Position numbers and translations under genes: made by a program
Notes under the pieces: generated by a model
Database searches by the model: none
Told to the model about the DNA's origin: nothing
The model's input: the letters and a program-made list of their open reading frames with translations, nothing else
Shown here: one piece after another, positions 1 to 64,000 of the stretch
Layout: every line of letters starts with the position of its first letter
How positions within the stretch are numbered: the first letter of the stretch is position 1
Source of the DNA: Chitinophaga sp. 180180018-3
GTDB taxonomy: Bacteria; Bacteroidota; Bacteroidia; Chitinophagales; Chitinophagaceae
Reading direction: 5' to 3'
Length of the DNA: 64,000 nucleotides
NCBI RefSeq assembly: GCF_037893185.1
Contig: NZ_CP140772.1
Coordinates: 2,852,001 to 2,916,000, forward strand

Positions 1-1271
1 TCGTATACCAGACCCGCGATAATCCTTTGGGGAAACTTTCAGATGCCACGGCTACATCGCTCGGGAAAGGACTGGTACGACTGCATTTCCGGCCTGCAAT
101 GAAGCCGGCTCCCGGAACGCTGATCGCGCTTTATCACGGCTATTACATCACCGATGGTATACAGCTGATGCAGAGCCGCCGGCTGTGGCTGGAGCAAATC
201 AACATTTACCATACCCTGAGTTGCGGGGTCATTGCTTTCAAAAGTGAAGACATCACCCTGAAGCAGGTGAATATCATAGCCAATGAAAAGAAAAATCGTG
301 TATTCAGTACCGTAGCCGACGCCACGCACTTTAATGGTTGTAAAGGCCGCATTGTGATCGACGGATGCACGGTCACCGGCGCCGGCGATGATTTTATCAA
401 TATACATGGTATGTATGCCCAGGTAGCCAAAGTACTGAACGATCATGAAGTGCTGCTGGCGCCGGATGGAAGGTACGTAGGCTTTGAGCCCGGTGATAAA
501 GCCTGGCGGGTGGATACGGCTACGATGCAGCGCTGGCATGGTTTATCCGTGGCAGGGCAGGAGGCTGTATGGGAAAACGGCAGGGTTACAGGATACCGGC
601 TTACTTTCACCAGCAATATCACCGGTATGCTCAATAGTGGCGATCTGCTGGAAAGTGCAGACAGGAACCCGGATGTGGAGATCACCAATTGCCGCGTGAT
701 GAAGCGCAACCGCGCAAGGGGGATACTGGTAACCAGCGCAGGCAAAGTGCGCATATCCAATAACTACTTCAATACTGCGGGTGCGGCCATCCTCATTGAA
801 GGCGACCGGCACCTGTGGTATGAATCAGGTGCAGTGAGGGACGTAGCTATTGAAAACAATGTTTTTGAGAACTGTTATACTTCCGGCAATAATATAAAGG
901 AGGCGCCCTGGGGCTGGGGAGAAGGCGTTATTTCCATTACACCTTTTATCACTCCGAAAGATGTAACCTCTCCGGCGTACCATCACAACATCCGCATCAC
1001 TGGTAATACTTTCCGGCATTACGACTATGCGTTGCTGTACGCCCGTTCTGTAGATACGCTGGTGTTTTCATCTAACAGGATGATATATACGAATACCTAT
1101 CCGCCATTTTATCGTAAGGTGAATGTATACCTGGATGGATGCAGGCATGTAAGTATTGGTAACAATACATTTGATGCGGCTTTCCCGGGAAGAAATGTGT
1201 GGATAGAGCATATGAAGCCGAAGGATTTGAGGCAGTCCGGAAGCGGGAGGTTGAGCGTAAGCAGTCTTTAG
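1..1271 (+). CDS. GH110-like right-handed beta-helix protein (5' partial)
   Basis: The reading frame is open from the first bases of the window, so the N-terminus lies outside; the internal TTG at 27 is not a convincing start. About 420 residues are visible. They show repeated short Asn-rich turns (NNYF, NNVF, GNTF, NNTF) of a parallel beta-helix. The segments GDDFINIHG, RARGILV, GAAILIEGD and ALLYARSVD resemble family GH110, which removes terminal alpha-1,3-linked galactose. I infer a secreted glycosidase, but the signal peptide is not visible. The stop codon lies inside the left arm of a 40-bp palindrome shared with the convergent neighbour. Another pectinase-like beta-helix family is the main alternative. 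Confidence 0.6.
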   Translation, partial: VYQTRDNPLGKLSDATATSLGKGLVRLHFRPAMKPAPGTLIALYHGYYITDGIQLMQSRRLWLEQINIYHTLSCGVIAFKSEDITLKQVNIIANEKKNRVFSTVADATHFNGCKGRIVIDGCTVTGAGDDFINIHGMYAQVAKVLNDHEVLLAPDGRYVGFEPGDKAWRVDTATMQRWHGLSVAGQEAVWENGRVTGYRLTFTSNITGMLNSGDLLESADRNPDVEITNCRVMKRNRARGILVTSAGKVRISNNYFNTAGAAILIEGDRHLWYESGAVRDVAIENNVFENCYTSGNNIKEAPWGWGEGVISITPFITPKDVTSPAYHHNIRITGNTFRHYDYALLYARSVDTLVFSSNRMIYTNTYPPFYRKVNVYLDGCRHVSIGNNTFDAAFPGRNVWIEHMKPKDLRQSGSGRLSVSSL

Positions 1272-1352
1272 CTTTTAGTAAAAATGCAGCGGAGACTAAC
1301 GTGTAACTATGTACGTTAATCTCCGCTGCATTTTTACTAAAGACTAAAGATT
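1263..1352. repeat. Long imperfect palindrome between convergent genes, probable bidirectional terminator
   Basis: Arms 1263-1302 and 1313-1352 are complementary at 36 of 40 positions around a 10-nt loop. The structure runs from stop codon to stop codon of the two convergent genes. The inner part, TTAGTAAAAATGCAGCGG followed by AGAYTAACGT, recurs in the palindrome at 32995-33070, and the outer part recurs at 50673-50734. This makes it a member of an interspersed repeat family as well as a likely terminator. Confidence 0.85.
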
Positions 1353-4026
1353 ATTTAAACTCCAGCCAATCCAGCGTAAATAAATGCTGGTCCGGCGCCT
1401 TATCCTTGCTGAAAACAAAATACAGATCATTCCTGCCACCAGGGTCTTTCACCGGTACGGTCTTCTCAATGAATTTATGCCAATCGCCGGTTGCTTTAAA
1501 ATCAAAAGTACTGATCACCGGCCCGGTTACGCTGCCGGTGCGTATTTCCAGCCGCGCGTCTTTATCGAGCGACGAATACCTGTAGGTAACGCTGCTGATT
1601 CCTTTCAGATCGATGTTCCGGAAAATAAAGAACGACTTGTTATGGATAGAGCCGAGGTGTTCGGAAGAACGGCCTATATTATTGACAGAATCTGCCTCTT
1701 CTGCCTGCATTCTGGCAGGGCGCAGGAGGAGCAGGGCAGTGGCACTCAGCGGAGAAGCGTTTCCACCTCCGTCGGTATAAGTGGCTGCCAGCACGTAGTT
1801 ACCAAATTGCTCTTTGCCCAGGTGATCCTTTAATGCTACCGTTCCGGTAGGCGGCAGTCCGCTGCCAGGTGTTGGTGCTGCAAGGGTAAGAATGTACTTC
1901 ACAATTTGTCCGGCATCCTCTACTGATAGCTGCGGATGGGCTGCCATAGAGTGTTCTCCCCATACGCCGCCACCGCCATTGATGATCTTGTTGGCAAGAT
2001 ATTCCGGTGCTTTGGGATCGTGTTCATAACGTTTGGCTACCTGCGTGAAAGCGGGGCCTACAGAGGTTTTGTCGAGCTGGTGACAGGCTTTGCAATCACT
2101 GCCTTCCATCAGCAATTTCCCCGGATGAGCCGGTATGGCGGTGATCAGCTGGTGACCCTGCTGCGGCTTTTTGCTGCGAGGCACGTAATGCAAACCAACG
2201 TTCAGCTGCCCGTAGTTGATAGACGGATCTTCTTTATCGGTAACGGTCACCGCATAATGCAGCGGATGATTGTTGGAATAGAAGGTGCTGTTATCCGTAG
2301 TGTTGATGCTTACCCGTGGAACGGTATTGCCTACACGTATAGTGACGGTATCGCTGCTGCTGGCGCCTGACGGATCTGTTATTTTCAACACGGCTTTGTA
2401 TACGCCGTTTTTCGTATAGGTGTAAACGGGATTAGCTTCTTTAGAACTGCTGCTGCCGTCGCCGAAATTCCATTCATATTTCAGTGCGTCGTTGTCGAAA
2501 TCATAGCTCTTCGTACTGTTGAACGCCACTTTCACCGGGGCGGAGCCTGCGGTATCTACGGTGTATACTTTGGCCACCGGAGCGCGGTTGCCGCCATTGT
2601 AGGAAACTTTCACCAGCCGGGCATCGTCGTTGTCTACGCCATACACAGAACCATATTCCAGTACGTACAGGTCGCCTCCCTTACCGGTGGCCATGTCTAC
2701 CGGGCGGCGGAAATCGCCGTTGGTGGCCATGAACGGCTCCATTGATTTGAAGTTGTATTGTTCATCCAGCCGTACTACATATACCCAGTTACGCATCCAG
2801 TCGTAGATGAATAACCCGTTATCGAAATACGCCGGTAATCCGGTGCTGCTGGCGGTATTTTTATCATAATGAAAAACCGGGCCAGCCATGGCGCATCGGC
2901 CGCCATTGCCTAATTGCGGGAATACTTTCGATGAATCGTACGGATAGTAAACCATCGCTTTCTGCCCCGGAGGTAATACTTTCAGCCCGGTATTATACGG
3001 TGAGTGGTTCACCGGCGCTTCTGCTTTATAGGGCTGGCCAATTGTTTTCGTTGCAAAATCATATGCAGGATATACTTTATTATCCGCTACCATAAACGGC
3101 CAGCCGAAGTTCCCCGGCTTTTTCGCCTGGTTGATCTCATCGTAACCACGAGGGCCCTGCGCGGCGTCCTGGCCGGCATCCGGACCAACCTCGCCCCAGT
3201 ATACGAAACCGGTAGCTTTGTCGACCGACATACGGTACGGATTACGGCAGCCCATGACATATATCTCCGGCCTGGTGCCTGCCGTACCTTTTGGAAACAG
3301 ATTGCCTTCAGGTATAGTATAAGTGCCATCAGGCTGCGGATGTATGCGCAGTATCTTTCCCCGGAGGTCGTTTGTATTACCGGCGGAGCGCTCTGCGTCA
3401 AACGTGATGCGGCCAGGAATCGTGTCCAGTGGCGCATAACCGTTGGAGGCAAATGGTACGGTATTATCGCCGGTAGATATGAACAGGTTACCATCTTTAT
3501 CCCAATCCAGCGAACCACCGGTATGCGCGCTTACTTCCAGTTCCAGCGGAATGGTGAGCAGCACTTTCTCCGATGCTACTATCAGCGAATCTTTCCCTGC
3601 CAGCGTAAACCGGGATACATGCTGCGCTGCCGGCAGTTTATTGGGTGTATAAAAACAATAAATGTAATGGTTGTGATCAAAGTCGGGGTCAATGGTTAAT
3701 CCCAGCAATCCGTTACCAAATCCTTCCTTTGTATCCGGTAGTACCGGGAACGTATATACGACTTTCGTGGCCTGGCTTGCCGCATCGTAACGGTACAGCT
3801 TACCACTTCTCTCTATAAAATAAACATCCCCATCATTGGTAACAGCCAGTTCCATCGGCTCGTTCAGGTCGTTCGATAAAATGGTTTTGGTAAAACGATT
3901 GTCTTCCGGGGTTTTCATCGTTCCGCCGTCTTTCCGGTTACCGCATGCCTGTATAATGAGTGTTGAACTGACAATAATCAGGCCCGGTATCAGCCGGCGC
4001 AAACGCGATGGTTGTTGATCGCTCAT
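1351..4026 (-). CDS. Secreted PQQ-type sugar dehydrogenase with PKD, cytochrome c and CBM6-like domains
   Basis: This 891-residue lipoprotein (lipobox Cys about 28) is built of four parts. Residues about 45-475 form a six-bladed propeller of the glucose/sorbosone dehydrogenase type (GGSLDWDKDGNLFISTGDN, RGKILRIHP, GYDEIN). Residues about 480-566 form a PKD domain (YEWNFGDG). A class I cytochrome c follows with CKACH at 645-649 and a later Met-containing segment. Residues about 765-891 look like a CBM6 beta-sandwich. Such proteins oxidise sugars using PQQ and pass electrons to the haem. I infer an outer-membrane, carbohydrate-anchored oxidase. No neighbouring gene shares its strand, so it looks monocistronic. 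Confidence 0.85.
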   Translation of the reverse strand: MSDQQPSRLRRLIPGLIIVSSTLIIQACGNRKDGGTMKTPEDNRFTKTILSNDLNEPMELAVTNDGDVYFIERSGKLYRYDAASQATKVVYTFPVLPDTKEGFGNGLLGLTIDPDFDHNHYIYCFYTPNKLPAAQHVSRFTLAGKDSLIVASEKVLLTIPLELEVSAHTGGSLDWDKDGNLFISTGDNTVPFASNGYAPLDTIPGRITFDAERSAGNTNDLRGKILRIHPQPDGTYTIPEGNLFPKGTAGTRPEIYVMGCRNPYRMSVDKATGFVYWGEVGPDAGQDAAQGPRGYDEINQAKKPGNFGWPFMVADNKVYPAYDFATKTIGQPYKAEAPVNHSPYNTGLKVLPPGQKAMVYYPYDSSKVFPQLGNGGRCAMAGPVFHYDKNTASSTGLPAYFDNGLFIYDWMRNWVYVVRLDEQYNFKSMEPFMATNGDFRRPVDMATGKGGDLYVLEYGSVYGVDNDDARLVKVSYNGGNRAPVAKVYTVDTAGSAPVKVAFNSTKSYDFDNDALKYEWNFGDGSSSSKEANPVYTYTKNGVYKAVLKITDPSGASSSDTVTIRVGNTVPRVSINTTDNSTFYSNNHPLHYAVTVTDKEDPSINYGQLNVGLHYVPRSKKPQQGHQLITAIPAHPGKLLMEGSDCKACHQLDKTSVGPAFTQVAKRYEHDPKAPEYLANKIINGGGGVWGEHSMAAHPQLSVEDAGQIVKYILTLAAPTPGSGLPPTGTVALKDHLGKEQFGNYVLAATYTDGGGNASPLSATALLLLRPARMQAEEADSVNNIGRSSEHLGSIHNKSFFIFRNIDLKGISSVTYRYSSLDKDARLEIRTGSVTGPVISTFDFKATGDWHKFIEKTVPVKDPGGRNDLYFVFSKDKAPDQHLFTLDWLEFK

Positions 4027-4182
4027 GTGTGTGTTTGAGATTTTGATTAGAAGGATCTAAAATAATAGCGTATTATTTCTTTTTTCCGGAAATGGGATGA
4101 AAGGAAATAATATAGGATAAGCAAATCTTTCGGGAAAGAAGTATAATTATAGGCGAATTTAATATCACAATAATAGCAGGGC

Positions 4183-4214
4183 TTGTCATTTTCTGTGCTG
4201 CTTGCGTATCTTTG
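4183..4214 (+). promoter_or_regulatory. Bacteroidota-type promoter
   Basis: TTG at 4183-4185 is followed after 21 nt by TATCTTTG at 4207-4214, matching the TTG/TAnnTTTG pattern of the primary sigma factor in Bacteroidota. It lies 34 nt upstream of the start at 4249. Confidence 0.7.
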
Positions 4215-4248
4215 GTGCCCACATTATCCAGGCAGTTAAATATTAAAG

Positions 4249-4536
4249 ATGGATCTGAAGGAATTTAAATCATCTCTCCAAAAGGAGCACCCGCCGAAAG
4301 AAATTTCCGTTTACCTGGAGTCGCTCTGGTACGATGCGAAAGGAAACTGGAAAAAGGCGCACGACCTGGTCGACAGTCTGCCAGGGACAGATGCTGCCCG
4401 GGTGCATGCGTATCTGCACAGGGTAGAAGGTGATCAGGGAAACGCTGATTATTGGTACCGCCGCGCCGGCGCCAGCAGACCTGCATATCCGCAGGAAGAG
4501 GAATGGGAAGTATTAGTAACCCGGTTTTTAAAATAA
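4249..4536 (+). CDS. Small conserved cytosolic protein of unknown function
   Basis: This 95-residue protein has no signal peptide. The signature WYDAKGNWKKAHDL followed by VHAYLHRVEGDQGNADYWYRRA is a pattern I recognise from a widespread family of about 90-residue uncharacterised proteins in Bacteroidota and Proteobacteria. It is rich in Trp and Tyr and probably helical, with a TPR-like look, but no catalytic residues stand out. A good promoter lies just upstream. The next gene starts 45 nt downstream on the same strand, so co-transcription with the membrane regulator is possible. The function is unknown. Confidence 0.8.
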   Translation: MDLKEFKSSLQKEHPPKEISVYLESLWYDAKGNWKKAHDLVDSLPGTDAARVHAYLHRVEGDQGNADYWYRRAGASRPAYPQEEEWEVLVTRFLK

Positions 4537-4581
4537 AATAAAAAGAGCCGGCTGCAGTTAAGTTTAGTTTTTTAGCGGAGT

Positions 4582-7104
4582 ATGTGGAAATTTTTTCTCT
4601 TGTTAATGTTACCTGCCCTCCTGGCAGCCGGTGATGGTTTGAGCCAGTCGTCGTACGGCTTGCGCTTCTCCAGCCACGAGGTGGTGCAGGAGAAACGAAC
4701 TGCACTGAACCTCACTTCCACAGGACCGTTATGTTTTAAGAAGAAAGGAGAAATTGCTTTCGACTTTAATTTACTTCCCTATAAAGAATCTTATTTTGGC
4801 TACATACTAAGGATTGTTGCTGACAACGACGAGAATGTAGACCTGGTATACAATCAGCAGGACCGGTCCATTAATTTCCTCATCGGCGAAAATTTTTCGA
4901 AGAAGTTTTACATCGACTCAGCAGCGCTTTTCAATAAATGGACGCGCATTGCTGTGAGTATCGACCCGGCCAGCCGGGAAGCGGCTGTAGCTGTGGAAGG
5001 CCGGCAGGTAGCGCGCGGACACTTGCAAACAGGCAACCCCGCCTGTATAAAGGTGCTCTTCGGTACCAACGCCTTTGAAGGTTTTCAGACAACCGATATT
5101 CCGCCAATGAATATCCGTGATATTGTAGTGAAAGAGGGAGATGCCATCCGCTACAACTGGCCCCTCTCGGAAGTTGCCGGCGACACTGCCACCGACCGGC
5201 AGGAAGGGAAAACCGCTGCAGTAAAGAATCCTGTCTGGATCAACCCCCGGCATAACCACTGGCGCCTCGCGCAAACATGGGAAGTGAACGGATATCCCGC
5301 CGTAGCGTTCGACCGGAATACGGAGGTGCTCTACCTGGTAACCGGCGATACTTTATATCATCTTTCATTTAAAAATGGTCAGGCTGCAGGAACAGCGCTC
5401 AGCCAGCGTTTGGAGAACCTGCTACCCGGTAACCAGGCGGTGTTTGATCCGTATAATAATAAATTATATAGTTTTTATGCAGATGAACGCAAAGCCGGCA
5501 CCTATGATGCTGCCAACCGGCGCTGGGATGTAGCATATACGCCAGGAGGGCTCACGGTATTCTGGCAGGCCAACAAATTCTTCTCCCGCTCCGATTCTTC
5601 GCTGTATATACTCTGCGGCTACGGCCAGATGCAATACAAGAACCTCGTACAACGTTATCGCCCCTCCGCTGCCAGCTGGGATACCGTATCCGTTAGCGGC
5701 GAACGCCTCGTGCCACGCTACCTCGCAGCAGTAGGCGCCACTACCAATGGCGATACGGCCTATATACTCGGTGGTTACGGCAGCAACAGCGGTAGCCAGG
5801 TGATTAACCCGCGTCATCAGTACGATCTGATGGCTTTCTATGTAAAAGATCATTCTTTTCATAAGCTATACCAGCTCAAAGAACCAGGTGTGCAATTCGC
5901 CTTTGCCAACAGCCTCGTTCCGGACCCCGATGGGCAACATTATTATGCACTTACTTTTCCTGACAACCAGTTCCATACTTCACTGCAACTGATCCGGGGC
6001 TCCCTGTCGGAACCGGTGTATACTCAGCTGGCCGATGAAATACCGTATTCTTTTCATGATATCAGGTCTTTCGCCGATCTCTATTTTTGCAGTACCAGCG
6101 AACTGCTGACGGCTGTAACCATGCATACCAACAGCGACCAGCGAACTACCGTGAACGTATATACGCTCGAATTTCCGGGAGCTGCCATTACAACAGCAGT
6201 ATCTGCGCGCAAACAAATCAGCCGCTGGTATATTTGGGCATCGGTGATATCCCTGGCGTTAGTCATCTTCATAATATATTATTACCGCTTCCGCCGTAAA
6301 CCATCCCTGCCGGCTACACAGGCAACAGCACCACCGGCGCCGGTAATAGCAACGCCGGAACCGCCTGCAGAAGCACCGGGGCAGCAGGCTGATATCCACT
6401 GCTTCGGTACATTTGAAGTATTAGACAAAGACGGACAAGATCTGACCCGCTCGTTCACACCACTGCTGAAAGAACTGTTTCTGCTGATCGCTATTCATAC
6501 CATCCGCACCGGTAAAGGAATTTCGTCCGATAAACTATATGCGACACTTTGGCCGGATAAGTCGAGCAAAGAAGCGCAGAACAACCGTTCCGTAAACATG
6601 GTGAAGCTGAAAGCGATATTAGACAAACTGGCGCCCTGTACATTCGTGAAGGAGGCCGACAGGTGGAGCCTGCAGTACGATGCCACCCGGATTCGCATCG
6701 ACCTCGCCGTTTTCCAGGAGCTGCTGGCGCAACCCCGGCCGTTGTCGAAAACCGGGATAAAACAAATGCTCGCCATACTACGCCGTGGCGCCTTCCTGCC
6801 TGATGCCGGGTACGGCTGGCTGGAAGATATACAGTCGGGTATCTCGGCCGATGTGCTGGATGTATTGACCGGCACTGCGCCCCAATTTAAAGCAGCACCG
6901 GAACTGCTGATAGAAATGGCAGATGGTATTTTCCTCGTTGATCCGGTCAGTGAAGAAGCATTACTCCTGAAGTGCAGCAGCCTGGTTACCCTGGGACGAC
7001 ATTCACTGGCTAAAGCACTTTTTAATAAATTTACAAAAGAGTATCTACACCTATACGGAGAAGAATTTCCGCATCCCTTCACGGATTTTTCCGGTGAAAA
7101 GTGA
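4582..7104 (+). CDS. Membrane-spanning regulator: LamG-like and kelch-like exterior, SARP-type interior
   Basis: This is an 840-residue protein with a signal peptide (residues 1-21). Residues about 30-200 look like a concanavalin/LamG sandwich (GEIAFDFNLLPYKESYFGYILRI). Residues about 210-535 contain kelch-like blades (YILGGYGSNSG, LYILCGYG). A single membrane helix spans about 549-571. Residues about 610-700 form a winged helix (TPLLKELFLLIAIHT, SSDKLYATLWPDKS, NNRSVNMVKLKAIL), and the last 130 residues are a helical BTAD-like domain. I infer a one-component sensor with a periplasmic propeller and a cytoplasmic DNA-binding half. Targets are unknown, though the adjacent GH92 gene is a candidate. 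The start ATG is preceded by a purine-rich GCGGAG. Confidence 0.75.
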   Translation: MWKFFLLLMLPALLAAGDGLSQSSYGLRFSSHEVVQEKRTALNLTSTGPLCFKKKGEIAFDFNLLPYKESYFGYILRIVADNDENVDLVYNQQDRSINFLIGENFSKKFYIDSAALFNKWTRIAVSIDPASREAAVAVEGRQVARGHLQTGNPACIKVLFGTNAFEGFQTTDIPPMNIRDIVVKEGDAIRYNWPLSEVAGDTATDRQEGKTAAVKNPVWINPRHNHWRLAQTWEVNGYPAVAFDRNTEVLYLVTGDTLYHLSFKNGQAAGTALSQRLENLLPGNQAVFDPYNNKLYSFYADERKAGTYDAANRRWDVAYTPGGLTVFWQANKFFSRSDSSLYILCGYGQMQYKNLVQRYRPSAASWDTVSVSGERLVPRYLAAVGATTNGDTAYILGGYGSNSGSQVINPRHQYDLMAFYVKDHSFHKLYQLKEPGVQFAFANSLVPDPDGQHYYALTFPDNQFHTSLQLIRGSLSEPVYTQLADEIPYSFHDIRSFADLYFCSTSELLTAVTMHTNSDQRTTVNVYTLEFPGAAITTAVSARKQISRWYIWASVISLALVIFIIYYYRFRRKPSLPATQATAPPAPVIATPEPPAEAPGQQADIHCFGTFEVLDKDGQDLTRSFTPLLKELFLLIAIHTIRTGKGISSDKLYATLWPDKSSKEAQNNRSVNMVKLKAILDKLAPCTFVKEADRWSLQYDATRIRIDLAVFQELLAQPRPLSKTGIKQMLAILRRGAFLPDAGYGWLEDIQSGISADVLDVLTGTAPQFKAAPELLIEMADGIFLVDPVSEEALLLKCSSLVTLGRHSLAKALFNKFTKEYLHLYGEEFPHPFTDFSGEK

Positions 7105-7234
7105 ACTTTTTTTGAACTTTTTTCGCGGGTTAGTGCTTAATTAGTGCTGCTGTTAAGGCCACCAGGCTAAATTGCAGCCAGTAATGAATAAGACATTATT
7201 CCACGACATGGCACTCAGGCCGTTTTATTTGCAG

Positions 7235-7266
7235 AATGCTGGCGATCTCCGTCGCCAGCATTTTTT
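7235..7266 (+). terminator. Rho-independent terminator
   Basis: The perfect 10-bp stem ATGCTGGCGA (7236-7245) / TCGCCAGCAT (7252-7261) closes a 6-nt loop and runs into T6. It lies after the membrane regulator gene and about 40 nt before the GH92 gene, so it separates the two transcripts. Confidence 0.85.
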
Positions 7267-7304
7267 GTTTAAATATCCCATCTCCATTATAAATAATATG
7301 CTCA

Positions 7305-9524
7305 ATGAAAAGATCTATATGGAGGAACAGTAGCCTCCTCCTGCTAACATCAGTTATTTCCCTTTCCACCCAGGCGGCTGTCCGCGATTCGATTCCAGAC
7401 CGGAATACGGATATGATAGATCCCCGCATCGGTAATGTGGGGCAATTACTGGAGCCTACCCGTCCGACGGTGCAGCTACCCAATCAGCTCATCCGGTTTA
7501 CGCCGCAGCGTAAAGATTATATGGATGATCAGATCGATAATTTTCCGCTAACGATTGTATCGCACAGAATGGGGCAGGTGTTTTCCGTAAAGCCCGTCGC
7601 CGGCACGCCGGATAAAGCTGCCCGGAACAGACGAATGGCTTACGACCATGATCTGGAAATAAACCGTCCCTGGTATTACTCCACCTGGCTGCTCGACGAT
7701 CAGATCAATGTAGAATTCGCCGCAGGCCGGAAAACCGGCTGCTACCGTTTTCGTTTCCCGCAACAGCCGTCCGGCAGATCGCTGCTCTTTGGTGTCTATA
7801 ACGGTGGGGCATCTTCCTATAACCTCCTTCCCAACAATATCATCAAAGGAGTGGAAACATATCACGACGATATCAAAGTGTATATGTACGGGGTATTCAG
7901 TCAGCAGGCCACCCTGGAAAGCGGTAGTAACGGTACTGCCGAAATAGCAGTGGGATTCCCTGCGTCCGCCAGTGAAGTGGTTTTCAGGTATGCCATTAGT
8001 TACATCAGCCCGGAAGAGGCGGAACAACATTTCCGTGAAGAAATCAGTCATACATCCTTCGACGAGGTAGTCGCTGCCGGAAAGGCAGCCTGGGACAAGG
8101 TGATGGATCAGATCAATGTAAAAGGAGGAACACCGGCTCAGCGCCGCTCTTTTTATACCGCATTGTATCGTTGCTATGAGAGAGCGGTTGATATTTCGGA
8201 AGATGGGAAGTACTACAGTGGTTTCGATAAACAGATCCATGCCGATAATCGTCCTTTTTATGTGGATGACTGGTCGTGGGACACCTACCTGGCTCTGCAT
8301 CCACTGCGCATGATCCTGGACCCGGCAAAGGAAGAAGACATGCTGAACTCCTACGTACACATGTACGAACAAAGCGGCTGGATGCCTACCTTTCCCGTGC
8401 TGTTCGGAGATCATGCCTGCATGAACGGATTTCATTCGTCGGTGATCATGCTTGATGCCTGGAGAAAAGGCCTGAGAAGATTTAATATAGAGACCGCCTA
8501 CGAAGGTATGCGCAAAAATGCGACGGAAGCCACGATGCTGCCCTGGCGCAACGGTCCCAAAACATCGCTGGATGATGTATACCGTAGCAAAGGCTACTTC
8601 CCGGCGCTGCACCCCGGCGAAAAAGAAACGGTTGCCGAAGTACATTCTTTCGAAAAAAGACAGGCAGTAGCCGTGACACTCGGCGGAGCATACGACGACT
8701 GGGCCGTAGCCGAACTGGCCGGTGAGCTCAATAAAAAGGCCGACCAGCAACGCTTTGCACCCCGGGCAAAAAATTATCAGCATCTCTGGAATGCAGAGAA
8801 GCAGTTTTTTATGCCGAAAGATGCCGATGGGAACTGGATCAATATCAACGTAAAATTCGACGGAGGCCTGGGAGGCCGCGATTACTACGACGAAAACAAT
8901 GGCTGGACCTATCTGTGGCAGGTACAGCACGACATTCCCGGGCTGATAACATTGATGGGCGGGAAGCAGGCCTTCGTAAAGCGCCTGGATCAGCTGTTCC
9001 GTGAATCGCTGGATATGTCGCGTTACAACTTCTGGAACAAATTCCCGGATGCCACCGGTCTTGTTGGCCAGTTTTCTATGGGCAACGAGCCCAGTTTCCA
9101 TATCCCTTATCTCTACAATTACGCAGGCGCTCCCTGGAAAACCCAGCAGCGTATCCGTTTCCTGCTGGATACCTGGTTTAAGGATAACGTGTTTGGGATC
9201 CCCGGTGATGAAGATGGTGGCGGTATGTCGGCCTTTGTGGTATTTTCTTCCATGGGCTTCTATCCGGTAACACCGGGCATTCCGGAATATACCATCGGCA
9301 GTCCTGTATTTGAGCATGTCACTATTGCATTGCCGGATAACAGGCAATTCACGATCATTGCACATGATTGTTCCGTGGTGAACAAATACATCCAGCAGGC
9401 GAAATTCAATGGCCAGCCTTTGAGTAAGCCGTTTTTCACCCATCAGCAGCTGATGAATGGTGGAACGTTGGAACTGTTTATGGGACCGAAGCCGGGAGAA
9501 GCGTTTGCCGCCTCGCTTTTCTAG
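7305..9524 (+). CDS. GH92 alpha-mannosidase, secreted
   Basis: This 739-residue protein has an N-terminal signal peptide ending near residue 25. The early motif MIDPRIGN, the central DDWSWDTYLALHPL and the C-terminal GNEPSFHIPYLYNYAG, GIPGDEDGGGMSAFVVFSSMG and TIGSPVFEHV are hallmarks of GH92, a calcium-dependent exo-acting alpha-mannosidase family. Length and motif order are normal, so it looks intact. It probably removes mannose side chains in the periplasm or at the surface, complementing the two GH76 endo-mannanases at 30.8-33.0 kb. The ATG at 7298 is out of frame; 7305 gives the proper signal peptide. Confidence 0.93.
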   Translation: MKRSIWRNSSLLLLTSVISLSTQAAVRDSIPDRNTDMIDPRIGNVGQLLEPTRPTVQLPNQLIRFTPQRKDYMDDQIDNFPLTIVSHRMGQVFSVKPVAGTPDKAARNRRMAYDHDLEINRPWYYSTWLLDDQINVEFAAGRKTGCYRFRFPQQPSGRSLLFGVYNGGASSYNLLPNNIIKGVETYHDDIKVYMYGVFSQQATLESGSNGTAEIAVGFPASASEVVFRYAISYISPEEAEQHFREEISHTSFDEVVAAGKAAWDKVMDQINVKGGTPAQRRSFYTALYRCYERAVDISEDGKYYSGFDKQIHADNRPFYVDDWSWDTYLALHPLRMILDPAKEEDMLNSYVHMYEQSGWMPTFPVLFGDHACMNGFHSSVIMLDAWRKGLRRFNIETAYEGMRKNATEATMLPWRNGPKTSLDDVYRSKGYFPALHPGEKETVAEVHSFEKRQAVAVTLGGAYDDWAVAELAGELNKKADQQRFAPRAKNYQHLWNAEKQFFMPKDADGNWININVKFDGGLGGRDYYDENNGWTYLWQVQHDIPGLITLMGGKQAFVKRLDQLFRESLDMSRYNFWNKFPDATGLVGQFSMGNEPSFHIPYLYNYAGAPWKTQQRIRFLLDTWFKDNVFGIPGDEDGGGMSAFVVFSSMGFYPVTPGIPEYTIGSPVFEHVTIALPDNRQFTIIAHDCSVVNKYIQQAKFNGQPLSKPFFTHQQLMNGGTLELFMGPKPGEAFAASLF

Positions 9525-9559
9525 CTCCAAATTCTCACGTAGTGTATTATTCTATAATA

Positions 9560-9567
9560 TATCTTTG
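9560..9567 (+). promoter_or_regulatory. Promoter -7 element
   Basis: TATCTTTG matches the TAnnTTTG element of Bacteroidota promoters and lies 28 nt before the ATG at 9596. It argues against the upstream in-frame start at 9542. No clear TTG -33 element was found. Confidence 0.5.
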
Positions 9568-9595
9568 CGTGCAAAATTTGCTTAATCCTATATCT

Positions 9596-10633
9596 ATGAA
9601 GAAACTACTGGTTTTCGCATTGCTTGCAACTGCCTTTTTTGCATGTAAAAAAGATGATCATCCTGGCACAGACAAGCCAGCGGCCCCGGATCCTAATGTA
9701 TTGACAGCTTCCCTACAGGTTCAATACGGAAAATCCATTAAAGGAACTATGCCTGTGGGTACAGGTGCAGCTGGTGCGCCGGTATTGAATACGGCATCGG
9801 GTAACCAGGTGATTCCGGCCATCAACGGGCGGTATGCGGTGATCAGGCCGGATCTGACCGGCGGTAAATTCAAGGGGTATTACCTGAAAGTATCCGGTGC
9901 AGATAGTTATTTCAAGGTAGATTTTTCGCAGCCTAAATCAGGAGCAAGAATGGCAAAAGGTGTAGATCGCCGCTGGCTGAAAAAAGATGGCAACGATTCT
10001 ATCATCATTATCAAGCTGCCGCAGAACGCCACTACAGATACTATTTCTATTGAGTATTCGGTATACGATTCTACCAATGCGGTGAGTAACGTGATCAAAG
10101 CGATTATCACCATCCTCAGTCCGGCTGGCGGCGCTGCCGGAACTCCGCTGGTGGGCAACTGGCAGAACTATCGCTATAAAACCCCGACAGAGAATGAGTG
10201 GCACCTGACATTGGCCGGCGATACTTCCAGGGATCTCTTTTATTGCAGAGATACATCGCTTGTCTACGCCCAACCCGCAGATCTCAATACATTCTGGTTA
10301 TATACCAACTACCATTATACCGTCAAAGATGAAGGTGCTTTCAACAGCGATGGCACTTTCAAATGGGATAATGAAGACACAGACTATATCCTGGTTGTTC
10401 CGGGATCCAGCTGCTCTCATCAGAGATACGATGTCATAAAGGATAACACCAGTTATTCCGGTGGCTGGTCTTATAACCCTGCCACAAAAAAATTACTGAT
10501 GGTACTTGATCAGAACGGACAACTGAATGCAGAAAACTTTGATATCATAGAGCATACCATTACGGAGATTACGGCCACAAAAATGGTCATAACCAGTCCG
10601 GATGGGGGTATGACGGAGCTGGTGAAGAAATAA
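9596..10633 (+). CDS. Lipoprotein of unknown function
   Basis: Starting at 9596 gives MKKLLVFALL followed by a lipobox (FFACKKDD, Cys 17) and a 345-residue mature lipoprotein. An upstream in-frame start at 9542 would place 18 residues before the signal peptide and overlap the promoter, so I rejected it. Residues 40-180 look like beta-rich sandwich sequence. A Ser/Thr/Gly linker follows at about 195, then a second part (GNWQNYRYKTPTENEWHLT) resembling lipocalin-like folds of Bacteroidota surface lipoproteins, with two Cys (FYCRDTS, SSCSH) that might pair. It stands alone between the GH92 gene and a 2H phosphoesterase. I do not recognise a named family. Confidence 0.75.
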   Translation: MKKLLVFALLATAFFACKKDDHPGTDKPAAPDPNVLTASLQVQYGKSIKGTMPVGTGAAGAPVLNTASGNQVIPAINGRYAVIRPDLTGGKFKGYYLKVSGADSYFKVDFSQPKSGARMAKGVDRRWLKKDGNDSIIIIKLPQNATTDTISIEYSVYDSTNAVSNVIKAIITILSPAGGAAGTPLVGNWQNYRYKTPTENEWHLTLAGDTSRDLFYCRDTSLVYAQPADLNTFWLYTNYHYTVKDEGAFNSDGTFKWDNEDTDYILVVPGSSCSHQRYDVIKDNTSYSGGWSYNPATKKLLMVLDQNGQLNAENFDIIEHTITEITATKMVITSPDGGMTELVKK

Positions 10634-10673
10634 GGAGAAAGAATTATTAATTTGCGTAGAGAAAACGCTTGTC

Positions 10674-11192
10674 TTGAAACAGCTTCCTCTCATCCTTACA
10701 TTACAACTGCTTCCGGAAACAGCTGCATTTTTCAATGAGCGCCGGAAACGGTATTACCCGGCATACGCGAACCGGGTGGATGCACATCTGACGCTTTTTT
10801 ATCACCTGCCTGGAGATAATCCACGCATCGTTGAATCCATTGCCAGGGCTACTTTGAGAGAGGCTTTTGATGTACAGGTAACAGGGCTGCAGCAGTTCTC
10901 TAACGGGGTAGCCTATACGTTATCTTCCGCAGAACTGGAAGAATGGCATAGTGCCTTGCAAAGGGAATGGAAGGAGTTGCTTATTGCGAAGGACCAGGCT
11001 CCTTTACAGCCGCATATTACCATTGCAGGAAAGCTGACGGCTTACAAAACACAGGAGTTATATCGTCAGCTGGCAGGGATGGAATATCCGCATGTTATCA
11101 AAGGAATAGGAGTGGAGGCCTGGCGTTATCAGAAAAATAGGTGGTTGAAAGAAGAAACGTACCCCTTCGGGGAAATGAAGAATATGGAATGA
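10674..11192 (+). CDS. 2H phosphoesterase (2'-5' RNA ligase / LigT-like)
   Basis: This 172-residue cytosolic protein carries the two HxTx motifs that define the 2H family: HLTL at 38-41 and HITI at 114-117. Members act as cyclic phosphodiesterases or 2'-5' RNA ligases on RNA ends or nucleotide 2',3'-cyclic phosphates; the substrate here cannot be told. No ATG precedes the first motif in frame, so the TTG at 10674 is the likely start. The last codons (MKNME) lie inside the left arm of a 47-bp palindrome, so the C-terminus is dictated by a repeat. It is convergent with the lipoprotein gene at 11289. Confidence 0.85.
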   Translation: MKQLPLILTLQLLPETAAFFNERRKRYYPAYANRVDAHLTLFYHLPGDNPRIVESIARATLREAFDVQVTGLQQFSNGVAYTLSSAELEEWHSALQREWKELLIAKDQAPLQPHITIAGKLTAYKTQELYRQLAGMEYPHVIKGIGVEAWRYQKNRWLKEETYPFGEMKNME

Positions 11193-11287
11193 AGAATTAA
11201 GAAATGGCGGGGAGATAGTAGCGAAGTTGATCTTCGCGTTTACTATCTCCCCGCCATTTCTTAATTCTTCATTCCATATTCTTCATT
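11174..11287. repeat. 47-bp perfect palindrome with nested hairpin between convergent genes
   Basis: Arms 11174-11220 and 11241-11287 are perfectly complementary over 47 nt. The spacer contains a second hairpin, GCGAAG/CTTCGC. The left arm overlaps the last codons and stop of the 2H phosphoesterase gene, and the right arm ends one base before the stop codon of the minus-strand lipoprotein gene. It is probably a bidirectional terminator and would form a very stable RNA duplex. Confidence 0.9.
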
Positions 11288-11288
11288 C

Positions 11289-12260
11289 CTACTTCGCTCT
11301 ATTCACATGCTTCACAGTAACAGTTACCTCATAGGTTCCTTCCTGGAAGATCTGAAACTGGAACCGCGGATTGGCGCTATATATCTGGTCGCTGGTGGGC
11401 GCGTAGCCAGGATCAATAGTGACAAACTGGCTGGGAATCCGATAGTAAATCAGGTATCCGTAGGAGCTTTGCATGAGCGGGAACGGCGTGGTTTCGAAAT
11501 TGCAGATCATCGATGTATCGTTCTTTTCGATAGGATGGAACTGCGCGTAAGTCTGGAAATCACTGCGGTCGCCGCGGCGGATGATTTCTCCTTTGGCCGG
11601 ATTGAAATAATGACCGTTCTGATCTGCGATCTTCAGGATGATATTTGTGCCATCGTCCGATATCTTTTTAATGGTGACCGTAGGTACGCCCAGATCGCCA
11701 CTGCTACTGCTGCCATCTTTGAACCAGGCCGCGCCACCGTCGCCGATCCGGTAAGGGGGCTCGTCGATCAGTGTGAAGGTGGCAATGTTCTTATACACCC
11801 TGGTACCGTTTTCATTGGAGGCCTGGATATCGAATTCATAAACACCCAGCGGCATCTTCACAGAAGTGCTGTAGAAAGTGAAGGCGCCGGTATGTTCGTT
11901 GAATTCCCAGCAGGTAGAGTTTATTTTCTGTCTTTTCTTATTTAACAACGCTACGGTAGTATCTACCTGGGGATCAAATTTACCTATCCATTCGTAACGG
12001 TCAAATTTCGCGTATAAGGTGTCGGCATGGGTATGTTTGACCGCATCCCGTATATCCAACAGCTTGTATACTACGGGGGCACTGGAGCCATCATTGCTTA
12101 CGGGTGAGGTTTGCTGTACCTGTCCACGCTTTATCTGGATGGGATTATCCACGTAGCGTACCTGACTGCTCAGGTAACCTTTTTCCACTTTAGAGCAGCT
12201 GTACATCGCCACACTGAGGCTGAACAATACGGCGCCCACTATTTTTATGTTTCTTTTCAT
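11289..12260 (-). CDS. Lipoprotein of a SusC/SusD/fasciclin operon (DUF5007-like)
   Basis: This protein of about 323 residues begins MKRNIKIVGAVLF with lipobox Cys about 22 (MYSCSK). A start two codons upstream (12266) is equally possible. The middle has Ig-like/PKD-like beta features (GVYEFDIQASNENGTRVYKNIATFTL), followed by a C-terminal part with a GDGGAAWFKDGSSS segment. It is the last gene of a four-gene minus-strand operon, 16 nt after the fasciclin gene. Lipoproteins in this position next to SusD and FAS1 genes are often labelled DUF5007; I think this is one but cannot confirm it. It probably binds an extracellular ligand together with SusC/SusD. Confidence 0.7.
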   Translation of the reverse strand: MKRNIKIVGAVLFSLSVAMYSCSKVEKGYLSSQVRYVDNPIQIKRGQVQQTSPVSNDGSSAPVVYKLLDIRDAVKHTHADTLYAKFDRYEWIGKFDPQVDTTVALLNKKRQKINSTCWEFNEHTGAFTFYSTSVKMPLGVYEFDIQASNENGTRVYKNIATFTLIDEPPYRIGDGGAAWFKDGSSSSGDLGVPTVTIKKISDDGTNIILKIADQNGHYFNPAKGEIIRRGDRSDFQTYAQFHPIEKNDTSMICNFETTPFPLMQSSYGYLIYYRIPSQFVTIDPGYAPTSDQIYSANPRFQFQIFQEGTYEVTVTVKHVNRAK

Positions 12261-12282
12261 AATCATTGCGTAAAGGGTGAAA

Positions 12283-12969
12283 CTAGTTATTCACGTCCCC
12301 GAAATAAGTAAAGGTGTGGTTGTTGTTAAGCACGTGCAGCATACCGGTGGTCGTAATAATCCCGGTGGTCTGGCATACTGCCTGTAGTAACTGCTCCGGC
12401 TTTACGTTCGGAAGCCCGGAATCGTCGGTCGGAACAGGGCTTCCCGGCAGCGGCTTGATCTTCGTGAGATAAAGGTATACCGGGTATTGCGTGAACATGC
12501 CCGTGTTGGTATAGTCACTGGATGGGATACCCTGTATCAGTCGCAGTTCCCCGTCATTGGCTTTGTAGAGCTTACCGGTTTTGGTGGTTTTATCCAGCGT
12601 AATTTTATCTTTGAAGATATATGCCCTCAGGGAATCCTTCATGGCACGGAAATCCAGCGAGTCGAATGTATAAGGCAGGTTTGGATCGTTGCGGATGATG
12701 CGTTCATACTCCCGTTTCTGATCGAGGTAGTTATCCAGGTCATAGTCCGTGATACTAAAGAAAGTACCGGCACTGTTTACCTCATCCTTCAGCCCTGTTT
12801 TGTCGATTAGTAGTCTTACGGTATCGAACAGCGGATTGGTTTTCAGATAATCGTAAGTGGTCATATTCACATGGGGATCATGCAGACTTCCGCCGATGGT
12901 GTAATCTTTCTTGCAGGAAAATAATACAACGGCAATAAGTGCGATCAGCCCCGGATATCTTTTTTTCAT
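12283..12969 (-). CDS. Fasciclin (FAS1) domain lipoprotein
   Basis: This 228-residue protein has a lipobox at Cys 19 (VVLFSCKKD). The body shows a FAS1-type pattern: a Phe-rich first helix (TNPLFDTVRLLIDKTGL), a beta turn (GTFFSITDYDLDNYL), and a late segment ending in GMLHVLNNNHTFTYFG that resembles the conserved FAS1 C-terminal strand (the usual His/Leu-rich VIH-VLTP region). FAS1 domains mediate adhesion or ligand binding. The gene lies 20 nt after SusD and 16 nt before the next lipoprotein, so it belongs to this uptake operon. The domain is somewhat divergent and single. Confidence 0.8.
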   Translation of the reverse strand: MKKRYPGLIALIAVVLFSCKKDYTIGGSLHDPHVNMTTYDYLKTNPLFDTVRLLIDKTGLKDEVNSAGTFFSITDYDLDNYLDQKREYERIIRNDPNLPYTFDSLDFRAMKDSLRAYIFKDKITLDKTTKTGKLYKANDGELRLIQGIPSSDYTNTGMFTQYPVYLYLTKIKPLPGSPVPTDDSGLPNVKPEQLLQAVCQTTGIITTTGMLHVLNNNHTFTYFGDVNN

Positions 12970-12989
12970 ACAGTTGTGTTTTTGATAAA

Positions 12990-14453
12990 TTAAAGTTTAC
13001 CTCTCCAGTAGGGAGTTTGCACTAAGGTGAAATCGTCTTTGAACATATTGGGGTCGATCGGCCACAGCCAGCCACCATTGGCAAACTGGTCCAGCGGAAA
13101 ATGTTCATTGTAGGTGGTCAGCTTTTTATTACGTACCAGGTCGTAGTAAGCATGTCCTTCAAAATACAACTCCCTTAGTCTTTCTTCCAGAATGGTGGTA
13201 CCCAGTGCATCGCCGGTGCCGTTGAAATCCTGAATGCCGGCCCTTTCGCGTACCTGGTTCAGCAACTGCTGAGCGTCGGCATCCTGACCCAGTTTGTGCA
13301 GTGCTTCTGCCCTCAGCAGCATGATATCTGCCAGACGGAAAATGATGATGTTGTTACTCAGACGGGGATCCTTTTTCGTAGAGCCGTCGGCGTAGCTGAT
13401 GTTGGCAAACTTGATAATCTGTCCGTCGTTGCCTTCGGGCTGGTAGAAGAAATCCCGGTAGCGGATATCATTGTAGTTACTGGCGTACAGATGGCTGACC
13501 ATATTGCTGTTCACCGGCCAGGGGAGGTTGTTTTTACCATCGATGAAAGGCATCTTTATGGTAGCTGCGTAACCCATGTTCTGAGAAAGCGCCATCCCTT
13601 CCGACTGCCCGTCGTTCAGATTAAGTTCGAAAATACCTTCGGTAGATTTGCCGATAAATACTTTCATATAGTTGGTAGAATCAGAGAGCTGATATCCGCC
13701 ATTGGCGATAACAACACCTGCGGCGGCGGCGCTTCCGGCGTAGTCGCCTTTCCACGCGAGGATATGCGCCTGCAACGCAAAGGCACTGCCTTTATTGGCT
13801 CTTACACCGCGCTGGCTATCGTCGCTATAACCGAAATCCAGGTATTGCTTTGATACTTCGAGGTCGGTCAGGCATTGTTTCCATACGCTGTCGGCCGAAC
13901 TTCTCGGAATATTTTTAGCACTGGATACATCCAGGTCGGGCTGCAGTTTCAGCGGAATATCGCCCCAGATCCTGCTCATATAGAAGTAGGTGAAAGCCCG
14001 CAGGAAATAGGCTTCGCCGATCACATGCTGCTTATTGACGAGTGCGGAGAACTTGCTGTCGGGGATCTGCGGCACTTTGTTGATGATCAGGTTTATCTGC
14101 TGCATCAGCTGATAGTAGCTCTGCCAGTTCCAGTTGTCGCTGCCCACATTCAACCCGGTAAATTCTCCGTTGGAAATATTGTAGTTGCCATTATCCAGAC
14201 CTCCGTTGATGTTCAGCTCACCAGATACAATATCTCCGTACTTATGCCAGGAATTTCCATTGATGAGTATATTCCTCAGGATCGCGTAAGCACCGGCCAG
14301 CGCGGTGTTGGCATCCTGTTCATTGGTAAAGTAAGCGTTGGTGAAAGTTGAATTATGCGGTTCCAGATCCAGTATCCTGGAACAGGAACTGATCAGCGAG
14401 GCGGCAGTAAGCACTGCGGCGGTATATGCAATATATATGCGGTGTTTTTTCAT
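12990..14453 (-). CDS. SusD/RagB-family surface lipoprotein
   Basis: The true start is the ATG at 14453 (MKKHRIYIAY), giving 487 residues with lipobox Cys about 24 (LISSCSR). The longer frame back to 14546 overlaps SusC and lacks a signal sequence. The body has the RagB/SusD pattern: EPHNSTFTNAYFTNEQDA near the N-terminus, helical TPR units (GEAYFLRAFTYFYMSRIWGDIPL), and the C-terminal region IIFRLADIMLLRAEALHKLGQ, ERLRELYFEGHAYYDLVR and LWPIDPN. SusD forms the lid over its SusC partner and binds substrate outside the cell. It starts 16 nt after the SusC stop. Confidence 0.95.
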   Translation of the reverse strand: MKKHRIYIAYTAAVLTAASLISSCSRILDLEPHNSTFTNAYFTNEQDANTALAGAYAILRNILINGNSWHKYGDIVSGELNINGGLDNGNYNISNGEFTGLNVGSDNWNWQSYYQLMQQINLIINKVPQIPDSKFSALVNKQHVIGEAYFLRAFTYFYMSRIWGDIPLKLQPDLDVSSAKNIPRSSADSVWKQCLTDLEVSKQYLDFGYSDDSQRGVRANKGSAFALQAHILAWKGDYAGSAAAAGVVIANGGYQLSDSTNYMKVFIGKSTEGIFELNLNDGQSEGMALSQNMGYAATIKMPFIDGKNNLPWPVNSNMVSHLYASNYNDIRYRDFFYQPEGNDGQIIKFANISYADGSTKKDPRLSNNIIIFRLADIMLLRAEALHKLGQDADAQQLLNQVRERAGIQDFNGTGDALGTTILEERLRELYFEGHAYYDLVRNKKLTTYNEHFPLDQFANGGWLWPIDPNMFKDDFTLVQTPYWRGKL

Positions 14454-14469
14454 GATTCCGGTTTTAAGA

Positions 14470-17400
14470 TTAGAGGCTAAGATCCAGTCCCAGTGTGAAC
14501 TTCCTCGGGATAGGGTAGCCGCTTCCACTGTATATGCCAAATGCATCTACCTGCTCAGGATCAGGAATATTCCTGGATTGTTTGAAGAGCAGCAGGTTAT
14601 CGGCCAATGCGTATATTCTCAGACGTCTGAAGTGCAGTTTGTCCAGCACCACCTGGTTGAAAGAGTAGGAGAGTGATACGTTTTTAATCCTGAAATAAGC
14701 GCCGCTCTCTATCCATGCAGAGCTTACCATGGCGTATTTGTAATGGGTACCATTTACGGAACTCAGACTCGGGTAATCTGCATGATCGCCGGGGTTCCGC
14801 CAGTAGTTGATATTGCTGAGATCTGGCATGGAGTGATTGGCAATAGAGTGGTAGGGATTGGGATCGCCGTCATCGGTAGGTACCAGCTGGGAGAGCTTTC
14901 CGGCAAGGTAATCATCAAATATTTTTCTACCTGCTGTAAAAGTGCAGAACACATACAGGGAGAAACCTTTGTAGCTGAAAGTATTTCCCCAGCCGCCGGT
15001 AACTTTCGGATTCGGGCTGCCGGCAGGTACATAGTCGGTGGCGTCCAGTATACCATCGCCGTTGGAATCCTGCCAGATGGGATCTCCGCCTTTAAACGGA
15101 TAGCCATAAAAGGCAAGCACCTGGCCGGTTACCTTGTTTACCGGTACATCGGCATCGTTGGCATAGATGCCTGTTTTACGGAATACGTTATACGAGTTCA
15201 GTGGCTGCCCCTGACGCAGGAGATATTTATCCAGGTAGATGTCGCGGCCACCATTCGGCAGGGATGTAATCAGGTTGTCGTTGTGCGCGATATTCAATAA
15301 TGTTTGCCATTGGAATTTAGCTCCCGGCCGGAGTACGTTCCCGATCAGCTGCATTTCCACACCTGTGTTACGGATGCCGATGGCATTGGCAGTGAGAATA
15401 GAATAACCTGTTGTTACGGGCACATTCAGGTTGAAGATCCCGCCGGAGGTGTTTTTTATGTAGGCATCTGCCACCATGGTAATCCTGCCATTGAACAGGG
15501 TCATATCCAGTCCTAAGTTCTTCTGTATACTCTTTTCCCAGCTCAGGCTGTTGTTGGTCAGCCCCTTGTTGAAATCCAGCGATACAGCCGGAACGCCGTT
15601 GTAGCCATAGGCATAGTTCTGACCGGTAGCCGGATTGGTGCTGCCAGGGAAATCGCCGGCGCCTATTCTATAGGTATTGAAGGAAAGATAGTTGTCGGCC
15701 CCATCCGGCTGGCGACCAGCCACACCAACGCTGGCGCGGAGTTTCAACAGTGTAAGCCAGTTGCTGGCCGACTTCAGCATGGGCTCTTCGCTGATCACCC
15801 AGCCTGCTGATACGGACGGAAAGTAACCCCAGCGGTTGTTCTTACCGAAACGGGAAGAAGCATCTGCGGTGATTACGCCGGAAAGGAGATAGCGGTCTTT
15901 GTAACTATAGTTACCGCGCAGGAAAAGCGATTGTATGCCGCTTTGCAGCAGATCGCTCCGCGTGTCAGAAAGATTCTTATTCAATACGGTCACCGTACGG
16001 ATCTGGTCATTCGGAATGCCTACAGCGTAAGCATAGGTGGAACGGTATTCCCAGAACTCAGTATTCTGACCTGCCAGCAAATTGAGGTTGTGACCTGCGC
16101 CTAAGGCGGTGGTGTATTGCAGGGTGTTGCTCATCAGGTAAGTGTTGGCCTTATCTGAAAAGCTGGTCGCCAAACCGGTACCATCGCGCCTCACGCTGCC
16201 GGGCGTGTAGGAATCCATCCGGCTGTTGCTTTGGTTGAAGGAGATGACGGTAGAGAAATTGAATTTGCTGGAAATGTGCCAGTCGATCGTAGGACTGATA
16301 GACAGGTTATCGTTCGAGTTCTGATCGGTACCGCTGGTGCCGTTGCCGAAAATAAAATCTTTGTTGGCAGGGGTCATGTATAGCAGCGAGGTAGGCAGCG
16401 GACTGGAAGCATAATATCCGCCGTTGAAGGGGCCGAAGCCACCGGAAAGGTCGCTGATAGATCTGGGCCGGTCGATACGTGTATAACGGATCTGCGTGTT
16501 GATCTGCACATTGCGGGAAACGTTCAGGCCTGTATTGCTGCTGAAGCTGTAGCGCCGGAGTCCTGTTTTACGTACGATCCCGTTTTCGTTGTAATAGTTA
16601 AGTCCGTAACGATAGGTGACCAGATCGCCGCCGCCGGTGATGGAGAGATCATAGTTATCGACGCGGCCGGTCTGGAACATGCCACCGCGATAGTCGTTGG
16701 CGTTATTGAAGGCCGGATTCAGACTGTCGGTCAGCACCTGGGGGATATTTCTCAACGTACCCCAGCTGCCGTAGTGATTGATCAGTTCCATTTTAGCGCG
16801 GCGTTCTTCCGCGCCTATCAGTACTTTATCGAGTTGTGGCATTTCGGTAAAGCCGTGGTAAGTGGAAAAATCCATCCGTGGTTTACCGGCAACGCCTCTT
16901 TTTGTTTTGATGATAATAACGCCGCCTGCGCCCCGGGAACCATAGATGGCTGCGGCAGAAGCGTCTTTCAGGATATCTATGCTCTGGATATCGCTGATGG
17001 CGATACCGGCCATGACATCGGTATTGGTACCGGTGCCGTAGTTGATGGCCGCGATATCTTCTGTTGTCTGAGGTACGCCGTCGATCACATAAAGTGGGCC
17101 GCTGAGAGCGCGGGCCAGACTGGTTTTCCCGGCGTTGCTGGTGAAATCGCTGTTGATGTTGCGGCTTACAGCGGTGTTACCACGCATCACCACATTGCTG
17201 CGGATACCCGGTTCGCCGGAGTAGTTCTGTACGTCCAGCCCGGGTGCGCGTCCTTGCAGCAGCGCATCAAAAGTGGGAGTAGGCACATCCAGCAATGCTT
17301 TCGGATTGATGGATGTAACCGCTGCGGTTACTGTCTTCCTGGAAGCTTCCTGATAACCAATCACCACCACATCCCGCAGGGTTTTTTTATCCTGCGGCAT

Positions 17401-17730
17401 CCGTACATTCAGGTGTTCGTTACTTTCCTTTACGGTCACAGAATAGGGGAGGTAGCCAACAATCGTAAAAGTGAGCATGGTACCGGGATGCACTTTTACT
17501 GCATAACTACCGTCGCCGGCAGTAATGGCGCCGGCCTTGGAATCTGAAATACTGACGGACACACCCGGCAGGGGATTGCCGTCAGCGCCATCTCTGACCA
17601 CACCGGATACAGCGATCCTTGCGTCAGCAGGCTTTACCTGCGCTGTACCCGGTATTGTGATGAGGTACAGACAGAACGTTAATAACATAACAGCGTAGCT
17701 ACGGCTGTTTGTTGTAAAATTAACAGTCAT
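14470..17730 (-). CDS. SusC/RagA TonB-dependent outer-membrane transporter (no STN domain)
   Basis: This 1086-residue protein has a signal peptide ending near residue 30. Residues about 38-120 are a carboxypeptidase-regulatory-like beta domain (SGVVRDGADGNPLPGVSVSI), followed by a plug (ALLQGRAPGLDVQN, DVMAGIAISDIQSIDILKDASAAAIYGSRGAGGVIIIKT) and a long barrel ending in a terminal Leu (LGLDLSL). It lacks the N-terminal STN signalling domain seen in the other two SusC genes here, and no sigma/FecR pair is adjacent. It is therefore probably controlled differently. It is the first gene of the SusC-SusD-FAS1-lipoprotein operon; the nutrient is unknown, and no glycosidase is in the operon. Confidence 0.95.
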   Translation of the reverse strand: MTVNFTTNSRSYAVMLLTFCLYLITIPGTAQVKPADARIAVSGVVRDGADGNPLPGVSVSISDSKAGAITAGDGSYAVKVHPGTMLTFTIVGYLPYSVTVKESNEHLNVRMPQDKKTLRDVVVIGYQEASRKTVTAAVTSINPKALLDVPTPTFDALLQGRAPGLDVQNYSGEPGIRSNVVMRGNTAVSRNINSDFTSNAGKTSLARALSGPLYVIDGVPQTTEDIAAINYGTGTNTDVMAGIAISDIQSIDILKDASAAAIYGSRGAGGVIIIKTKRGVAGKPRMDFSTYHGFTEMPQLDKVLIGAEERRAKMELINHYGSWGTLRNIPQVLTDSLNPAFNNANDYRGGMFQTGRVDNYDLSITGGGDLVTYRYGLNYYNENGIVRKTGLRRYSFSSNTGLNVSRNVQINTQIRYTRIDRPRSISDLSGGFGPFNGGYYASSPLPTSLLYMTPANKDFIFGNGTSGTDQNSNDNLSISPTIDWHISSKFNFSTVISFNQSNSRMDSYTPGSVRRDGTGLATSFSDKANTYLMSNTLQYTTALGAGHNLNLLAGQNTEFWEYRSTYAYAVGIPNDQIRTVTVLNKNLSDTRSDLLQSGIQSLFLRGNYSYKDRYLLSGVITADASSRFGKNNRWGYFPSVSAGWVISEEPMLKSASNWLTLLKLRASVGVAGRQPDGADNYLSFNTYRIGAGDFPGSTNPATGQNYAYGYNGVPAVSLDFNKGLTNNSLSWEKSIQKNLGLDMTLFNGRITMVADAYIKNTSGGIFNLNVPVTTGYSILTANAIGIRNTGVEMQLIGNVLRPGAKFQWQTLLNIAHNDNLITSLPNGGRDIYLDKYLLRQGQPLNSYNVFRKTGIYANDADVPVNKVTGQVLAFYGYPFKGGDPIWQDSNGDGILDATDYVPAGSPNPKVTGGWGNTFSYKGFSLYVFCTFTAGRKIFDDYLAGKLSQLVPTDDGDPNPYHSIANHSMPDLSNINYWRNPGDHADYPSLSSVNGTHYKYAMVSSAWIESGAYFRIKNVSLSYSFNQVVLDKLHFRRLRIYALADNLLLFKQSRNIPDPEQVDAFGIYSGSGYPIPRKFTLGLDLSL

Positions 17731-18083
17731 GAAAATTGATTTGAGACTTATGAAATGATACTGCCGGCTTGTAGCCAGTTATAACTATGACGATGGTTGA
17801 CCTATAGCGCTGTTCGCAAAAAACTCAACTCTTTGTTGGAAATAAATTTTGGTTTGATAAAATATTCTTTTGCTAAATCGATTTTTTAAATGGATCACAG
17901 GTTCCCATGCAACTGTAAAGTTAGTATAAGGCCAAGGCGTAACTTGTTAATGGATTTTAAAACATTGTAAACAATATTGAATATGTGGGAAGACAAACAA
18001 TGTTAAAACATGCACTGTTGCAAATGGTATTATATTTAAATATTATATTTGCTGTTAGCTACTAAAAGCTATTCCTGCTACCT
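17731..18083. other. 353-nt divergent intergenic region
   Basis: This AT-rich gap lies between the minus-strand SusC operon and the plus-strand gene at 18084. It contains a good plus-strand promoter at 18018-18051 and an 8-bp inverted repeat AACATTGT (17961-17968) / ACAATGTT (17997-18004) that could be an operator. No convincing minus-strand -7 element was found for SusC, and no ORF with coding character is present. Confidence 0.5.
18018..18051 (+). promoter_or_regulatory. Bacteroidota-type promoter
   Basis: TTG at 18018-18020 is followed after 23 nt by TATATTTG at 18044-18051. It lies 32 nt upstream of the start at 18084. Confidence 0.6.
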
Positions 18084-18590
18084 ATGAAATACCACTACCT
18101 GTTACTCTGCCTGTTATTGGGCATTAGCGGCCTGCGTGCATCTGCACAGGCGCCGGATAACGCTGGCACCCGCGCTAAAGCAGCCGCTGTTTTTACGAAG
18201 CTATTGAATGACGCTGCTGCGGCTTATCCACCCCGATTGTCGTACCTGACAGAAGCGGGCGCCCGCATAGAATCTCCTTTCCGGGTCACGGAAGAGGGAA
18301 TACTTTCTGTAACATTCCGCTACCAGGTCGATAACAGTTTTACCCTTTACCGGGTATCGGCGCCGGTGAGTGCTATCAAAGAAGTATTCTGCGATGATTA
18401 CCTCGGACTGGAATTCACCGCCCCTGTAGTAAAAATCGCTGAAAGTGAGAAAGGCAGCCGGGAGCTGGTGGAAAGTAACACCCTGGCCTTGTTTCATATT
18501 GCCAAACCGGGCGAAGGACCAACCGGAGAACGCCTTAAACAACGCGTGGAACAAGCGTTGCAGGTGTTTCGCGAAGGAATTACGAATTAG
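18084..18590 (+). CDS. Secreted protein of unknown function
   Basis: This 168-residue protein has a signal peptide (MKYHYLLLCLLLGISGLRASAQ, cleavage near residue 22). The mature part has a helix, a central beta region (GILSVTFRYQVDNSFTLYRVSAPVSAIKEVF) and a C-terminal helix. I recognise no family. The final residues REGITN are encoded in a 44-bp perfect palindrome whose other half encodes the same last five residues of the convergent repressor, so they are unlikely to be functional. A clear promoter is present upstream. Confidence 0.75.
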   Translation: MKYHYLLLCLLLGISGLRASAQAPDNAGTRAKAAAVFTKLLNDAAAAYPPRLSYLTEAGARIESPFRVTEEGILSVTFRYQVDNSFTLYRVSAPVSAIKEVFCDDYLGLEFTAPVVKIAESEKGSRELVESNTLALFHIAKPGEGPTGERLKQRVEQALQVFREGITN

Positions 18591-18615
18591 GAATTCCTAA
18601 TTCGTAATTCCTTCG
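18572..18615. repeat. 44-bp perfect palindrome spanning the stop codons of two convergent genes
   Basis: The sequence is a perfect palindrome centred on GAATTC (18591-18596). Each half contains GGAATTACGAATTAG, read as G-I-T-N-stop on its own strand. The plus gene stops at 18590 and the minus gene at 18597, with only the 6-nt centre between them. The half-site is the GAATTACGAATT repeat also seen at 22656, 23310 and 59433. Confidence 0.95.
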
Positions 18616-19349
18616 GGTACTTGCCGGCTCATATACCCCAGGAACGTCCATATCTCCAGCACTTCGCTGATCTTCACCGTCATGGTTTCATAAAGCGGAT
18701 TCAGCGAGTGCAGCGACAATGTGCCATTTTCCCGGATATGATTGCCGGCTATTTTAAAGACAATATCTTCCTCACCACCCTTCAGAATAAGGATACAGGG
18801 CGTGTTATGCTTCAAATGCGACCAGTCCTGTAAATACTGGGCAATGATATAACTGCCATCAGGAATCGGTTCCATAGAGTCGCCGCTGATGGGAAACATA
18901 CGGATGGTTTTATCTTTCGGTAAACCTGGCAGCGTAAATTTCGGCAGGTCTGCAATGAACGAAGGGTCGTTGAATCCGCTGCGGTAGCCAGCTCTGGCCT
19001 GCACCGGTACAAACTCCATATTTTCCTCGTTATTGTTGTTGACGGTAATAGGTAAGATACGTATGTGCTTTCCCGTTAGATCGGATGGTTGACCCGTTTC
19101 CAGCTCCAGCAGCTGTTCTTCTGTAAAAGTGGAAAGGTCTTTTTTTATCATCGTTTCCAGATCAACTGTAAAGAAACCAGCAATCAGTACCAGGTCTTCC
19201 ATGCGCGGGTTCCTGGTTTTACCGCTTTCCTGTGCGCCGATCTTGTGCTTATTTAATCCCAGCAGATCAGACAAATGTTGTTGTGAGAGCTTTTTCCTGT
19301 TTCTGAGTAACCTTAGATTCGAGGCCCAATAAAGGGTCTGTTTGTCCAT
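18597..19349 (-). CDS. LexA-like XRE/S24 repressor
   Basis: This 250-residue regulator has an N-terminal XRE helix-turn-helix (residues about 10-65: LSQQHLSDLLGLNKHKIGAQESG) and a C-terminal S24 peptidase domain. The self-cleavage elements are visible: Ala120-Gly121 (QARAGYR) as the scissile bond, Ser158 in SGDSM and Lys199 in VFKI. Such proteins repress genes until cleaved or de-repressed by stress. It stands alone, convergent to a secreted unknown and divergent from nothing close, so its targets cannot be read from context. The last residues EGITN come from the terminator palindrome. Its architecture resembles phage CI-like or LexA-like repressors, but no phage genes are near. Confidence 0.9.
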   Translation of the reverse strand: MDKQTLYWASNLRLLRNRKKLSQQHLSDLLGLNKHKIGAQESGKTRNPRMEDLVLIAGFFTVDLETMIKKDLSTFTEEQLLELETGQPSDLTGKHIRILPITVNNNNEENMEFVPVQARAGYRSGFNDPSFIADLPKFTLPGLPKDKTIRMFPISGDSMEPIPDGSYIIAQYLQDWSHLKHNTPCILILKGGEEDIVFKIAGNHIRENGTLSLHSLNPLYETMTVKISEVLEIWTFLGYMSRQVPEGITN

Positions 19350-19407
19350 GTATTATATATTTATAATAAATATTATTTATAATTAACAAGAACAAATGTA
19401 AGGTTTT

Positions 19408-20553
19408 TCAGTGATTCTGTTTACTAAGCAGTCCATTCAGTTCCTGCTCCAGGGCATCCCCGAAGAGATCTTTATTGAGGACTACGCCATCGGCATCGAT
19501 GAGGTAATTCTGTGGTAAGCGTTTAACATTATAGGTTTTAGCTGCATCATTTTTATCTTTCGTAGGGTCGGAGAGGTTAGTCCAGCTAAGACTGTCTTCC
19601 CTTATGGCATCCAGAAGATATTGCCTGTCGGCCGGTGGATCTACGGCAATGCTGATCACTGTAAAGTTCTTATTCCTGAACGTTTCGTACGCCTTTCGAA
19701 TAAACGCATGTTGCCTCCTGGAGGGCTCATACCAGGAGGCCCAGAAATCGAGCAGCACTATTTTTCCTTTAAAATCAGACAACCTCACGGGTTTCCCGCT
19801 CATATCGGGTACTTCAAAGTCAGGCGCCGTGGCGCCGGGGATGAGTTGTTTGGCACGCTCTATTTCTTCGGAAAATGCTTTGCCTTCGGGAGTACTGCGG
19901 ACTTTAGGAGAAAGTTTCTGAAATAGCGGGGCTATCTCTGCCGGATTTATTTCGAGTCCTGCCAGATCGGTCAATGCCTGCAGACTTGCATACGAGCCGG
20001 GGTTTTCCGCGAGGAATTTCTGTTGCAACAGTTTAATAGCTCCCTGTGCTACATTGAAGCGTTCGCCAAGATGATAGATAAAGGCACTGTCGGCCTTGCG
20101 GGCAGGAGAGGCTTTGTTATAACTCCTGTTAATCTGCCTGATGGTTTTATCAAGGGAGCTCAATGCTTCCTGATAATTTTTCACCTCCAGGTTAACCGGT
20201 GAAACGATATGAGCATGACCGATATTATCAGTAGCTGTAATCTTTGTATCGCCTTTTTCTAATATAAATATACGGGCATCTGCATCCGCCGGTAATGCTT
20301 CCATGTTAGCATAGCTGCCACGGGGATTCAATACCAGCAGGGCTTTTATGGGTCCATCTACCATACCTTCAAAATGGAATACGCCATTCCTGACATCTGT
20401 GGAATCTATCGTCAGCTTTTCATTCATCATTGTGCTGAGATATATCTTTGCCGGGGTATTCAGTTTGGTCACCTTTCCATTCAGGACGTATTTTGCAGGC
20501 TGGGCGTGTATCACGACAGGTAACAGTAAGGTTAAAAACGTTATTTTTTTCAT
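19408..20553 (-). CDS. TlpA/DUF4369-type thioredoxin-fold protein lacking the CxxC
   Basis: This 381-residue secreted protein has a signal peptide to about residue 17, an N-terminal beta domain of DUF4369 type (residues 20-115), a helical linker and a C-terminal thioredoxin fold (residues about 240-375: PGATAPDFEVPDMSGKPVRLSDFKGKIVLLDFWASW). At the active site the family normally has WCxPC; here it reads W-Y275-E-P-S278, with codons TAT and TCC replacing the usual TGT and TGC. The cis-Pro segment (RLPQNYLID) is intact. The fold should be preserved but thiol redox chemistry is not possible. I infer a scaffold or binding role, or a degenerating gene; the rest of the frame is intact. Confidence 0.88.
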   Translation of the reverse strand: MKKITFLTLLLPVVIHAQPAKYVLNGKVTKLNTPAKIYLSTMMNEKLTIDSTDVRNGVFHFEGMVDGPIKALLVLNPRGSYANMEALPADADARIFILEKGDTKITATDNIGHAHIVSPVNLEVKNYQEALSSLDKTIRQINRSYNKASPARKADSAFIYHLGERFNVAQGAIKLLQQKFLAENPGSYASLQALTDLAGLEINPAEIAPLFQKLSPKVRSTPEGKAFSEEIERAKQLIPGATAPDFEVPDMSGKPVRLSDFKGKIVLLDFWASWYEPSRRQHAFIRKAYETFRNKNFTVISIAVDPPADRQYLLDAIREDSLSWTNLSDPTKDKNDAAKTYNVKRLPQNYLIDADGVVLNKDLFGDALEQELNGLLSKQNH

Positions 20554-20641
20554 AATTCAGTCATGTATACTCAAATCTATCGGCGAAATTTATTCAATTC
20601 GTATATCAGAAACCTTGTTAATACGGAATAACAAAATTGAT

Positions 20642-20950
20642 ATGGCTAATAACAATGACAGCAAATCACCGCATATTCTGAATACATCCACGAACCTGCT
20701 GGGGTTTTGCCTGATCGTGCTTACTTCCATTAAAATAGCGAAGTTTGGTAATGTTACTGTTATTGATGACTGCACAGGCGTGGCAACCATTCTGCTCATG
20801 GCGAGTTGTATATTATCATTTTTATCGCTGCGGTCTAAAAATGATAAGCGAAGTGAACAGCTGGAGCTGATTGCGGACTATACATTCGTAATAGCACTGG
20901 TATGCATCAGTATTACAATAGTTTTTGTATCTTTTAACTTGTTGAGCTAA
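20642..20950 (+). CDS. Small three-helix membrane protein, unknown
   Basis: Starting at the ATG at 20642 gives 102 residues. The longer frame upstream overlaps the TlpA-like gene antisense and is not credible. Three hydrophobic stretches are visible (LLGFCLIVLTSIKIA, ATILLMASCILSFL, TFVIALVCISITIVFVSF), with a charged loop RSKNDKRSEQLE between the second and third. I recognise a general pattern of small uncharacterised membrane proteins from Chitinophagaceae but no named family. It is divergent from the TlpA-like gene, and the PAS-LuxR gene starts about 80 nt downstream. Confidence 0.65.
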   Translation: MANNNDSKSPHILNTSTNLLGFCLIVLTSIKIAKFGNVTVIDDCTGVATILLMASCILSFLSLRSKNDKRSEQLELIADYTFVIALVCISITIVFVSFNLLS

Positions 20951-21028
20951 AGCCCGGCAAATAGTAACCCCGTGGCGGAATAAGTGATGTTGTTTGTTTT
21001 GATTTGTTTACCTGAAAATAACCTGTTG

Positions 21029-21793
21029 ATGAAGATTCAGTTGTATGAAGAAGCCAAAAAGATCTGGAGAGTACTGGAAGAGAGCAAAAGCACACCTGAT
21101 CTGGAACTGGAGCTGGAAATCTATAAAAAAATGCTCGGCCTGTTTCAGGTAGGAGACTATTACTTTTTTATCTTCAACTCCTTCGAAGGAAAATTCGATT
21201 ATGTGCATCCGGGAATCAGCGACGTACTGGGCTACAACGCAGATGGTTGTACTGTAGCTGATGTGGTAAGTTATATTCACCCGGACGATATACCTTTTTT
21301 CATGGCATTTGAACAGGCATCGGTTGAGTTTTTCTACGCGCTTCCTATCGAGAAACTCCTGAAGTATAAAGTCCGTTATGATTTGCGCATGCGAAAAGCA
21401 AATGGAGAATATATCCGTGTGCTGCAGCAATCCACACCATTGCAGCATAACGAAACCGGCGTCATGCTTCGGTCTTTCGTGGTACATACCGATATCAGCC
21501 ATCTCAAACAATCCGGCAATCCGGTACTTTCTTTTATTGGTCTTGATGGAGAACCTTCTTTCATCGACGTCGACTTAAAGAAAAAACTAACGCCTACCCG
21601 TGAACAGCTTACTCCCCGCGAAAAAGAAGTGCTGAGAGGCATGCTCTCCGGGCAACCCAGCAGGGAAATTGCCCTGCAATTAAACATCAGCAAACAAACA
21701 GTAGAAAAACACCGCAAGAATATGTTGAAAAAAACAGGCATCAAATCATCCGCTGAAATGATCGTAAGAGCCATCAAAGAAGGTTGGATATAG
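21029..21793 (+). CDS. PAS-LuxR transcriptional regulator
   Basis: I chose the ATG at 21029 (MKIQLYEEAK), giving 254 residues; the ATG at 20984 adds a hydrophobic stretch with no clear role. Residues about 40-160 form a PAS_3-type fold (FIFNSFEGKFDYVHPGISDVLGY, YIHPDDIPFF, VVHTDISHLK). Residues about 190-250 are a LuxR/GerE helix-turn-helix (LTPREKEVLRGMLSGQPSREIALQL, ISKQTVEKHRKNMLKKTG). It lacks a receiver domain, so the PAS presumably senses a small ligand or partner directly. It lies upstream of the mannan locus, but no evidence ties it to that locus. Confidence 0.88.
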   Translation: MKIQLYEEAKKIWRVLEESKSTPDLELELEIYKKMLGLFQVGDYYFFIFNSFEGKFDYVHPGISDVLGYNADGCTVADVVSYIHPDDIPFFMAFEQASVEFFYALPIEKLLKYKVRYDLRMRKANGEYIRVLQQSTPLQHNETGVMLRSFVVHTDISHLKQSGNPVLSFIGLDGEPSFIDVDLKKKLTPTREQLTPREKEVLRGMLSGQPSREIALQLNISKQTVEKHRKNMLKKTGIKSSAEMIVRAIKEGWI

Positions 21794-21921
21794 ATTGTTA
21801 TGTATTGTGATAAATTTTATATATAATTAACGAAGCCAATCGCTTTGTTTTTATTATTTCTTTTTTATAACATTGTTCCTGCAAGCTGATAAGAAAACAT
21901 CAACCAGAATAGCTGCTGGCT

Positions 21922-21950
21922 TTTAGCAAATGCAGCAGAGATCACATAGC
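21922..21950 (+). repeat. Solo, degenerate copy of the palindrome family half-site
   Basis: TTTAGCAAATGCAGCAGAG followed by ATCACAT resembles one arm of the palindromes at 1263-1352 and 32995-33070 (TTAGTAAAATGCAGCGAAG). No complementary arm follows. It lies in the 265-nt gap between the PAS-LuxR and sigma factor genes, where nothing else was found. Confidence 0.5.
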
Positions 21951-22058
21951 ATTTTAAATTTCCACCTTTATAAATAATAGCGGTGATAGTCGGTCAACAA
22001 AGAGAAATGTCATTTCTCATTTTTTTTATCCATACAGCGAAAACGTTTTAGCAACACC

Positions 22059-22655
22059 ATGATGGAGGAGATTAGTGAATGGCAGATGCAGATAGCACGT
22101 TATGACGATGAACAGGCCTTTGCCCGCCTGTTCCGCCATATGTATGATCGTTTATTGCATTTTTGTATCAGGTATGTACATGTGAAGGAAGCGGCGGAAG
22201 AAATTGTATCCGACGTTTTTGTAAAACTCTGGAACCGCCGTGCTGAGTTGGAGAAAGTGACCAACCTGCAGGTATATCTTTTTGTGATGGTGAAGAACCA
22301 TTCCCTGAATTATCTGGAAACCTATTCTAATCTCCGTATCGTACCACTCTCCGGTACCGATACCGCCGATCTGCGCAACAGCATAGACCTGGAACGCGAC
22401 CTCGAATGGAAAGAAATGCGCTTTAAAATGGACCAGGTAGTAGCCAGTCTGCCTGCCCAATGCCGCCGCATCTTCCAGCTGATCAAGGAAGACGGTTTCA
22501 AATACAAAGAAGTCGCAGAAATCCTCGATATTTCTCCCCGCACCGTCGAAACCCAGTTATTCCGCGCCATGCGCCGCCTCAACAACGTTCTCGGCCGCAA
22601 CAGGGGCGTAATACCGCCGTTGATATTCTTTCTGGCAGTGGCTTCCTGGCTTTGA
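22059..22655 (+). CDS. ECF RNA polymerase sigma factor (Bacteroidetes FecI-like)
   Basis: This is a 198-residue ECF sigma factor. Region 2 is visible at about 20-85 (FARLFRHMYDRLLHFCIRYV, AEEIVSDVFVKLWNRR) and region 4 at about 130-185 (LPAQCRRIFQLIKEDGFKYKEVAEILDISPRTVETQLFRAMRRL). These factors work with a FecR-type anti-sigma protein and an STN-domain SusC to switch on polysaccharide uptake genes. Its expected FecR partner is at 23426, but a reversed VOC gene lies between them. The hydrophobic C-terminal tail (PPLIFFLAVASWL) is common in this group. Confidence 0.93.
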   Translation: MMEEISEWQMQIARYDDEQAFARLFRHMYDRLLHFCIRYVHVKEAAEEIVSDVFVKLWNRRAELEKVTNLQVYLFVMVKNHSLNYLETYSNLRIVPLSGTDTADLRNSIDLERDLEWKEMRFKMDQVVASLPAQCRRIFQLIKEDGFKYKEVAEILDISPRTVETQLFRAMRRLNNVLGRNRGVIPPLIFFLAVASWL

Positions 22656-22685
22656 GAATTACGAATTAGGAATTACGAATTACGA
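22656..22685. repeat. GAATTACGAATT tandem repeat (left flank of VOC gene)
   Basis: Two near-identical units of GAATTACGAATTA lie directly after the sigma factor stop. The same repeat occurs inverted at 23310-23344, on the far side of the VOC gene, and as a palindrome half-site at 18572-18615 and 59427-59460. Confidence 0.85.
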
Positions 22686-22705
22686 TACGCATAGCATAAT
22701 GACCG

Positions 22706-23188
22706 CTATTTGTCTGCCGGTTCCCATAATTCAATTTTGTTGCCTTCCACATCAAGAATGTGAACGAATTTCCCGTAGTCATAGCTCTCTATCTTATCCA
22801 GTACCGTCACGCCTTCTTTTTTTAACTCTTCTACCAATGCTTCGAGGTTTTCGACCTGGTAATTGATCATAAAGTCCTTTGCGGAAGGCTCAAAATATTT
22901 GGTCTTCCCCGGAAAGGGACTCCACACGGTGTATCCTTTTTTGGTGGAGTCTTCCTCCTGTCGCCATTCAAACTTTGTCCCATACTGGTCTGCGCCAAAA
23001 CCCAGATGGGTTTGATACCATTGTTTAACTTTCTCGGGGTCATCGCACTTAAAGAAAATGCCTCCGATTCCTGTTACTCGTTTCATCTTTTTTTGTTTTA
23101 GGCTTGTTTTTGTGAACGCTGAATTGACTGCGAAGCCAGCGCCGAATGAGGTGGCAAGGGCTAATATTATTAATATTCTTTTGGTCAT
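22706..23188 (-). CDS. VOC (glyoxalase-fold) protein with N-terminal hydrophobic leader
   Basis: The frame encodes 160 residues. Residues from about 40 onward (VTGIGGIFFKCDDPEKVKQWYQTHLGF ... VHILDVEGNKIELWEP) form a complete VOC/glyoxalase unit of about 120 residues, with the terminal Glu often used for metal binding (KIELWEP). Residues 1-26 are a hydrophobic leader (ILIILALATSFGAGFAV), unusual because VOC proteins are normally cytosolic and start at a Met equal to Met35 (23086). Either start is possible. The gene sits reversed between an ECF sigma gene and its FecR and is bracketed by inverted GAATTACGAATT repeats, which suggests insertion. The substrate is unknown. Confidence 0.82.
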   Translation of the reverse strand: MTKRILIILALATSFGAGFAVNSAFTKTSLKQKKMKRVTGIGGIFFKCDDPEKVKQWYQTHLGFGADQYGTKFEWRQEEDSTKKGYTVWSPFPGKTKYFEPSAKDFMINYQVENLEALVEELKKEGVTVLDKIESYDYGKFVHILDVEGNKIELWEPADK

Positions 23189-23309
23189 TTGTTATGGTTA
23201 AACATTAATAATAATTTTTTCATCGGGTCTGATATTGGGGCGGCTGTCTGCGGAACTCATCTAATGTATATTAAATTTAATGTTATCCGCTCAAATCTCC
23301 TATGTCTTT

Positions 23310-23344
23310 CGTAATTCATAATTCGTAATTCGTAATTCATAATT
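23310..23344. repeat. GAATTACGAATT repeat in inverted orientation (right flank of VOC gene)
   Basis: This stretch contains CGTAATTCATAATTCGTAAT and a further unit, the reverse complement of the repeat at 22656-22685 with minor changes. It ends about 80 nt before the FecR gene, followed by a T8 run. Confidence 0.85.
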
Positions 23345-23425
23345 TTTTTTCTCTCCCTGTACGTAGTTTTCCTCTCTTCCCCTGTCCTTCTTCTGAAACG
23401 ATCCAATTTTTGACGATTCCATTTT

Positions 23426-24454
23426 ATGAACGAAGAATATTTTTTACTACTGGTCACCCGCAAACTGGCGGGGGCGGCTACGCCCGCGGAAGTGGAAGAG
23501 CTGGAAAAACTGTTGCAACAGTATCCGCAAATGCGGGAACGGTATAGCCACCTGGTCCATTATTTTAAAGATCCGGCGTTTCATGCAGCAGCTGATACAG
23601 AGCTGGCCCTGCAACGGACTTTGCAAAAAATACGGGCTCAACAGGAGCCCTGGAGCCCGGAAGTATCCACTGCAACCTCTGCAAAAAGAAGAACGCTCCG
23701 TCCCTGGAAATGGGCCGCAGCAGCGGCTGTGGTACTGCTGTTGGGCGGCGGCGCCTGGTTTTTTCAACGCAATGCCGGTCCGCATGAGAAAAAAGAAACA
23801 CAATGGGTAAAACGGCGCAACGGCAAAGCTACCCGCTCCTTTATTGAACTGGCCGACGGCAGTAAGATATGGCTGAATGCCGAGAGCCTGCTGACCTACC
23901 CGGCCCGCTTTTCCGGCGATAGCCGGGAAATTTACCTCGAAGGGGAAGCCTTCATGGATGTTGCCACCAATTCCACCCGGCCTTTCATCGTTCATCTCAA
24001 AAAAGGTACTATCAAGGTATTAGGTACTTCTTTCAATATACGCGCCTACGAAAATGAACCCGTTCAAACAGCGGTCATCTCCGGTAAAGTAGCATTCATT
24101 CCTACGTATGAAGGCGATAAAAAAGTAAATGATACCATCCTGCTCACCCCGGATGTGAAAGTGACCTATACTGCCAGCAGCGGCACACTCATCAAGGATA
24201 ATACCATCGGGGAGGAAGATAAGGCCTGGACCGAAGGCCGCCTCATCTTCCGCAATGCCACGCTGGAAGAAATAGGCGCCAGCCTGCAAAGGAATTTCAA
24301 TAAACGCGTGGAGTTCGAAGCCAATGCGCCTAAACAATATCGACTTACCGGCTCCTTCCATAATAATTCTCTGGAAGATATCATGTATTACCTGAGCAGG
24401 TCAAAAGCTTTTCATTATAAGATTACCGACTCAACACTTGTGATAGGGGAATAA
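23426..24454 (+). CDS. FecR-family anti-sigma factor
   Basis: This is a 342-residue membrane protein. A cytoplasmic N-terminal helical part (1-90) would hold the sigma factor. A single membrane helix follows at about 93-114 (WKWAAAAAVVLLLGGGAWFF), then the periplasmic FecR domain (about 125-230: FIELADGSKIWLNAESLLTYPARF, REIYLEGEAFMDVA, IKVLGTSFNIRAY) and a C-terminal DUF4974/STN-like unit (about 265-342). It relays a signal from the STN domain of the SusC encoded 43 nt downstream to the ECF sigma factor at 22059. Motifs and length are normal. Confidence 0.95.
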   Translation: MNEEYFLLLVTRKLAGAATPAEVEELEKLLQQYPQMRERYSHLVHYFKDPAFHAAADTELALQRTLQKIRAQQEPWSPEVSTATSAKRRTLRPWKWAAAAAVVLLLGGGAWFFQRNAGPHEKKETQWVKRRNGKATRSFIELADGSKIWLNAESLLTYPARFSGDSREIYLEGEAFMDVATNSTRPFIVHLKKGTIKVLGTSFNIRAYENEPVQTAVISGKVAFIPTYEGDKKVNDTILLTPDVKVTYTASSGTLIKDNTIGEEDKAWTEGRLIFRNATLEEIGASLQRNFNKRVEFEANAPKQYRLTGSFHNNSLEDIMYYLSRSKAFHYKITDSTLVIGE

Positions 24455-24497
24455 ACACGCCAACACCAATTCTTAAATTTTTAATCACCACTACGTT

Positions 24498-27400
24498 ATG
24501 AGAAAGGAACTACTCAAGCCTTCTTTTCGCCCGCCTTTCCTCTCGCTGATAGCATGCCTGTCTGTGCTCAGTGTGCTGGATCTGCAGGCACAGGTCGCCT
24601 ATGCCGCCGGCCTCGCCCGGCAGGTACAGCACCAGCCGGCTACGGACCGCGATAAGCCACCTTCCCGGAACTACCTGGTTAGCCTGAATGTCGATAATGC
24701 CAGTCTTGCCCAGGTGCTCGACAAAATCGAAGAACAAACTTCACTCGTATTCGTGTATGCGAACGAAGACATAAAAGCTGCCCAGAAAATTTCGTTGAGT
24801 GTAAAAGATAATAGTCTGGAAGATGTTTTACAGATGATACTGCTGCCCAGGGAAATCAGCTATGAATTCATCGGGAACAAAATCATCCTGAAACACCGCC
24901 CCGCCGATGCTGCCGCCGATCAGCAACAGGAAATCATCATCAGCGGCCGCGTGGTCGACAATCAGGGCCAGCCTATCCCCGGCGTTAACATCCGCGTGAA
25001 AGGGCTTTCTGTTGGCACCACTTCCATCTCCAATGGCACCTACACCCTGAAAATACCCGGCAGCGCCGCCAACGGCGTGCTGATATTTTCCTCTATCGGC
25101 TATGCGCCTTCCGAGATCAATATCGGTGGCCGCACCAGCATTACCGCCATGTTGATGTCCGATTCCAAAGATCTGAATGAGATCGTCATAACCGCTTATG
25201 GCCAGCAGAAGAAAACGCAGGTAACGGCTGCCATCAGCACGGTGAACTCAAAAGATATCACTGACCGCCCGGCGGTGAACATGTTCCAGGCACTGCAGGG
25301 GCAGGCGCCTAACCTCATCATGCAACAGGCTACTGCCGAGCCGGGAACAGCCATGGTGATGAATATCCGCGGCGTAGGAAGTCTTACCGGCAACGCTCCA
25401 CTCGTTATCATCGATGGCGTCGTAGCCGGCAACAACGGTTTGCAGAATCTGAACCCTTATGATGTGGAAAGCATCTCCGTACTGAAAGATGCCGCTTCTT
25501 CTGCTATCTATGGTTCACAGGCCGCCAACGGTGTTATCTATATCACTACTAAAAGAGGAAAAAAAGACGAACGCCCTACGGTACAATATAACGGCATGTA
25601 TGGCTGGCAAACGCCTACCACCTTGCCCCGGCAGGTGGAAGCCTGGCAGTATATGACGCTGAAGAATGAAGCGCTGGTGAATTCAGGCAAAACGCCGCAG
25701 TTCGCGCCGGAAGATATCAAATACTGGCACGACAGAGGCTCCGAGCCCGCCATGCTGCGCGAAATGATCCGCAAAACCACGCCTCAGCAAAGCCATAACA
25801 TCAGCCTCACCGGCGGCGGTAAAACCAGCAGCTACCTGTTCTCCCTCGGTTACCTCGATCAGGGCAACATGCTGCAGAATAAATACGTGCCGCAGGACTT
25901 TTTCTACAAACGCTACAATGCCCGCCTCAATGTTTCCATTGATGTAAGCAAATACGTGAAAGTAACCGGTAACGCCGCTTATACCCGCTCTACCTTCCGC
26001 ACCCAGCAGGCCGATATCGGTTTGCTGATGCGCGATGCAATGAGGGTGCCGCGTATTTACCCGGTAAAAGATTCACTCGGTAACTGGGTAGTACCAAGTC
26101 TTACCAGCAACAGTGTTTTTGCCCAGCTTTCCGATGCCGGCTATAACCTGCGTACCATCGATAACCTCATGGGCGGACTGGATGTAGTGATCACACCGGT
26201 GAATCATTTTAAGATCAACCTGAATGCCTCCGGTAATTATAACATCAATAACAACCAGGGCCGCTGGAATAAATTTTCCTATGCACCCTACTATACAACT
26301 GCCACACCACCTCAGTATAACCAGCTGCAGCAGGACGAATACAAGGATCTTACCACTAACGTATATGCTACCGCGGAGTATGAGAATACTTTCGGTAAGC
26401 ACTACGTGAAAGGTCAGGTAGGAGCGAGGAGCGATGCCACTAATGAATTCTATGGTTTCAGAGCTACCCGTTACGGTACCACTAATCTTGATAACGACTG
26501 GTCTATCGGTGGCGGATATATCCCCAAACCGGATGGCACCTACGACTACCGGGATATAGGTACCTACAACGATATCACTAACCCGAATCTTTATGCACTA
26601 AACTCCCTGTTCGGTCGCGTGAACTATGCCTTCAATGACAAGTACCTCGCTGAATTCACCTGGCGTTACGATGGTTCGTCGAAACTGGCGCCTGGTCATC
26701 GCTGGCAGTTCTTTCCCGCATTCTCGCTCGGATGGCGGCTGACGGACGAAACGTTCATGAAGGAAATAAAAGACCGGATCGGTAACTTTAAACTGCGCTA
26801 CTCCTGGGGGCAGGTGGGCAACTCCAATATCGGCGGTTTCAACTACCTGTCGAGGGTAAAGATCAATGATGCCAACTACGCATTCAATAACTCCCTGGCG
26901 CCCGGTAGTACCTTCTCCACTTACAACGATCTGCTGAAGTGGGAAATATCCACGATGGCCAACTACGGTATTGATGCAGACTTCCTCAATGGCGCTCTGA
27001 CTGCTTCTTTCGACTACTTCAATAAAAATACCACCGGTATTTATCTCTTCCAGACCATCCCCGGAACAGCAGGTACCGATGCTCCGCTGGAAAACGTAGG
27101 CAAGGTAAATAATAAAGGCTGGGAGCTGGTGCTGAACTACCGGTTCAGCACGGGTGCATTCCGCCACAGTGTAGGATTTAACCTGGCAGACAATCTGAAC
27201 AAAGTGGTGAAATTCGGCCAGGAATCAATAAGAGGCTCCGATGTAGCTTTTATCATCAAAGAAGGCTATCCTTTGGCATCTTACTATGGTTACAAATCCA
27301 ATGGCCTCTATCAGAACCTCGACGATATCAAGAATGCGCCTAAGGTGCCTTTTGCCTACAACCAGCAGGTGATGCCGGGAGATATCAGGTATATAGACCG

Positions 27401-27980
27401 CAACCACGATGGGGTGATCGATGAAAACGACCGTTATATTTTCGGAAATCCGTTTCCCCGCTACACCTTCGGCTTTAACTATAGCATCAGCTGGAAGAAC
27501 TTCGATTTCTCTATGTTCTGGCAGGGCGTAGGTAAAAGAAGCCAGTTCCTCCGTGGCGATATCGTGGAAGCCTTCCACAACAACGAGGATCATGCTATGG
27601 TGCAGCACCTCGACCGTTGGACACCTACTAATCCGGGTGCCAGCTATCCGCGCCTGACCATTGGTTCGGCTGATGCCAACAACTTTGCTTATTCCGATTA
27701 CTGGTTGTATGATACCAAATACCTGCGTCTGAAGAATCTGCAAATTGGTTACAACTTACCGGCCTCCCTGATGAAACGTGCGAGGATGCAGGGTGTAAGG
27801 GTATATTTCACCAGTCAGAACCTACTCACGATTACGCCTAAACGTTTCCGTGAGCTGGGCGTAGACCCTGAGTTTACACAGTTCGATGATAAGTTGTCGA
27901 TGACAAATTACAATGCCATTGCAGGACGTAATTACCCGAACGCCGCCACTTTTGCAGTAGGACTGGATATTAAGTTCTGA
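24498..27980 (+). CDS. SusC/RagA TonB-dependent transporter with STN domain (mannan locus)
   Basis: This is an 1160-residue transporter. After the signal region, an STN domain occupies about 58-134 (SLAQVLDKIEEQTSLVFVY ... EFIGNKIILK), followed by a carboxypeptidase-like beta domain (about 147-230: ISGRVVDNQGQPIPGVNIRV), the plug (LQGQAPNLIMQQ, VESISVLKDAASSAIYGSQAANGVIYITT) and the barrel, ending FAVGLDIKF with a terminal Phe. The STN domain makes it a signal transducer to the FecR encoded just upstream. With GH76 genes in the same operon it most likely imports alpha-mannan oligosaccharides. Confidence 0.96.
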   Translation: MRKELLKPSFRPPFLSLIACLSVLSVLDLQAQVAYAAGLARQVQHQPATDRDKPPSRNYLVSLNVDNASLAQVLDKIEEQTSLVFVYANEDIKAAQKISLSVKDNSLEDVLQMILLPREISYEFIGNKIILKHRPADAAADQQQEIIISGRVVDNQGQPIPGVNIRVKGLSVGTTSISNGTYTLKIPGSAANGVLIFSSIGYAPSEINIGGRTSITAMLMSDSKDLNEIVITAYGQQKKTQVTAAISTVNSKDITDRPAVNMFQALQGQAPNLIMQQATAEPGTAMVMNIRGVGSLTGNAPLVIIDGVVAGNNGLQNLNPYDVESISVLKDAASSAIYGSQAANGVIYITTKRGKKDERPTVQYNGMYGWQTPTTLPRQVEAWQYMTLKNEALVNSGKTPQFAPEDIKYWHDRGSEPAMLREMIRKTTPQQSHNISLTGGGKTSSYLFSLGYLDQGNMLQNKYVPQDFFYKRYNARLNVSIDVSKYVKVTGNAAYTRSTFRTQQADIGLLMRDAMRVPRIYPVKDSLGNWVVPSLTSNSVFAQLSDAGYNLRTIDNLMGGLDVVITPVNHFKINLNASGNYNINNNQGRWNKFSYAPYYTTATPPQYNQLQQDEYKDLTTNVYATAEYENTFGKHYVKGQVGARSDATNEFYGFRATRYGTTNLDNDWSIGGGYIPKPDGTYDYRDIGTYNDITNPNLYALNSLFGRVNYAFNDKYLAEFTWRYDGSSKLAPGHRWQFFPAFSLGWRLTDETFMKEIKDRIGNFKLRYSWGQVGNSNIGGFNYLSRVKINDANYAFNNSLAPGSTFSTYNDLLKWEISTMANYGIDADFLNGALTASFDYFNKNTTGIYLFQTIPGTAGTDAPLENVGKVNNKGWELVLNYRFSTGAFRHSVGFNLADNLNKVVKFGQESIRGSDVAFIIKEGYPLASYYGYKSNGLYQNLDDIKNAPKVPFAYNQQVMPGDIRYIDRNHDGVIDENDRYIFGNPFPRYTFGFNYSISWKNFDFSMFWQGVGKRSQFLRGDIVEAFHNNEDHAMVQHLDRWTPTNPGASYPRLTIGSADANNFAYSDYWLYDTKYLRLKNLQIGYNLPASLMKRARMQGVRVYFTSQNLLTITPKRFRELGVDPEFTQFDDKLSMTNYNAIAGRNYPNAATFAVGLDIKF

Positions 27981-27999
27981 TGTCTAAATTATCAATTGT

Positions 28000-29607
28000 A
28001 TGAAGAAGTTATTGCTATCGATATTAATTGCCTCAGCGGTGACCGGTTGCCGGAAGCTGGATCAGCCTATCACCCGGGAATATACGGAAACAGCCTACTG
28101 GCGTAATGCCCAGGATGCGCTGGACGCGTTGGCCGCCTGCTACGAGCATCTTTCAAAAGATGACTATTTCTTCGGCGACGAAGCGCTGAGCGACAATGCC
28201 TACAACAGCGGCGGCGGTATGCTCAACGTAAATGCCATCGCCAATGGTGGCTACGACGGCGCTAATGCACGCGTGGCTGATACCTGGAAATATTATTATA
28301 CCACTATCAGAAGATGTAATAATGTAACCACCAACATCGACCGCGTGCCGGCCCTGGATCCCGCGTTGAAAAAACGGATACTGGCCGAAGCCCGTTTTAT
28401 CCGCGCCTATGCTTATTTTGAGCTGACCTCCGCATTCGGAGATGTCCCATTTTACACCAACCTGATTTCTATTGACGAGTCACGCGTTATTACGCGCACG
28501 GATAAGAATACAGTTCAGCAGTTTGTACTGACGGAGCTGGCAGATATACAGAAAGATTTGCCCACCAACACGCAACAGGCGCAAAACGACCGTGGCCGTG
28601 TTACCCGCGGTGCTGCCATCGCCATGAGCGCCCGCGTACACCTTTATCGCGGCGAGTGGCAGGGGGTGGTGAGCGATTGCGAACAGCTGATCGGAAAATC
28701 AGATAACGGCAGCTACGCCCTGTTCGCGAACTACAACAGCCTGTTTACCGTGGCGAACGAGTACAACAGTGAGGTGATACTGGACCTGGAATATGGTGGT
28801 GGCAGAACGTACGACAAACAACGTTCTTTCATGCCGCAGACCATCGCAGCGCTGAGAAGCGTGCTCGTGCCTACACAGGACCTGGTGAACGATTACATCA
28901 TGACTAACGGGAAGGGGATCAACGAAGCCGGTTCCGGGTTCGATGAAAACAACCCTTACGCCAACAGGGATCCCCGCTTTGAAGCCACCATCCTGCATCA
29001 TGGATCTAAAGTGACAGATTTTACCGGTAACGTACAAACGATTCTGACACAGCCTGGCTCAGTACCTTCCACCAACAGCGTAGACGACCAGGGGGCATCA
29101 CCAACCGGTTATTATTTCTACAAATACTACGACCGTAGCGCTACCAACTATTCTTCTTCACTGAGCCTGATCCTCATCCGCTATGCCGATGTATTGCTGA
29201 TGTATGCAGAAGCAAAGAATGAATTAGGGCAGATGACTGCCGGTGTGTGGAACCAGACCATTCAACCACTCCGTGTGCGTGCAGGATTTAATGATGCCGG
29301 TGCTACCCAGTTTAATGCAGCCCTGAACCAGGATCAGCTGCGTACCGTCATCCGCCGCGAAAGAAGGGCAGAACTGGCTTTTGAAGGATTACGCGTACTG
29401 GATATACGCCGCTGGAAAATTGCCGATGCGGTCATGAACAAACCGGTAAGAGGTATTAAAGTATCCTCAGGTGCTTTTAACAAAGATCCTAACGGATATA
29501 TCATCGTGGAAAGCAGGTTGTTCACCAACCCTAAGCACTACCTGTGGCCGGTGCCCACCATTGAACGGGATCAGAATAAAAATCTTTCACAAAACCAAGA
29601 CTGGTAA
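28000..29607 (+). CDS. SusD/RagB-family lipoprotein (mannan locus)
   Basis: This 535-residue protein has lipobox Cys 17 (AVTGCRK). SusD features include the N-terminal TETAYWRNAQDALDALAACY, the TPR-like helices RILAEARFIRAYAYFELTSAFGDVPF, and the C-terminal LILIRYADVLLMYAEAKNELG, RRERRAELAFEGLRVLDIRRW and LWPVPTIERDQNKNLSQN. It is the surface lid and glycan-binding partner of the SusC encoded 19 nt upstream. The SusE-like gene follows 25 nt later, so the order is that of a standard polysaccharide utilisation operon. Confidence 0.96.
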   Translation: MKKLLLSILIASAVTGCRKLDQPITREYTETAYWRNAQDALDALAACYEHLSKDDYFFGDEALSDNAYNSGGGMLNVNAIANGGYDGANARVADTWKYYYTTIRRCNNVTTNIDRVPALDPALKKRILAEARFIRAYAYFELTSAFGDVPFYTNLISIDESRVITRTDKNTVQQFVLTELADIQKDLPTNTQQAQNDRGRVTRGAAIAMSARVHLYRGEWQGVVSDCEQLIGKSDNGSYALFANYNSLFTVANEYNSEVILDLEYGGGRTYDKQRSFMPQTIAALRSVLVPTQDLVNDYIMTNGKGINEAGSGFDENNPYANRDPRFEATILHHGSKVTDFTGNVQTILTQPGSVPSTNSVDDQGASPTGYYFYKYYDRSATNYSSSLSLILIRYADVLLMYAEAKNELGQMTAGVWNQTIQPLRVRAGFNDAGATQFNAALNQDQLRTVIRRERRAELAFEGLRVLDIRRWKIADAVMNKPVRGIKVSSGAFNKDPNGYIIVESRLFTNPKHYLWPVPTIERDQNKNLSQNQDW

Positions 29608-29632
29608 TCATTCCACCTAAAACTGAACTAAC

Positions 29633-30757
29633 ATGCAAAAATATCTCTTTATTATACTGGGTGTTTTTCTCTTCGCGTGTAAGAAAGACAATTATACACT
29701 CAACGTCAATATGAAACCGGTGCCTAAATTAATGGCGCCGCTCGATAATAAATACATCAAGCTGCAACCCACTACCAGCGCTACTGTTAGCTTCGAATGG
29801 GATCAGGCCAGGGCAGAAGATGGCTCGCTGGTATTGTACGAAGTAGTGTTCGATAAAGAGAATGGCGACTTCTCTTCGCCTGTTGCCAAGTTTACTTCCG
29901 ACGGCGGCGGCGTGCAGAATAAACTCACCTTATCCCACAAAGACCTGAACAGCGTGGCGGGTAAAGCGGGCATCGCTTCGCTGGCTACCGGAAAGCTGAA
30001 ATGGACGGTGCTGTCTTCCAAAGGGTATAACATCCAGAAAGCAGCAGAAACGAGGCTGATAGAAGTAGAGCGGCCTAATGGTTTTGCAGAGATACCTACC
30101 GACGTATTCCTGACCGGCGACGCTGTTGAAACAGGTACTGACCTGTCGAAAGCGCTGAAGCTGAAGTCTGTAGCCCCGGGGGTATATGAAATTTATACCT
30201 CTCTCAAAAACGGCAAATATCATTTCACCAACCGCAATACCGGTACGCCTTCCACTTATTCTATCAGCGGATCGGCGCTGAAAGAAGGGGGTGAATCTAC
30301 ACAGGCTGCCGGCACCAAAGCCTACCGCCTGCGCCTCGACTTCAACAACGCTGCCGTAACCGTTACAGAAATCACCAGCATCGGCCTCTGGTTTGCGCCG
30401 CTGAATAAATTCCTGTTCGAGATCCCTTACGCCGGCAGCAGCACCTGGAGCATCAAGAGCCAGCTGATCACCTTCAAACAGGAATCATGGGGCCGCGACG
30501 AGCGCTACAAATTCCGTATAGCCGTTAAGGATAGTGATGGCAACCCCGGCGAAGAGTGGATAGGAAGCTCCAACCAGGACAACAGCCGGCCTACGGCTGC
30601 CACTCCGGCCAGCTTCTGGGAACTGAAGCCTATTGCCAACAACGATCAGTGGAATTACTGTTATAAGTTCATGACAGAAGAAGACGGGAAGAACTGCGAC
30701 GTGAATCTGTACTTCTATACAGATAAGAATTACACCCATGAAGTAATCGCTAAATAA
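29633..30757 (+). CDS. SusE-like surface glycan-binding lipoprotein
   Basis: This 374-residue protein has lipobox Cys 16 (FLFACKKDN). The N-terminal region (KLMAPLDNKYIKLQPTTSATVSFEWDQA) matches the Ig-like SusE domain. Two further beta domains follow (about 155-245 and 250-370), the last being Trp-rich (GLWFAPLNKFLFEIPYAGSSTWSIK, ASFWELKPIANNDQWNY), typical of SusE/SusF starch- or mannan-binding modules. Its position directly after SusD and 8 nt before the GH76 gene supports a role in holding polysaccharide at the cell surface. It has no catalytic motif. Confidence 0.88.
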   Translation: MQKYLFIILGVFLFACKKDNYTLNVNMKPVPKLMAPLDNKYIKLQPTTSATVSFEWDQARAEDGSLVLYEVVFDKENGDFSSPVAKFTSDGGGVQNKLTLSHKDLNSVAGKAGIASLATGKLKWTVLSSKGYNIQKAAETRLIEVERPNGFAEIPTDVFLTGDAVETGTDLSKALKLKSVAPGVYEIYTSLKNGKYHFTNRNTGTPSTYSISGSALKEGGESTQAAGTKAYRLRLDFNNAAVTVTEITSIGLWFAPLNKFLFEIPYAGSSTWSIKSQLITFKQESWGRDERYKFRIAVKDSDGNPGEEWIGSSNQDNSRPTAATPASFWELKPIANNDQWNYCYKFMTEEDGKNCDVNLYFYTDKNYTHEVIAK

Positions 30758-30765
30758 GAATGACT

Positions 30766-31911
30766 ATGAAGCTGATTAAATATGCCTTATTAATGTTCCC
30801 CCTGGCCTTCACTGCCTGTTTGAAAGAACCAGTAGATGACGGCCCGGGCCCGGGCGCCGGTAAAGCAAGATATGTGTTCGACTGGCCTAAGATCGCGGAT
30901 TCGTCACAACAGGCGCTTACCTCATCTTTCTGGAACCAGGAAAAATATTTCAATGCCAACAGTGCAGGCGGTACCACCTTTAATTACTGGCCTAATGCAC
31001 ATGCATTAGACGTACTAACGGATGCCTATATACGTAAAAACGATCCGGCTGTTAAAGCTCGCATGGACGATCTGCTGGCAGGGATGAAAGCGAAGAATGG
31101 CGGTAGCTATATCAACTTCTTCTACGACGACATGGAATGGATGACCCTGGCCTGTTTACGCGCATTTGAAGCAACAGGGGATACAAAATACAAGGAAACC
31201 GCCGTGTTATTATGGAACGATATCAAAGGCGGATGGGACAATGTATGGGGCGGAGGTATTCACTGGAATAAAGACAAAGCCAAAAATTACAAGAATACGC
31301 CGGCCAATGCACCTGCCTGTATTATTGCGTGTCGCATGTACGGCGTAACCCAGAACCCCGATGATATCGCCTGGGCAGGAAAGCTCTACGACTGGGAAAA
31401 AAGTACCCTCGTAGATCCATCGAGCGGGCTGGTATGGGATGGCATCAACCAGGATGGCAGCGGTCAGGTAACAAAAAACTGGAACTTCACCTATAACCAG
31501 GGTGTATTCATCGGCGCCGGCATCGAAATGTACAAGCTGACAGGCCAGAACATCTACCTGAACGATGCGCTGAAAACAGCCAACAACACGCTGGCCGGCG
31601 GATTTACCAATGCCAACATCCTGAAAGATGAAGGCGGCGGAGATGGCGGCCTGTTTAAAGGCGTGCTGGTGCGCTACCTGATGCTGCTCATTACAGATGG
31701 CAGTATCAGCAGCACAGATGCCGCTAAGTTTGCCGCTTTCCTGCAGCTGAATGCAGAAACGCTGTGGGTGAAAGGTACTGCCCGTCCGCAGCTGCTGTTC
31801 AATACCAACTGGACAACCACCGGTACCTCCGCAGATCTGACCACTCAGCTCAGCGGAACAATGCTGGTAGAAGCAGCAGCCAAACTGAAAGATATGGGGC
31901 TGATTAAGTAA
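30766..31911 (+). CDS. GH76 endo-alpha-1,6-mannanase lipoprotein
   Basis: Starting at 30766 (MKLIKYALL) gives 381 residues with lipobox Cys 18 (AFTACLKEP); 30760 adds two residues only. The GH76 catalytic pair Asp121-Asp122 sits in NFFYDDMEWM. Other family features are GGIHWNKDK, NAPACIIACRMYG, FTYNQGVFIGAGIEMYKLTG and GDGGLFKGVLVRYL. GH76 enzymes cut the alpha-1,6-mannose backbone of yeast-type mannan. The lipobox suggests it is anchored in the outer membrane. It lies 8 nt after the SusE-like gene and 14 nt before a second GH76. Confidence 0.93.
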   Translation: MKLIKYALLMFPLAFTACLKEPVDDGPGPGAGKARYVFDWPKIADSSQQALTSSFWNQEKYFNANSAGGTTFNYWPNAHALDVLTDAYIRKNDPAVKARMDDLLAGMKAKNGGSYINFFYDDMEWMTLACLRAFEATGDTKYKETAVLLWNDIKGGWDNVWGGGIHWNKDKAKNYKNTPANAPACIIACRMYGVTQNPDDIAWAGKLYDWEKSTLVDPSSGLVWDGINQDGSGQVTKNWNFTYNQGVFIGAGIEMYKLTGQNIYLNDALKTANNTLAGGFTNANILKDEGGGDGGLFKGVLVRYLMLLITDGSISSTDAAKFAAFLQLNAETLWVKGTARPQLLFNTNWTTTGTSADLTTQLSGTMLVEAAAKLKDMGLIK

Positions 31912-31925
31912 TCTAAATCATAACA

Positions 31926-32996
31926 ATGGGGAGAAGAACAACGACCGTTATCCTGTGCGGTGTACTGATGGCAGGCAGCGTCTCCGCTCAAAGCAACCAG
32001 CAGAAAGCGGAGGCCTTGCAACAGGCGGTGAATAAATACCTGTACGAAAACAAAAGCGGTTTGTACATACAAACCAGCGACCGGGCTAAGAATCATAATC
32101 CGCATGCGGACCTCTGGGGCCTCTGCGGGCTGATACAGGCCACCAACGAAATGGAGCGGATGCATCCGGGAAAGCAGTACATGCAGCCTGTTGTAGCAGC
32201 CATTAATCAGTACTATGATCCCATTCCGCCTACGCCGGGTTATGCTTCCTATGTGGTGAAAGAACGCCGGGAAGACCGCTACTACGACGATAACCAGTGG
32301 ATCGGTATCGCCTACCTCGATGCCTATGAACGCACCGGGAAGAAATGGTTCCTGCAAAAGGGCGATGAGATTTACCGCTTCATGATGACGGGATTCGATA
32401 CCATCAGCGGAGGCGGGCTGTATTGGAAAGAAGGCGACAAAACCACTAAAAATACCTGCTCCAATGGTCCGGGTATATTACTGGCCCTGCAGCTGTACAA
32501 TGCCACCCACAATAAAGCTTACCTCGATACCGCGCTGCTGCTCTATAACTGGGTGAACAAACACCTGCGCAGCAACAGCGGGGTATACTGGGACGCTATC
32601 AAGCCCCAGGAAAACAACCGTATCGATTCTGCCGCATATACCTATAACACCGGTACCATGCTGGAGGCAAATGTGAAATTGTACCATATCACCAAAAATG
32701 CTCACTATCTCACGGAAGCACAGCATATCGCCGAGGGAGGGTACCAGCGCTTCTTCAGGAACGGCCGCTTTCATTCTTCCTATTGGTTCAATGCCGTACT
32801 GTTGCGGGGCTACGAGGCCCTGTATAAAACAGATAAACATCGCAAATATATTGACGCCATGCAGGAATATGCCGACAACGTCTGGAAACATGACCGCGAC
32901 AGCGCTAATAACCTGCTGGGAAGCCGCCCGGAGAAAGAACTACTCGGACAGGCGGGGATGATGGAGATATATGCGAGGTTGGCGGTGAGCCTTTAG
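31926..32996 (+). CDS. GH76 alpha-1,6-mannanase, secreted
   Basis: This 356-residue protein has a Sec signal peptide ending at VSAQ (about residue 22) and no lipobox, so it is probably periplasmic. The catalytic pair Asp121-Asp122 lies in RYYDDNQWIG. Further GH76 features are GGGLYWKEGDKTTKNTCSNGPGILLALQLY and YTYNTGTMLEANVKLYHIT. It is a paralogue, not a duplicate, of the preceding gene. The two may split work between the surface and the periplasm, as is common in mannan loci of Bacteroidota. Its stop codon overlaps the left arm of the palindrome at 32995-33070. Confidence 0.92.
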   Translation: MGRRTTTVILCGVLMAGSVSAQSNQQKAEALQQAVNKYLYENKSGLYIQTSDRAKNHNPHADLWGLCGLIQATNEMERMHPGKQYMQPVVAAINQYYDPIPPTPGYASYVVKERREDRYYDDNQWIGIAYLDAYERTGKKWFLQKGDEIYRFMMTGFDTISGGGLYWKEGDKTTKNTCSNGPGILLALQLYNATHNKAYLDTALLLYNWVNKHLRSNSGVYWDAIKPQENNRIDSAAYTYNTGTMLEANVKLYHITKNAHYLTEAQHIAEGGYQRFFRNGRFHSSYWFNAVLLRGYEALYKTDKHRKYIDAMQEYADNVWKHDRDSANNLLGSRPEKELLGQAGMMEIYARLAVSL

Positions 32997-33070
32997 TCGT
33001 TAGTAAAATGCAGCGAAGATTACATGATGGTTAAATTTCATGTAATCTTCGCTGCATTTTACTAATAGCT
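32995..33070. repeat. Long palindrome at the end of the mannan operon, probable terminator
   Basis: Arms 32995-33027 and 33038-33070 are complementary at 30 of 33 positions, including 28 perfect inner pairs, around a 10-nt loop. The core TTAGTAAAATGCAGCGAAG followed by ATTAC matches the palindrome at 1263-1352, whereas the innermost bases differ. It overlaps the stop of the second GH76 gene. Confidence 0.88.
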
Positions 33071-33127
33071 ATTCCTAATTTGTAATTATATTAGGAAATT
33101 AATTAATTTTATAGCGAAATCTATCCT

Positions 33128-33535
33128 ATGAAGCTGCTCCTTTTCCCGTTCCTGGTATTACTACCATTGTTTGTCTGTGGGCAGACGGGAGTTCAGACGG
33201 CGGCAAAGAAAGGCAATCGTGAAACAGAGTTTAAAATGAAAGAAGGAAGCTATCTCAGCTTTGCACAGGTGAACCTGAGCCTGGGTGAAATAGGATTCCG
33301 GGTGGAAGTAGCGTCTGAGCAAAAGAAGGGTAACTCAAAGCTGGAATTCCGGATAGATAAGCCCAAAGGGAAGATCATCGGTGTGCTGGACATACCTTAT
33401 ACCGGCGACAGTACCCATGCGCTGAAACTCACCGGGAACCTGAAACATGCGGAGGGAGTACACGACCTGTACCTGGTTGCCAGGGGTGCGGTGCCCTTCA
33501 GTATTACTTCATTTGGATTTATTTTTAATTATTAA
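33128..33535 (+). CDS. Secreted stand-alone CBM6-like protein
   Basis: This 135-residue protein has a signal peptide (to about residue 19, FVCGQ). The mature 115 residues read like a single CBM6-type beta-sandwich: GSYLSFAQVNLS at the start, then GEIGFRVEVAS, LEFRIDKPKGKIIGVLDIPYTGD, and the family's typical ending GVHDLYLVARG ... FGFIF. No catalytic domain is attached. CBM6 domains bind sugar chains. It lies just downstream of the GH76 pair but beyond a strong palindrome, so it is probably a separate transcript. It may capture glycan fragments in the periplasm. Confidence 0.7.
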   Translation: MKLLLFPFLVLLPLFVCGQTGVQTAAKKGNRETEFKMKEGSYLSFAQVNLSLGEIGFRVEVASEQKKGNSKLEFRIDKPKGKIIGVLDIPYTGDSTHALKLTGNLKHAEGVHDLYLVARGAVPFSITSFGFIFNY

Positions 33536-33556
33536 GATACCCCGCTATATATAGGT

Positions 33557-33614
33557 CCGGGAAAAATCCCGGGCAACTAACCCGGAAAAGATGAGGATGT
33601 TTTCATGAACATCC
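33557..33614. repeat. Two small hairpins between unrelated genes
   Basis: CCGGGAAAAATCCCGG (33557-33572) forms a 5-bp stem. GGATGTT/AACATCC (33595-33601, 33608-33614) forms a 7-bp stem. The first motif recurs almost unchanged at 61733-61748. No U-tract follows either, so termination is uncertain. Confidence 0.6.
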
Positions 33615-33643
33615 CGTATTTTGCCGTTGTCTAATAAGAAATT

Positions 33644-34375
33644 ATGCCAGCAAGAACTTTTGCCATCGGCGATATACATGGCGCCCTCCGGGCGCTGGAA
33701 CAGGTAATCACGGCCATAGCACCACAAAAAGAGGATACCCTGGTTTTTCTCGGGGATTATGTAGACGGATGGCCGGAGTCGGCACAGGTGATCGATTACC
33801 TGACTGCTCTTCAGCATCGCACCAACTGTATCTTCATTAAAGGGAATCATGATATGCGTTGCGAAGAATGGCTGAAGGGAAATGATCCGGGCCATTTTTG
33901 GGCGAGAGGCGGGGGACGGGCTACCGTGGCCAGTTACGCAGGCTATACCCAGGAACAAACGCAACAGCATCTGGAGTTTTTTGCCGCCATGAAATATTTT
34001 TATACGGATGATATGAACAGGCTGTATATCCACGGTGGCTTTACGTCGAATGCCGGGCCTGCCGCAGAACTGCCAGCAGAAAACGTTACAACAGACCGCA
34101 GTTTGTGGGAACTGGCAGTAACAATGGACCAACGGGTGAAATCACATCCGGAATTGTTCCCGAAAAGACTCGCGCTTTTTCATGAAATTTACATCGGTCA
34201 TACGCCCGTGCTGATCAACTATGCCGATATGCCGGTACAGGCCTGCAATGTCTGGAATGTTGATACCGGCGCGGGTTTCTACGGAAAATTATCCGCACTC
34301 AATACAGCTACCAAAGAAATCATACAAAGTGATAACGTGCCCACGTTATATCCCGGTATAAAGGGCAGGAGTTAG
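33644..34375 (+). CDS. PPP-family metallophosphatase (serine/threonine phosphatase-like)
   Basis: This 243-residue cytosolic enzyme shows all PPP metal-binding motifs near the N-terminus: GDIHG (9-13), GDYVDG (37-42) and GNHD (67-70), plus the later YIHGG and YIGHTP histidines. The group includes bacterial PrpA/PrpB-type protein phosphatases and ApaH-like dinucleotide hydrolases. The length and the WARGGGRATVASYAG segment favour the PrpA-like protein-phosphatase branch. It precedes a CstB-like gene by 21 nt and may share its transcript, without an obvious functional link. Confidence 0.9.
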   Translation: MPARTFAIGDIHGALRALEQVITAIAPQKEDTLVFLGDYVDGWPESAQVIDYLTALQHRTNCIFIKGNHDMRCEEWLKGNDPGHFWARGGGRATVASYAGYTQEQTQQHLEFFAAMKYFYTDDMNRLYIHGGFTSNAGPAAELPAENVTTDRSLWELAVTMDQRVKSHPELFPKRLALFHEIYIGHTPVLINYADMPVQACNVWNVDTGAGFYGKLSALNTATKEIIQSDNVPTLYPGIKGRS

Positions 34376-34396
34376 GTTTAATTAAACGTTACCGCC

Positions 34397-35746
34397 ATGG
34401 ATATTAAACAGTTTGAAGACAAGAGCCTGGCGCATTTTTCCTACGCTGTCTGTAACGAGGCAACGAACGAAATAATACTGATAGATCCCGCCAGGAATAT
34501 TAAGCCTTATCTTGATCTGGCAGCATCGCTGCAGGCGCGGATTACACACGTTATTGAAACCCATCCGCATGCCGATTTTGTAAGCGGCCACCTCGAGCTG
34601 CACGAAACCACTGGTGCGGTGTTGCATTGTTCCCGTCTTGTTGGCGCCGCTTATCCTCACATTGGCTTCGACGAAGGAGATGAGATCGTGTCAGGAGATA
34701 TTACGCTGAAAGCGTTGAATACGCCCGGACATTCGCCAGACAGCATCTGCGTGGTGCTGGAATATGCCGGTGTTCCGGGCGTGGTATTTACGGGTGATAC
34801 GCTGTTCATAGGAGATTGCGGCCGGCCCGACCTCCGGGAGCAGGCAGGCAACCTGACCGCCCGTAAAGAGGAACTGGCGCGGAGTATGTATCACTCCCTG
34901 CGGGAAAAACTGATGCCGCTGCCCGACGATACCCTCGTGTATCCTGCTCATGGTGCAGGTACCCTTTGCGGTAAATCGCTCAGCGATGCGGATAGTAGCA
35001 CCATTGCCATAGAAAAAATAAGTAACTGGTGTTTGCAGGATGATACAGAAGATGAATTTGTTGCGGAATTACTTGCCAGGCAACCCTTTGTACCAGTGTA
35101 TTTTCCTTATGATGTGGCAGTGAACCGGGTAGGGGCGCCACCTTTGGCCGCCTCCCTGGCAAAGGTGCCACGGATAGACGGAACACCTGTTTTTGAAGAG
35201 CAGGTGCCTGTTGTTGATACCCGGTCTGTAACCGCTTTCAGAGAAGGAGCACAGCCAGGTGCCATCAACCTGCAAAATGGCGGAAAGTTTGAAACCTGGC
35301 TGGGTAGTATCATCGGGCCGGACGAACAATTTTATCTGCTGGCAGCTACCGCACAACAGCTCACAGACGTAATGGAAAAGACGGCCCGTATCGGGTATGA
35401 GTCGAAAATAAAGGCGGCGCTGGTGTATACACAAGGTGCAGCTCAGCTGGAAGTCTTGCCCCTCAATGATTTCAAAGCTCATCCGGAAAGATACACCGTT
35501 GTGGATGTACGAATGTCATCAGAAGCCGCGGATTATCCCATCTTCCAACAGGCCTTATCAATCCCGCTGGATGAGCTGAGAAAACGCGTGACAGAAATCC
35601 CTGTTACAAAACCGGTGGTGATACATTGTGCCGGCGGATACCGGAGCGCGGCAGCAACCAGTATCGTGGCCGCTGCATTGAAAGATAAAGTACCCGTGTA
35701 TGACCTGGGAGAAGCGGTGAAACAATTTTATCCCGGAGAAAAATAG
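34397..35746 (+). CDS. CstB-like persulfide dioxygenase fused to two rhodanese domains
   Basis: This is a 449-residue protein. Residues 1-240 form a metallo-beta-lactamase fold of the ETHE1 type: THPHADFVSGH (His56, His58, Asp60, His65), then GHSPDSIC, GDTLFIGDCGRPDL and PAHG. Two rhodanese-like domains follow. The first (about 255-345) lacks a catalytic Cys; the second (about 355-449) has it at Cys411 (HCAGGYRS). A Cys at about 19 is also present. Length, domain order and Cys positions resemble Staphylococcus CstB, which oxidises persulfides and makes thiosulfate. I infer sulfide detoxification. No sulfide-responsive regulator gene is adjacent. Confidence 0.85.
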   Translation: MDIKQFEDKSLAHFSYAVCNEATNEIILIDPARNIKPYLDLAASLQARITHVIETHPHADFVSGHLELHETTGAVLHCSRLVGAAYPHIGFDEGDEIVSGDITLKALNTPGHSPDSICVVLEYAGVPGVVFTGDTLFIGDCGRPDLREQAGNLTARKEELARSMYHSLREKLMPLPDDTLVYPAHGAGTLCGKSLSDADSSTIAIEKISNWCLQDDTEDEFVAELLARQPFVPVYFPYDVAVNRVGAPPLAASLAKVPRIDGTPVFEEQVPVVDTRSVTAFREGAQPGAINLQNGGKFETWLGSIIGPDEQFYLLAATAQQLTDVMEKTARIGYESKIKAALVYTQGAAQLEVLPLNDFKAHPERYTVVDVRMSSEAADYPIFQQALSIPLDELRKRVTEIPVTKPVVIHCAGGYRSAAATSIVAAALKDKVPVYDLGEAVKQFYPGEK

Positions 35747-35753
35747 CGGCACA

Positions 35754-35784
35754 AGACAGGTTCCTGCAGGAACAATCTGTTTTA
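35754..35784 (+). terminator. Probable terminator
   Basis: The perfect 14-nt palindrome GTTCCTGCAGGAAC (35760-35773), with partly pairing flanks, is followed by a T-rich stretch. It lies directly after the CstB-like gene. Confidence 0.6.
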
Positions 35785-35872
35785 ATTTGAGCATGATAAG
35801 GGTAGGGTGCGCTTACCGGAAACAGAAAACACCCTACTTTCGTTATAATGCTTCACCTCAAAACTGATGATC

Positions 35873-36256
35873 ATGTTTAGTAAGACACCCACATTCAGTA
35901 GTTTCTCTGTCAATAGTCTTAGCGAAGCCAAAACTTTTTATCACGATGTGCTGGGAATTGAAACGGATGATCGCGAGCACATGATAAATCTGAAACTGGC
36001 AGATGGAAAGAATATACTGGTATATGAAAAACCGGATCATGCACCGGCTACCTTCACTGTGCTCAATTTTGTAGTAGACGATGTGGATGCAGCGGTAGAT
36101 CAGCTGAATGCCCAAGGTATTGTTATGTTGCAGTATGGAGGCCCCATCGCAACCGATGCCAAAGGGATTCATCGCGGTGAAGGCGGTGAAACCATCGCCT
36201 GGTTTGCCGATCCGGCCGGTAATATTTTGTCTGTTTTGAAATCTTCCATGTTATAG
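35873..36256 (+). CDS. VOC (glyoxalase/bleomycin-resistance fold) protein
   Basis: This 127-residue cytosolic protein (ATG at 35873; 35867 would add two residues) has one full VOC unit: two beta-alpha-beta-beta-beta modules beginning FSSFSVNSLSEAKTFYHDVLGIE and TVLNFVVDDVDAAVDQLNAQG, ending IAWFADPAGNILSVLK. The family includes glyoxalases, dioxygenases and binding proteins; the substrate is not predictable. A hairpin with GTAGGGTG/CACCCTAC stem (35802-35809, 35830-35837) and a TACTTTCG -7 element lie just upstream. It is more typical than the leader-bearing VOC gene at 22706. Confidence 0.87.
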   Translation: MFSKTPTFSSFSVNSLSEAKTFYHDVLGIETDDREHMINLKLADGKNILVYEKPDHAPATFTVLNFVVDDVDAAVDQLNAQGIVMLQYGGPIATDAKGIHRGEGGETIAWFADPAGNILSVLKSSML

Positions 36257-36310
36257 TACAATAAAGTTTGGTATCCTTATCTTGATGTCTGCCTGATACT
36301 GCTAATGAAA

Positions 36311-36341
36311 TTGTTTTTTTTAGCGGAATGATATACTTTCG
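36311..36341 (+). promoter_or_regulatory. Bacteroidota-type promoter
   Basis: TTG at 36311-36313 is followed after 20 nt by TACTTTCG at 36334-36341, a close variant of TAnnTTTG. It gives a leader of about 105 nt for the gene at 36455. Confidence 0.6.
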
Positions 36342-36454
36342 TTTTCGTTGATCACGTGTGTTTGTTTTTTCCCGGAGTTATCTTTATTGAGACCGTTGCT
36401 GTTAGATGATCTTCCATATCCTGTATTTAATCTATAAATGTTTCATAAACAAAA

Positions 36455-37132
36455 ATGCAAATGAACAAGGCAATTTTATTTTCTGCAACTATTGCAGCAG
36501 CAATGGCATTTACTGCCTGTGGTGATGGTGGTAAAAAAGCAGGTGGCGACAGTGCGGCCACCGCATCCTCCTCATCTTCCAATGCATCGGCCCCGAAAGA
36601 CGACAAGTTAAGCGGATTTATGTTAGGCGGTATCTATTTTATCAATGGATACGGTGGCCAGGCGGAAGTCAGCAAAATGATCACCAGCACAGAGAAAGCA
36701 GATATCATCAACGACTATAAACAACTGCTCGAATTCCCTTTCAAAACGGATGATGCAGCAGGCGCAAAAAATACACTGAAAGAGTGGTGGAGTATCAACG
36801 ATAAAGCTGGTCTGGAAAAGAACCTCGACGAGCTGACCAAAGGTAAACCCGACAGTAAGCACAGGGCATGGGATTACGCCCGCCTGGTGAACAATGCCTG
36901 CATGGGTTATGCAGCAGGATATCTGACGAAGGAAGAAGCAGAAAAATACGTAGCTGCTGCTTTACCACTCGCCCGCAAGGACTACAAAACCTGGGACGAT
37001 TACTTCGCCGACTGGATGGAAGGCCGCAAAGCATGGGGTGGTGATGAAAGCCATGCAAAGGAATTTGAAGATCTTTCTAAGAGCATTACCAAAGGAGATC
37101 ATAATATTTATCAGATATTGCCGCTGAATTAA
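36455..37132 (+). CDS. Lipoprotein with DUF1266-like domain
   Basis: This 225-residue protein starts at 36455 or two codons later. The lipobox is AFTACGDG, followed by a low-complexity Ser/Ala/Lys linker (residues 30-50). The rest resembles DUF1266: WSINDKAGLEKNLDEL, AWDYARLVNNACMGYAAGYLTKEEA, and YKTWDDYFADWMEGRKAW. That domain pattern of Trp and Tyr in helices is known from uncharacterised proteins, mainly cytosolic ones, so a lipoprotein form is less usual. A promoter precedes it and a strong terminator follows, so it is monocistronic. The function is unknown. Confidence 0.78.
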   Translation: MQMNKAILFSATIAAAMAFTACGDGGKKAGGDSAATASSSSSNASAPKDDKLSGFMLGGIYFINGYGGQAEVSKMITSTEKADIINDYKQLLEFPFKTDDAAGAKNTLKEWWSINDKAGLEKNLDELTKGKPDSKHRAWDYARLVNNACMGYAAGYLTKEEAEKYVAAALPLARKDYKTWDDYFADWMEGRKAWGGDESHAKEFEDLSKSITKGDHNIYQILPLN

Positions 37133-37159
37133 TCAAATAACGGATTTCCAGACCCGAAG

Positions 37160-37191
37160 GGCCGTGCCGCATTGGTGGTGCGGCCTTTTTT
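37160..37191 (+). terminator. Rho-independent terminator
   Basis: GGCCGTGCCGC pairs with GTGCGGCC across a short loop (with alternative registers, the core being GCCGCA/TGCGGC) and runs into T6. It lies just after the DUF1266-like gene. Confidence 0.75.
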
Positions 37192-37394
37192 CTGTGATTA
37201 TCCCGGTTGCAATAGAAAATTTTCCCGAAAATAATATTTGTATTAATGACAATAATTTATGATCTTGGCTGTACTAACTGAATATTTACCGGTTATTCCG
37301 GAACAGTGGGCAGTTGTGTTATCATATACCAGCAAATCATCCATAGCGGCAACCATTATCAGCAAAGAATCCATCTTTTAAGAGTCAGCCAATA

Positions 37395-37988
37395 ATGTTA
37401 TTCGGGGGTAACCAGCCATACAGGGAAGCAGAATTACTGCAACGGCTTGCCATCGCAGATGAAGGTGCTTTTTCTATCGTTTTCAGAGAATACTATGCTG
37501 TTTTATGTGCCTTTGCACAAAAAATTATCCAAACGGCTGCCGATCCGGAAGACCTGGTCAATGAAGTGTTTTTAAGATTGTGGAACAGGAGCGAGGTGTT
37601 TGAAGATGCCAGGCACCTGAAGGATTTTTTGTATAAATCTACCCGCAACGCCTGTTTTGATGCCCTCAAACGTGCTACCCACAGCAAAGAGCGACAGGCA
37701 GTTTTCCTGGAATCCCAGGACGCCTGGGAAACCGCCACTGATCTGGAAATGATCCGCATGGAAGTGTTCAATGAACTCTATCGTGAAATCAGCCAGTTAC
37801 CGGAGCAATGCGGTAAAATTATACGTATGGGGTATATTGAGGGTTTAAAGAATGAAGAAATTGCCCGCCAACTGGGATTATCTGTACAAACGGTGAAGAA
37901 CCAGAAAACGAGGGGCGTAATGTTGTTGAAACACCGTCTGCCACCCGAAATTTTCATATTGCTCCTGCTGGTATCTGCGCATTCCTGA
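37395..37988 (+). CDS. ECF sigma factor (FecI-like) of the MutS-containing locus
   Basis: This 197-residue ECF sigma factor has region 2 at about 20-80 (FSIVFREYYAVLCAFAQKI, DPEDLVNEVFLRLWNRSEVF) and region 4 at about 130-180 (LPEQCGKIIRMGYIEGLKNEEIARQLGLSVQTVKNQKTRGVMLLK). Its FecR partner starts 66 nt downstream and the STN-type SusC follows that, giving the complete cell-surface signalling set. The hydrophobic C-terminal tail is common in Bacteroidota homologues. It probably controls the operon through 50390. Confidence 0.93.
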   Translation: MLFGGNQPYREAELLQRLAIADEGAFSIVFREYYAVLCAFAQKIIQTAADPEDLVNEVFLRLWNRSEVFEDARHLKDFLYKSTRNACFDALKRATHSKERQAVFLESQDAWETATDLEMIRMEVFNELYREISQLPEQCGKIIRMGYIEGLKNEEIARQLGLSVQTVKNQKTRGVMLLKHRLPPEIFILLLLVSAHS

Positions 37989-38054
37989 TTTTTTTTTAAG
38001 GGGTTTGGTACTATCCTGATATCATGTCGTATTAATAGAAAGTACAGTGCTATT

Positions 38055-39272
38055 ATGGAGGAACCAACATCCGATGCCCTTTATATAGCGGGGCTTCTCA
38101 GCAAGCATTTAAAGGGAACTTTGACTGCAGAAGAATCTTCGCAGTTACATGCCTGGATAGCCGGTAGTGAACAACGTCGCCAATTATGGGAAGACATTAA
38201 TAATACGGAAATCCAGCAGGCAGGTGTAAAGCAGATCGCCCGGTATAATGAAAACGAAGCGCTGGAACGTTTCCTGGCTAACCATGCACCTAAGGAACCA
38301 CCGGCATCCCCCAAACGTGTTTATTTCCTGCAGCCATGGAAATGGATGGCTGCTGCAGTGGCTGTTATATTCATTGTTGTGGCTGGTTACTGGTTCCATA
38401 CTCAACAACAACATTCTCCCGGCATAGCGCATCATGTTCCGGTAAGTGACATTGCACCGGGAAAAAACGGCGCCATATTGAAATTATCTGATGGCTCCAC
38501 CATCGCACTGGATAGCCTGTCGAACGGAGTGGTTGCCACGCAGAACGGCGCCAGGATTGTACTGGACAATGGCGCACTGGTATACGACCCGGACAAAAGC
38601 AAAAGCAAGGAGATTGCCTACAATATTATTACGACCCCAAATGGTCGCCAGTTCCGGTTAAGCTTGCCGGATGGTACACAGGTGTGGTTGAATGCTGCCA
38701 GTTCTATTCGCTATCCCACTGTATTTGATGGTAAGCACCGGAATGTGGAGATCACCGGGGAAGTTTATTTTGAAGTGGCTCCGGATACCCGTATGCCATT
38801 TGAGGTAACCGTGTTGAATAATGCACGTATCGAAGTACTGGGCACCCATTTTAATGTAAACGCTTACGGGAATGAAGAAATGCAGCATACCACCCTGCTG
38901 GAAGGTGCTGTGAAAGTAATATCCCTGAAAGAACATGCCTCCGCGCTTTACCGCAATGGTATTGTACTCCGGCCAGGGCAACAATTACAAATGTCCGAAA
39001 CTCCCGCCATTATTAACCATGCAGATATAGACAAAATCATGGCCTGGAAAAACGGGCTCTTTGATTTCAATGGAATGGATGTGAAATATGCCATGAAACA
39101 GATTGCACGATGGTACGATGTAGAAATCGTATACAAAGGGGAAGTACCTGATATTAAATTTTATGGAAAAATCAGCAGAAATATAAGCCTGGCGGGCCTT
39201 ATCAAAGGACTGAACAATACAGGTGTGCATTTGCACATCGAAGAAGGCAAAAGACTGGTAGTAACAAAATAA
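38055..39272 (+). CDS. FecR-family anti-sigma factor
   Basis: This is a 405-residue protein. The cytoplasmic N-terminal part (1-93) is followed by a membrane helix at about 94-114 (PWKWMAAAVAVIFIVVAGYWF), a FecR domain (about 190-300: YNIITTPNGRQFRLSLPDGTQVWLNAASSIRYP, ITGEVYFEV, IEVLGTHFNVNAY) and a C-terminal DUF4974 module (FDFNGMDVKYAMKQIARWYDVEIVY). It pairs with the sigma factor just upstream and the STN domain of SusC downstream. Length and motifs are typical of Bacteroidota. Confidence 0.95.
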   Translation: MEEPTSDALYIAGLLSKHLKGTLTAEESSQLHAWIAGSEQRRQLWEDINNTEIQQAGVKQIARYNENEALERFLANHAPKEPPASPKRVYFLQPWKWMAAAVAVIFIVVAGYWFHTQQQHSPGIAHHVPVSDIAPGKNGAILKLSDGSTIALDSLSNGVVATQNGARIVLDNGALVYDPDKSKSKEIAYNIITTPNGRQFRLSLPDGTQVWLNAASSIRYPTVFDGKHRNVEITGEVYFEVAPDTRMPFEVTVLNNARIEVLGTHFNVNAYGNEEMQHTTLLEGAVKVISLKEHASALYRNGIVLRPGQQLQMSETPAIINHADIDKIMAWKNGLFDFNGMDVKYAMKQIARWYDVEIVYKGEVPDIKFYGKISRNISLAGLIKGLNNTGVHLHIEEGKRLVVTK

Positions 39273-39317
39273 GCATCATTTAAAAAAACAGATTGTCAAA
39301 CAGGTTGGTCGAAAAAA

Positions 39318-39347
39318 AGCCGGAAGCAGTTGGAGCTGCTCCCGGCT
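39318..39347 (+). other. Stem-loop between fecR and susC
   Basis: AGCCGGAAGCAG (39318-39329) pairs with CTGCTCCCGGCT (39336-39347) at 11 of 12 positions. No U-tract follows immediately. It lies in the 141-nt gap before SusC and could act as an RNA-stability, processing or partial-attenuation element in the signalling operon. Confidence 0.6.
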
Positions 39348-39413
39348 GGTAGTCGGCTAAACTTAAAATTTCGGTGTAACGAATTTTTTATCAACCAAAC
39401 CACAACCAAATTT

Positions 39414-42400
39414 ATGCAAAAAATCGCTCATGTAGAACGAAAGGGATGTCTATTGCCGGTCCCGATCCAAATATTGCGGATTATGAGAATTACTACCTTC
39501 TTTCTTTTCGCGTCCCTACTGCACGTTTCCGCAAAATCTTTATCCCAGGCGGTCACTATTTCCGGGAAGGATATGCCACTGACAAAAATATTTGATGCAG
39601 TATACAAGCAAACCGGCTTCGTGGTATTCAGCAACGACCGGTTAATGGAACGCGCCATTCCTGTCACCATTAACGCTAAAGAAATCCCGCTGCAGGATTT
39701 CCTGGAGAACGTATTCAAAAACCAGCCATTGACTTTTTCCATCGACAGTAAAACAATTTTTCTTGCTGAAAAACCTTACCAGTATGAGCATACAATGTTG
39801 TATGATTCTACGGTGGTACCCTTGCTGAAAGGAAAGATCCTCGATTCAACCGGTTTGCCTGTACCTGATGTGACCGTGGTGGTACGTAACACCAAACTGG
39901 TGGCGGTTACAGACATCCAGGGAGATTTCGTTTTTACAAATGTACCGCGGAATGCCACGCTGGTAGCCACCAATATTGCCTACCAGCGAAGAGAATTGAA
40001 GCTGGAAGGAAGGAGTGTGGTGACCATACGGCTCTACGCAGAAGTGAAAAAACTGAACGAAGTACAGGTAGTGGTCAATACCGGGTATCAGTCGCTGCCC
40101 AAAGAAAGGGCTACCGGCTCATTCGGCATCGTCACGGGCAAACAGCTGGCGCAGGTACCGGTGGTGAGCATACTGGAGCGGTTACAGGGCATGGTACCCG
40201 GCGTGGATATTTCTACCAGAACCACTGCCGGCAAAAGCCGTAACGCCTCCGTAACGATCCGTGGTTTGTCGACCATCAAAAGCGAATACACAAAAGTAAG
40301 CATGGATCCGCTGCTGGTAATAGACGGATTCCCTTCCCAGGTATCTATCGCCAATGGCGCACTGGATCTGCTTAACCCGGACGATATAGAACAGATTACT
40401 TTTCTGAAAGATGCAGCTGCTGCTTCTATCTGGGGCATCCAGGCTGCCAATGGTGTAATTGTGGTGGTTACAAAGAAAGGCACACGTAATAGTAAGCCGG
40501 TGTTTAGCTTTTCCACTACCATGGGCACCAGCAACAGACCCAGCCTGGGTTACGGCGAAATGATGTCGGTGCCGCAATACATCGACCTGGAAAAAGAACT
40601 GTTGGGAAAAGGAAGATATACAGACCCGGTTCCGCGTAGTACGCCCGGAAGTTATTATCCGGAAAATAACAGCCAGGTGCAGGCCATCTTTTTCCGGCAG
40701 AAGCGCGGAGAAATAACAGAAGCGCAAATGAACGCGCAACTGGCAGCATTGGGCGCTATGGATAACCGCTCACAGATGGAGAAGTACATGATCCAGTCGC
40801 CCACTACCCAACAATATAATCTCTCTGTTTCCGGTGGGGGGGTAAATAGTTCTTATTATTTGTCAGGTTATTTTTATAAAGAAGACCGGGTTTACAGAAG
40901 TAATACCAACAAGGGATATTCTCTGAAAGCGGGTAATACTTCCAGTTTATTCAATGGCCGTGTTACAATAGCTACTGATCTGACTTTTGGGAATACGAGA
41001 GATAAGATCAATAACGCCGCCGTAAAGGCCATGAGCGTTGGTTCCGGAGGTATGCGACCGTACGATATGCTCAAAGACGACGCCGGCAATACGATCTATT
41101 ATGATCTGCTGACCATTCCATCAACCGCCAGGTACCTTGAAAGCAAAGGATATCTTCCGTTCCGCTATTCACCGCTCGACGAGTTGAAATATTCCAATAC
41201 GTATAATACCGCTAATAATGTGGCATTGAATCTGGCCGTGAATGGCAATATCACTTCCTGGTTAGGGGTTAATATTTCCGGTAATGTAGGCCGTATGTTT
41301 ACAGAAAACGAGCAGTATTGGGAGCCAGATAGCTACGACGCCAGGATGTTGGTGAATAAGGCAACCAGTATTAGCCAAACCGGCGCCCGTGTATATGGCG
41401 TACCTCCCGGTGGCAGGCTGGATCTCAGCAATGGCCAGGGAAAAAGTTATAACCTGCGCGGACAGATCAATGTAAATAAAAACTGGAAAAACAGACATCA
41501 GCTGAATGTGCTGATAGGTAATGAAATCCGCGAATCTTACAGCAAAGGCAGCGGAGAGTTGCGCTATGGTTATGATAAGTCCATCAATGCTTTCCGTAGC
41601 GTGAATCCTTTTACCGGATATAAAGATATCTATGGATCAACACAATCGATCGGCCCCACCAGCAGGCCGGTTACTGAAAGTACCACCCGGTCGCTGTCGT
41701 ACTATGCCAACGGATCCTATACCTTCGATAATAAATATACGGTTTCAGGAAGCGCCCGTTTTGATGATTATAATTTATTGGGTGTTGAACGGCGTAAGCG
41801 CGCCATTCCATTGTGGTCCGGTGGTTTGAAATGGAATATCAGCAAAGAAGAGTTCCTGGGCAATATTAAGTGGATAGACCAGCTGTCCGCACGTTTCACT
41901 TATGGCTTTAGTGGAAATGCGCCACAGGGCTATGCTCCCGTTACTACTATTAATATACTGGGCGCAGATTACTATACTAACTATACATATGGTATTATTG
42001 ACAAACCGGCAATGGCAAACCTGGGCTGGGAAAAGACGAGGATGATCAACTGGGGCCTCGATTTTTCTTTCTTTAAAAACAGGCTGTTCGGGTCTGCGGA
42101 ATATTATAAAAAGCATACGACAGATATCATCTGGCAATTGCCGATTAATGGTACTTATGGTTTTACATCTACCTTATTCAATACCGCTAACCTGGAAGGC
42201 CATGGGGTAGACCTGGGAATCAATGTAGTGCCTGTCTGGAGCCGGAACTGGAAATGGACGGCCACTATCAATATGTCTTACAACACGAATATCATCAAAG
42301 ACATACGTTTCGAAAGGCCTACTACCTATTTTGCGCCAGAGATGCTTTATTCAGGTTATCCAACCGATTACCTGTTTACCTATGCCTGGGCAGGACTGGA

Positions 42401-43019
42401 TAATACTGGTCAGGCGTTGATTTATAACGGCAACGACCACACGAAAAAATATGCTGTATCGGAGTTTCCTTATGAAAATGCGCGTGTGTATGCCGGCCGG
42501 ACTACCTCTCCCTGGTTTGGAAGTTTCAGCCATTCTGTACAATACAAGGGCTTTGACCTCAATGTACAGTTCCAGTGCGCTTTTGGCGGTGTTTTCCTGA
42601 AGCCATCCCTCCAGGACCTGGGATATAGTAATAATCTTTTTGCAGGAAGAAACGGTGACCTGGCCAATCGTTGGAGAAAGCCGGGCGATGAGGCTTTTAC
42701 CAATGTGCCGGGGTTGGCATTTGGGGCCAATACTAATTTCTACACCAGCAGTGCACGATACAGGGAATCAGATTTACTGGTAAGAAGTCGCAGTAATATC
42801 AAATTGCAACAGGTAATGTTGTCATATACTATTCCTGCTGCCTTACTGGGTAAGGCCGGTCTGAAGAGCGTAACCGTTTCCGCGCTGGCCCGCAACCTGG
42901 GTATGATCTGGGCAGCGAATAAAGAAAAGCTTGATCCTGATTATCTCTACGTTACCGGGAACAACTATCAGCTTCCTCCGTTAACCAATTACTCTTTCAG
43001 AGTGGCACTGAGTTTCTAA
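39414..43019 (+). CDS. SusC/RagA TonB-dependent transporter with STN domain (MutS-linked locus)
   Basis: The frame opens at 39330, but the ATG at 39414 (MQKIAHVERK) is the likelier start because the upstream part would encode the stem-loop at 39318. This gives 1201 residues with a delayed signal peptide (MRITTFFLFASLLHVSAKS). An STN domain follows (PLTKIFDAVYKQTGFVVFSN), then a carboxypeptidase-like domain (LKGKILDSTGLPVPDVTVVV), the plug (ILERLQGMVPGVDIS, IEQITFLKDAAAASIWGIQAANGVIVVVT) and a barrel ending in Phe (SFRVALSF). No glycosidase is nearby, so the imported ligand is unknown. It is the uptake and sensing end of the ABC/MutS locus. Confidence 0.95.
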   Translation: MQKIAHVERKGCLLPVPIQILRIMRITTFFLFASLLHVSAKSLSQAVTISGKDMPLTKIFDAVYKQTGFVVFSNDRLMERAIPVTINAKEIPLQDFLENVFKNQPLTFSIDSKTIFLAEKPYQYEHTMLYDSTVVPLLKGKILDSTGLPVPDVTVVVRNTKLVAVTDIQGDFVFTNVPRNATLVATNIAYQRRELKLEGRSVVTIRLYAEVKKLNEVQVVVNTGYQSLPKERATGSFGIVTGKQLAQVPVVSILERLQGMVPGVDISTRTTAGKSRNASVTIRGLSTIKSEYTKVSMDPLLVIDGFPSQVSIANGALDLLNPDDIEQITFLKDAAAASIWGIQAANGVIVVVTKKGTRNSKPVFSFSTTMGTSNRPSLGYGEMMSVPQYIDLEKELLGKGRYTDPVPRSTPGSYYPENNSQVQAIFFRQKRGEITEAQMNAQLAALGAMDNRSQMEKYMIQSPTTQQYNLSVSGGGVNSSYYLSGYFYKEDRVYRSNTNKGYSLKAGNTSSLFNGRVTIATDLTFGNTRDKINNAAVKAMSVGSGGMRPYDMLKDDAGNTIYYDLLTIPSTARYLESKGYLPFRYSPLDELKYSNTYNTANNVALNLAVNGNITSWLGVNISGNVGRMFTENEQYWEPDSYDARMLVNKATSISQTGARVYGVPPGGRLDLSNGQGKSYNLRGQINVNKNWKNRHQLNVLIGNEIRESYSKGSGELRYGYDKSINAFRSVNPFTGYKDIYGSTQSIGPTSRPVTESTTRSLSYYANGSYTFDNKYTVSGSARFDDYNLLGVERRKRAIPLWSGGLKWNISKEEFLGNIKWIDQLSARFTYGFSGNAPQGYAPVTTINILGADYYTNYTYGIIDKPAMANLGWEKTRMINWGLDFSFFKNRLFGSAEYYKKHTTDIIWQLPINGTYGFTSTLFNTANLEGHGVDLGINVVPVWSRNWKWTATINMSYNTNIIKDIRFERPTTYFAPEMLYSGYPTDYLFTYAWAGLDNTGQALIYNGNDHTKKYAVSEFPYENARVYAGRTTSPWFGSFSHSVQYKGFDLNVQFQCAFGGVFLKPSLQDLGYSNNLFAGRNGDLANRWRKPGDEAFTNVPGLAFGANTNFYTSSARYRESDLLVRSRSNIKLQQVMLSYTIPAALLGKAGLKSVTVSALARNLGMIWAANKEKLDPDYLYVTGNNYQLPPLTNYSFRVALSF

Positions 43020-43037
43020 ATCATTAAACTACAAAGT

Positions 43038-44423
43038 ATGCGTCCATATAAAATAGTTGTTGCTTTTTTATTAGTTACTGTTGGTATAACTTCCTGCCGT
43101 AAATACGTGGAAGACGTGCCCATACAGGGTCAGCGGGTGTTGGTATATACAGATGATTACCGCGCGCTGATGAATGCCAGCGGCGACAGGCAGGAAGTGG
43201 CATTTGGACTGGCTCCATTGATGAGCTCCGATGATGTGGATCTGATTGCTCCGGAGATCCAGAATAATTTTAAAACGAATGTGGTGCAGTCGGCCATTTA
43301 TACCTGGCATAAACCCTTTTACACGGATCTTAATCAGGACAACGACTGGAATGTGCTCTATGCTGCCATGTATACCTATAACGTAGTAATAGATGGTGTA
43401 ATGGACAGCAAAGGAGGAGACCAGTTGTTAAAGCAAACGATCTTATCGGAAGCGCTGATGCATAGGGCCTTCACTTATTTTAGCCTGGTTAACCTGTATG
43501 GAAAGCAGTATGATGCTGCCACTGCTGAAACAGACCTGGGAGTGCCTTTAATGCTCAAAGCTGCGCTTTTCGTGAACTTAAAAAGACCATCGGTAAAACA
43601 GGTGTATGAGCAGGTATTGAAGGATATCAGGGTTGCTATTCCGATCCTGCCGGTTAAACAGGACATAAATTTCAGACCGAATAAGGCATCGGCTTATGCA
43701 TTGTTGTCCAAAGTATATCTCAATATGCGGGATTTCGCTAATGCCGCTGCTTTTGCCGATAGCACGCTGGACTTATCCGGCACGCTGTACGACTATAACA
43801 TCGCTTTTAACGGGGGGAATTTTATTTTCCCTTCCCAGTTTGAAGATAAGCAGATCCTGTTGCGGAAAGTTCCCCGCATCACCTTTGGCGCGCCGCAGTT
43901 AAGTCAGGCGATGCTCGATCTGCTGGGTACCAAAGATTTGCGCTATCGGCTTTTTGTGAGATCCGGTAATTCTTTCCGGCCTGCATTTACAGGCCAGGGT
44001 TTCTGGTCGCGCGAGAATTATTCCGGTTCGCCGGATAAGTCGGCAGTAGGCCTCTCTGTAAATGAAACCTGGCTGATAAAAGCAGAATGCCTTGCCCGCG
44101 CAGGTAAAAAAGACGAAGCTGTAAATATGCTTAATACACTCCGCAAGTTACGTTTCCTGCCCGCGGATTATGCGGACATTAGCGCCGCCACAGCAGCGGA
44201 AGCATTGCAGCTGGTAGTGGATGAACGCCGCCGTGAATTCTTTGGCTCAGGCCTGCGATGGTTCGATCAGCGCCGGCTGAATAAAGATCCGCAGTTCGCT
44301 AAAACTGTCAGCCGGGCATTTAACGGTAACACCTATACGCTGACGCCTAACAGCAATAACTATGTATTTCCACTAGCCAATATTCTCATTGCCCAGAATC
44401 CGGAAATAGAACAAAACCCATAG
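43038..44423 (+). CDS. SusD/RagB-family lipoprotein (MutS-linked locus)
   Basis: This 461-residue protein has lipobox Cys about 20 (VGITSCRKY). Features are the SusD helices ILSEALMHRAFTYFSLVNLYGKQYD, the TPR region ASAYALLSKVYLNMRDFANAAAFADSTL and the C-terminal NETWLIKAECLARAGKKDEAVNMLNTLRKLR and DERRREFFGSGLRWFDQRRL. It is somewhat shorter than the average family member and more divergent than the mannan SusD, in keeping with a non-glycan substrate. It lies 18 nt after SusC and 41 nt before the ABC ATPase gene. Confidence 0.93.
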   Translation: MRPYKIVVAFLLVTVGITSCRKYVEDVPIQGQRVLVYTDDYRALMNASGDRQEVAFGLAPLMSSDDVDLIAPEIQNNFKTNVVQSAIYTWHKPFYTDLNQDNDWNVLYAAMYTYNVVIDGVMDSKGGDQLLKQTILSEALMHRAFTYFSLVNLYGKQYDAATAETDLGVPLMLKAALFVNLKRPSVKQVYEQVLKDIRVAIPILPVKQDINFRPNKASAYALLSKVYLNMRDFANAAAFADSTLDLSGTLYDYNIAFNGGNFIFPSQFEDKQILLRKVPRITFGAPQLSQAMLDLLGTKDLRYRLFVRSGNSFRPAFTGQGFWSRENYSGSPDKSAVGLSVNETWLIKAECLARAGKKDEAVNMLNTLRKLRFLPADYADISAATAAEALQLVVDERRREFFGSGLRWFDQRRLNKDPQFAKTVSRAFNGNTYTLTPNSNNYVFPLANILIAQNPEIEQNP

Positions 44424-44464
44424 TAAAAGACAGGTTTACATCTACCAAAAAAATTATAAAATAA

Positions 44465-45394
44465 ATGGAAAGTATTGTCAGAATTGAAAAGTTATCCCAC
44501 AGATACAGTACCTCCTGGGCCATCCGCGATATTAACATGGAGATTAGTCCAACAGGTATTGTAGGGTTGCTCGGCTCAAACGGTGCAGGAAAATCTACCA
44601 CCATGAATATTGTATGTGGGGCGCTGAACCAGACAGAAGGCGATGTTTACATCAATGGCATTAACACGAAAGAACATCCGCAGCAGGCAAAAAGAGAAAT
44701 CGGCTTTCTCCCGCAGAATCCTCCGCTATACATGGATCTGACGGTAGACGAATACCTCCATTATTGCGCCGGTCTGCGGCACCTGCCAAAAGACAATATG
44801 AAACCCGCTATAAAGGAAGCGAAAGAACGTTGTGGTATTGATCATTTTAGTAAAAGGCTGATCCGGAACCTCTCAGGAGGTTACCGGCAGCGCGTAGGCA
44901 TCGCGCAGGCGATTGTACACCGCCCCAGGCTGGTAGTGCTGGATGAACCTACCAACGGCCTGGATCCTAATCAGATCATAGAGGTACGGTCGCTGATCAA
45001 AGATATTGCCCGCGACAGAGCCGTTATTTTTTCTTCGCATATTCTTTCCGAAGTACAGATACTCTGTAAAGAAATCAGGATGATCGAAAATGGAAGGATT
45101 GTTTTCTCAGATACGATGGAAACCTTCAATAACTACGTGGAGCCACACAGCGTGCTGGTACACCTGGAGAACCCGCCGGTGGAAGCGGAGCTGGTGAAAA
45201 TCAACGGCGTCACCAAAGTAGATTTTCTTACTGAAAGACAGCTGCGCATTTATTTTTCCGGTGAACAGGACATTGCCGAAAGGATTGTTGCAGCATCTGT
45301 ACATAACGGCTGGCGGCTTCGGGAAATCAGTCTTGATAAAAGTGCGCTCGACGAAATATTTAAGCAGTTATCCCATCCATCATCAAAACAATAA
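44465..45394 (+). CDS. ABC transporter ATPase (GldA-like)
   Basis: This is a 309-residue ATPase with Walker A at 37-45 (GSNGAGKST), Q-loop (FLPQNPPLY), signature LSGGYRQR at 136-143 and Walker B with Asp160-Glu161 (LVVLDEPTNGLDP). The C-terminal extension of about 80 residues is like that of GldA and other drug/antibiotic-type exporters of the ABC-2 class. The permease gene starts 7 nt after its stop. Together they form an export or membrane-remodelling transporter. Gliding GldA is the nearest named relative I can see, but the context (SusC/SusD, MutS-like) is not that of gliding genes. Confidence 0.93.
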   Translation: MESIVRIEKLSHRYSTSWAIRDINMEISPTGIVGLLGSNGAGKSTTMNIVCGALNQTEGDVYINGINTKEHPQQAKREIGFLPQNPPLYMDLTVDEYLHYCAGLRHLPKDNMKPAIKEAKERCGIDHFSKRLIRNLSGGYRQRVGIAQAIVHRPRLVVLDEPTNGLDPNQIIEVRSLIKDIARDRAVIFSSHILSEVQILCKEIRMIENGRIVFSDTMETFNNYVEPHSVLVHLENPPVEAELVKINGVTKVDFLTERQLRIYFSGEQDIAERIVAASVHNGWRLREISLDKSALDEIFKQLSHPSSKQ

Positions 45395-45401
45395 CCGATT
45401 A

Positions 45402-47702
45402 ATGAAGACGATATTAAGAATAGCCAAAACAGAGTTACGTACCCTGTTTTACTCACCCATTGCATGGTTTTTAATGATTGTATTCCTCATCCAATGTGGC
45501 GTAATATACCTGGGTGTACTGGAAGCAATAACACGGGAACAGGATGCCGGTGGAAAGTTTTTTGGCAGCGTGATAGAATATGTTTTTCTGAGTAACCAGG
45601 GATTATTCGGAGTGGTGTTGCGCAACTTATACCTGTACATCCCGTTGTTGACGATGGGATTGATCAGCCGGGAAATCAGCAGTGGTACCATCAGGCTGTT
45701 GTATTCTTCGCCGATCCGGGTAAGAGAAATTGTGTTGGGGAAATTTCTGGCCATGATGATCTACAGTCTTTTGCTGGTGGGGATTCTGGCTATCTTTATT
45801 GTTTCCAGTCTGTACCAGGTAGTATCTCCTGATACCGGTATGCTGATGAGTGCGCTGCTGGGAATATACCTGTTGCTTTGTGCTTACTCGGCTATTGGAT
45901 TATTTATGTCGTGCCTGACCACTTACCAGGTAGTGGCGGCGGTATGTACATTTGTGATGATCGGTTTGTTGTCGTACGTTGGCACACTCTGGCAGGATAT
46001 TGCATTTGTGCGGAACCTGACTTATTTCCTGTCTATTTCCGGTCGTACCGGAAAAATGCTGACGGGGCTTATTACATCAAAAGATGTCATCTATTTCCTC
46101 GCTATCGTTTATCTTTTTCTCGGGCTCAGTATCTATAAAATAAAAGCAGGCATGGAATCCAGGCCTGCGATGATAAAAGTGGGGCGATATGCTTTGGTAG
46201 TTGTATCCACGCTGGTTATCGGTTATTTCAGCTCTATTCCTTCACTGGTGGGCTATTATGATGCCACCCGTGCAAAGGCGAGAACACTGACACCCAATGC
46301 ACAGAAAATTATAAAGGAGTTGGGAGATGAACCACTAGAAGTGACCGCTTATAACAATCTGATGGGGCGCTACTGGGATCTGGGTAGTCCTGACTCGTAC
46401 AACCGCAATCTGGCACGTTGGGAACCCTATACACGATTCAAACATAATATTGAATTGAAAACGGTTTTATATTATGATTCGGCTTATGACAACCCTGGCA
46501 TGTTCCGGTTTTATCCTGGTAAAACATTAGCACAAGTGGCGAAGCAATATGCTGATAGTAAGGATCTTTCGATGGACCAGTTTAAAACGCCCGCCGAAAT
46601 ACGGAAGGTTGTAGACCTGAGGCCGGAGCTGAATCGCTATGTGATGCAGCTGAAATATAAAGGAAGAACTACTTTTCTGCGGGTGTTCGACGACAACATG
46701 CAATGGCCGGGTGAAACGGAGGTGTCGGCAGCATTTAAACGATTGCTGCACGCGCGGATGCCGAAAATAATTTTCCTGTCAGGACATCTGGAGAGAAATA
46801 TAAATAAGATGGGAGACAGGGAATACAAGGTGCTCACCAACCTGACAACTTTTCGTAATTCACTCCTGAACCAGGGATTTGATGTAGATACGCTCTCATT
46901 GGATACCCAACAAATTCCGACGGATATCTCCGCTTTGGTGCTCGCAGATCCTAAGGTAGCACTGACCGCCACAGATATAGAAAAGTTACAGCAATACGTT
47001 AACAATGGCGGTAACCTGCTGGTAGCAGGAGAGCCGGGCAAACAAGCGATATTGAATCCTTTTCTACGGCAGCTGGGAGTACAGCTGATGGATGGCATAT
47101 TGGTACAAACCAGCAAAGATCTGCAACCTGAGCTGGTAACGCCTTATCTCACTGCTACCGCTGCCTCATTTTATCCTGCGTTGGTTCATGCCCATCATGA
47201 TAGTGCGATGGTGTCGATGCCACGTGCAACAGCACTTTCTTTTACCGATACCGGTGCATTTACGATTAAGCCATTGCTGACAACAAATGTAAAAACCTGC
47301 TGGCTGAAAAAAGATAATCTCGTTACCGATTCTGCGGAGGTTGTTTTTTCGCCGGAGAATGGAGATGAGCGTAAACCTTTTGCCACCGCAGTAGCCCTGA
47401 CGCGTAAGGTGAATAATAAAGAGCAGCGTATCATCGTAACCGGTGATGCGGATTTTATGGGGAATGCCGAGCTGCAGCGTTTTAATATGAGGGCGGCGAA
47501 TTTTGTATTCAACACTGCCTTGTTTAGCTGGCTCAGTTATGGAGAATTTCCGATCGATAGCACCCGTCCTAAGCCGGAGGATACCGCCGTGTTGCTAACA
47601 AAGGGGCAGGTGAAATTTTTACGGATCATTTATGTGTGGGTGTTGCCGGGGCTTTTGCTCGCCTTTGGCGCCATATTGCTTATCAGGAGGAAAAGGAAAT
47701 AA
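45402..47702 (+). CDS. ABC-2 permease fused to a GldG-like auxiliary domain
   Basis: The correct start is the ATG at 45402 (MKTILRIAKT), giving 766 residues; the longer frame overlaps the ATPase gene. The N-terminal 240 residues hold about six membrane helices of the ABC-2/GldF type (SPIAWFLMIVFLIQCGVIYL, LYIPLLTMGLISREISSGTIRLLYSSPI). A GldG-like auxiliary domain follows (about 285-735: TLTPNAQKIIKELGDEPLEVTAYNN, KIIFLSGHLERN, ADPKVALTATDIEKLQQYVNNGGNLLVAGEPG), then a final helix and RRKRK tail. GldF and GldG are usually separate; here they are fused. It works with the ATPase encoded upstream. Confidence 0.9.
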   Translation: MKTILRIAKTELRTLFYSPIAWFLMIVFLIQCGVIYLGVLEAITREQDAGGKFFGSVIEYVFLSNQGLFGVVLRNLYLYIPLLTMGLISREISSGTIRLLYSSPIRVREIVLGKFLAMMIYSLLLVGILAIFIVSSLYQVVSPDTGMLMSALLGIYLLLCAYSAIGLFMSCLTTYQVVAAVCTFVMIGLLSYVGTLWQDIAFVRNLTYFLSISGRTGKMLTGLITSKDVIYFLAIVYLFLGLSIYKIKAGMESRPAMIKVGRYALVVVSTLVIGYFSSIPSLVGYYDATRAKARTLTPNAQKIIKELGDEPLEVTAYNNLMGRYWDLGSPDSYNRNLARWEPYTRFKHNIELKTVLYYDSAYDNPGMFRFYPGKTLAQVAKQYADSKDLSMDQFKTPAEIRKVVDLRPELNRYVMQLKYKGRTTFLRVFDDNMQWPGETEVSAAFKRLLHARMPKIIFLSGHLERNINKMGDREYKVLTNLTTFRNSLLNQGFDVDTLSLDTQQIPTDISALVLADPKVALTATDIEKLQQYVNNGGNLLVAGEPGKQAILNPFLRQLGVQLMDGILVQTSKDLQPELVTPYLTATAASFYPALVHAHHDSAMVSMPRATALSFTDTGAFTIKPLLTTNVKTCWLKKDNLVTDSAEVVFSPENGDERKPFATAVALTRKVNNKEQRIIVTGDADFMGNAELQRFNMRAANFVFNTALFSWLSYGEFPIDSTRPKPEDTAVLLTKGQVKFLRIIYVWVLPGLLLAFGAILLIRRKRK

Positions 47703-47721
47703 TTTTTTAATTTTTTGTAAG

Positions 47722-49062
47722 ATGATTTTTAATACAGATAAGCAAACCCTTACTGATCTTAATATACTGGGAAAACCAGGTGCTGACTCGGTGTATACTG
47801 TTTTCAGCGATACCAGTACACAAGGCGGTGCGGCTATACTGGAAAATATGTTCAGGTACCCGCTGGCGGATATGGCCGCAATCAATAGTAGAAGCAGCAA
47901 GATCCGGTTCTTTCAGTCTGTTAATGCTGGTTTCCCTTTCAGAAGCGGTTTGTTTGATGTGATAGAAGTTTACCTGGCTATGCAGGACGACCGGACCCGT
48001 TTAGCGCCGGAGGATAACACGCTGGCGAGAAAACTCAATCATCTTATAGCGGCCGATAATAATTATAAAGCTATCAGCGACGGTATCCGATCGCTGATAG
48101 AAATGCTGCATATGCTTCAGGGGTTCTTTATTCATATGGCCACAATATCTGACGATAACCCTTACCAGGCGGATATGGAGGAAATGATAAACATCCTCCG
48201 ATATCCGGCCCTGGAACCGGTATTAAAGGAGCAGGCAGGCAATAAGCTGTCTTACGCCAAAGTAGCGGAATACGACCAGTTGCTGCGGTTCCGGTTCAGG
48301 AATGAGCTTAGCAGGATATTATCCCTCATCTATCATTTAGACGTGTACGTTACAGTGGCACGGGTAGCTACAGAAAGGAAATTTGTATTCCCGGTGGCGT
48401 TGGATGCGGGAACTCATCAGATGCGGCTGGAGGGTGTTTACCATCCCCTGGTAAAAAATGCGGTGGCCAATAGTATCCATATCACGCCGGAGAACAACGT
48501 TATTTTTTTAACCGGCGCTAATATGGCGGGGAAGTCCACCTTTATGAAATCGTTGGGTATCGCCATGTTCCTGGCGCATATGGGCTTTCCTGTTGCCGCT
48601 GCAAAAATGGAGTTTGCCGTAAGGGAAGGTATTTATACCACCATTAATTTGCCGGATGATCTTTCTTCCGGCAGCAGCCATTTTTATACGGAGGTATTGC
48701 GGATAAAAACAATTGCCAGGGAACTAGCCAAAGGAAAGAGCCTGTTCCTCATCTTTGATGAACTTTTCCGGGGCACCAATGTGAAAGATGCTTATGAAGG
48801 CACGGTGGCGGTGACCGCCGCTTTTGCAGAAAGAGAGCATTGCATCTTTGTAATTTCTACTCATATAACAGAGGCTGGAGAGGCGCTGAAAGCGCAATGC
48901 AATAACATCCGGTTTCTATTTCTTCCTACAAAAATGGAAAATAATAGACCCGTTTATACGTATCAGTTAGCCGAAGGAATTACCACCGACAGGCACGGCA
49001 TGGTTATTATCGAAAACGAGGGAATCCTGGATATCATCAGCAAAAAAAATAAGAACGCATGA
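47722..49062 (+). CDS. MutS-like ATPase A (clamp/lever and ATPase domains only)
   Basis: The start at 47722 (MIFNTDKQTL) gives 446 residues; the frame upstream to 47632 lies inside the permease gene. The N-terminal part resembles MutS domain III (SVYTVFSDTSTQGGAAILENMFRYPLADMAAINSR). The ATPase has Walker A at 265-273 (GANMAGKST), the MutS ST-motif region (SSGSSHFYTEVLR) and Walker B with Asp346-Glu347 (LIFDELFRGTNVKDAYEG). The mismatch-binding domain I and connector II are absent, so ordinary mismatch repair is unlikely. It overlaps the next, paralogous gene by 4 nt, implying translational coupling and possibly a heterodimer. Its role in a SusCD/ABC operon is unknown. Confidence 0.88.
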   Translation: MIFNTDKQTLTDLNILGKPGADSVYTVFSDTSTQGGAAILENMFRYPLADMAAINSRSSKIRFFQSVNAGFPFRSGLFDVIEVYLAMQDDRTRLAPEDNTLARKLNHLIAADNNYKAISDGIRSLIEMLHMLQGFFIHMATISDDNPYQADMEEMINILRYPALEPVLKEQAGNKLSYAKVAEYDQLLRFRFRNELSRILSLIYHLDVYVTVARVATERKFVFPVALDAGTHQMRLEGVYHPLVKNAVANSIHITPENNVIFLTGANMAGKSTFMKSLGIAMFLAHMGFPVAAAKMEFAVREGIYTTINLPDDLSSGSSHFYTEVLRIKTIARELAKGKSLFLIFDELFRGTNVKDAYEGTVAVTAAFAEREHCIFVISTHITEAGEALKAQCNNIRFLFLPTKMENNRPVYTYQLAEGITTDRHGMVIIENEGILDIISKKNKNA

Positions 49063-50390
49063 GTTTTTACGCAGACAAACAAACGCTCGATGATTTGAAT
49101 ATTTCCGGCAGGTACAACAGCAAATCCATTTATCGTATATTCGATCACGTTATTACCGATGGCGGCAGAAAGTTGCTGGAGCATATGTTCCGGCATCCAC
49201 TGGCAGATGATAAGGCTATCAATGAACGCAGCTGCATATTTCAGTACTTTGGCCGGCATGCAGTAGCATTTCCGTTCAGTAATGAAGCATTCAGCGTGGC
49301 AGAAAGTTATCTTAGCTCCGGCGTTAGCGGTAGTATACCGGCAACAGCCTGGAATATTGTATCCGGGAGGTTGCTTAAAACGATGATACGCGACACCCGC
49401 TATGACCTGCTGATAGCCGGGGTGAGTAAAACGATTGCTTTACTGAGAGCCTTCAGGGATTTTATTTACAAATTAGAAGAACAGGAAGCCTATAACCCTA
49501 TCCAGGGGTGCTTTGAACAAGTCCGGGGAATTTTCAATGATCATCGGCTGCAATGGCTCAACGACACGGTTGATTTAACGCGGATGCCGCTGCGGAAGCT
49601 TATACAATATGATTACCAGTTAAGAACAGGATGTCAGGAAGAAATGAAGATCCTGATAAACATTATCTACCAGCTGGATGTATATATTTCTGTAGGCACA
49701 GTGGCACGAACAAAGCAGTTCTGTTATGCAAAGGCGCTGCCCAGGTATAAAAATGTCATCAACATAGATGGGTTGTTTCATCCCTCATTGGAAAAACCAG
49801 TATCAAATCACATTTTATTCGAACAAACAAGTAACGTTGCTTTTCTTACCGGCGCGAATATGGCAGGAAAATCTACCTTTATGAAGTCGTTCGGTATTGC
49901 CGTTTATCTTTCCCATATGGGCTTTCCGGTAGCGGCAGAAAAAATGGAGTTTTCCGTGAAAGATGGTCTTTTTTCCACGATCAACGTACCCGATAGCCTC
50001 GAGCATGGTTATAGTCACTTTTATGCAGAAGTATTGCGGGTGAAAAGCGTGGCGGAGCAGGTGGGGCAGTCAAAGGATCTGGTAGTAATATTCGATGAGC
50101 TATTTAAGGGCACTAATGTGAAGGATGCATTTGATGCCACACTGGCGATTACAGCTGCTTTTTCAGCGCATACCAATTGCTTTTTTATTATTTCCTCACA
50201 TATTATCGAGGTAGGGGAAGCCCTGAAAGAACAGGGTGGCAGCTACCAGTTTCTATACCTGCCAACCATCATGGAGGGCAACATTCCCAGGTACACCTAT
50301 CAGTTGAAAGCGGGTATCACCGCAGATCGCCACGGGATGATCATTATTGAAAACGAAGGATTGATAGGGCTGATCCGTAAGCGGGAATAA
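49059..50390 (+). CDS. MutS-like ATPase B (paralogue of A)
   Basis: This 443-residue paralogue of the preceding gene has the same layout: a domain III-like start (SIYRIFDHVITDGGRKLLEHMFRHPLADDKAINER), Walker A at 265-273 (GANMAGKST), EHGYSHFYAEVLRVKS, Walker B VIFDELFKGTNVKDAFDA and a late SSHIIEVGEAL. The C-terminus ITADRHGMIIIENEGLIGLI matches ATPase A (ITTDRHGMVIIENEGILDII). It starts in the stop codon of A (ATGA overlap). Both keep all ATPase motifs, so neither is dead. I infer that A and B form a heterodimeric clamp acting on DNA or another polymer. It is the last gene of the locus. Confidence 0.88.
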   Translation: MSFYADKQTLDDLNISGRYNSKSIYRIFDHVITDGGRKLLEHMFRHPLADDKAINERSCIFQYFGRHAVAFPFSNEAFSVAESYLSSGVSGSIPATAWNIVSGRLLKTMIRDTRYDLLIAGVSKTIALLRAFRDFIYKLEEQEAYNPIQGCFEQVRGIFNDHRLQWLNDTVDLTRMPLRKLIQYDYQLRTGCQEEMKILINIIYQLDVYISVGTVARTKQFCYAKALPRYKNVINIDGLFHPSLEKPVSNHILFEQTSNVAFLTGANMAGKSTFMKSFGIAVYLSHMGFPVAAEKMEFSVKDGLFSTINVPDSLEHGYSHFYAEVLRVKSVAEQVGQSKDLVVIFDELFKGTNVKDAFDATLAITAAFSAHTNCFFIISSHIIEVGEALKEQGGSYQFLYLPTIMEGNIPRYTYQLKAGITADRHGMIIIENEGLIGLIRKRE

Positions 50391-50417
50391 AGTTATACGT
50401 TTTAATATTGTTTTCCC

Positions 50418-50425
50418 TACTTTTG
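50418..50425 (+). promoter_or_regulatory. Promoter -7 element
   Basis: TACTTTTG matches TAnnTTTG and lies 23 nt before the CDGSH gene. It suggests that this gene has its own promoter and is not part of the MutS operon. No clear TTG -33 element was found. Confidence 0.45.
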
Positions 50426-50448
50426 CCCGCTAAACAGGGAAAGATTAT

Positions 50449-50667
50449 ATGTCTACAAAAATTACAGTAAATAACAATGGTTCACTGAAACTGGAAGGTG
50501 AATTCGAAATCGTTGATAAAAACGGAAATCCTTACGACCTCGGTGGCCGGGAAGCCGTTAGCATCTGCCGCTGCGGTTTATCAGCCAATAAGCCCTTCTG
50601 CGATGGATCTCATAAGGGTCATTTTGAGCACGAAGCAATCGCCTTTGCATTGCCTCCGAAAAAATAA
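50449..50667 (+). CDS. CDGSH iron-sulfur domain protein
   Basis: This 72-residue protein contains the CDGSH cluster motif CRCGLSANKPFCDGSH (C-x-C ... C-D-G-x-H), which binds a [2Fe-2S] cluster through three Cys and one His, as in mitoNEET. It has no membrane helix, so it is a cytosolic bacterial type. The roles of these small proteins are not well defined; redox sensing and cluster transfer have been proposed. It stands between the MutS-like pair and a TonB receptor, with its own -7 element and a following palindrome. Confidence 0.93.
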   Translation: MSTKITVNNNGSLKLEGEFEIVDKNGNPYDLGGREAVSICRCGLSANKPFCDGSHKGHFEHEAIAFALPPKK

Positions 50668-50672
50668 GAAAC

Positions 50673-50734
50673 AGTCTTTAGCCTTTAATAACCGAAGCGA
50701 ATACATCCGCACCGGTTGCTAAAGGCTAAAGGCT
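50673..50734. repeat. Imperfect palindrome of the shared family
   Basis: Arms 50673-50694 and 50713-50734 are complementary at 19 of 22 positions, with an 18-nt loop. The outer arm AGTCTTTAGCCTTTAATAA matches the outer arm of the palindrome at 1263-1352 (AGTCTTTAGCTTTTAGTAA), whereas the loop side is unrelated. It lies just after the CDGSH gene and before the TonB receptor gene, and probably acts as a terminator. Confidence 0.8.
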
Positions 50735-50749
50735 CTACAGATACATCCA

Positions 50750-52639
50750 ATGATCAGAAACAACAAGCTGCTTCTTCCGCTTTTCCTGGGCTTTTGTGGC
50801 ACCGCCATGGCGCAGGAGAAGACAGATTCCCTTACCACGCGTCATCTTGATGAAGTGATTGTGCAGGAAAACAGGCTGGCGGCGCCTGTTAAGGACGTGA
50901 ACCGGAATATTACCATCATCACCCGGAAACAGATAGCGGCCATGCCCGTGCATTCACTGAATGAGGTGTTAGCATATGTACCCGGACTGGACGTGCGGCA
51001 ACGTGGTCCTGGCGGAATACAGGCAGATATCGGGATAGATGGCGGTACTTTCGATCAGACACTTATCCTTATTAACGGGGTGAAAATCACCGATCCGCAA
51101 ACCGGCCATAATATCATGAATCTGCCCATATCCCTCGCGGATGTGGATCATATTGAAGTGCTCAGAGGAGCAGCTGCCCGCGTATATGGTATCAATGCGC
51201 TAAACGGCGCTATTAATATCGTTACCCGTAAAGCTACCGAAAGCGGCGCCACTGTGAATGCCAGTCTGGGCAGCAGCTTCAAACGAAATGAAAATGATAA
51301 GCTGTATGGCGCCTATTCATTAGGCGCAACGGGAGCACTGGTTGCAAAAAATGTGTCTCAGTCTCTTTCTGCAGGCAGAAATCAGGGCAACGGCTATCGC
51401 TACAATACGGCATACGACAACTACCGGGCTTTCTATCAGGCGTCTCTTCACAATGATTCCCTTCATCAGTACAACCTGATGGCCGGATTCGTAAATAATA
51501 ACTATGGCGCCAACGGCTTCTATTCTTCTCCGGGAGATCTGAATTCCGAAGAAACCGTTAAAACACTGCTGGCGGCCGTCAGCAATACTTCACAGCTGAA
51601 GCCAGGCTGGGTGATGAGTCCACGTATCAGCTACCGCTATACGAAAGACGATTACATCTATATCAAACCGGATAAATACCGTAACCTCCACAATACACAT
51701 GTGCTCGACGGAGAGTGGAATAATACATTTACCACCCGCATCGGTACCTTCGGCGCCGGCGTGGAGGGAAGGTACGAGCATATTAAAAGCACAAGCCTCG
51801 GTAACCACGACAGAACCAATGCAGGTGTTTTCGGCGAATATAAATCGATCGCCGACCGCCGCTTTACCTTTTCACTGGGAGGTTACCTCAACTACAACTC
51901 CGCCTATGGATGGCAGTTCTTTCCCGGTGCTGATGTTGGTTTCGCCATCATACCGGGCATGAAGCTCTATGCCAATGCCGGAACGGCTCAACGCCTGCCT
52001 ACGTATACTGATCTTTATTACAACGGTGGCGGGATACTGGGAAATGCCAACCTGAAGCCGGAAAAGGCGGCATTTGTAGAAGCCGGACTGCGTAAATTCA
52101 GTGGAAAATTCTCCTGGTCGGCCTCCGCATTTTACCGCCAGGTCAGCAACTTCATCGATTATGTAAAAGATACGAGCGGTGGGGTGAACCCGGCCACACT
52201 GAAATGGCAGGCGGAAAACTTTCAGCGTGCAGATATCACCGGGTTTTCCCTGAATGCCGGTTATACCACCACTTTCCGCGCGCATACCGTAAATGGCATC
52301 GGCGTGAATGCCGGATATAACTACCTTTCGCCTTCCTTCAAAGGTGATGCCCTGTCTGCAAAGATATCCCGTTACGTGATCAATAACCTGCGTCATCAGT
52401 TCTCTGCCAATGCACGTGCGGAATTGCTGGAGCATTTCAGCATTTCGGCTGGCGCCCGTTATTGCATGCGGGTTAACTATAAAGACTATACGCTGCTGGA
52501 TGCAAAAATTGCGTATAAGCAACACCGTTACCAGGTATTTGCGGATATAAACAACCTGCTGGATGTTACCTATGTGGAAGCTGGTGCTGTGCCTATGCCT
52601 GGCCGCTGGACCACGATTGGCGCATCTTTCAGCTTTTAA
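50750..52639 (+). CDS. TonB-dependent receptor (BtuB-size)
   Basis: This 629-residue outer-membrane receptor has a signal peptide ending at AMAQ (about residue 22). The plug (about 30-150: LDEVIVQENRLAAPVKDVNRNITIITRKQI, LNEVLAYVPGLDVRQRG, DVDHIEVLRGAAARVYGINALNGAINIVT) is followed by a 22-strand-type barrel with a terminal Phe (GASFSF). It has neither the STN nor the carboxypeptidase-like domain of SusC and is much shorter. The size fits receptors for cobalamin, haem or siderophores. I saw no cobalamin riboswitch in the short upstream region, so the ligand is unknown. Confidence 0.9.
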   Translation: MIRNNKLLLPLFLGFCGTAMAQEKTDSLTTRHLDEVIVQENRLAAPVKDVNRNITIITRKQIAAMPVHSLNEVLAYVPGLDVRQRGPGGIQADIGIDGGTFDQTLILINGVKITDPQTGHNIMNLPISLADVDHIEVLRGAAARVYGINALNGAINIVTRKATESGATVNASLGSSFKRNENDKLYGAYSLGATGALVAKNVSQSLSAGRNQGNGYRYNTAYDNYRAFYQASLHNDSLHQYNLMAGFVNNNYGANGFYSSPGDLNSEETVKTLLAAVSNTSQLKPGWVMSPRISYRYTKDDYIYIKPDKYRNLHNTHVLDGEWNNTFTTRIGTFGAGVEGRYEHIKSTSLGNHDRTNAGVFGEYKSIADRRFTFSLGGYLNYNSAYGWQFFPGADVGFAIIPGMKLYANAGTAQRLPTYTDLYYNGGGILGNANLKPEKAAFVEAGLRKFSGKFSWSASAFYRQVSNFIDYVKDTSGGVNPATLKWQAENFQRADITGFSLNAGYTTTFRAHTVNGIGVNAGYNYLSPSFKGDALSAKISRYVINNLRHQFSANARAELLEHFSISAGARYCMRVNYKDYTLLDAKIAYKQHRYQVFADINNLLDVTYVEAGAVPMPGRWTTIGASFSF

Positions 52640-52661
52640 AAGATATTGCCTGATAAAGCAA

Positions 52662-52696
52662 GGGCAGTAGCATAATAATGCTGCTGCCCTTTTTTA
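52662..52696. terminator. Bidirectional rho-independent terminator
   Basis: GGGCAGTAGCA (52662-52672) pairs with TGCTGCTGCCC (52679-52689) over 11 bp with one G-T pair and a 6-nt loop. It is followed by T6 on the plus strand. It lies between the convergent TonB receptor and DUF4397 genes. Confidence 0.88.
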
Positions 52697-52719
52697 TAGA
52701 CAAAAACCAACTAAAGGCC

Positions 52720-53502
52720 TCACTGGCTGATCACACTGGCAGAAACCACTCCCTTTACACCAGTTCTGATGAAAACGGTATACACTTTTCCTTCTTCCAG
52801 CAGGAGATGGCTTAATGCCTGCTGATCCACGTTTACCGGTGTATTATTTTCTCCCGTATTGATCACCACGGCAATCGTACCTGCGTTCACGTTAGTGAAA
52901 GGTGCACTGTCGTATGCAGCTCCCTGCAGATTGCTGCCACTTGCGGCGCCATAAGGTATAGCATTGGAGAGGGGCGTAGTAGTGCCATTTTGCAGTATCG
53001 ATACTTTAACGGCAGGGAGACCATAGGCGAGATGTACGAAACGGAGTTTAGCTTTACCGGCGGGAGGGGCGGTCAGATCGTCGTATACCAGTATCAGGGT
53101 ATCTTTTGAATTGTCGTAGCGTGTTGCTGCCGCAAACACGGTATGATAGTATCCGGGAATAGGGCCATTAGGCCCGCCTGTGGCCGAATATGTGGCGCTG
53201 TTCCCGAACTGGCGGGATATTCTGTAAGAAGTGCCGCTGCCCTCCGTGACATTGATTTGTACGTTCCCATAGGTAGCGGTCACATAAGGAGAAGCGGTGC
53301 CCGGTAATACGGGGCTGGTTGTTACCTGTTGTGTGAATGTCCAGAACTGTATACCGGTATCGGCTATACGAGCATTAACAAAGCGGATATTGGCGGAAAG
53401 CGGAGGGCGTTCGCCGGCTTTCACATCCAGGTAGTCGGTTTTATGGCAGGCAGCGCCTGTCAACAGTATGAAGCTACTCAGGATCAGTAATTTATTTTTC
53501 AT
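52720..53502 (-). CDS. DUF4397 lipoprotein
   Basis: The start at 53502 (MKNKLLILSS) gives 260 residues with lipobox Cys about 19 (LTGAACHKTD); 53508 adds two residues. The mature part holds two DUF4397-type Ig-like repeats: ANIRFVNARIADTGIQFWTF with a later YGNVQINVTEGSG, and KLRFVHLAYGLPAVKVSILQNG with VNAGTIAVVINTG. DUF4397 lipoproteins are common at the surface of Bacteroidota but have no known function. It lies 12 nt after the TonB receptor gene on the same strand, so it is likely the receptor's accessory lipoprotein. Confidence 0.88.
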   Translation of the reverse strand: MKNKLLILSSFILLTGAACHKTDYLDVKAGERPPLSANIRFVNARIADTGIQFWTFTQQVTTSPVLPGTASPYVTATYGNVQINVTEGSGTSYRISRQFGNSATYSATGGPNGPIPGYYHTVFAAATRYDNSKDTLILVYDDLTAPPAGKAKLRFVHLAYGLPAVKVSILQNGTTTPLSNAIPYGAASGSNLQGAAYDSAPFTNVNAGTIAVVINTGENNTPVNVDQQALSHLLLEEGKVYTVFIRTGVKGVVSASVISQ

Positions 53503-53520
53503 GAGCATTTTTTTAAAGGC

Positions 53521-56073
53521 TTAGAAATGAGCATATAGTCTTGCAAACGGCTGTATCCCCGCGCTGCCATTCTGCATACCTACTATGGTGGGATTACGTA
53601 ATCCGGAGATGGCCGCATCGGTATAATCGCCGAGTACATTGAATACGTTGTTGACGCCAACGGTTACTTCTACGGCTTTTGAGATATGATAGCCGGCAGA
53701 CAGATCAGTAACCCAGATGGGGCTCAGCTTCTGGAAATAATAATCCGGTTTAGGAAAGTTCGCGTTTTGAGCGGTGGCGGTGGTTACTGAGCCGAAGTAA
53801 ACGGTACGCGCCAGGAATGTAAACCGGGAGTGATTTAGTATAGCCTGCAGCGTTATCTTCTGCTGTGGTATATTGGTGGTTACGCGGGCTTTTTCTGCTT
53901 CACTGAATATGACGTAACGGTATTTCTCCAGCCCTTTGGGCGTATTGACGGTGGTTACTTCGTTCTTCACGAAATTGCCGCCTGCGAGGATATGAAGACT
54001 CCCTTTGCGTAAAGGCACCTTGTAGCTGCCTGTAAATTCAATACCCCTGGTGCGTGTACTGAAGGCATTGTAGAAGAATTTTGTTTGCGTGGTACCCGTC
54101 TGCAGCAGCAATGCACGCACATCGGCCGGCAGGTTAGGATCGGTGGTGGAGAAGTTGCCGGTATTGCCCACGCGGTTCCGGATATCGATCTGGTAGGCAT
54201 CTATACTCAGTTCGGCGTTGTGTACGGGCTGCGAGGTAATGCCTGCAGTATAACCGGTACTCCTTTCGGGGGTAAGCGAAGGGATGCCCAGTGCCCGCGT
54301 GGCGGCGCTTTTATTCGATGCTGTTACAAGATCTACTGCGCGGCCCTGCTGAAAGGTAGTGGAGGTTTCCGTATAGTAGAACTGTGCAAGGTCCGGTGCT
54401 CTGAAGCCGGTATTGGCGGAACCGCGTATGCTCAGCCAGGGCGCAAAGGTATAGCGGGTGGCCACTTTCCCTGTGGTAACGTTGCCGAAGTCGGAGAAGT
54501 TTTCCGCCCTCACGGCTCCTGATACGAGCCATTGTGGCGTAAGGTTGATTTCTGCATCTATGTAGCCCGCAACGATAGCGCGATTGGCGCTCACTTCATT
54601 GGAAGGGCGGAAGCCGGCATGTATCTGGGATCCGGGCGAGAGACCATTCAGTGCTACCAGTCCGCCATCGGCCAGGTAGGGGATACCTGCCACCGATGTA
54701 TCTATCCGGTAAACAGGCCGCAGGTCTGCTTTAATATAAGAGGCTTCTTCTCCTGCAATGATCTGGTAGGTTTCTGTGCGGTATTGGGCGCCGAATGCGA
54801 GATTGAGGCCTTTCAGCACCTGTCCGAAATAGCGGCTCACATCAAAACTGGCAGTGTTCTGGGCAGCGTTGTACCTGCCTGCATCGAAGCTGGTAGGACT
54901 TTTAAGCCCCATGCTGGCATTCAGCGAATTGCTGATCACATTACCAAAATCATTCTTGCCGTAGACATTGGATATATCCAGCTTCCATTCGCCGGCCCTG
55001 GCTTTCAGGCCTACGGCAATGGATTTGTCGGTGATACTGTTGTCCATGGCTGGCAGGAAGCCATCAGGATACAGGGAGGTGTTGTTGCGCTCTGTCCACC
55101 CGGGCAGGCGGTACACCGCGGTGAACTGGGAATTCCGGTGACTGATACCACCGAAGGCATATACTTCCGCCTTGTCACTAACGGGAATGGCTGTATTAAA
55201 AAACAGCAGTGCATCTTTAGCTTTGTTGGAACCTCCGCCGCGCTGATCGAAAAAGTGCCGGTCAATGCCCCGGCTTTTCAGGATCGCATCGTCTGTTTCT
55301 TTGGTGTAGATGTTGTCGTATCCCCTTGTATTGGCGCCTCCGCCGTAGATGGGGCCATTGTATAGCCCTGCATCATCGCGCCCGGGCTGTAACGCGATGC
55401 CCTGGGTGGCAAATTCCACGGTGGCGTTCAGGTAGCCGCCACGGTCGCCGATTTTTACGCCGTAGTTGATATTGGAGCGGGTGGTGGCGCCATCGCCGCG
55501 GCGCCTGACACTGCCGGTGCTGCTGACGATTACGCCGGTGGCTTGTTTCTTTAAAACGATATTGATCACACCGGCGATGGCGTCGGAGCCGTATTGTGCG
55601 GCGGCTCCGTCGCGCAGAATTTCAATACGCTCAATCGCTCCGGCAGGAATGGCATTCAGGTCGTAGCCGGTGGCGCCGTTGCCCAGGCCGCCCCAGTTGA
55701 TGTTTGCACTTTTATGCCGGCGCTTACCATTCACCAGCACCAGCAGCTGATCTACCCCCAGACCTCGTAACTGGGCCAGGTTAAGCGCCGAACCGGCATC
55801 TCCGGCATTGGTGCCGTTTACCGAATGGAAAGAAGGTGAAATGTATTGCAGCAGCTGAGTGATGCTGGTTTGCGGCGCTGCTGCCTGTATGGATTTAATA
55901 TCGATAATGTCTACCGGTACGGGAGAATTCAGCCGGGTACGGTTGGTGCTGCGGGAGCCCACTATCTGTACTTCTCCGAGCAAACTGGTTGTATCGGTGA
56001 GGCGTTTGTTTTGCGCCGAGGTGCCAGTGAACAATAATAGCAGCGCAGATGCAGGCAGTATAATTTTTTTCAT
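53521..56073 (-). CDS. TonB-dependent receptor (850 aa)
   Basis: This receptor has a signal peptide (MKKIILPASALLLLFTGTSAQ), a plug (SITQLLQYISPSFHSVNGTN, LAQLRGLGVDQLLVLVNGKRRHKSANIN, IERIEILRDGAAAQYGSDAIAGVINIVLKK) and a long barrel ending in Phe (ARLYAHF). The plug style, with NGKRRHK and RDGAAAQYGSDAIAGVINI, is that of TonB receptors also found in Proteobacteria and differs from SusC. No SusD accompanies it; instead a DUF4397 lipoprotein follows and a di-heme peroxidase precedes it by 14 nt. The gene order suggests uptake of a metal, haem or metal chelate, but this is an inference from the neighbours. Confidence 0.9.
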   Translation of the reverse strand: MKKIILPASALLLLFTGTSAQNKRLTDTTSLLGEVQIVGSRSTNRTRLNSPVPVDIIDIKSIQAAAPQTSITQLLQYISPSFHSVNGTNAGDAGSALNLAQLRGLGVDQLLVLVNGKRRHKSANINWGGLGNGATGYDLNAIPAGAIERIEILRDGAAAQYGSDAIAGVINIVLKKQATGVIVSSTGSVRRRGDGATTRSNINYGVKIGDRGGYLNATVEFATQGIALQPGRDDAGLYNGPIYGGGANTRGYDNIYTKETDDAILKSRGIDRHFFDQRGGGSNKAKDALLFFNTAIPVSDKAEVYAFGGISHRNSQFTAVYRLPGWTERNNTSLYPDGFLPAMDNSITDKSIAVGLKARAGEWKLDISNVYGKNDFGNVISNSLNASMGLKSPTSFDAGRYNAAQNTASFDVSRYFGQVLKGLNLAFGAQYRTETYQIIAGEEASYIKADLRPVYRIDTSVAGIPYLADGGLVALNGLSPGSQIHAGFRPSNEVSANRAIVAGYIDAEINLTPQWLVSGAVRAENFSDFGNVTTGKVATRYTFAPWLSIRGSANTGFRAPDLAQFYYTETSTTFQQGRAVDLVTASNKSAATRALGIPSLTPERSTGYTAGITSQPVHNAELSIDAYQIDIRNRVGNTGNFSTTDPNLPADVRALLLQTGTTQTKFFYNAFSTRTRGIEFTGSYKVPLRKGSLHILAGGNFVKNEVTTVNTPKGLEKYRYVIFSEAEKARVTTNIPQQKITLQAILNHSRFTFLARTVYFGSVTTATAQNANFPKPDYYFQKLSPIWVTDLSAGYHISKAVEVTVGVNNVFNVLGDYTDAAISGLRNPTIVGMQNGSAGIQPFARLYAHF

Positions 56074-56087
56074 GCGTTGGTTGATTT

Positions 56088-57059
56088 TTATGGTTGATGA
56101 CGTGCCGCTTTGAACCGGTCGTCGGTAAGCGCTACCAGGAAGGCTTCCAGCTCGTCCATTTCTTCCTGGTTGAGATTCAGCGGCTTGCTGAGCGACAGAT
56201 CACGATGTATACCGTCGTGTACTACCTTGTTCGGATCGTTGTAATAAGCGATGACTTCTTTCAGTGTACGGAACATACCGTTATGCATATACGGAGCGGT
56301 GACGGCTACATTGCGAAGTCCCGGAACTTTGAAAAAGCCCATGTGGGCGCTGTCTTTCGTAACATCAAAACGACCGGGATCTTTCAGGGTGGTACCGTTA
56401 TACAGACCGATGTTTTTGAAACGATCAGCCGTAAAATCTTCTCCCGAATGACAATTATTACAATTGGCCTTTCCGATAAACAGCAGGCGGCCTCGTTTAG
56501 CCGGTTCCGTTAGTGCGTTGTCGTCGCCGGCAATGAACCGGTCGTACGGACTATTGGCGGTTTCCAGTGTACGTTCATACGCAGCCAGTGCCTGGCAAAG
56601 GTTCTGGCTGGTAGCAGGGGCATTGAACACCTGCTGAAATAATTGCTGGTAGCTTTCATTGTTATTCAGTCGTTGTACGGCTTCTTCAACAGTCAGCCCC
56701 ATTTCATCCGGATTGATGATGGGTTGCAGCGCCTGTTCTTCCAGCGAAGCGGCACGCCCGTCCCAGAAAAAGCTGGGGCGGCCGGAGAGGTTGGTAATGC
56801 CTGGCGTATTCCTTTTCGTATGGGCGTGGCCGATACCTCTGCTGAAAGCAACGGTATCAGCAAATCCGAACTGGGGGAGGTGGCAGGAAGCACAACTAAT
56901 ACTGCGATCTTTCGACAACAGGGTTTCAAAGAATAGTTTTTCTCCCAGTTGCGCCCGGGAGGGAGGGCCGGCTTCGGGCTTGCTGGTCCTGAATCCTGCA
57001 GCTATCATGCCTGCGCATAGCATGCCCGCGAAAATGAAAATCATTTTTCTGCACTTCAT
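56088..57059 (-). CDS. Di-heme cytochrome c peroxidase / MauG-like protein
   Basis: This 323-residue periplasmic protein has an N-terminal signal sequence and two haem sites: CASCH at 56-60 and CNNCH at 200-204. Family motifs include RNTPGITNLSGRPSFFWDGRAASLEEQALQPI, EMGLTVEEAV, AYERTLETANSPYDRF, and VTAPYMHNGMFRTLKEVIAYYNDP. Such proteins reduce hydrogen peroxide or, in the MauG/MbnH branch, oxidise a partner protein. It lies 14 nt upstream of the TonB receptor, so the two are probably co-transcribed; that association is reminiscent of metal-acquisition gene sets. Confidence 0.92.
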   Translation of the reverse strand: MKCRKMIFIFAGMLCAGMIAAGFRTSKPEAGPPSRAQLGEKLFFETLLSKDRSISCASCHLPQFGFADTVAFSRGIGHAHTKRNTPGITNLSGRPSFFWDGRAASLEEQALQPIINPDEMGLTVEEAVQRLNNNESYQQLFQQVFNAPATSQNLCQALAAYERTLETANSPYDRFIAGDDNALTEPAKRGRLLFIGKANCNNCHSGEDFTADRFKNIGLYNGTTLKDPGRFDVTKDSAHMGFFKVPGLRNVAVTAPYMHNGMFRTLKEVIAYYNDPNKVVHDGIHRDLSLSKPLNLNQEEMDELEAFLVALTDDRFKAARHQP

Positions 57060-57187
57060 GGTGGTTTAATTATGTCGGCAAAAGATGCCTGGAGACAACT
57101 GGTGGGAAATGTTGCCTGTGTATTGGTTGATCAAAAAAGTTTGTTACTGTAAGGAGATGTAAACAGGTAATGGTTATTGGCATTCCC

Positions 57188-57216
57188 CGGAGCAGGGCCA
57201 TATTGCCGCTGCTCCG
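57188..57216. other. Hairpin downstream of the YceI gene
   Basis: CGGAGCAG (57188-57195) pairs with CTGCTCCG (57209-57216). It lies in the 198-nt gap between the YceI gene stop and the peroxidase gene start. No U-run follows on the minus strand, so it is a weak terminator or a processing site. Nothing else was seen in the gap. Confidence 0.45.
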
Positions 57217-57257
57217 CAGGAACTATTCAATGGGGTAGTTGAAATAATGAATGAGTA

Positions 57258-57899
57258 CTATTTGGCGGCGGCCACCAGTTCTACATCGAGGTCGAAGTCG
57301 TCGTAGATGGCTTTATCGCCCAGGCCTTCAAAGAAGCTTTTAGAGCCATACCTGATATTATATTTGGTACGGTCTACCTTAATGGAAGCTTTGGCAGTGA
57401 GCTTATTACCGGCAACGCTAACAGTGGCGGGGAATGTAACAGGGTTGGTAATTCCCTTGATAGTAAGATTTCCCGTTACTTCGTAGTTGTTGCCGCCTTT
57501 GGGAACGATGCTGGTAGTGCTGAAAGTAGCTGCAGGGAATTTCTCTACAGAGAAGAAATCTTCGCTTTTCAAATGTCCCAGCAACTTGGCGTTGCTGCCT
57601 TCATCTTTGATATCGGTGACAGCAATGCTGCGTGTATCGAGAGAGAAGGAACCATTTTTCAGCACGTTTCCATCTAATTCCAGTTTGCCGTCTGCAATAT
57701 TGATAGTGCCCTGATGTTGCCCGGTCACTTTTTTGCCTGTCCAGTTCAGTTTGCTCGATTTCCCGTCGACCAGGAAAACAGTGGCTTTCCGGGATACAAC
57801 AGTGTTGGTTGGTTGTTTTTTGTGACCGTTAGCAGGTGTAGTGAACGACATCAGCAATACGGATCCTCCGATAAATAACAGTGATGCTAATCGTTGCAT
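57258..57899 (-). CDS. YceI-family periplasmic lipid-binding protein
   Basis: This 213-residue protein has a signal peptide (to about residue 25). The body is a complete YceI lipocalin-like barrel: SSKLNWTGKKVTGQHQGTINIADGKLEL, SFSLDTRSIAVTD, LLGHLKSEDFFSVEKFPAATFSTTSI, YEVTGNLTIKGITNPVTFPATV and VDRTKYNIRYGSKSFF. YceI proteins bind isoprenoid chains such as polyprenols in the periplasm. It lies 80 nt after the TlpA-type gene on the same strand, and that pairing may reflect redox or quinone-related roles. Length and motifs are normal. Confidence 0.95.
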   Translation of the reverse strand: MQRLASLLFIGGSVLLMSFTTPANGHKKQPTNTVVSRKATVFLVDGKSSKLNWTGKKVTGQHQGTINIADGKLELDGNVLKNGSFSLDTRSIAVTDIKDEGSNAKLLGHLKSEDFFSVEKFPAATFSTTSIVPKGGNNYEVTGNLTIKGITNPVTFPATVSVAGNKLTAKASIKVDRTKYNIRYGSKSFFEGLGDKAIYDDFDLDVELVAAAK

Positions 57900-57979
57900 A
57901 TGTGTGTGTTTAAATTTGGTGCTAATTTAAGTGTGGCCGGCGGATCGGTGTTTATCGAATTGGGAATTTAATGTTAAAA

Positions 57980-59236
57980 TTATTTTTCCGCAATCAGTTC
58001 GTCCAGGTCATGGTTCCATTTAGCTACGTATTCCTGGTAATACTGACCGGTTACTTCGCCGGTATAACCGGTATGTATCTGTCTTACTTCACCTTTGCGG
58101 TCAATCAGGATGGTGGTAGGAAAGGCCATCATACGGTTGAGCGCCGGAAGCTTCTCTGACGCCACTTTCTTATCAGCAATGCCACCAAAAAGAATATCAT
58201 ATTGTATGTTGTATTTTTCTTTTAATTTCCCCAGTGTATACTGTGCATACGCCAGGTCGTCTTTCTGTTCAAATCCAATAGCTATCGCTTCCACGCCGCG
58301 ATCCTTGTTCTTATTGAACCAGGGGGAGAGGAAAGAGGTTTGGTCTGTACAGTTAGGACACCAGGTGCCGATGATCTCTACGATCACCACTTTGCCTTTG
58401 TATTTTTCATCACTCAGGGAAATATTTTTACCATTCAGATCGGGCAGGGTGAAGTCCAGCTTTTTGTATCCTTCTTTCAGGTAGGTCAGTTTATATGGAT
58501 CCGGCAGTTCGGCATTGGGATTTTTTTCGCCGTCGAATTTGATGTTGTTGTAGATACCAAGACTTAATTCGCCGGTAAGGGATTTATCGTCGTTGATATG
58601 CCCTTTGATATAAATCGGGCTGGGTCCGGTAAAGCCGGAAAGCTCGAATTCATTGCCGTGTACGGTGCCTTCCAGTTCGCGGCTGTCGCCCACTACAGAC
58701 ATTACCACGCCGGTGAGTTTATTGCCCTGTTGTTTCAGCAGGCCTATGCGGTTGGGAGTAGGTTCCTTGCTATAGATCTTCAGATCCCATTTGCCGCTGA
58801 TATCGAAGGCCGGTGCGGCTTCTGTGCCGGGCTCCGCAAAGCGGTAACTGTGGCCGTATTCCGCGGTGAAAGGAAGGGCATTGCCGCGGAAATTGGGAAC
58901 CAGGCTCCGGTATTCCCCGGTAATTTTTCCATCAGACTCAATTTTGGCCACCAGTGCGGCGTCGTAGGTATTCATCTTTATAAATAAAGAATCATTACCC
59001 AGGCGTTGCACATGGAAATTGTCGCGGCGCGTACCGTTAATAAGCGTAAATGTGGCGTGTGCCGGATCTTTCCCCTTTAATTCAAAGTTAAACGGTACCT
59101 GCGATTCACTCAGGGTGAATACACCCCGCCAGATACCTTCCTTTACAAATGGTTTTTTGGGAGCAGCAATAGTAGCGTTGCTGAAAAGTCCTGCCACCAA
59201 CAGGCTGGTAAGAAGAAATGGCTTATGCGTTTTCAT
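57980..59236 (-). CDS. TlpA-like thioredoxin with N-terminal beta domain
   Basis: This 418-residue secreted protein has a signal peptide to about residue 25. Residues about 30-235 are a beta-rich domain of unknown type (GIWRGVFTLSESQVPFNFELKG, ISGKWDLKIYSKEPTPNRIGLLKQQGNKLTG). The C-terminal TlpA/AhpC-type thioredoxin fold (about 258-415) keeps the catalytic pair Cys293-Cys296 in GTWCPNC and the cis-Pro (AFPTTILID). It should reduce disulfides in the periplasm. It is the first gene of a minus-strand series with YceI, the di-heme peroxidase and a TonB receptor. It contrasts with the cysteine-less TlpA protein at 19408. Confidence 0.92.
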   Translation of the reverse strand: MKTHKPFLLTSLLVAGLFSNATIAAPKKPFVKEGIWRGVFTLSESQVPFNFELKGKDPAHATFTLINGTRRDNFHVQRLGNDSLFIKMNTYDAALVAKIESDGKITGEYRSLVPNFRGNALPFTAEYGHSYRFAEPGTEAAPAFDISGKWDLKIYSKEPTPNRIGLLKQQGNKLTGVVMSVVGDSRELEGTVHGNEFELSGFTGPSPIYIKGHINDDKSLTGELSLGIYNNIKFDGEKNPNAELPDPYKLTYLKEGYKKLDFTLPDLNGKNISLSDEKYKGKVVIVEIIGTWCPNCTDQTSFLSPWFNKNKDRGVEAIAIGFEQKDDLAYAQYTLGKLKEKYNIQYDILFGGIADKKVASEKLPALNRMMAFPTTILIDRKGEVRQIHTGYTGEVTGQYYQEYVAKWNHDLDELIAEK

Positions 59237-59404
59237 GGTTTATATGATTGGTTGAATAATAATGCAATACAATACTTTCCCGGTTCTGGTGGGGCGACCA
59301 GGGTATGTAACTAATAATAAATCTGGTGGTGACTGATGGAGTGGTGGCTTTTATCAGTAGTGGTGGAACAAAGATAGAAGGGGAATTTGTTATTTCCAAA
59401 TAAA

Positions 59405-59460
59405 AGTCTATAAATTTTGTAGACTATTGATTAGAATTACGAATTCGTAATTCCAATCAA
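59405..59460. repeat. Two adjacent palindromes in a divergent intergenic gap
   Basis: AGTCTA/TAGACT (59405-59410, 59420-59425) forms a 6-bp stem. Next to it, 59427-59460 is a 34-nt palindrome with a single mismatched pair, built on GAATTACGAATTCGTAATTC. The second uses the same half-site as 18572-18615. They lie just before the -7 element of the radical SAM gene, between divergent genes, so a role as terminator is not obvious here. Confidence 0.85.
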
Positions 59461-59465
59461 TGGTC

Positions 59466-59473
59466 TATTTTTG
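59466..59473 (+). promoter_or_regulatory. Promoter -7 element
   Basis: TATTTTTG matches TAnnTTTG. It covers the TTG at 59471 that could be taken as the start of the radical SAM gene, so translation must begin further downstream, at the TTG at 59516. Confidence 0.55.
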
Positions 59474-59515
59474 CGTTTTGAACCAATTCATTCACCATCA
59501 TCATTACTCATTCTT

Positions 59516-61717
59516 TTGACGAAGTCTGTTTTCTTAATAACGCCACCATTCACGCAGCTGAACACGCCGTACCCGGCTACCGCATACCTGAAAGGTTTTC
59601 TGAATACAAAGGGTATTGTTTCCTTTCAGGCCGATCTGGGGATTGAAGTAACCCTGGAGCTCTTTTCGCACCGGGGGCTGACGAAGCTGTTTGAGGATAT
59701 TGCAGCAGCACCTCCGGAAGCGGTATCGGAGAATGTGGCGCGCATGCTGGCGTTGCAGGACGACTATATTCAGACCATCGACGCTGTGATCCTGTTCCTG
59801 CAGGGAAAGAACCCCACGCTGGCGCACCTGATCTGCAAGCGCGATTACCTGCCCGAGGCTTCCCGCTTCGCTCAGCTCGACGATCTGAACTGGGCCTTCG
59901 GTTCCATGGGCATGCAGGACAAAGCCAAGCACCTGGCTACGATGTACCTGGAAGACCTGTCGGACCTGATCATGGAATGCGTGGACCCGCACTTTGGGTT
60001 TAGTCGCTATGCGGAGCGCCTGAGCCGCTCTGCCAATAGTTTTGATGAATTGTACGAAGCCTTACAGGAAGAGCATACTTATATAGATGATATATTAACA
60101 GATCTGCTGGCAGCGCACATGGAGCGACTGCAACCAGTTATGGTGGCCATTTCGGTGCCCTTTCCCGGCAACCTCTATGCCGCGCTGCGTTGCGGGCAAT
60201 GGGTGAAAGCGCATTACCCGGATGTAAAGGTGGCGATGGGGGGCGGCTTCCCCAATACAGAGCTGCGCTCCCTGGCTGATGCCCGCGTTTTCGAATTCGT
60301 GGATTTCATCACGCTCGACGACGGAGAGGCCCCGCTCGAGAACCTGCTGCTGTTCCTCGACGGAAAGAAGAGCACAGAGGAGCTGAAACGTACCTTCCTG
60401 CTGGAAAACGGGACAGTAACCTATGTGAATAATAAAGCTGTACATGATTACAGGCAATCGCAGCTGGGAACACCGGATTACGGCGATCTGCTGCTCGACA
60501 AATACATCTCTGCCATAGAAGTAGTGAATCCCATGCACAGCCTCTGGAGCGATGGGCGCTGGAACAAGCTCACGATGGCGCATGGCTGTTATTGGGGAAA
60601 ATGTACTTTCTGCGATATCTCCCTGGATTATATACGTGTATATGAGCCCATCACGGCTTCGCTGCTGTGCGACCGTATGGAAGCCATCATTGCCCAAACA
60701 GGGCAAAACGGGTTCCATTTTGTGGACGAAGCGGCGCCGCCGGCCCTGATGCGGGCACTGGCACTGGAGATTATCCGGCGTAAGCTCACCGTGAGCTGGT
60801 GGACGAATATCCGTTTCGAAAAGAGTTTCACCAGAGACCTGTGCCTGTTACTGAAGGCATCGGGCTGTATCGCCGTATCGGGCGGCCTGGAAGTGGCATC
60901 CGACCGGTTACTGGGGCTGATACAGAAGGGGATCACGGTGGCCCAGGTGGCCCGCGTGAACAGGCATTTCACGGAGGCGGGCATTATGGTACACGCATAT
61001 CTGATGTATGGATTTCCTACGCAGACGGCGCAGGAAACCATCGATTCGCTGGAAATGGTGAGGCAGATGTTCCAGGCCGGCATCCTGCAATCGGCCTTCT
61101 GGCACCAGTTTACCATGACGGCCCACAGCCCGGTAGGACTGGAGCCGGAAAAGTATCAGGTGCAGAAAGAAACAACGGCGACCGGCGCCTTTGCAAATAA
61201 CGATATTATGCATAAAGATCCTACGGGAGCCGACCATGCGTCGTTCAGCTATGGATTGAAGAAATCGTTGCTTAACTATATGCACGGCGCCTGTCTCGAT
61301 TATCCCTTATCGAAATGGTTCGAGTTTAAGGTCCCCAAAACAGGGGTGGCGCCGGATTATATCGTGATGGCTCTGTCGGAGGAGGAGCCGGAAACGCAGA
61401 AACCGACTTCCAAAGTGATATACCTGGGCAAACAGCCTTCCATGGAGATCATCACCAAATCAAAGAAAGGAAGTACGTGGGAAATGTCTTCCTTTACCTT
61501 CCAGGGTAAAAGGGAAAAAGTGAATATCAGCGTACCACCGGAACAGGGGCAATGGCTGTCGGCGATGCTGACACAGCTGTCGGTTGTCAATGCGAAGGTG
61601 CATACCCTGCAGGAAGTGAAGGAAAGCTATGAAGCCGCCGGTCTGGACGACTTTGAGCTTTTCTGGGATAATAAGCCGGTAAATACGCTGTACAAACTGG
61701 GATTATTAAGGCTGTAA
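59516..61717 (+). CDS. B12-binding-domain radical SAM protein
   Basis: I place the start at the TTG at 59516 (MTKSVFLITPPFTQLN) because the frame's upstream TTG sits inside a promoter element; this gives 733 residues. The N-terminal part holds a cobalamin-binding-like Rossmann domain (VMVAISVPFPGNLYAALRCGQWVKAHYP, VAMGGGFPNTELRSL). The radical SAM core has CYWGKCTFC at 358-366, with cysteines 358, 363 and 366 in a Cx4Cx2C spacing rather than the commoner Cx3Cx2C. It continues with GLEVASDRLLGLIQKGITVAQV and HAYLMYGFPTQT. It probably performs methylation or another radical reaction on an unknown substrate. The adjacent 181-residue gene may be a partner. Confidence 0.9.
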   Translation: MTKSVFLITPPFTQLNTPYPATAYLKGFLNTKGIVSFQADLGIEVTLELFSHRGLTKLFEDIAAAPPEAVSENVARMLALQDDYIQTIDAVILFLQGKNPTLAHLICKRDYLPEASRFAQLDDLNWAFGSMGMQDKAKHLATMYLEDLSDLIMECVDPHFGFSRYAERLSRSANSFDELYEALQEEHTYIDDILTDLLAAHMERLQPVMVAISVPFPGNLYAALRCGQWVKAHYPDVKVAMGGGFPNTELRSLADARVFEFVDFITLDDGEAPLENLLLFLDGKKSTEELKRTFLLENGTVTYVNNKAVHDYRQSQLGTPDYGDLLLDKYISAIEVVNPMHSLWSDGRWNKLTMAHGCYWGKCTFCDISLDYIRVYEPITASLLCDRMEAIIAQTGQNGFHFVDEAAPPALMRALALEIIRRKLTVSWWTNIRFEKSFTRDLCLLLKASGCIAVSGGLEVASDRLLGLIQKGITVAQVARVNRHFTEAGIMVHAYLMYGFPTQTAQETIDSLEMVRQMFQAGILQSAFWHQFTMTAHSPVGLEPEKYQVQKETTATGAFANNDIMHKDPTGADHASFSYGLKKSLLNYMHGACLDYPLSKWFEFKVPKTGVAPDYIVMALSEEEPETQKPTSKVIYLGKQPSMEIITKSKKGSTWEMSSFTFQGKREKVNISVPPEQGQWLSAMLTQLSVVNAKVHTLQEVKESYEAAGLDDFELFWDNKPVNTLYKLGLLRL

Positions 61718-61732
61718 ACATTTGATCGTATC

Positions 61733-61748
61733 CCGGGGAAAATCCCGG
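61733..61748. repeat. Small hairpin, near copy of the one at 33557
   Basis: CCGGGGAAAATCCCGG forms a 5-bp stem, one base different from 33557-33572. It lies just after the radical SAM gene. No U-tract follows. Confidence 0.5.
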
Positions 61749-61801
61749 TATTAGCCATGAGTAAAAAGTCAAATATTTGTTTAAACTAAACTGACTTAAT
61801 C

Positions 61802-62347
61802 ATGAGTGATCAAATGTCCTTAGCTGGCTATGGTTGTAATAGCCAGGGTTACCTGAATCCCAATACCCAACAACTGGACTACAACATGCCCTTTACCGGC
61901 GATCCGGGCACAACCGGGATGCCTGTGACCGTGGGCGCATTTTTCGGGATGCTGAACAATTTTTTCAAGCTGCTGGTAGACAATCCACAGTACGCTCCTG
62001 CTTTCCAGGGACGGTTCTATGTGGATTTCAGTAAAGCTTCGTTATTTCGTATCCTCAGTCAGTCGGGCTGCGAATTTGTTCGTTTCCATTTTGCGGTACC
62101 GAATGCCGATAGCAAGATTAGCCTGGTAGCGCATGGATTGACGGCCGATAAAGAGATACTTGGTTATGACCAATTATTGGCTAAGGCCACCAACAACGAC
62201 ATGACACCAGCCTTCCTGGATCCGGCCATCGAAGAACGTGGTAACGGAGATCCGATTCCGGGAGTGCTGTTAGAACTTTTCCGGTTACTCAGGGAACAAG
62301 GTTCGCCGCTGGCAACCGTTGATCTCGACGCATTACTGGGATCATAA
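61802..62347 (+). CDS. Protein of unknown function next to sensor genes
   Basis: This 181-residue protein has no signal peptide and no membrane helix. The first 45 residues are Gly/Pro/Asn/Gln-rich (SLAGYGCNSQGYLNPNTQQL), followed by a compact part (FFGMLNNFFKLLVDNPQYAPAFQG, FSKASLFRILSQSGCEFVRFHFAVPN, ISLVAHGLTADKEIL). I recognise no named family. It lies between the radical SAM gene (84-nt gap) and the 7TM gene (27-nt gap) and could belong with either. The two Cys (residues about 12 and 89) and the flexible N-terminus make a modification substrate conceivable, but its size and folded look argue against a simple precursor peptide. Confidence 0.75.
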   Translation: MSDQMSLAGYGCNSQGYLNPNTQQLDYNMPFTGDPGTTGMPVTVGAFFGMLNNFFKLLVDNPQYAPAFQGRFYVDFSKASLFRILSQSGCEFVRFHFAVPNADSKISLVAHGLTADKEILGYDQLLAKATNNDMTPAFLDPAIEERGNGDPIPGVLLELFRLLREQGSPLATVDLDALLGS

Positions 62348-62374
62348 AAAAATCACACCTAAACTGTTGTGCTG

Positions 62375-63013
62375 ATGAATGGATGGGTTTATGCTTATTA
62401 TGTATTGTTAGTAGCCTGCTTTGTTATCAGTTTATTCCACCTGAGATATCCGGTGGTGCGGATGCTTAGTTTGCTATTGGCAGCGTCCATTCTTACAGAA
62501 ATAATAGTAGAGCTGATCGGCACAAAGAAGTTAGGTTTTTTTGTAGTATACCATGTTTTTGTGGTGCTGGAATATAGTCTGATTACAATTATCCTCCGGG
62601 CAGGGATCCGCGACTACCGATGGCGGCTGATCATGGGGATCTCTATATTTATATTCGCTTTTTTATCCCTGTTTTACAGTTTCGTCATGGGCAGATGGCA
62701 GGCCTTTCCCGGCATAAACATAACCATTGAGAGTTTTCTGGTCATTTGTTGGTGCATTTTATCCTTCTTTTCCATCTCGCCGGATAGTGAAGCGTCTATA
62801 TTCCAGCATCCTGTTTTTTGGTTAACCCTTGCCTTTTTTATTTATTTCGCCGCTTCTGTGAGCGTAAACGCGTTTTATAACCTGTTACTGGCAAATGACA
62901 CCGCCAGGGCGAGGCCTTTTTTCGCTGTTTTGAACTCATTATCCAATTACCTGTTGTATATTATGCTGATAAAAGGAGTAGTATGCTTCCGGTCAAACAG
63001 GATCTCTTTGTAG
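62375..63013 (+). CDS. Seven-helix membrane protein, possible sensor partner
   Basis: The start is ATG 62375 or GTG 62369; the former gives 212 residues. Seven hydrophobic helices are visible (VYAYYVLLVACFVISLF, MLSLLLAASILTEIIVEL, FVVYHVFVVLEYSLITIIL, LIMGISIFIFAFLSLFYSF, IESFLVICWCILSFFSI, VFWLTLAFFIYFAASVSV, SNYLLYIMLIKGVVCF) with short loops, so almost the whole protein is in the membrane. It overlaps the start of the histidine kinase gene by 31 nt, implying coupled translation. I infer that it is the membrane input module of this two-component system; it has no family name I can give. Confidence 0.8.
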   Translation: MNGWVYAYYVLLVACFVISLFHLRYPVVRMLSLLLAASILTEIIVELIGTKKLGFFVVYHVFVVLEYSLITIILRAGIRDYRWRLIMGISIFIFAFLSLFYSFVMGRWQAFPGINITIESFLVICWCILSFFSISPDSEASIFQHPVFWLTLAFFIYFAASVSVNAFYNLLLANDTARARPFFAVLNSLSNYLLYIMLIKGVVCFRSNRISL

Positions 63014-63762
63014 CTGTGATCTTTATTTCCCTCTTGGTAACCATCATGGGATTGGTGGTTGTTGCGGCGGTTATAAGTTATAAAAAGAGGCAAGATGCTT
63101 ATTTACACCAGCTTAAATTAATGAAGGAGGATTACGACAAACAATTGATGTGGTCCCAGATTGAGATGCAGGAAGCAGCTTTCGCTCATCTCGGACAGGA
63201 GCTACATGATGATATAGGCCAACTTTTGAGTAGTACAAAATTGCTGATAAATGTTACCCAACGGAACATGAATGAAGTTCCGGATACCCTGCAAACAGCG
63301 GAATCTACGCTGAGTACTGCTATACAGAATCTGCGTGCGCTGTCTAAATCGTTCAGCCGTCAATGGCTGGACCAGTTCAGTTTACTGGATAATCTGAAAG
63401 CGGAAGTAGAAAGGATTAATACCAGCAGACTCATCAAGGTAACATTTACCCACGATCTGATCGGGCTGCCGTTGCAATCGGAACCGCAGATCATCCTGTT
63501 CCGGATTGTACAGGAAGCAATTCAGAATTGTATTAAACATGCCCGTCCACAGGTAATCGATATCAGTATCAGGAAAGCCGCGCAGGAGCTGATCCTGATC
63601 ATTGCCGACGATGGCGCCGGATTCGATAAAGCTGGTATGTCATCCACGGGAATGGGTATACGCAATATGCAGCATCGGACCAAATTACTGGGTGGCGAGA
63701 TCCGCTGGGAAGTAACATCTGCCGGCGGAACGGCCGTATTAATAACTTTACCCCTTGAATAA
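62983..63762 (+). CDS. Sensor histidine kinase (HisKA_3/NarL type)
   Basis: This 259-residue kinase has one N-terminal membrane helix (about 8-32), a coiled linker and no sensor domain of its own. The phospho-acceptor His75 lies in GQELHDDIGQ, as in the HisKA_3 dimerisation domain. The ATP-binding part shows the N box (VQEAIQNCIKHARP), DDGAGFD and GMGIRNMQHR, then GGEIRWE. It begins inside the 7TM gene after a strong ribosome-binding site (AAGGAG at 62973-62978), and the response regulator gene follows 8 nt after its stop. Input probably comes from the 7TM protein. Confidence 0.93.
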   Translation: MLPVKQDLFVAVIFISLLVTIMGLVVVAAVISYKKRQDAYLHQLKLMKEDYDKQLMWSQIEMQEAAFAHLGQELHDDIGQLLSSTKLLINVTQRNMNEVPDTLQTAESTLSTAIQNLRALSKSFSRQWLDQFSLLDNLKAEVERINTSRLIKVTFTHDLIGLPLQSEPQIILFRIVQEAIQNCIKHARPQVIDISIRKAAQELILIIADDGAGFDKAGMSSTGMGIRNMQHRTKLLGGEIRWEVTSAGGTAVLITLPLE

Positions 63763-63770
63763 TTTTATCT

Positions 63771-64000
63771 ATGAAGATCAACATTGGTATTGCGGATGAC
63801 CACCAACTATTCCTTAAGTCGCTCAGCCTATTGATCAGCGGGTTTCACGGTTTTCAGATTGTAGCAGAAGCAGTGAATGGTAAGGATATGCTCGACAAAT
63901 TAGCTAACCTCCCGGCATTACCGGATATTCTGTTACTGGACGTTAATATGCCCGTTATGGATGGCGCGCGCACAGCCGAAGCTGTCATTAAACAATATCC
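63771..64000 (+). CDS. LuxR-type response regulator receiver domain (3' partial)
   Basis: The gene starts at ATG 63771 and runs off the window after 76 codons. The visible part is a receiver domain: acidic pair Asp9-Asp10 (GIADDHQLFLKSL), phospho-acceptor Asp57 (LLLDVNMPVMDG). The ADDHQLF pattern and the partner HisKA_3 kinase 8 nt upstream indicate a NarL/FixJ-type regulator, whose LuxR helix-turn-helix would lie beyond the window. It completes a 7TM/kinase/regulator operon. Confidence 0.92.
   Translation, partial: MKINIGIADDHQLFLKSLSLLISGFHGFQIVAEAVNGKDMLDKLANLPALPDILLLDVNMPVMDGARTAEAVIKQY

Follow-up and report, generated by a model that had tools for sequence, protein, structure and literature searches.

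MutS is the textbook DNA-repair fold, and its family includes MutS2 and KamC, the latter a MutS-like protein named as lysine 5,6-aminomutase reactivase. To our knowledge, the role of GldA/F/G-type transporters is unclear, even in gliding. In the library searched, no paper was found to combine MutS with SusC and SusD, and nothing apparently relevant came up for KamC or for DUF4843/PKD. Here, we analyzed a 64,000-nucleotide stretch of the Chitinophaga sp. 180180018-3 genome (the window), in which genes for an ABC transporter and a TonB-dependent receptor are linked to those for a pair of MutS-like proteins that lack the parts of a DNA clamp.

The operon occupies positions 37395-50390 and consists of eight co-directional genes on the plus strand. 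It begins with an ECF sigma factor of the TIGR02985 family (37395..37988; 136.4 bits, cut-off 126.4), a FecR-type regulator with FecR and FecR_C domains and a hydrophobic stretch at residues 91-116 (38055..39272), a SusC/RagA-type TonB-dependent transporter with plug and CarbopepD_reg_2 domains (39414..43019; TIGR04056, 544.4 bits), and a SusD/RagB-type lipoprotein with SusD-like_3 and SusD_RagB matches (43038..44423). These are followed by a GldA-like ABC ATPase (44465..45394; ABC_tran), a GldF-like ABC-2 permease fused to a GldG-like, GIFT-type domain (GldFG; 45402..47702; ABC2_membrane_2, ABC_transp_aux, and a C-terminal hydrophobic segment), and two MutS-like paralogues, MutSA (47722..49062) and MutSB (49059..50390). 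Spacing between genes, with internal ATG starts assumed, is 66, 141, 18, 41, 7, and 19 nt, and then an overlap of 4 nt between MutSA and MutSB. The starts of SusC, GldFG, and MutSA were assigned tentatively because longer upstream starts are also possible in the ORF list. The eight genes, families, strand, order, and gaps given in the initial annotation were all confirmed by the ORF list and domain searches. A terminator-like hairpin upstream of the sigma gene (37166..37184, plus strand) may mark the left boundary. Separate promoters and terminators between SusD and the ABC ATPase had been named as something that would refute the initial reading. No terminator-like site was among those listed in that 41-nt gap; promoter-like matches do occur in it (plus strand, 44435-44462, 10/12; minus strand, 44481-44453, 11/12), although across the whole region such matches are no more frequent than expected (23 against 26.6).

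The genome carries four diverged paralogous operons, the window copy included. Compared with the window copy, identity is 24-28% for SusC (two copies compared) and SusD (three compared), 59-73% for the ABC ATPase, 45-49% for GldFG, and 52-59% for MutSA. A chance neighborhood was ruled out by these paralogues together with the same gene order in many species, which bears out the earlier idea of a recurrent system. Relatives were sampled as the 80 loci closest to the MutS proteins among at least 558 in a species-level collection, so the counts apply to near relatives; 58 of the loci had full flanks. ABC and GldFG genes lie inside the fetched stretch in 54 of these 58, and in the remaining loci (L028, L030, L044, and L058) GldFG was found on the same strand just past its end, giving 58/58; for L030, contig identity rests on coordinates alone. 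The apparent absence of the ABC part beside some MutS pairs (these four loci and L060) was thus discarded, since GldFG lies past the fetched end, on the same strand, in a permuted operon. SusC and SusD were present in 55/58 loci, or 56/58 with L082 by Pfam, and in L071 and L096 the stretch contains ABC-GldFG-MutSAB but no SusCD. The neighbor tabulation that the initial annotation had suggested therefore came out strongly positive for SusC/SusD, the ABC ATPase, and the fused permease. Mean identity across operons is ~30% for SusC/SusD and 53-66% for ABC and MutS, and among the core gene pairs, fecR and susC are the most widely spaced by median gap (163 nt; 59 pairs).

At the threshold used, the MutS pair was detected in 15 and GldFG in 16 of 147 Chitinophagaceae genomes, with 15 common to both; in each of these 15, at least one of the MutS matches listed is on the same strand as a listed GldFG and at most ~12 kb away. 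Of 395 genomes drawn from across the phylum, 11 bore GldFG and 8 of these lacked the pair, which rules out MutS as a constant part of GldFG operons. The MutS pair is an add-on to them. It also tracks ABC-GldFG more than SusCD: in mirror-tree comparisons of 40 loci, where all correlations share a species-tree background (21/21 pairs exceed 500 permutations), r was 0.97 for SusC-SusD, 0.91 for ABC-GldFG, 0.84 for MutSA-MutSB, 0.63-0.69 for MutS with ABC/GldFG, and 0.51-0.59 for SusC with ABC, GldFG, and MutS. The partial correlation of MutSA with GldFG given SusC was 0.54, and that of MutSA with SusC given GldFG was 0.28. MutS-FecR distance correlations given GldFG were 0.43 and 0.42.

At the receptor end, the ECF sigma, FecR, and TonB-dependent transporter genes adjoin one another in a FecIRA-like cell-surface signaling arrangement (the STN match on SusC is weak, at 26.9 bits against a Pfam cut-off of 28.4), and susC and susD are adjacent, as in SusCD uptake loci (PUL-like). 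The domain search found no carbohydrate-active enzyme in the eight window genes. The observation that no degradative enzyme is present holds for the window copy and fails for the family: one of the other three copies has an M16 peptidase, one an S41 peptidase, and one TSP and M1, the last also with a Mx1-like peptidase (below cut-off) and two TlpA-like thioredoxin-fold proteins. Of the 55 full-flank loci examined, 29 encode a reference-type peptidase in the contiguous operon, 8 a TlpA-type protein, and 31 at least one of the two. The view that this is not a standard nutrient locus is weakened, because relatives often carry peptidases. Their presence in about half of the relatives hints at peptides or proteins as the ligand.

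MutSA and MutSB each matched MutS_V, and MutS_III below cut-off; no match to MutS domains I, II, or IV was found in either by domain search. Both proteins begin after domain I, and the segment separating two anchor blocks is 82 residues shorter in MutSA. A control MutS from the same genome showed domains II, III, IV, and V in the fragment read, with domain I outside the fragment. The five-domain organization of mismatch-repair MutS is thus reduced to III and V, within a MutS fold (predicted for MutSA only) with ATPase motifs. Among aligned proteins, GANMAGKST is conserved in 52/52 MutSA and 49/49 MutSB, DELF-R-GTN in 48/52 MutSA, and DELF-K-GTN in 49/49 MutSB. Mismatch binding is unlikely because domains II and IV (clamp) are absent and the proteins start after domain I, and a DNA repair or DNA uptake role was judged unlikely on the same grounds, the control MutS having II and IV. 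The initial description of a MutS-type clamp pair is weakened as far as a clamp on DNA is concerned, given the absence of domain IV. In 16 of 80 loci, MutSA and MutSB are fused into a single polypeptide, with A first in 16/16 and the C-terminal half closer to B in 15/16 (exception, L090); the two therefore probably act as a heterodimer. A structure model of the fused protein (pTM 0.58, 16 sequences) is too weak for judging the dimer interface.

Our preferred explanation, which is tentative and has just under an even chance, is that the operon serves SusCD-type uptake induced by its ligand, most likely peptides or pieces of protein, and brings along a dedicated machine for the inner membrane and cytoplasm. 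Judging from the protein families, the operon would be turned on when SusCD captures the ligand and FecR relays the signal to the ECF sigma factor. In about half of the relatives, peptidases encoded in the operon would trim the imported molecule, and the GldA-type ABC ATPase and GldF-GldG fusion would handle it at the inner membrane in a presumed direction, the GldG part, recognized by its domains, presumably facing the periplasm. Gene fusion, motifs, and missing domains point to a MutSA-MutSB heterodimer that would have two ATP sites but lack a DNA clamp. MutSAB would serve the ABC-GldFG machine and not the receptor; it would probably act as ATP-driven tweezers, gripping either the cytoplasmic face of the transporter or whatever comes out of it. 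Counted against this explanation were the missing peptidase in the window copy, the few in G398, the genome richest in these operons (only 3/28 regions encode a reference-type peptidase within the contiguous operon, and a few more peptidases lie nearby: S41 in L165, Met-zincin in L163, and tricorn-type in L174), the GH16 glycosidase of L050, the frequency of GldFG operons without MutS, and the MutS-FecR correlation given GldFG. A bolder version, possible but rather doubtful, is a new class of transport machine: an ABC-GIFT transporter would carry across the inner membrane the large peptides or proteins that many diversified SusCD receptors capture, with a heterodimeric, DNA-independent MutS-type ATPase as its second motor or gate.

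One rival, unlikely, is resistance: SusCD/FecR would sense antimicrobial peptides or lipopeptides, the ABC-2 exporter would clear the inner membrane, and MutSAB would regulate or power the pump. The permease does belong to the ABC-2 exporter class, the peptidases of relatives could destroy peptides, one bacterial species has ~24 such operons in its genome, and the ABC ATPase matches DrrA (187.5 bits) and a lantibiotic-protection family (172.9 bits), both under cut-off. However, its best match is GldA, at 266.1 bits, and import of a poison through SusC would be counter-intuitive. None of the equivalog scores reaches the level of gliding GldA/GldF/GldG (TIGR03522, 266.1 against 402.6 bits; TIGR03518, 94.5 against 288.5; TIGR03521, 22.9 against 389.85), and a solved-structure search with the GldFG profile gave only weak IFT52/Osm-6 matches (E 0.001-0.003).

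It is about as unlikely that MutSAB is a cytoplasmic protein-remodeling factor, comparable to KamC or ribosome-bound MutS2, that is unrelated to transport and merely shares the operon. The pair scores 118.5 and 99.4 bits to the KamC equivalog NF052383 (cut-off 300), and structural neighbors of the predicted MutSA include MutS2, among them a MutS2-disome structure; yet the pair never occurred without GldFG in the 147 family genomes at the threshold used, and its divergence follows GldFG more than SusC.

Uptake of glycans or glycopeptides, in which peptidases only expose a sugar that is bound by the GIFT domain of GldFG, appears quite improbable. Sugar binding by GIFT domains has been proposed (PMC7226087). 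Glycan import is common for SusCD loci, L050 has a second SusCD pair and the GH16 gene after the operon, and L163 has a PNGase_F-II_N match nearby, but no glycoside hydrolase family was found among 69 otherwise unclassified operon neighbors scanned. That set covered 117 of 121 loci, with L024, L049, L050, and L058 omitted as duplicate regions and the GH16 neighbor of L050 scanned separately.

M16 peptidases next to an ABC exporter are reminiscent of certain peptide export clusters, a likeness that would fit a secreted-peptide (RiPP-like) system; this reading or anti-phage defense is very improbable, since no RiPP modification enzyme was among the families in the 69 neighbors (ORFs of at least 70 aa) and PADLOC-DB 2.0.0 gave no match for seven of the eight proteins, MutS and GldFG included, leaving the defense suggestion of the initial annotation without support for these; the eight matches of the ABC ATPase (best, mad3, 95.2 bits) were read as general ATPase similarity. 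Import of DNA by SusC with MutSAB acting on it is likewise very improbable, given domains I, II, and IV unmatched in the pair, II and IV present in the control MutS, and neighbors that, where scanned, included neither a nuclease nor a competence family.

The repeated linkage, within one bacterial phylum, of an apparent sensing and import gene set to a membrane pump and a MutS pair lacking the DNA-gripping parts suggests that a repair-protein fold has been reused for a membrane job. If confirmed, this would give the MutS ATPase a new use, offer a way into the function of GldA/F/G-type transporters, and point to a large, so far undescribed class of uptake or response loci in Bacteroidota.

MutSA and MutSB share with MutS and MSH2-MSH6 the core III and ATPase V fold and the ATPase motifs, and likely share with eukaryotic MSH pairs a heterodimer of paralogues, but they lack matches to I, II, and IV and occur in the sampled genomes only with GldFG. 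Like KamC and MutS2, they would belong with MutS-family ATPases whose names refer to functions outside mismatch repair; they fall under both cut-offs, however, and are a pair of ~440-residue paralogues. Flavobacterial gliding GldA-GldF-GldG has the same ATPase, ABC-2 permease, and GldG/GIFT-type domain, whereas here GldF and GldG are fused, score below all three equivalog cut-offs, and lie inside SusCD operons. The SusC/SusD tandem, accompanied in the window operon by a local ECF sigma/FecR pair, resembles SusCD-type utilization loci and the RagAB importer; unlike these, operons of the window type add a dedicated ABC-GldFG and MutSAB, and the enzymes co-encoded in their relatives are mostly peptidases.

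The eight open reading frames described in the initial annotation agree in position, strand, and spacing with the ORF coordinates read from the window, and profile searches backed each gene assignment: ECF sigma factor, FecR, SusC, SusD, ABC ATPase, GldFG (a GldF-like ABC-2 permease fused to a GldG-like domain), and two MutS-like ATPases, MutSA and MutSB. The operon as a whole (37395..50390, forward strand) is real. In the profile searches, the STN match of SusC was weak, the ABC ATPase was GldA-like, and both MutS-like proteins had a domain V match and a domain III match below the cut-off. Hydrophobic segments of GldFG occupy residues 12–283, followed by ~450 residues without any and one last segment at 742–760. 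Because its GldG part weakly matched IFT52 and OST48, that part is a predicted GIFT domain; sugar binding has been proposed for such domains (PMC7226087). A small CDGSH iron-sulfur protein gene (50449–50667, +) follows mutSB, and a DUF1266 protein gene (36455–37132, +) lies just upstream of the operon, followed by a terminator-like hairpin (37166–37184).

The source genome, a single contig of 8.13 Mb, has 13 MutS_V matches and four full-length GldFG genes; a fifth GldFG match is partial (55.6 bits). All four copies share the order sigma, FecR, SusC, SusD, other genes, ABC, GldFG, MutSA, MutSB, and in the three outside the window the extra genes are for peptidases: M16 in one copy, S41 in another, and TSP, M1, and Mx1-like in the third, which also encodes two TlpA-like proteins. 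Identity to the window proteins was 24–28% for the two SusC and three SusD copies compared, 45–49% for GldFG, 52–59% for MutSA, and 59–73% for the ABC ATPase. A further sigma-fecR-SusC-SusD set lies directly 3′ of mutSB in the 1.15-Mb copy (L017:568–7426). Three more single MutS_V proteins, of other subfamilies, are encoded away from ABC-GldFG (L009:9951–11279, L011:5485–6768, and L014:8264–10042).

Searching 84,980 species-level genomes with the MutS alignment yielded at least 558 confirmed relatives, of which the best 80, all Bacteroidota by record titles, were kept. Among these 80, 58 loci extended 9 kb or more upstream and 8 kb or more downstream; same-strand ABC and GldFG were found in 54 of the 58 and same-strand SusC and SusD in 55. 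In the four loci without ABC-GldFG (L028, L030, L044, and L058) and in the short locus L060, a same-strand GldFG lies immediately beyond the end of the fetched sequence (placed in L030 by coordinates alone), at the far end of a permuted operon that begins mutSA-mutSB-sigma-fecR-susC-susD. The unmatched 514-aa protein of L082 is SusD. Two Bacteroidetes MAG loci (L071 and L096) carry ABC-GldFG-MutSA-MutSB in a stretch without SusC/SusD. Median gaps were −4 nt for mutSA-mutSB (62 pairs), 6 for gldFG-mutSA (69), 9 for abc-gldFG (67), 11 for susC-susD (66), 64.5 for susD-abc (40), and 163 for fecR-susC (59). In five Pedobacter operons (L067, L079, L081, L083, and L089), MutSA and MutSB are fused and both M16 and a second GldFG are present; a fatty-acid hydroxylase-like gene follows.

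ABC-GldFG is the more widespread of the two modules, and MutSAB, an addition to it, was never seen without it in draws of 395 genomes from the phylum and 147 from the window's family, as the following counts show. With the two best candidates per genome scored, GldFG reached at least 600 bits in 11 of the 395 genomes (next best genome, 107 bits). Three of these 11 carried the MutS pair (G000, G099, and G391); the best MutS match elsewhere, with four candidates scored per genome, was 326 bits. The other eight had no MutS pair when all candidates were scored, G002 giving one distant match (257.7 bits); their GldFG loci likewise contain sigma, FecR, SusC, SusD, and ABC, and those of six genomes an M16 peptidase as well. 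In the family, 16 genomes had GldFG, and 15 of these, with no others, had the MutS pair (Fisher p = 1.4e-19, for genomes that are not independent).

Distance matrices for 40 loci gave three tight pairs: SusC-SusD (correlation 0.97), ABC-GldFG (0.91), and MutSA-MutSB (0.84). MutS correlated with ABC/GldFG at 0.63–0.69, FecR at 0.58–0.60, and SusC/SusD at 0.49–0.57. Two results suggest that the transporter is what MutSAB serves: MutSA tracks GldFG given SusC (partial correlation 0.54), and in the draws the pair was found only next to GldFG. Given GldFG, the MutSA-SusC correlation was 0.28 but that of MutSA-FecR 0.43, and a tie of MutSAB to the regulatory pair is possible.

Pseudoflavitalea rhizosphaerae (G398, 6.7 Mb) has 36 GldFG and 51 MutS matches, a count that takes in fragments and weak matches; a Chitinophagaceae MAG (G399) has 31 and 36. 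SusC, SusD, ABC, GldFG, and MutS occurred together in 23 of the 28 G398 regions read, a few being cut by contig ends; L159 and L160 jointly form one more such operon, in permuted order. Mean identities across the 18 operons in which all six genes are present were 29% for SusC, 31% for SusD, 41% for GldFG, 56% for both MutSA and MutSB, and 64% for ABC, a pattern that resembles a set of diversified receptors joined to a machine that varies less. Eight loci (L146, L151, L161, L162, L169, L175, L177, and L178) have two GldFG genes in one operon, an arrangement that suggests a heterodimeric permease. In L161, L162, L169, and L172, a second sigma-like gene (235–246 aa) separates the ABC ATPase gene from the SusD-side gene, with sigma-70 domains confirmed in L162 only.

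Our best guess for the ligand, and no more, is peptides or proteins. Among 55 full-flank loci examined, the contiguous operon encoded M16, S41, TSP, M1, or Mx1 peptidases in 29, TlpA-type proteins in eight, and either in 31. Other neighbors included S9 peptidases, Met-zincins, a tricorn-type protease, and an M64 peptidase. In an Odoribacteraceae MAG, a POT-family (PTR2) transporter gene (L033:8049–9710; match from a pooled family scan, assigned to this locus by its fitting length) lies directly 5′ of a fused MutSA-MutSB, the locus ending 1 kb on. The commonest families among 69 otherwise unclassified operon neighbors were DUF4843 (nine), PKD_2 (six), and FA_hydroxylase (five), and the family scan of these 69 found no glycoside hydrolase family. 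Counting against a peptide ligand are the G398 regions, only three of 28 of which have one of the five peptidase types in the operon, a GH16 after the second SusCD pair of L050, and a PNGase_F-II_N match in L163.

In the open-access PMC literature searched, no listed title or abstract linked MutS-like proteins to SusCD, and no paper contained MutS, SusC, and SusD together as whole words. The operon is best described as a SusCD-type uptake and response operon, possibly directed at peptides, in which a conserved ABC-GIFT transporter is combined with a clampless MutS pair whose role we infer.
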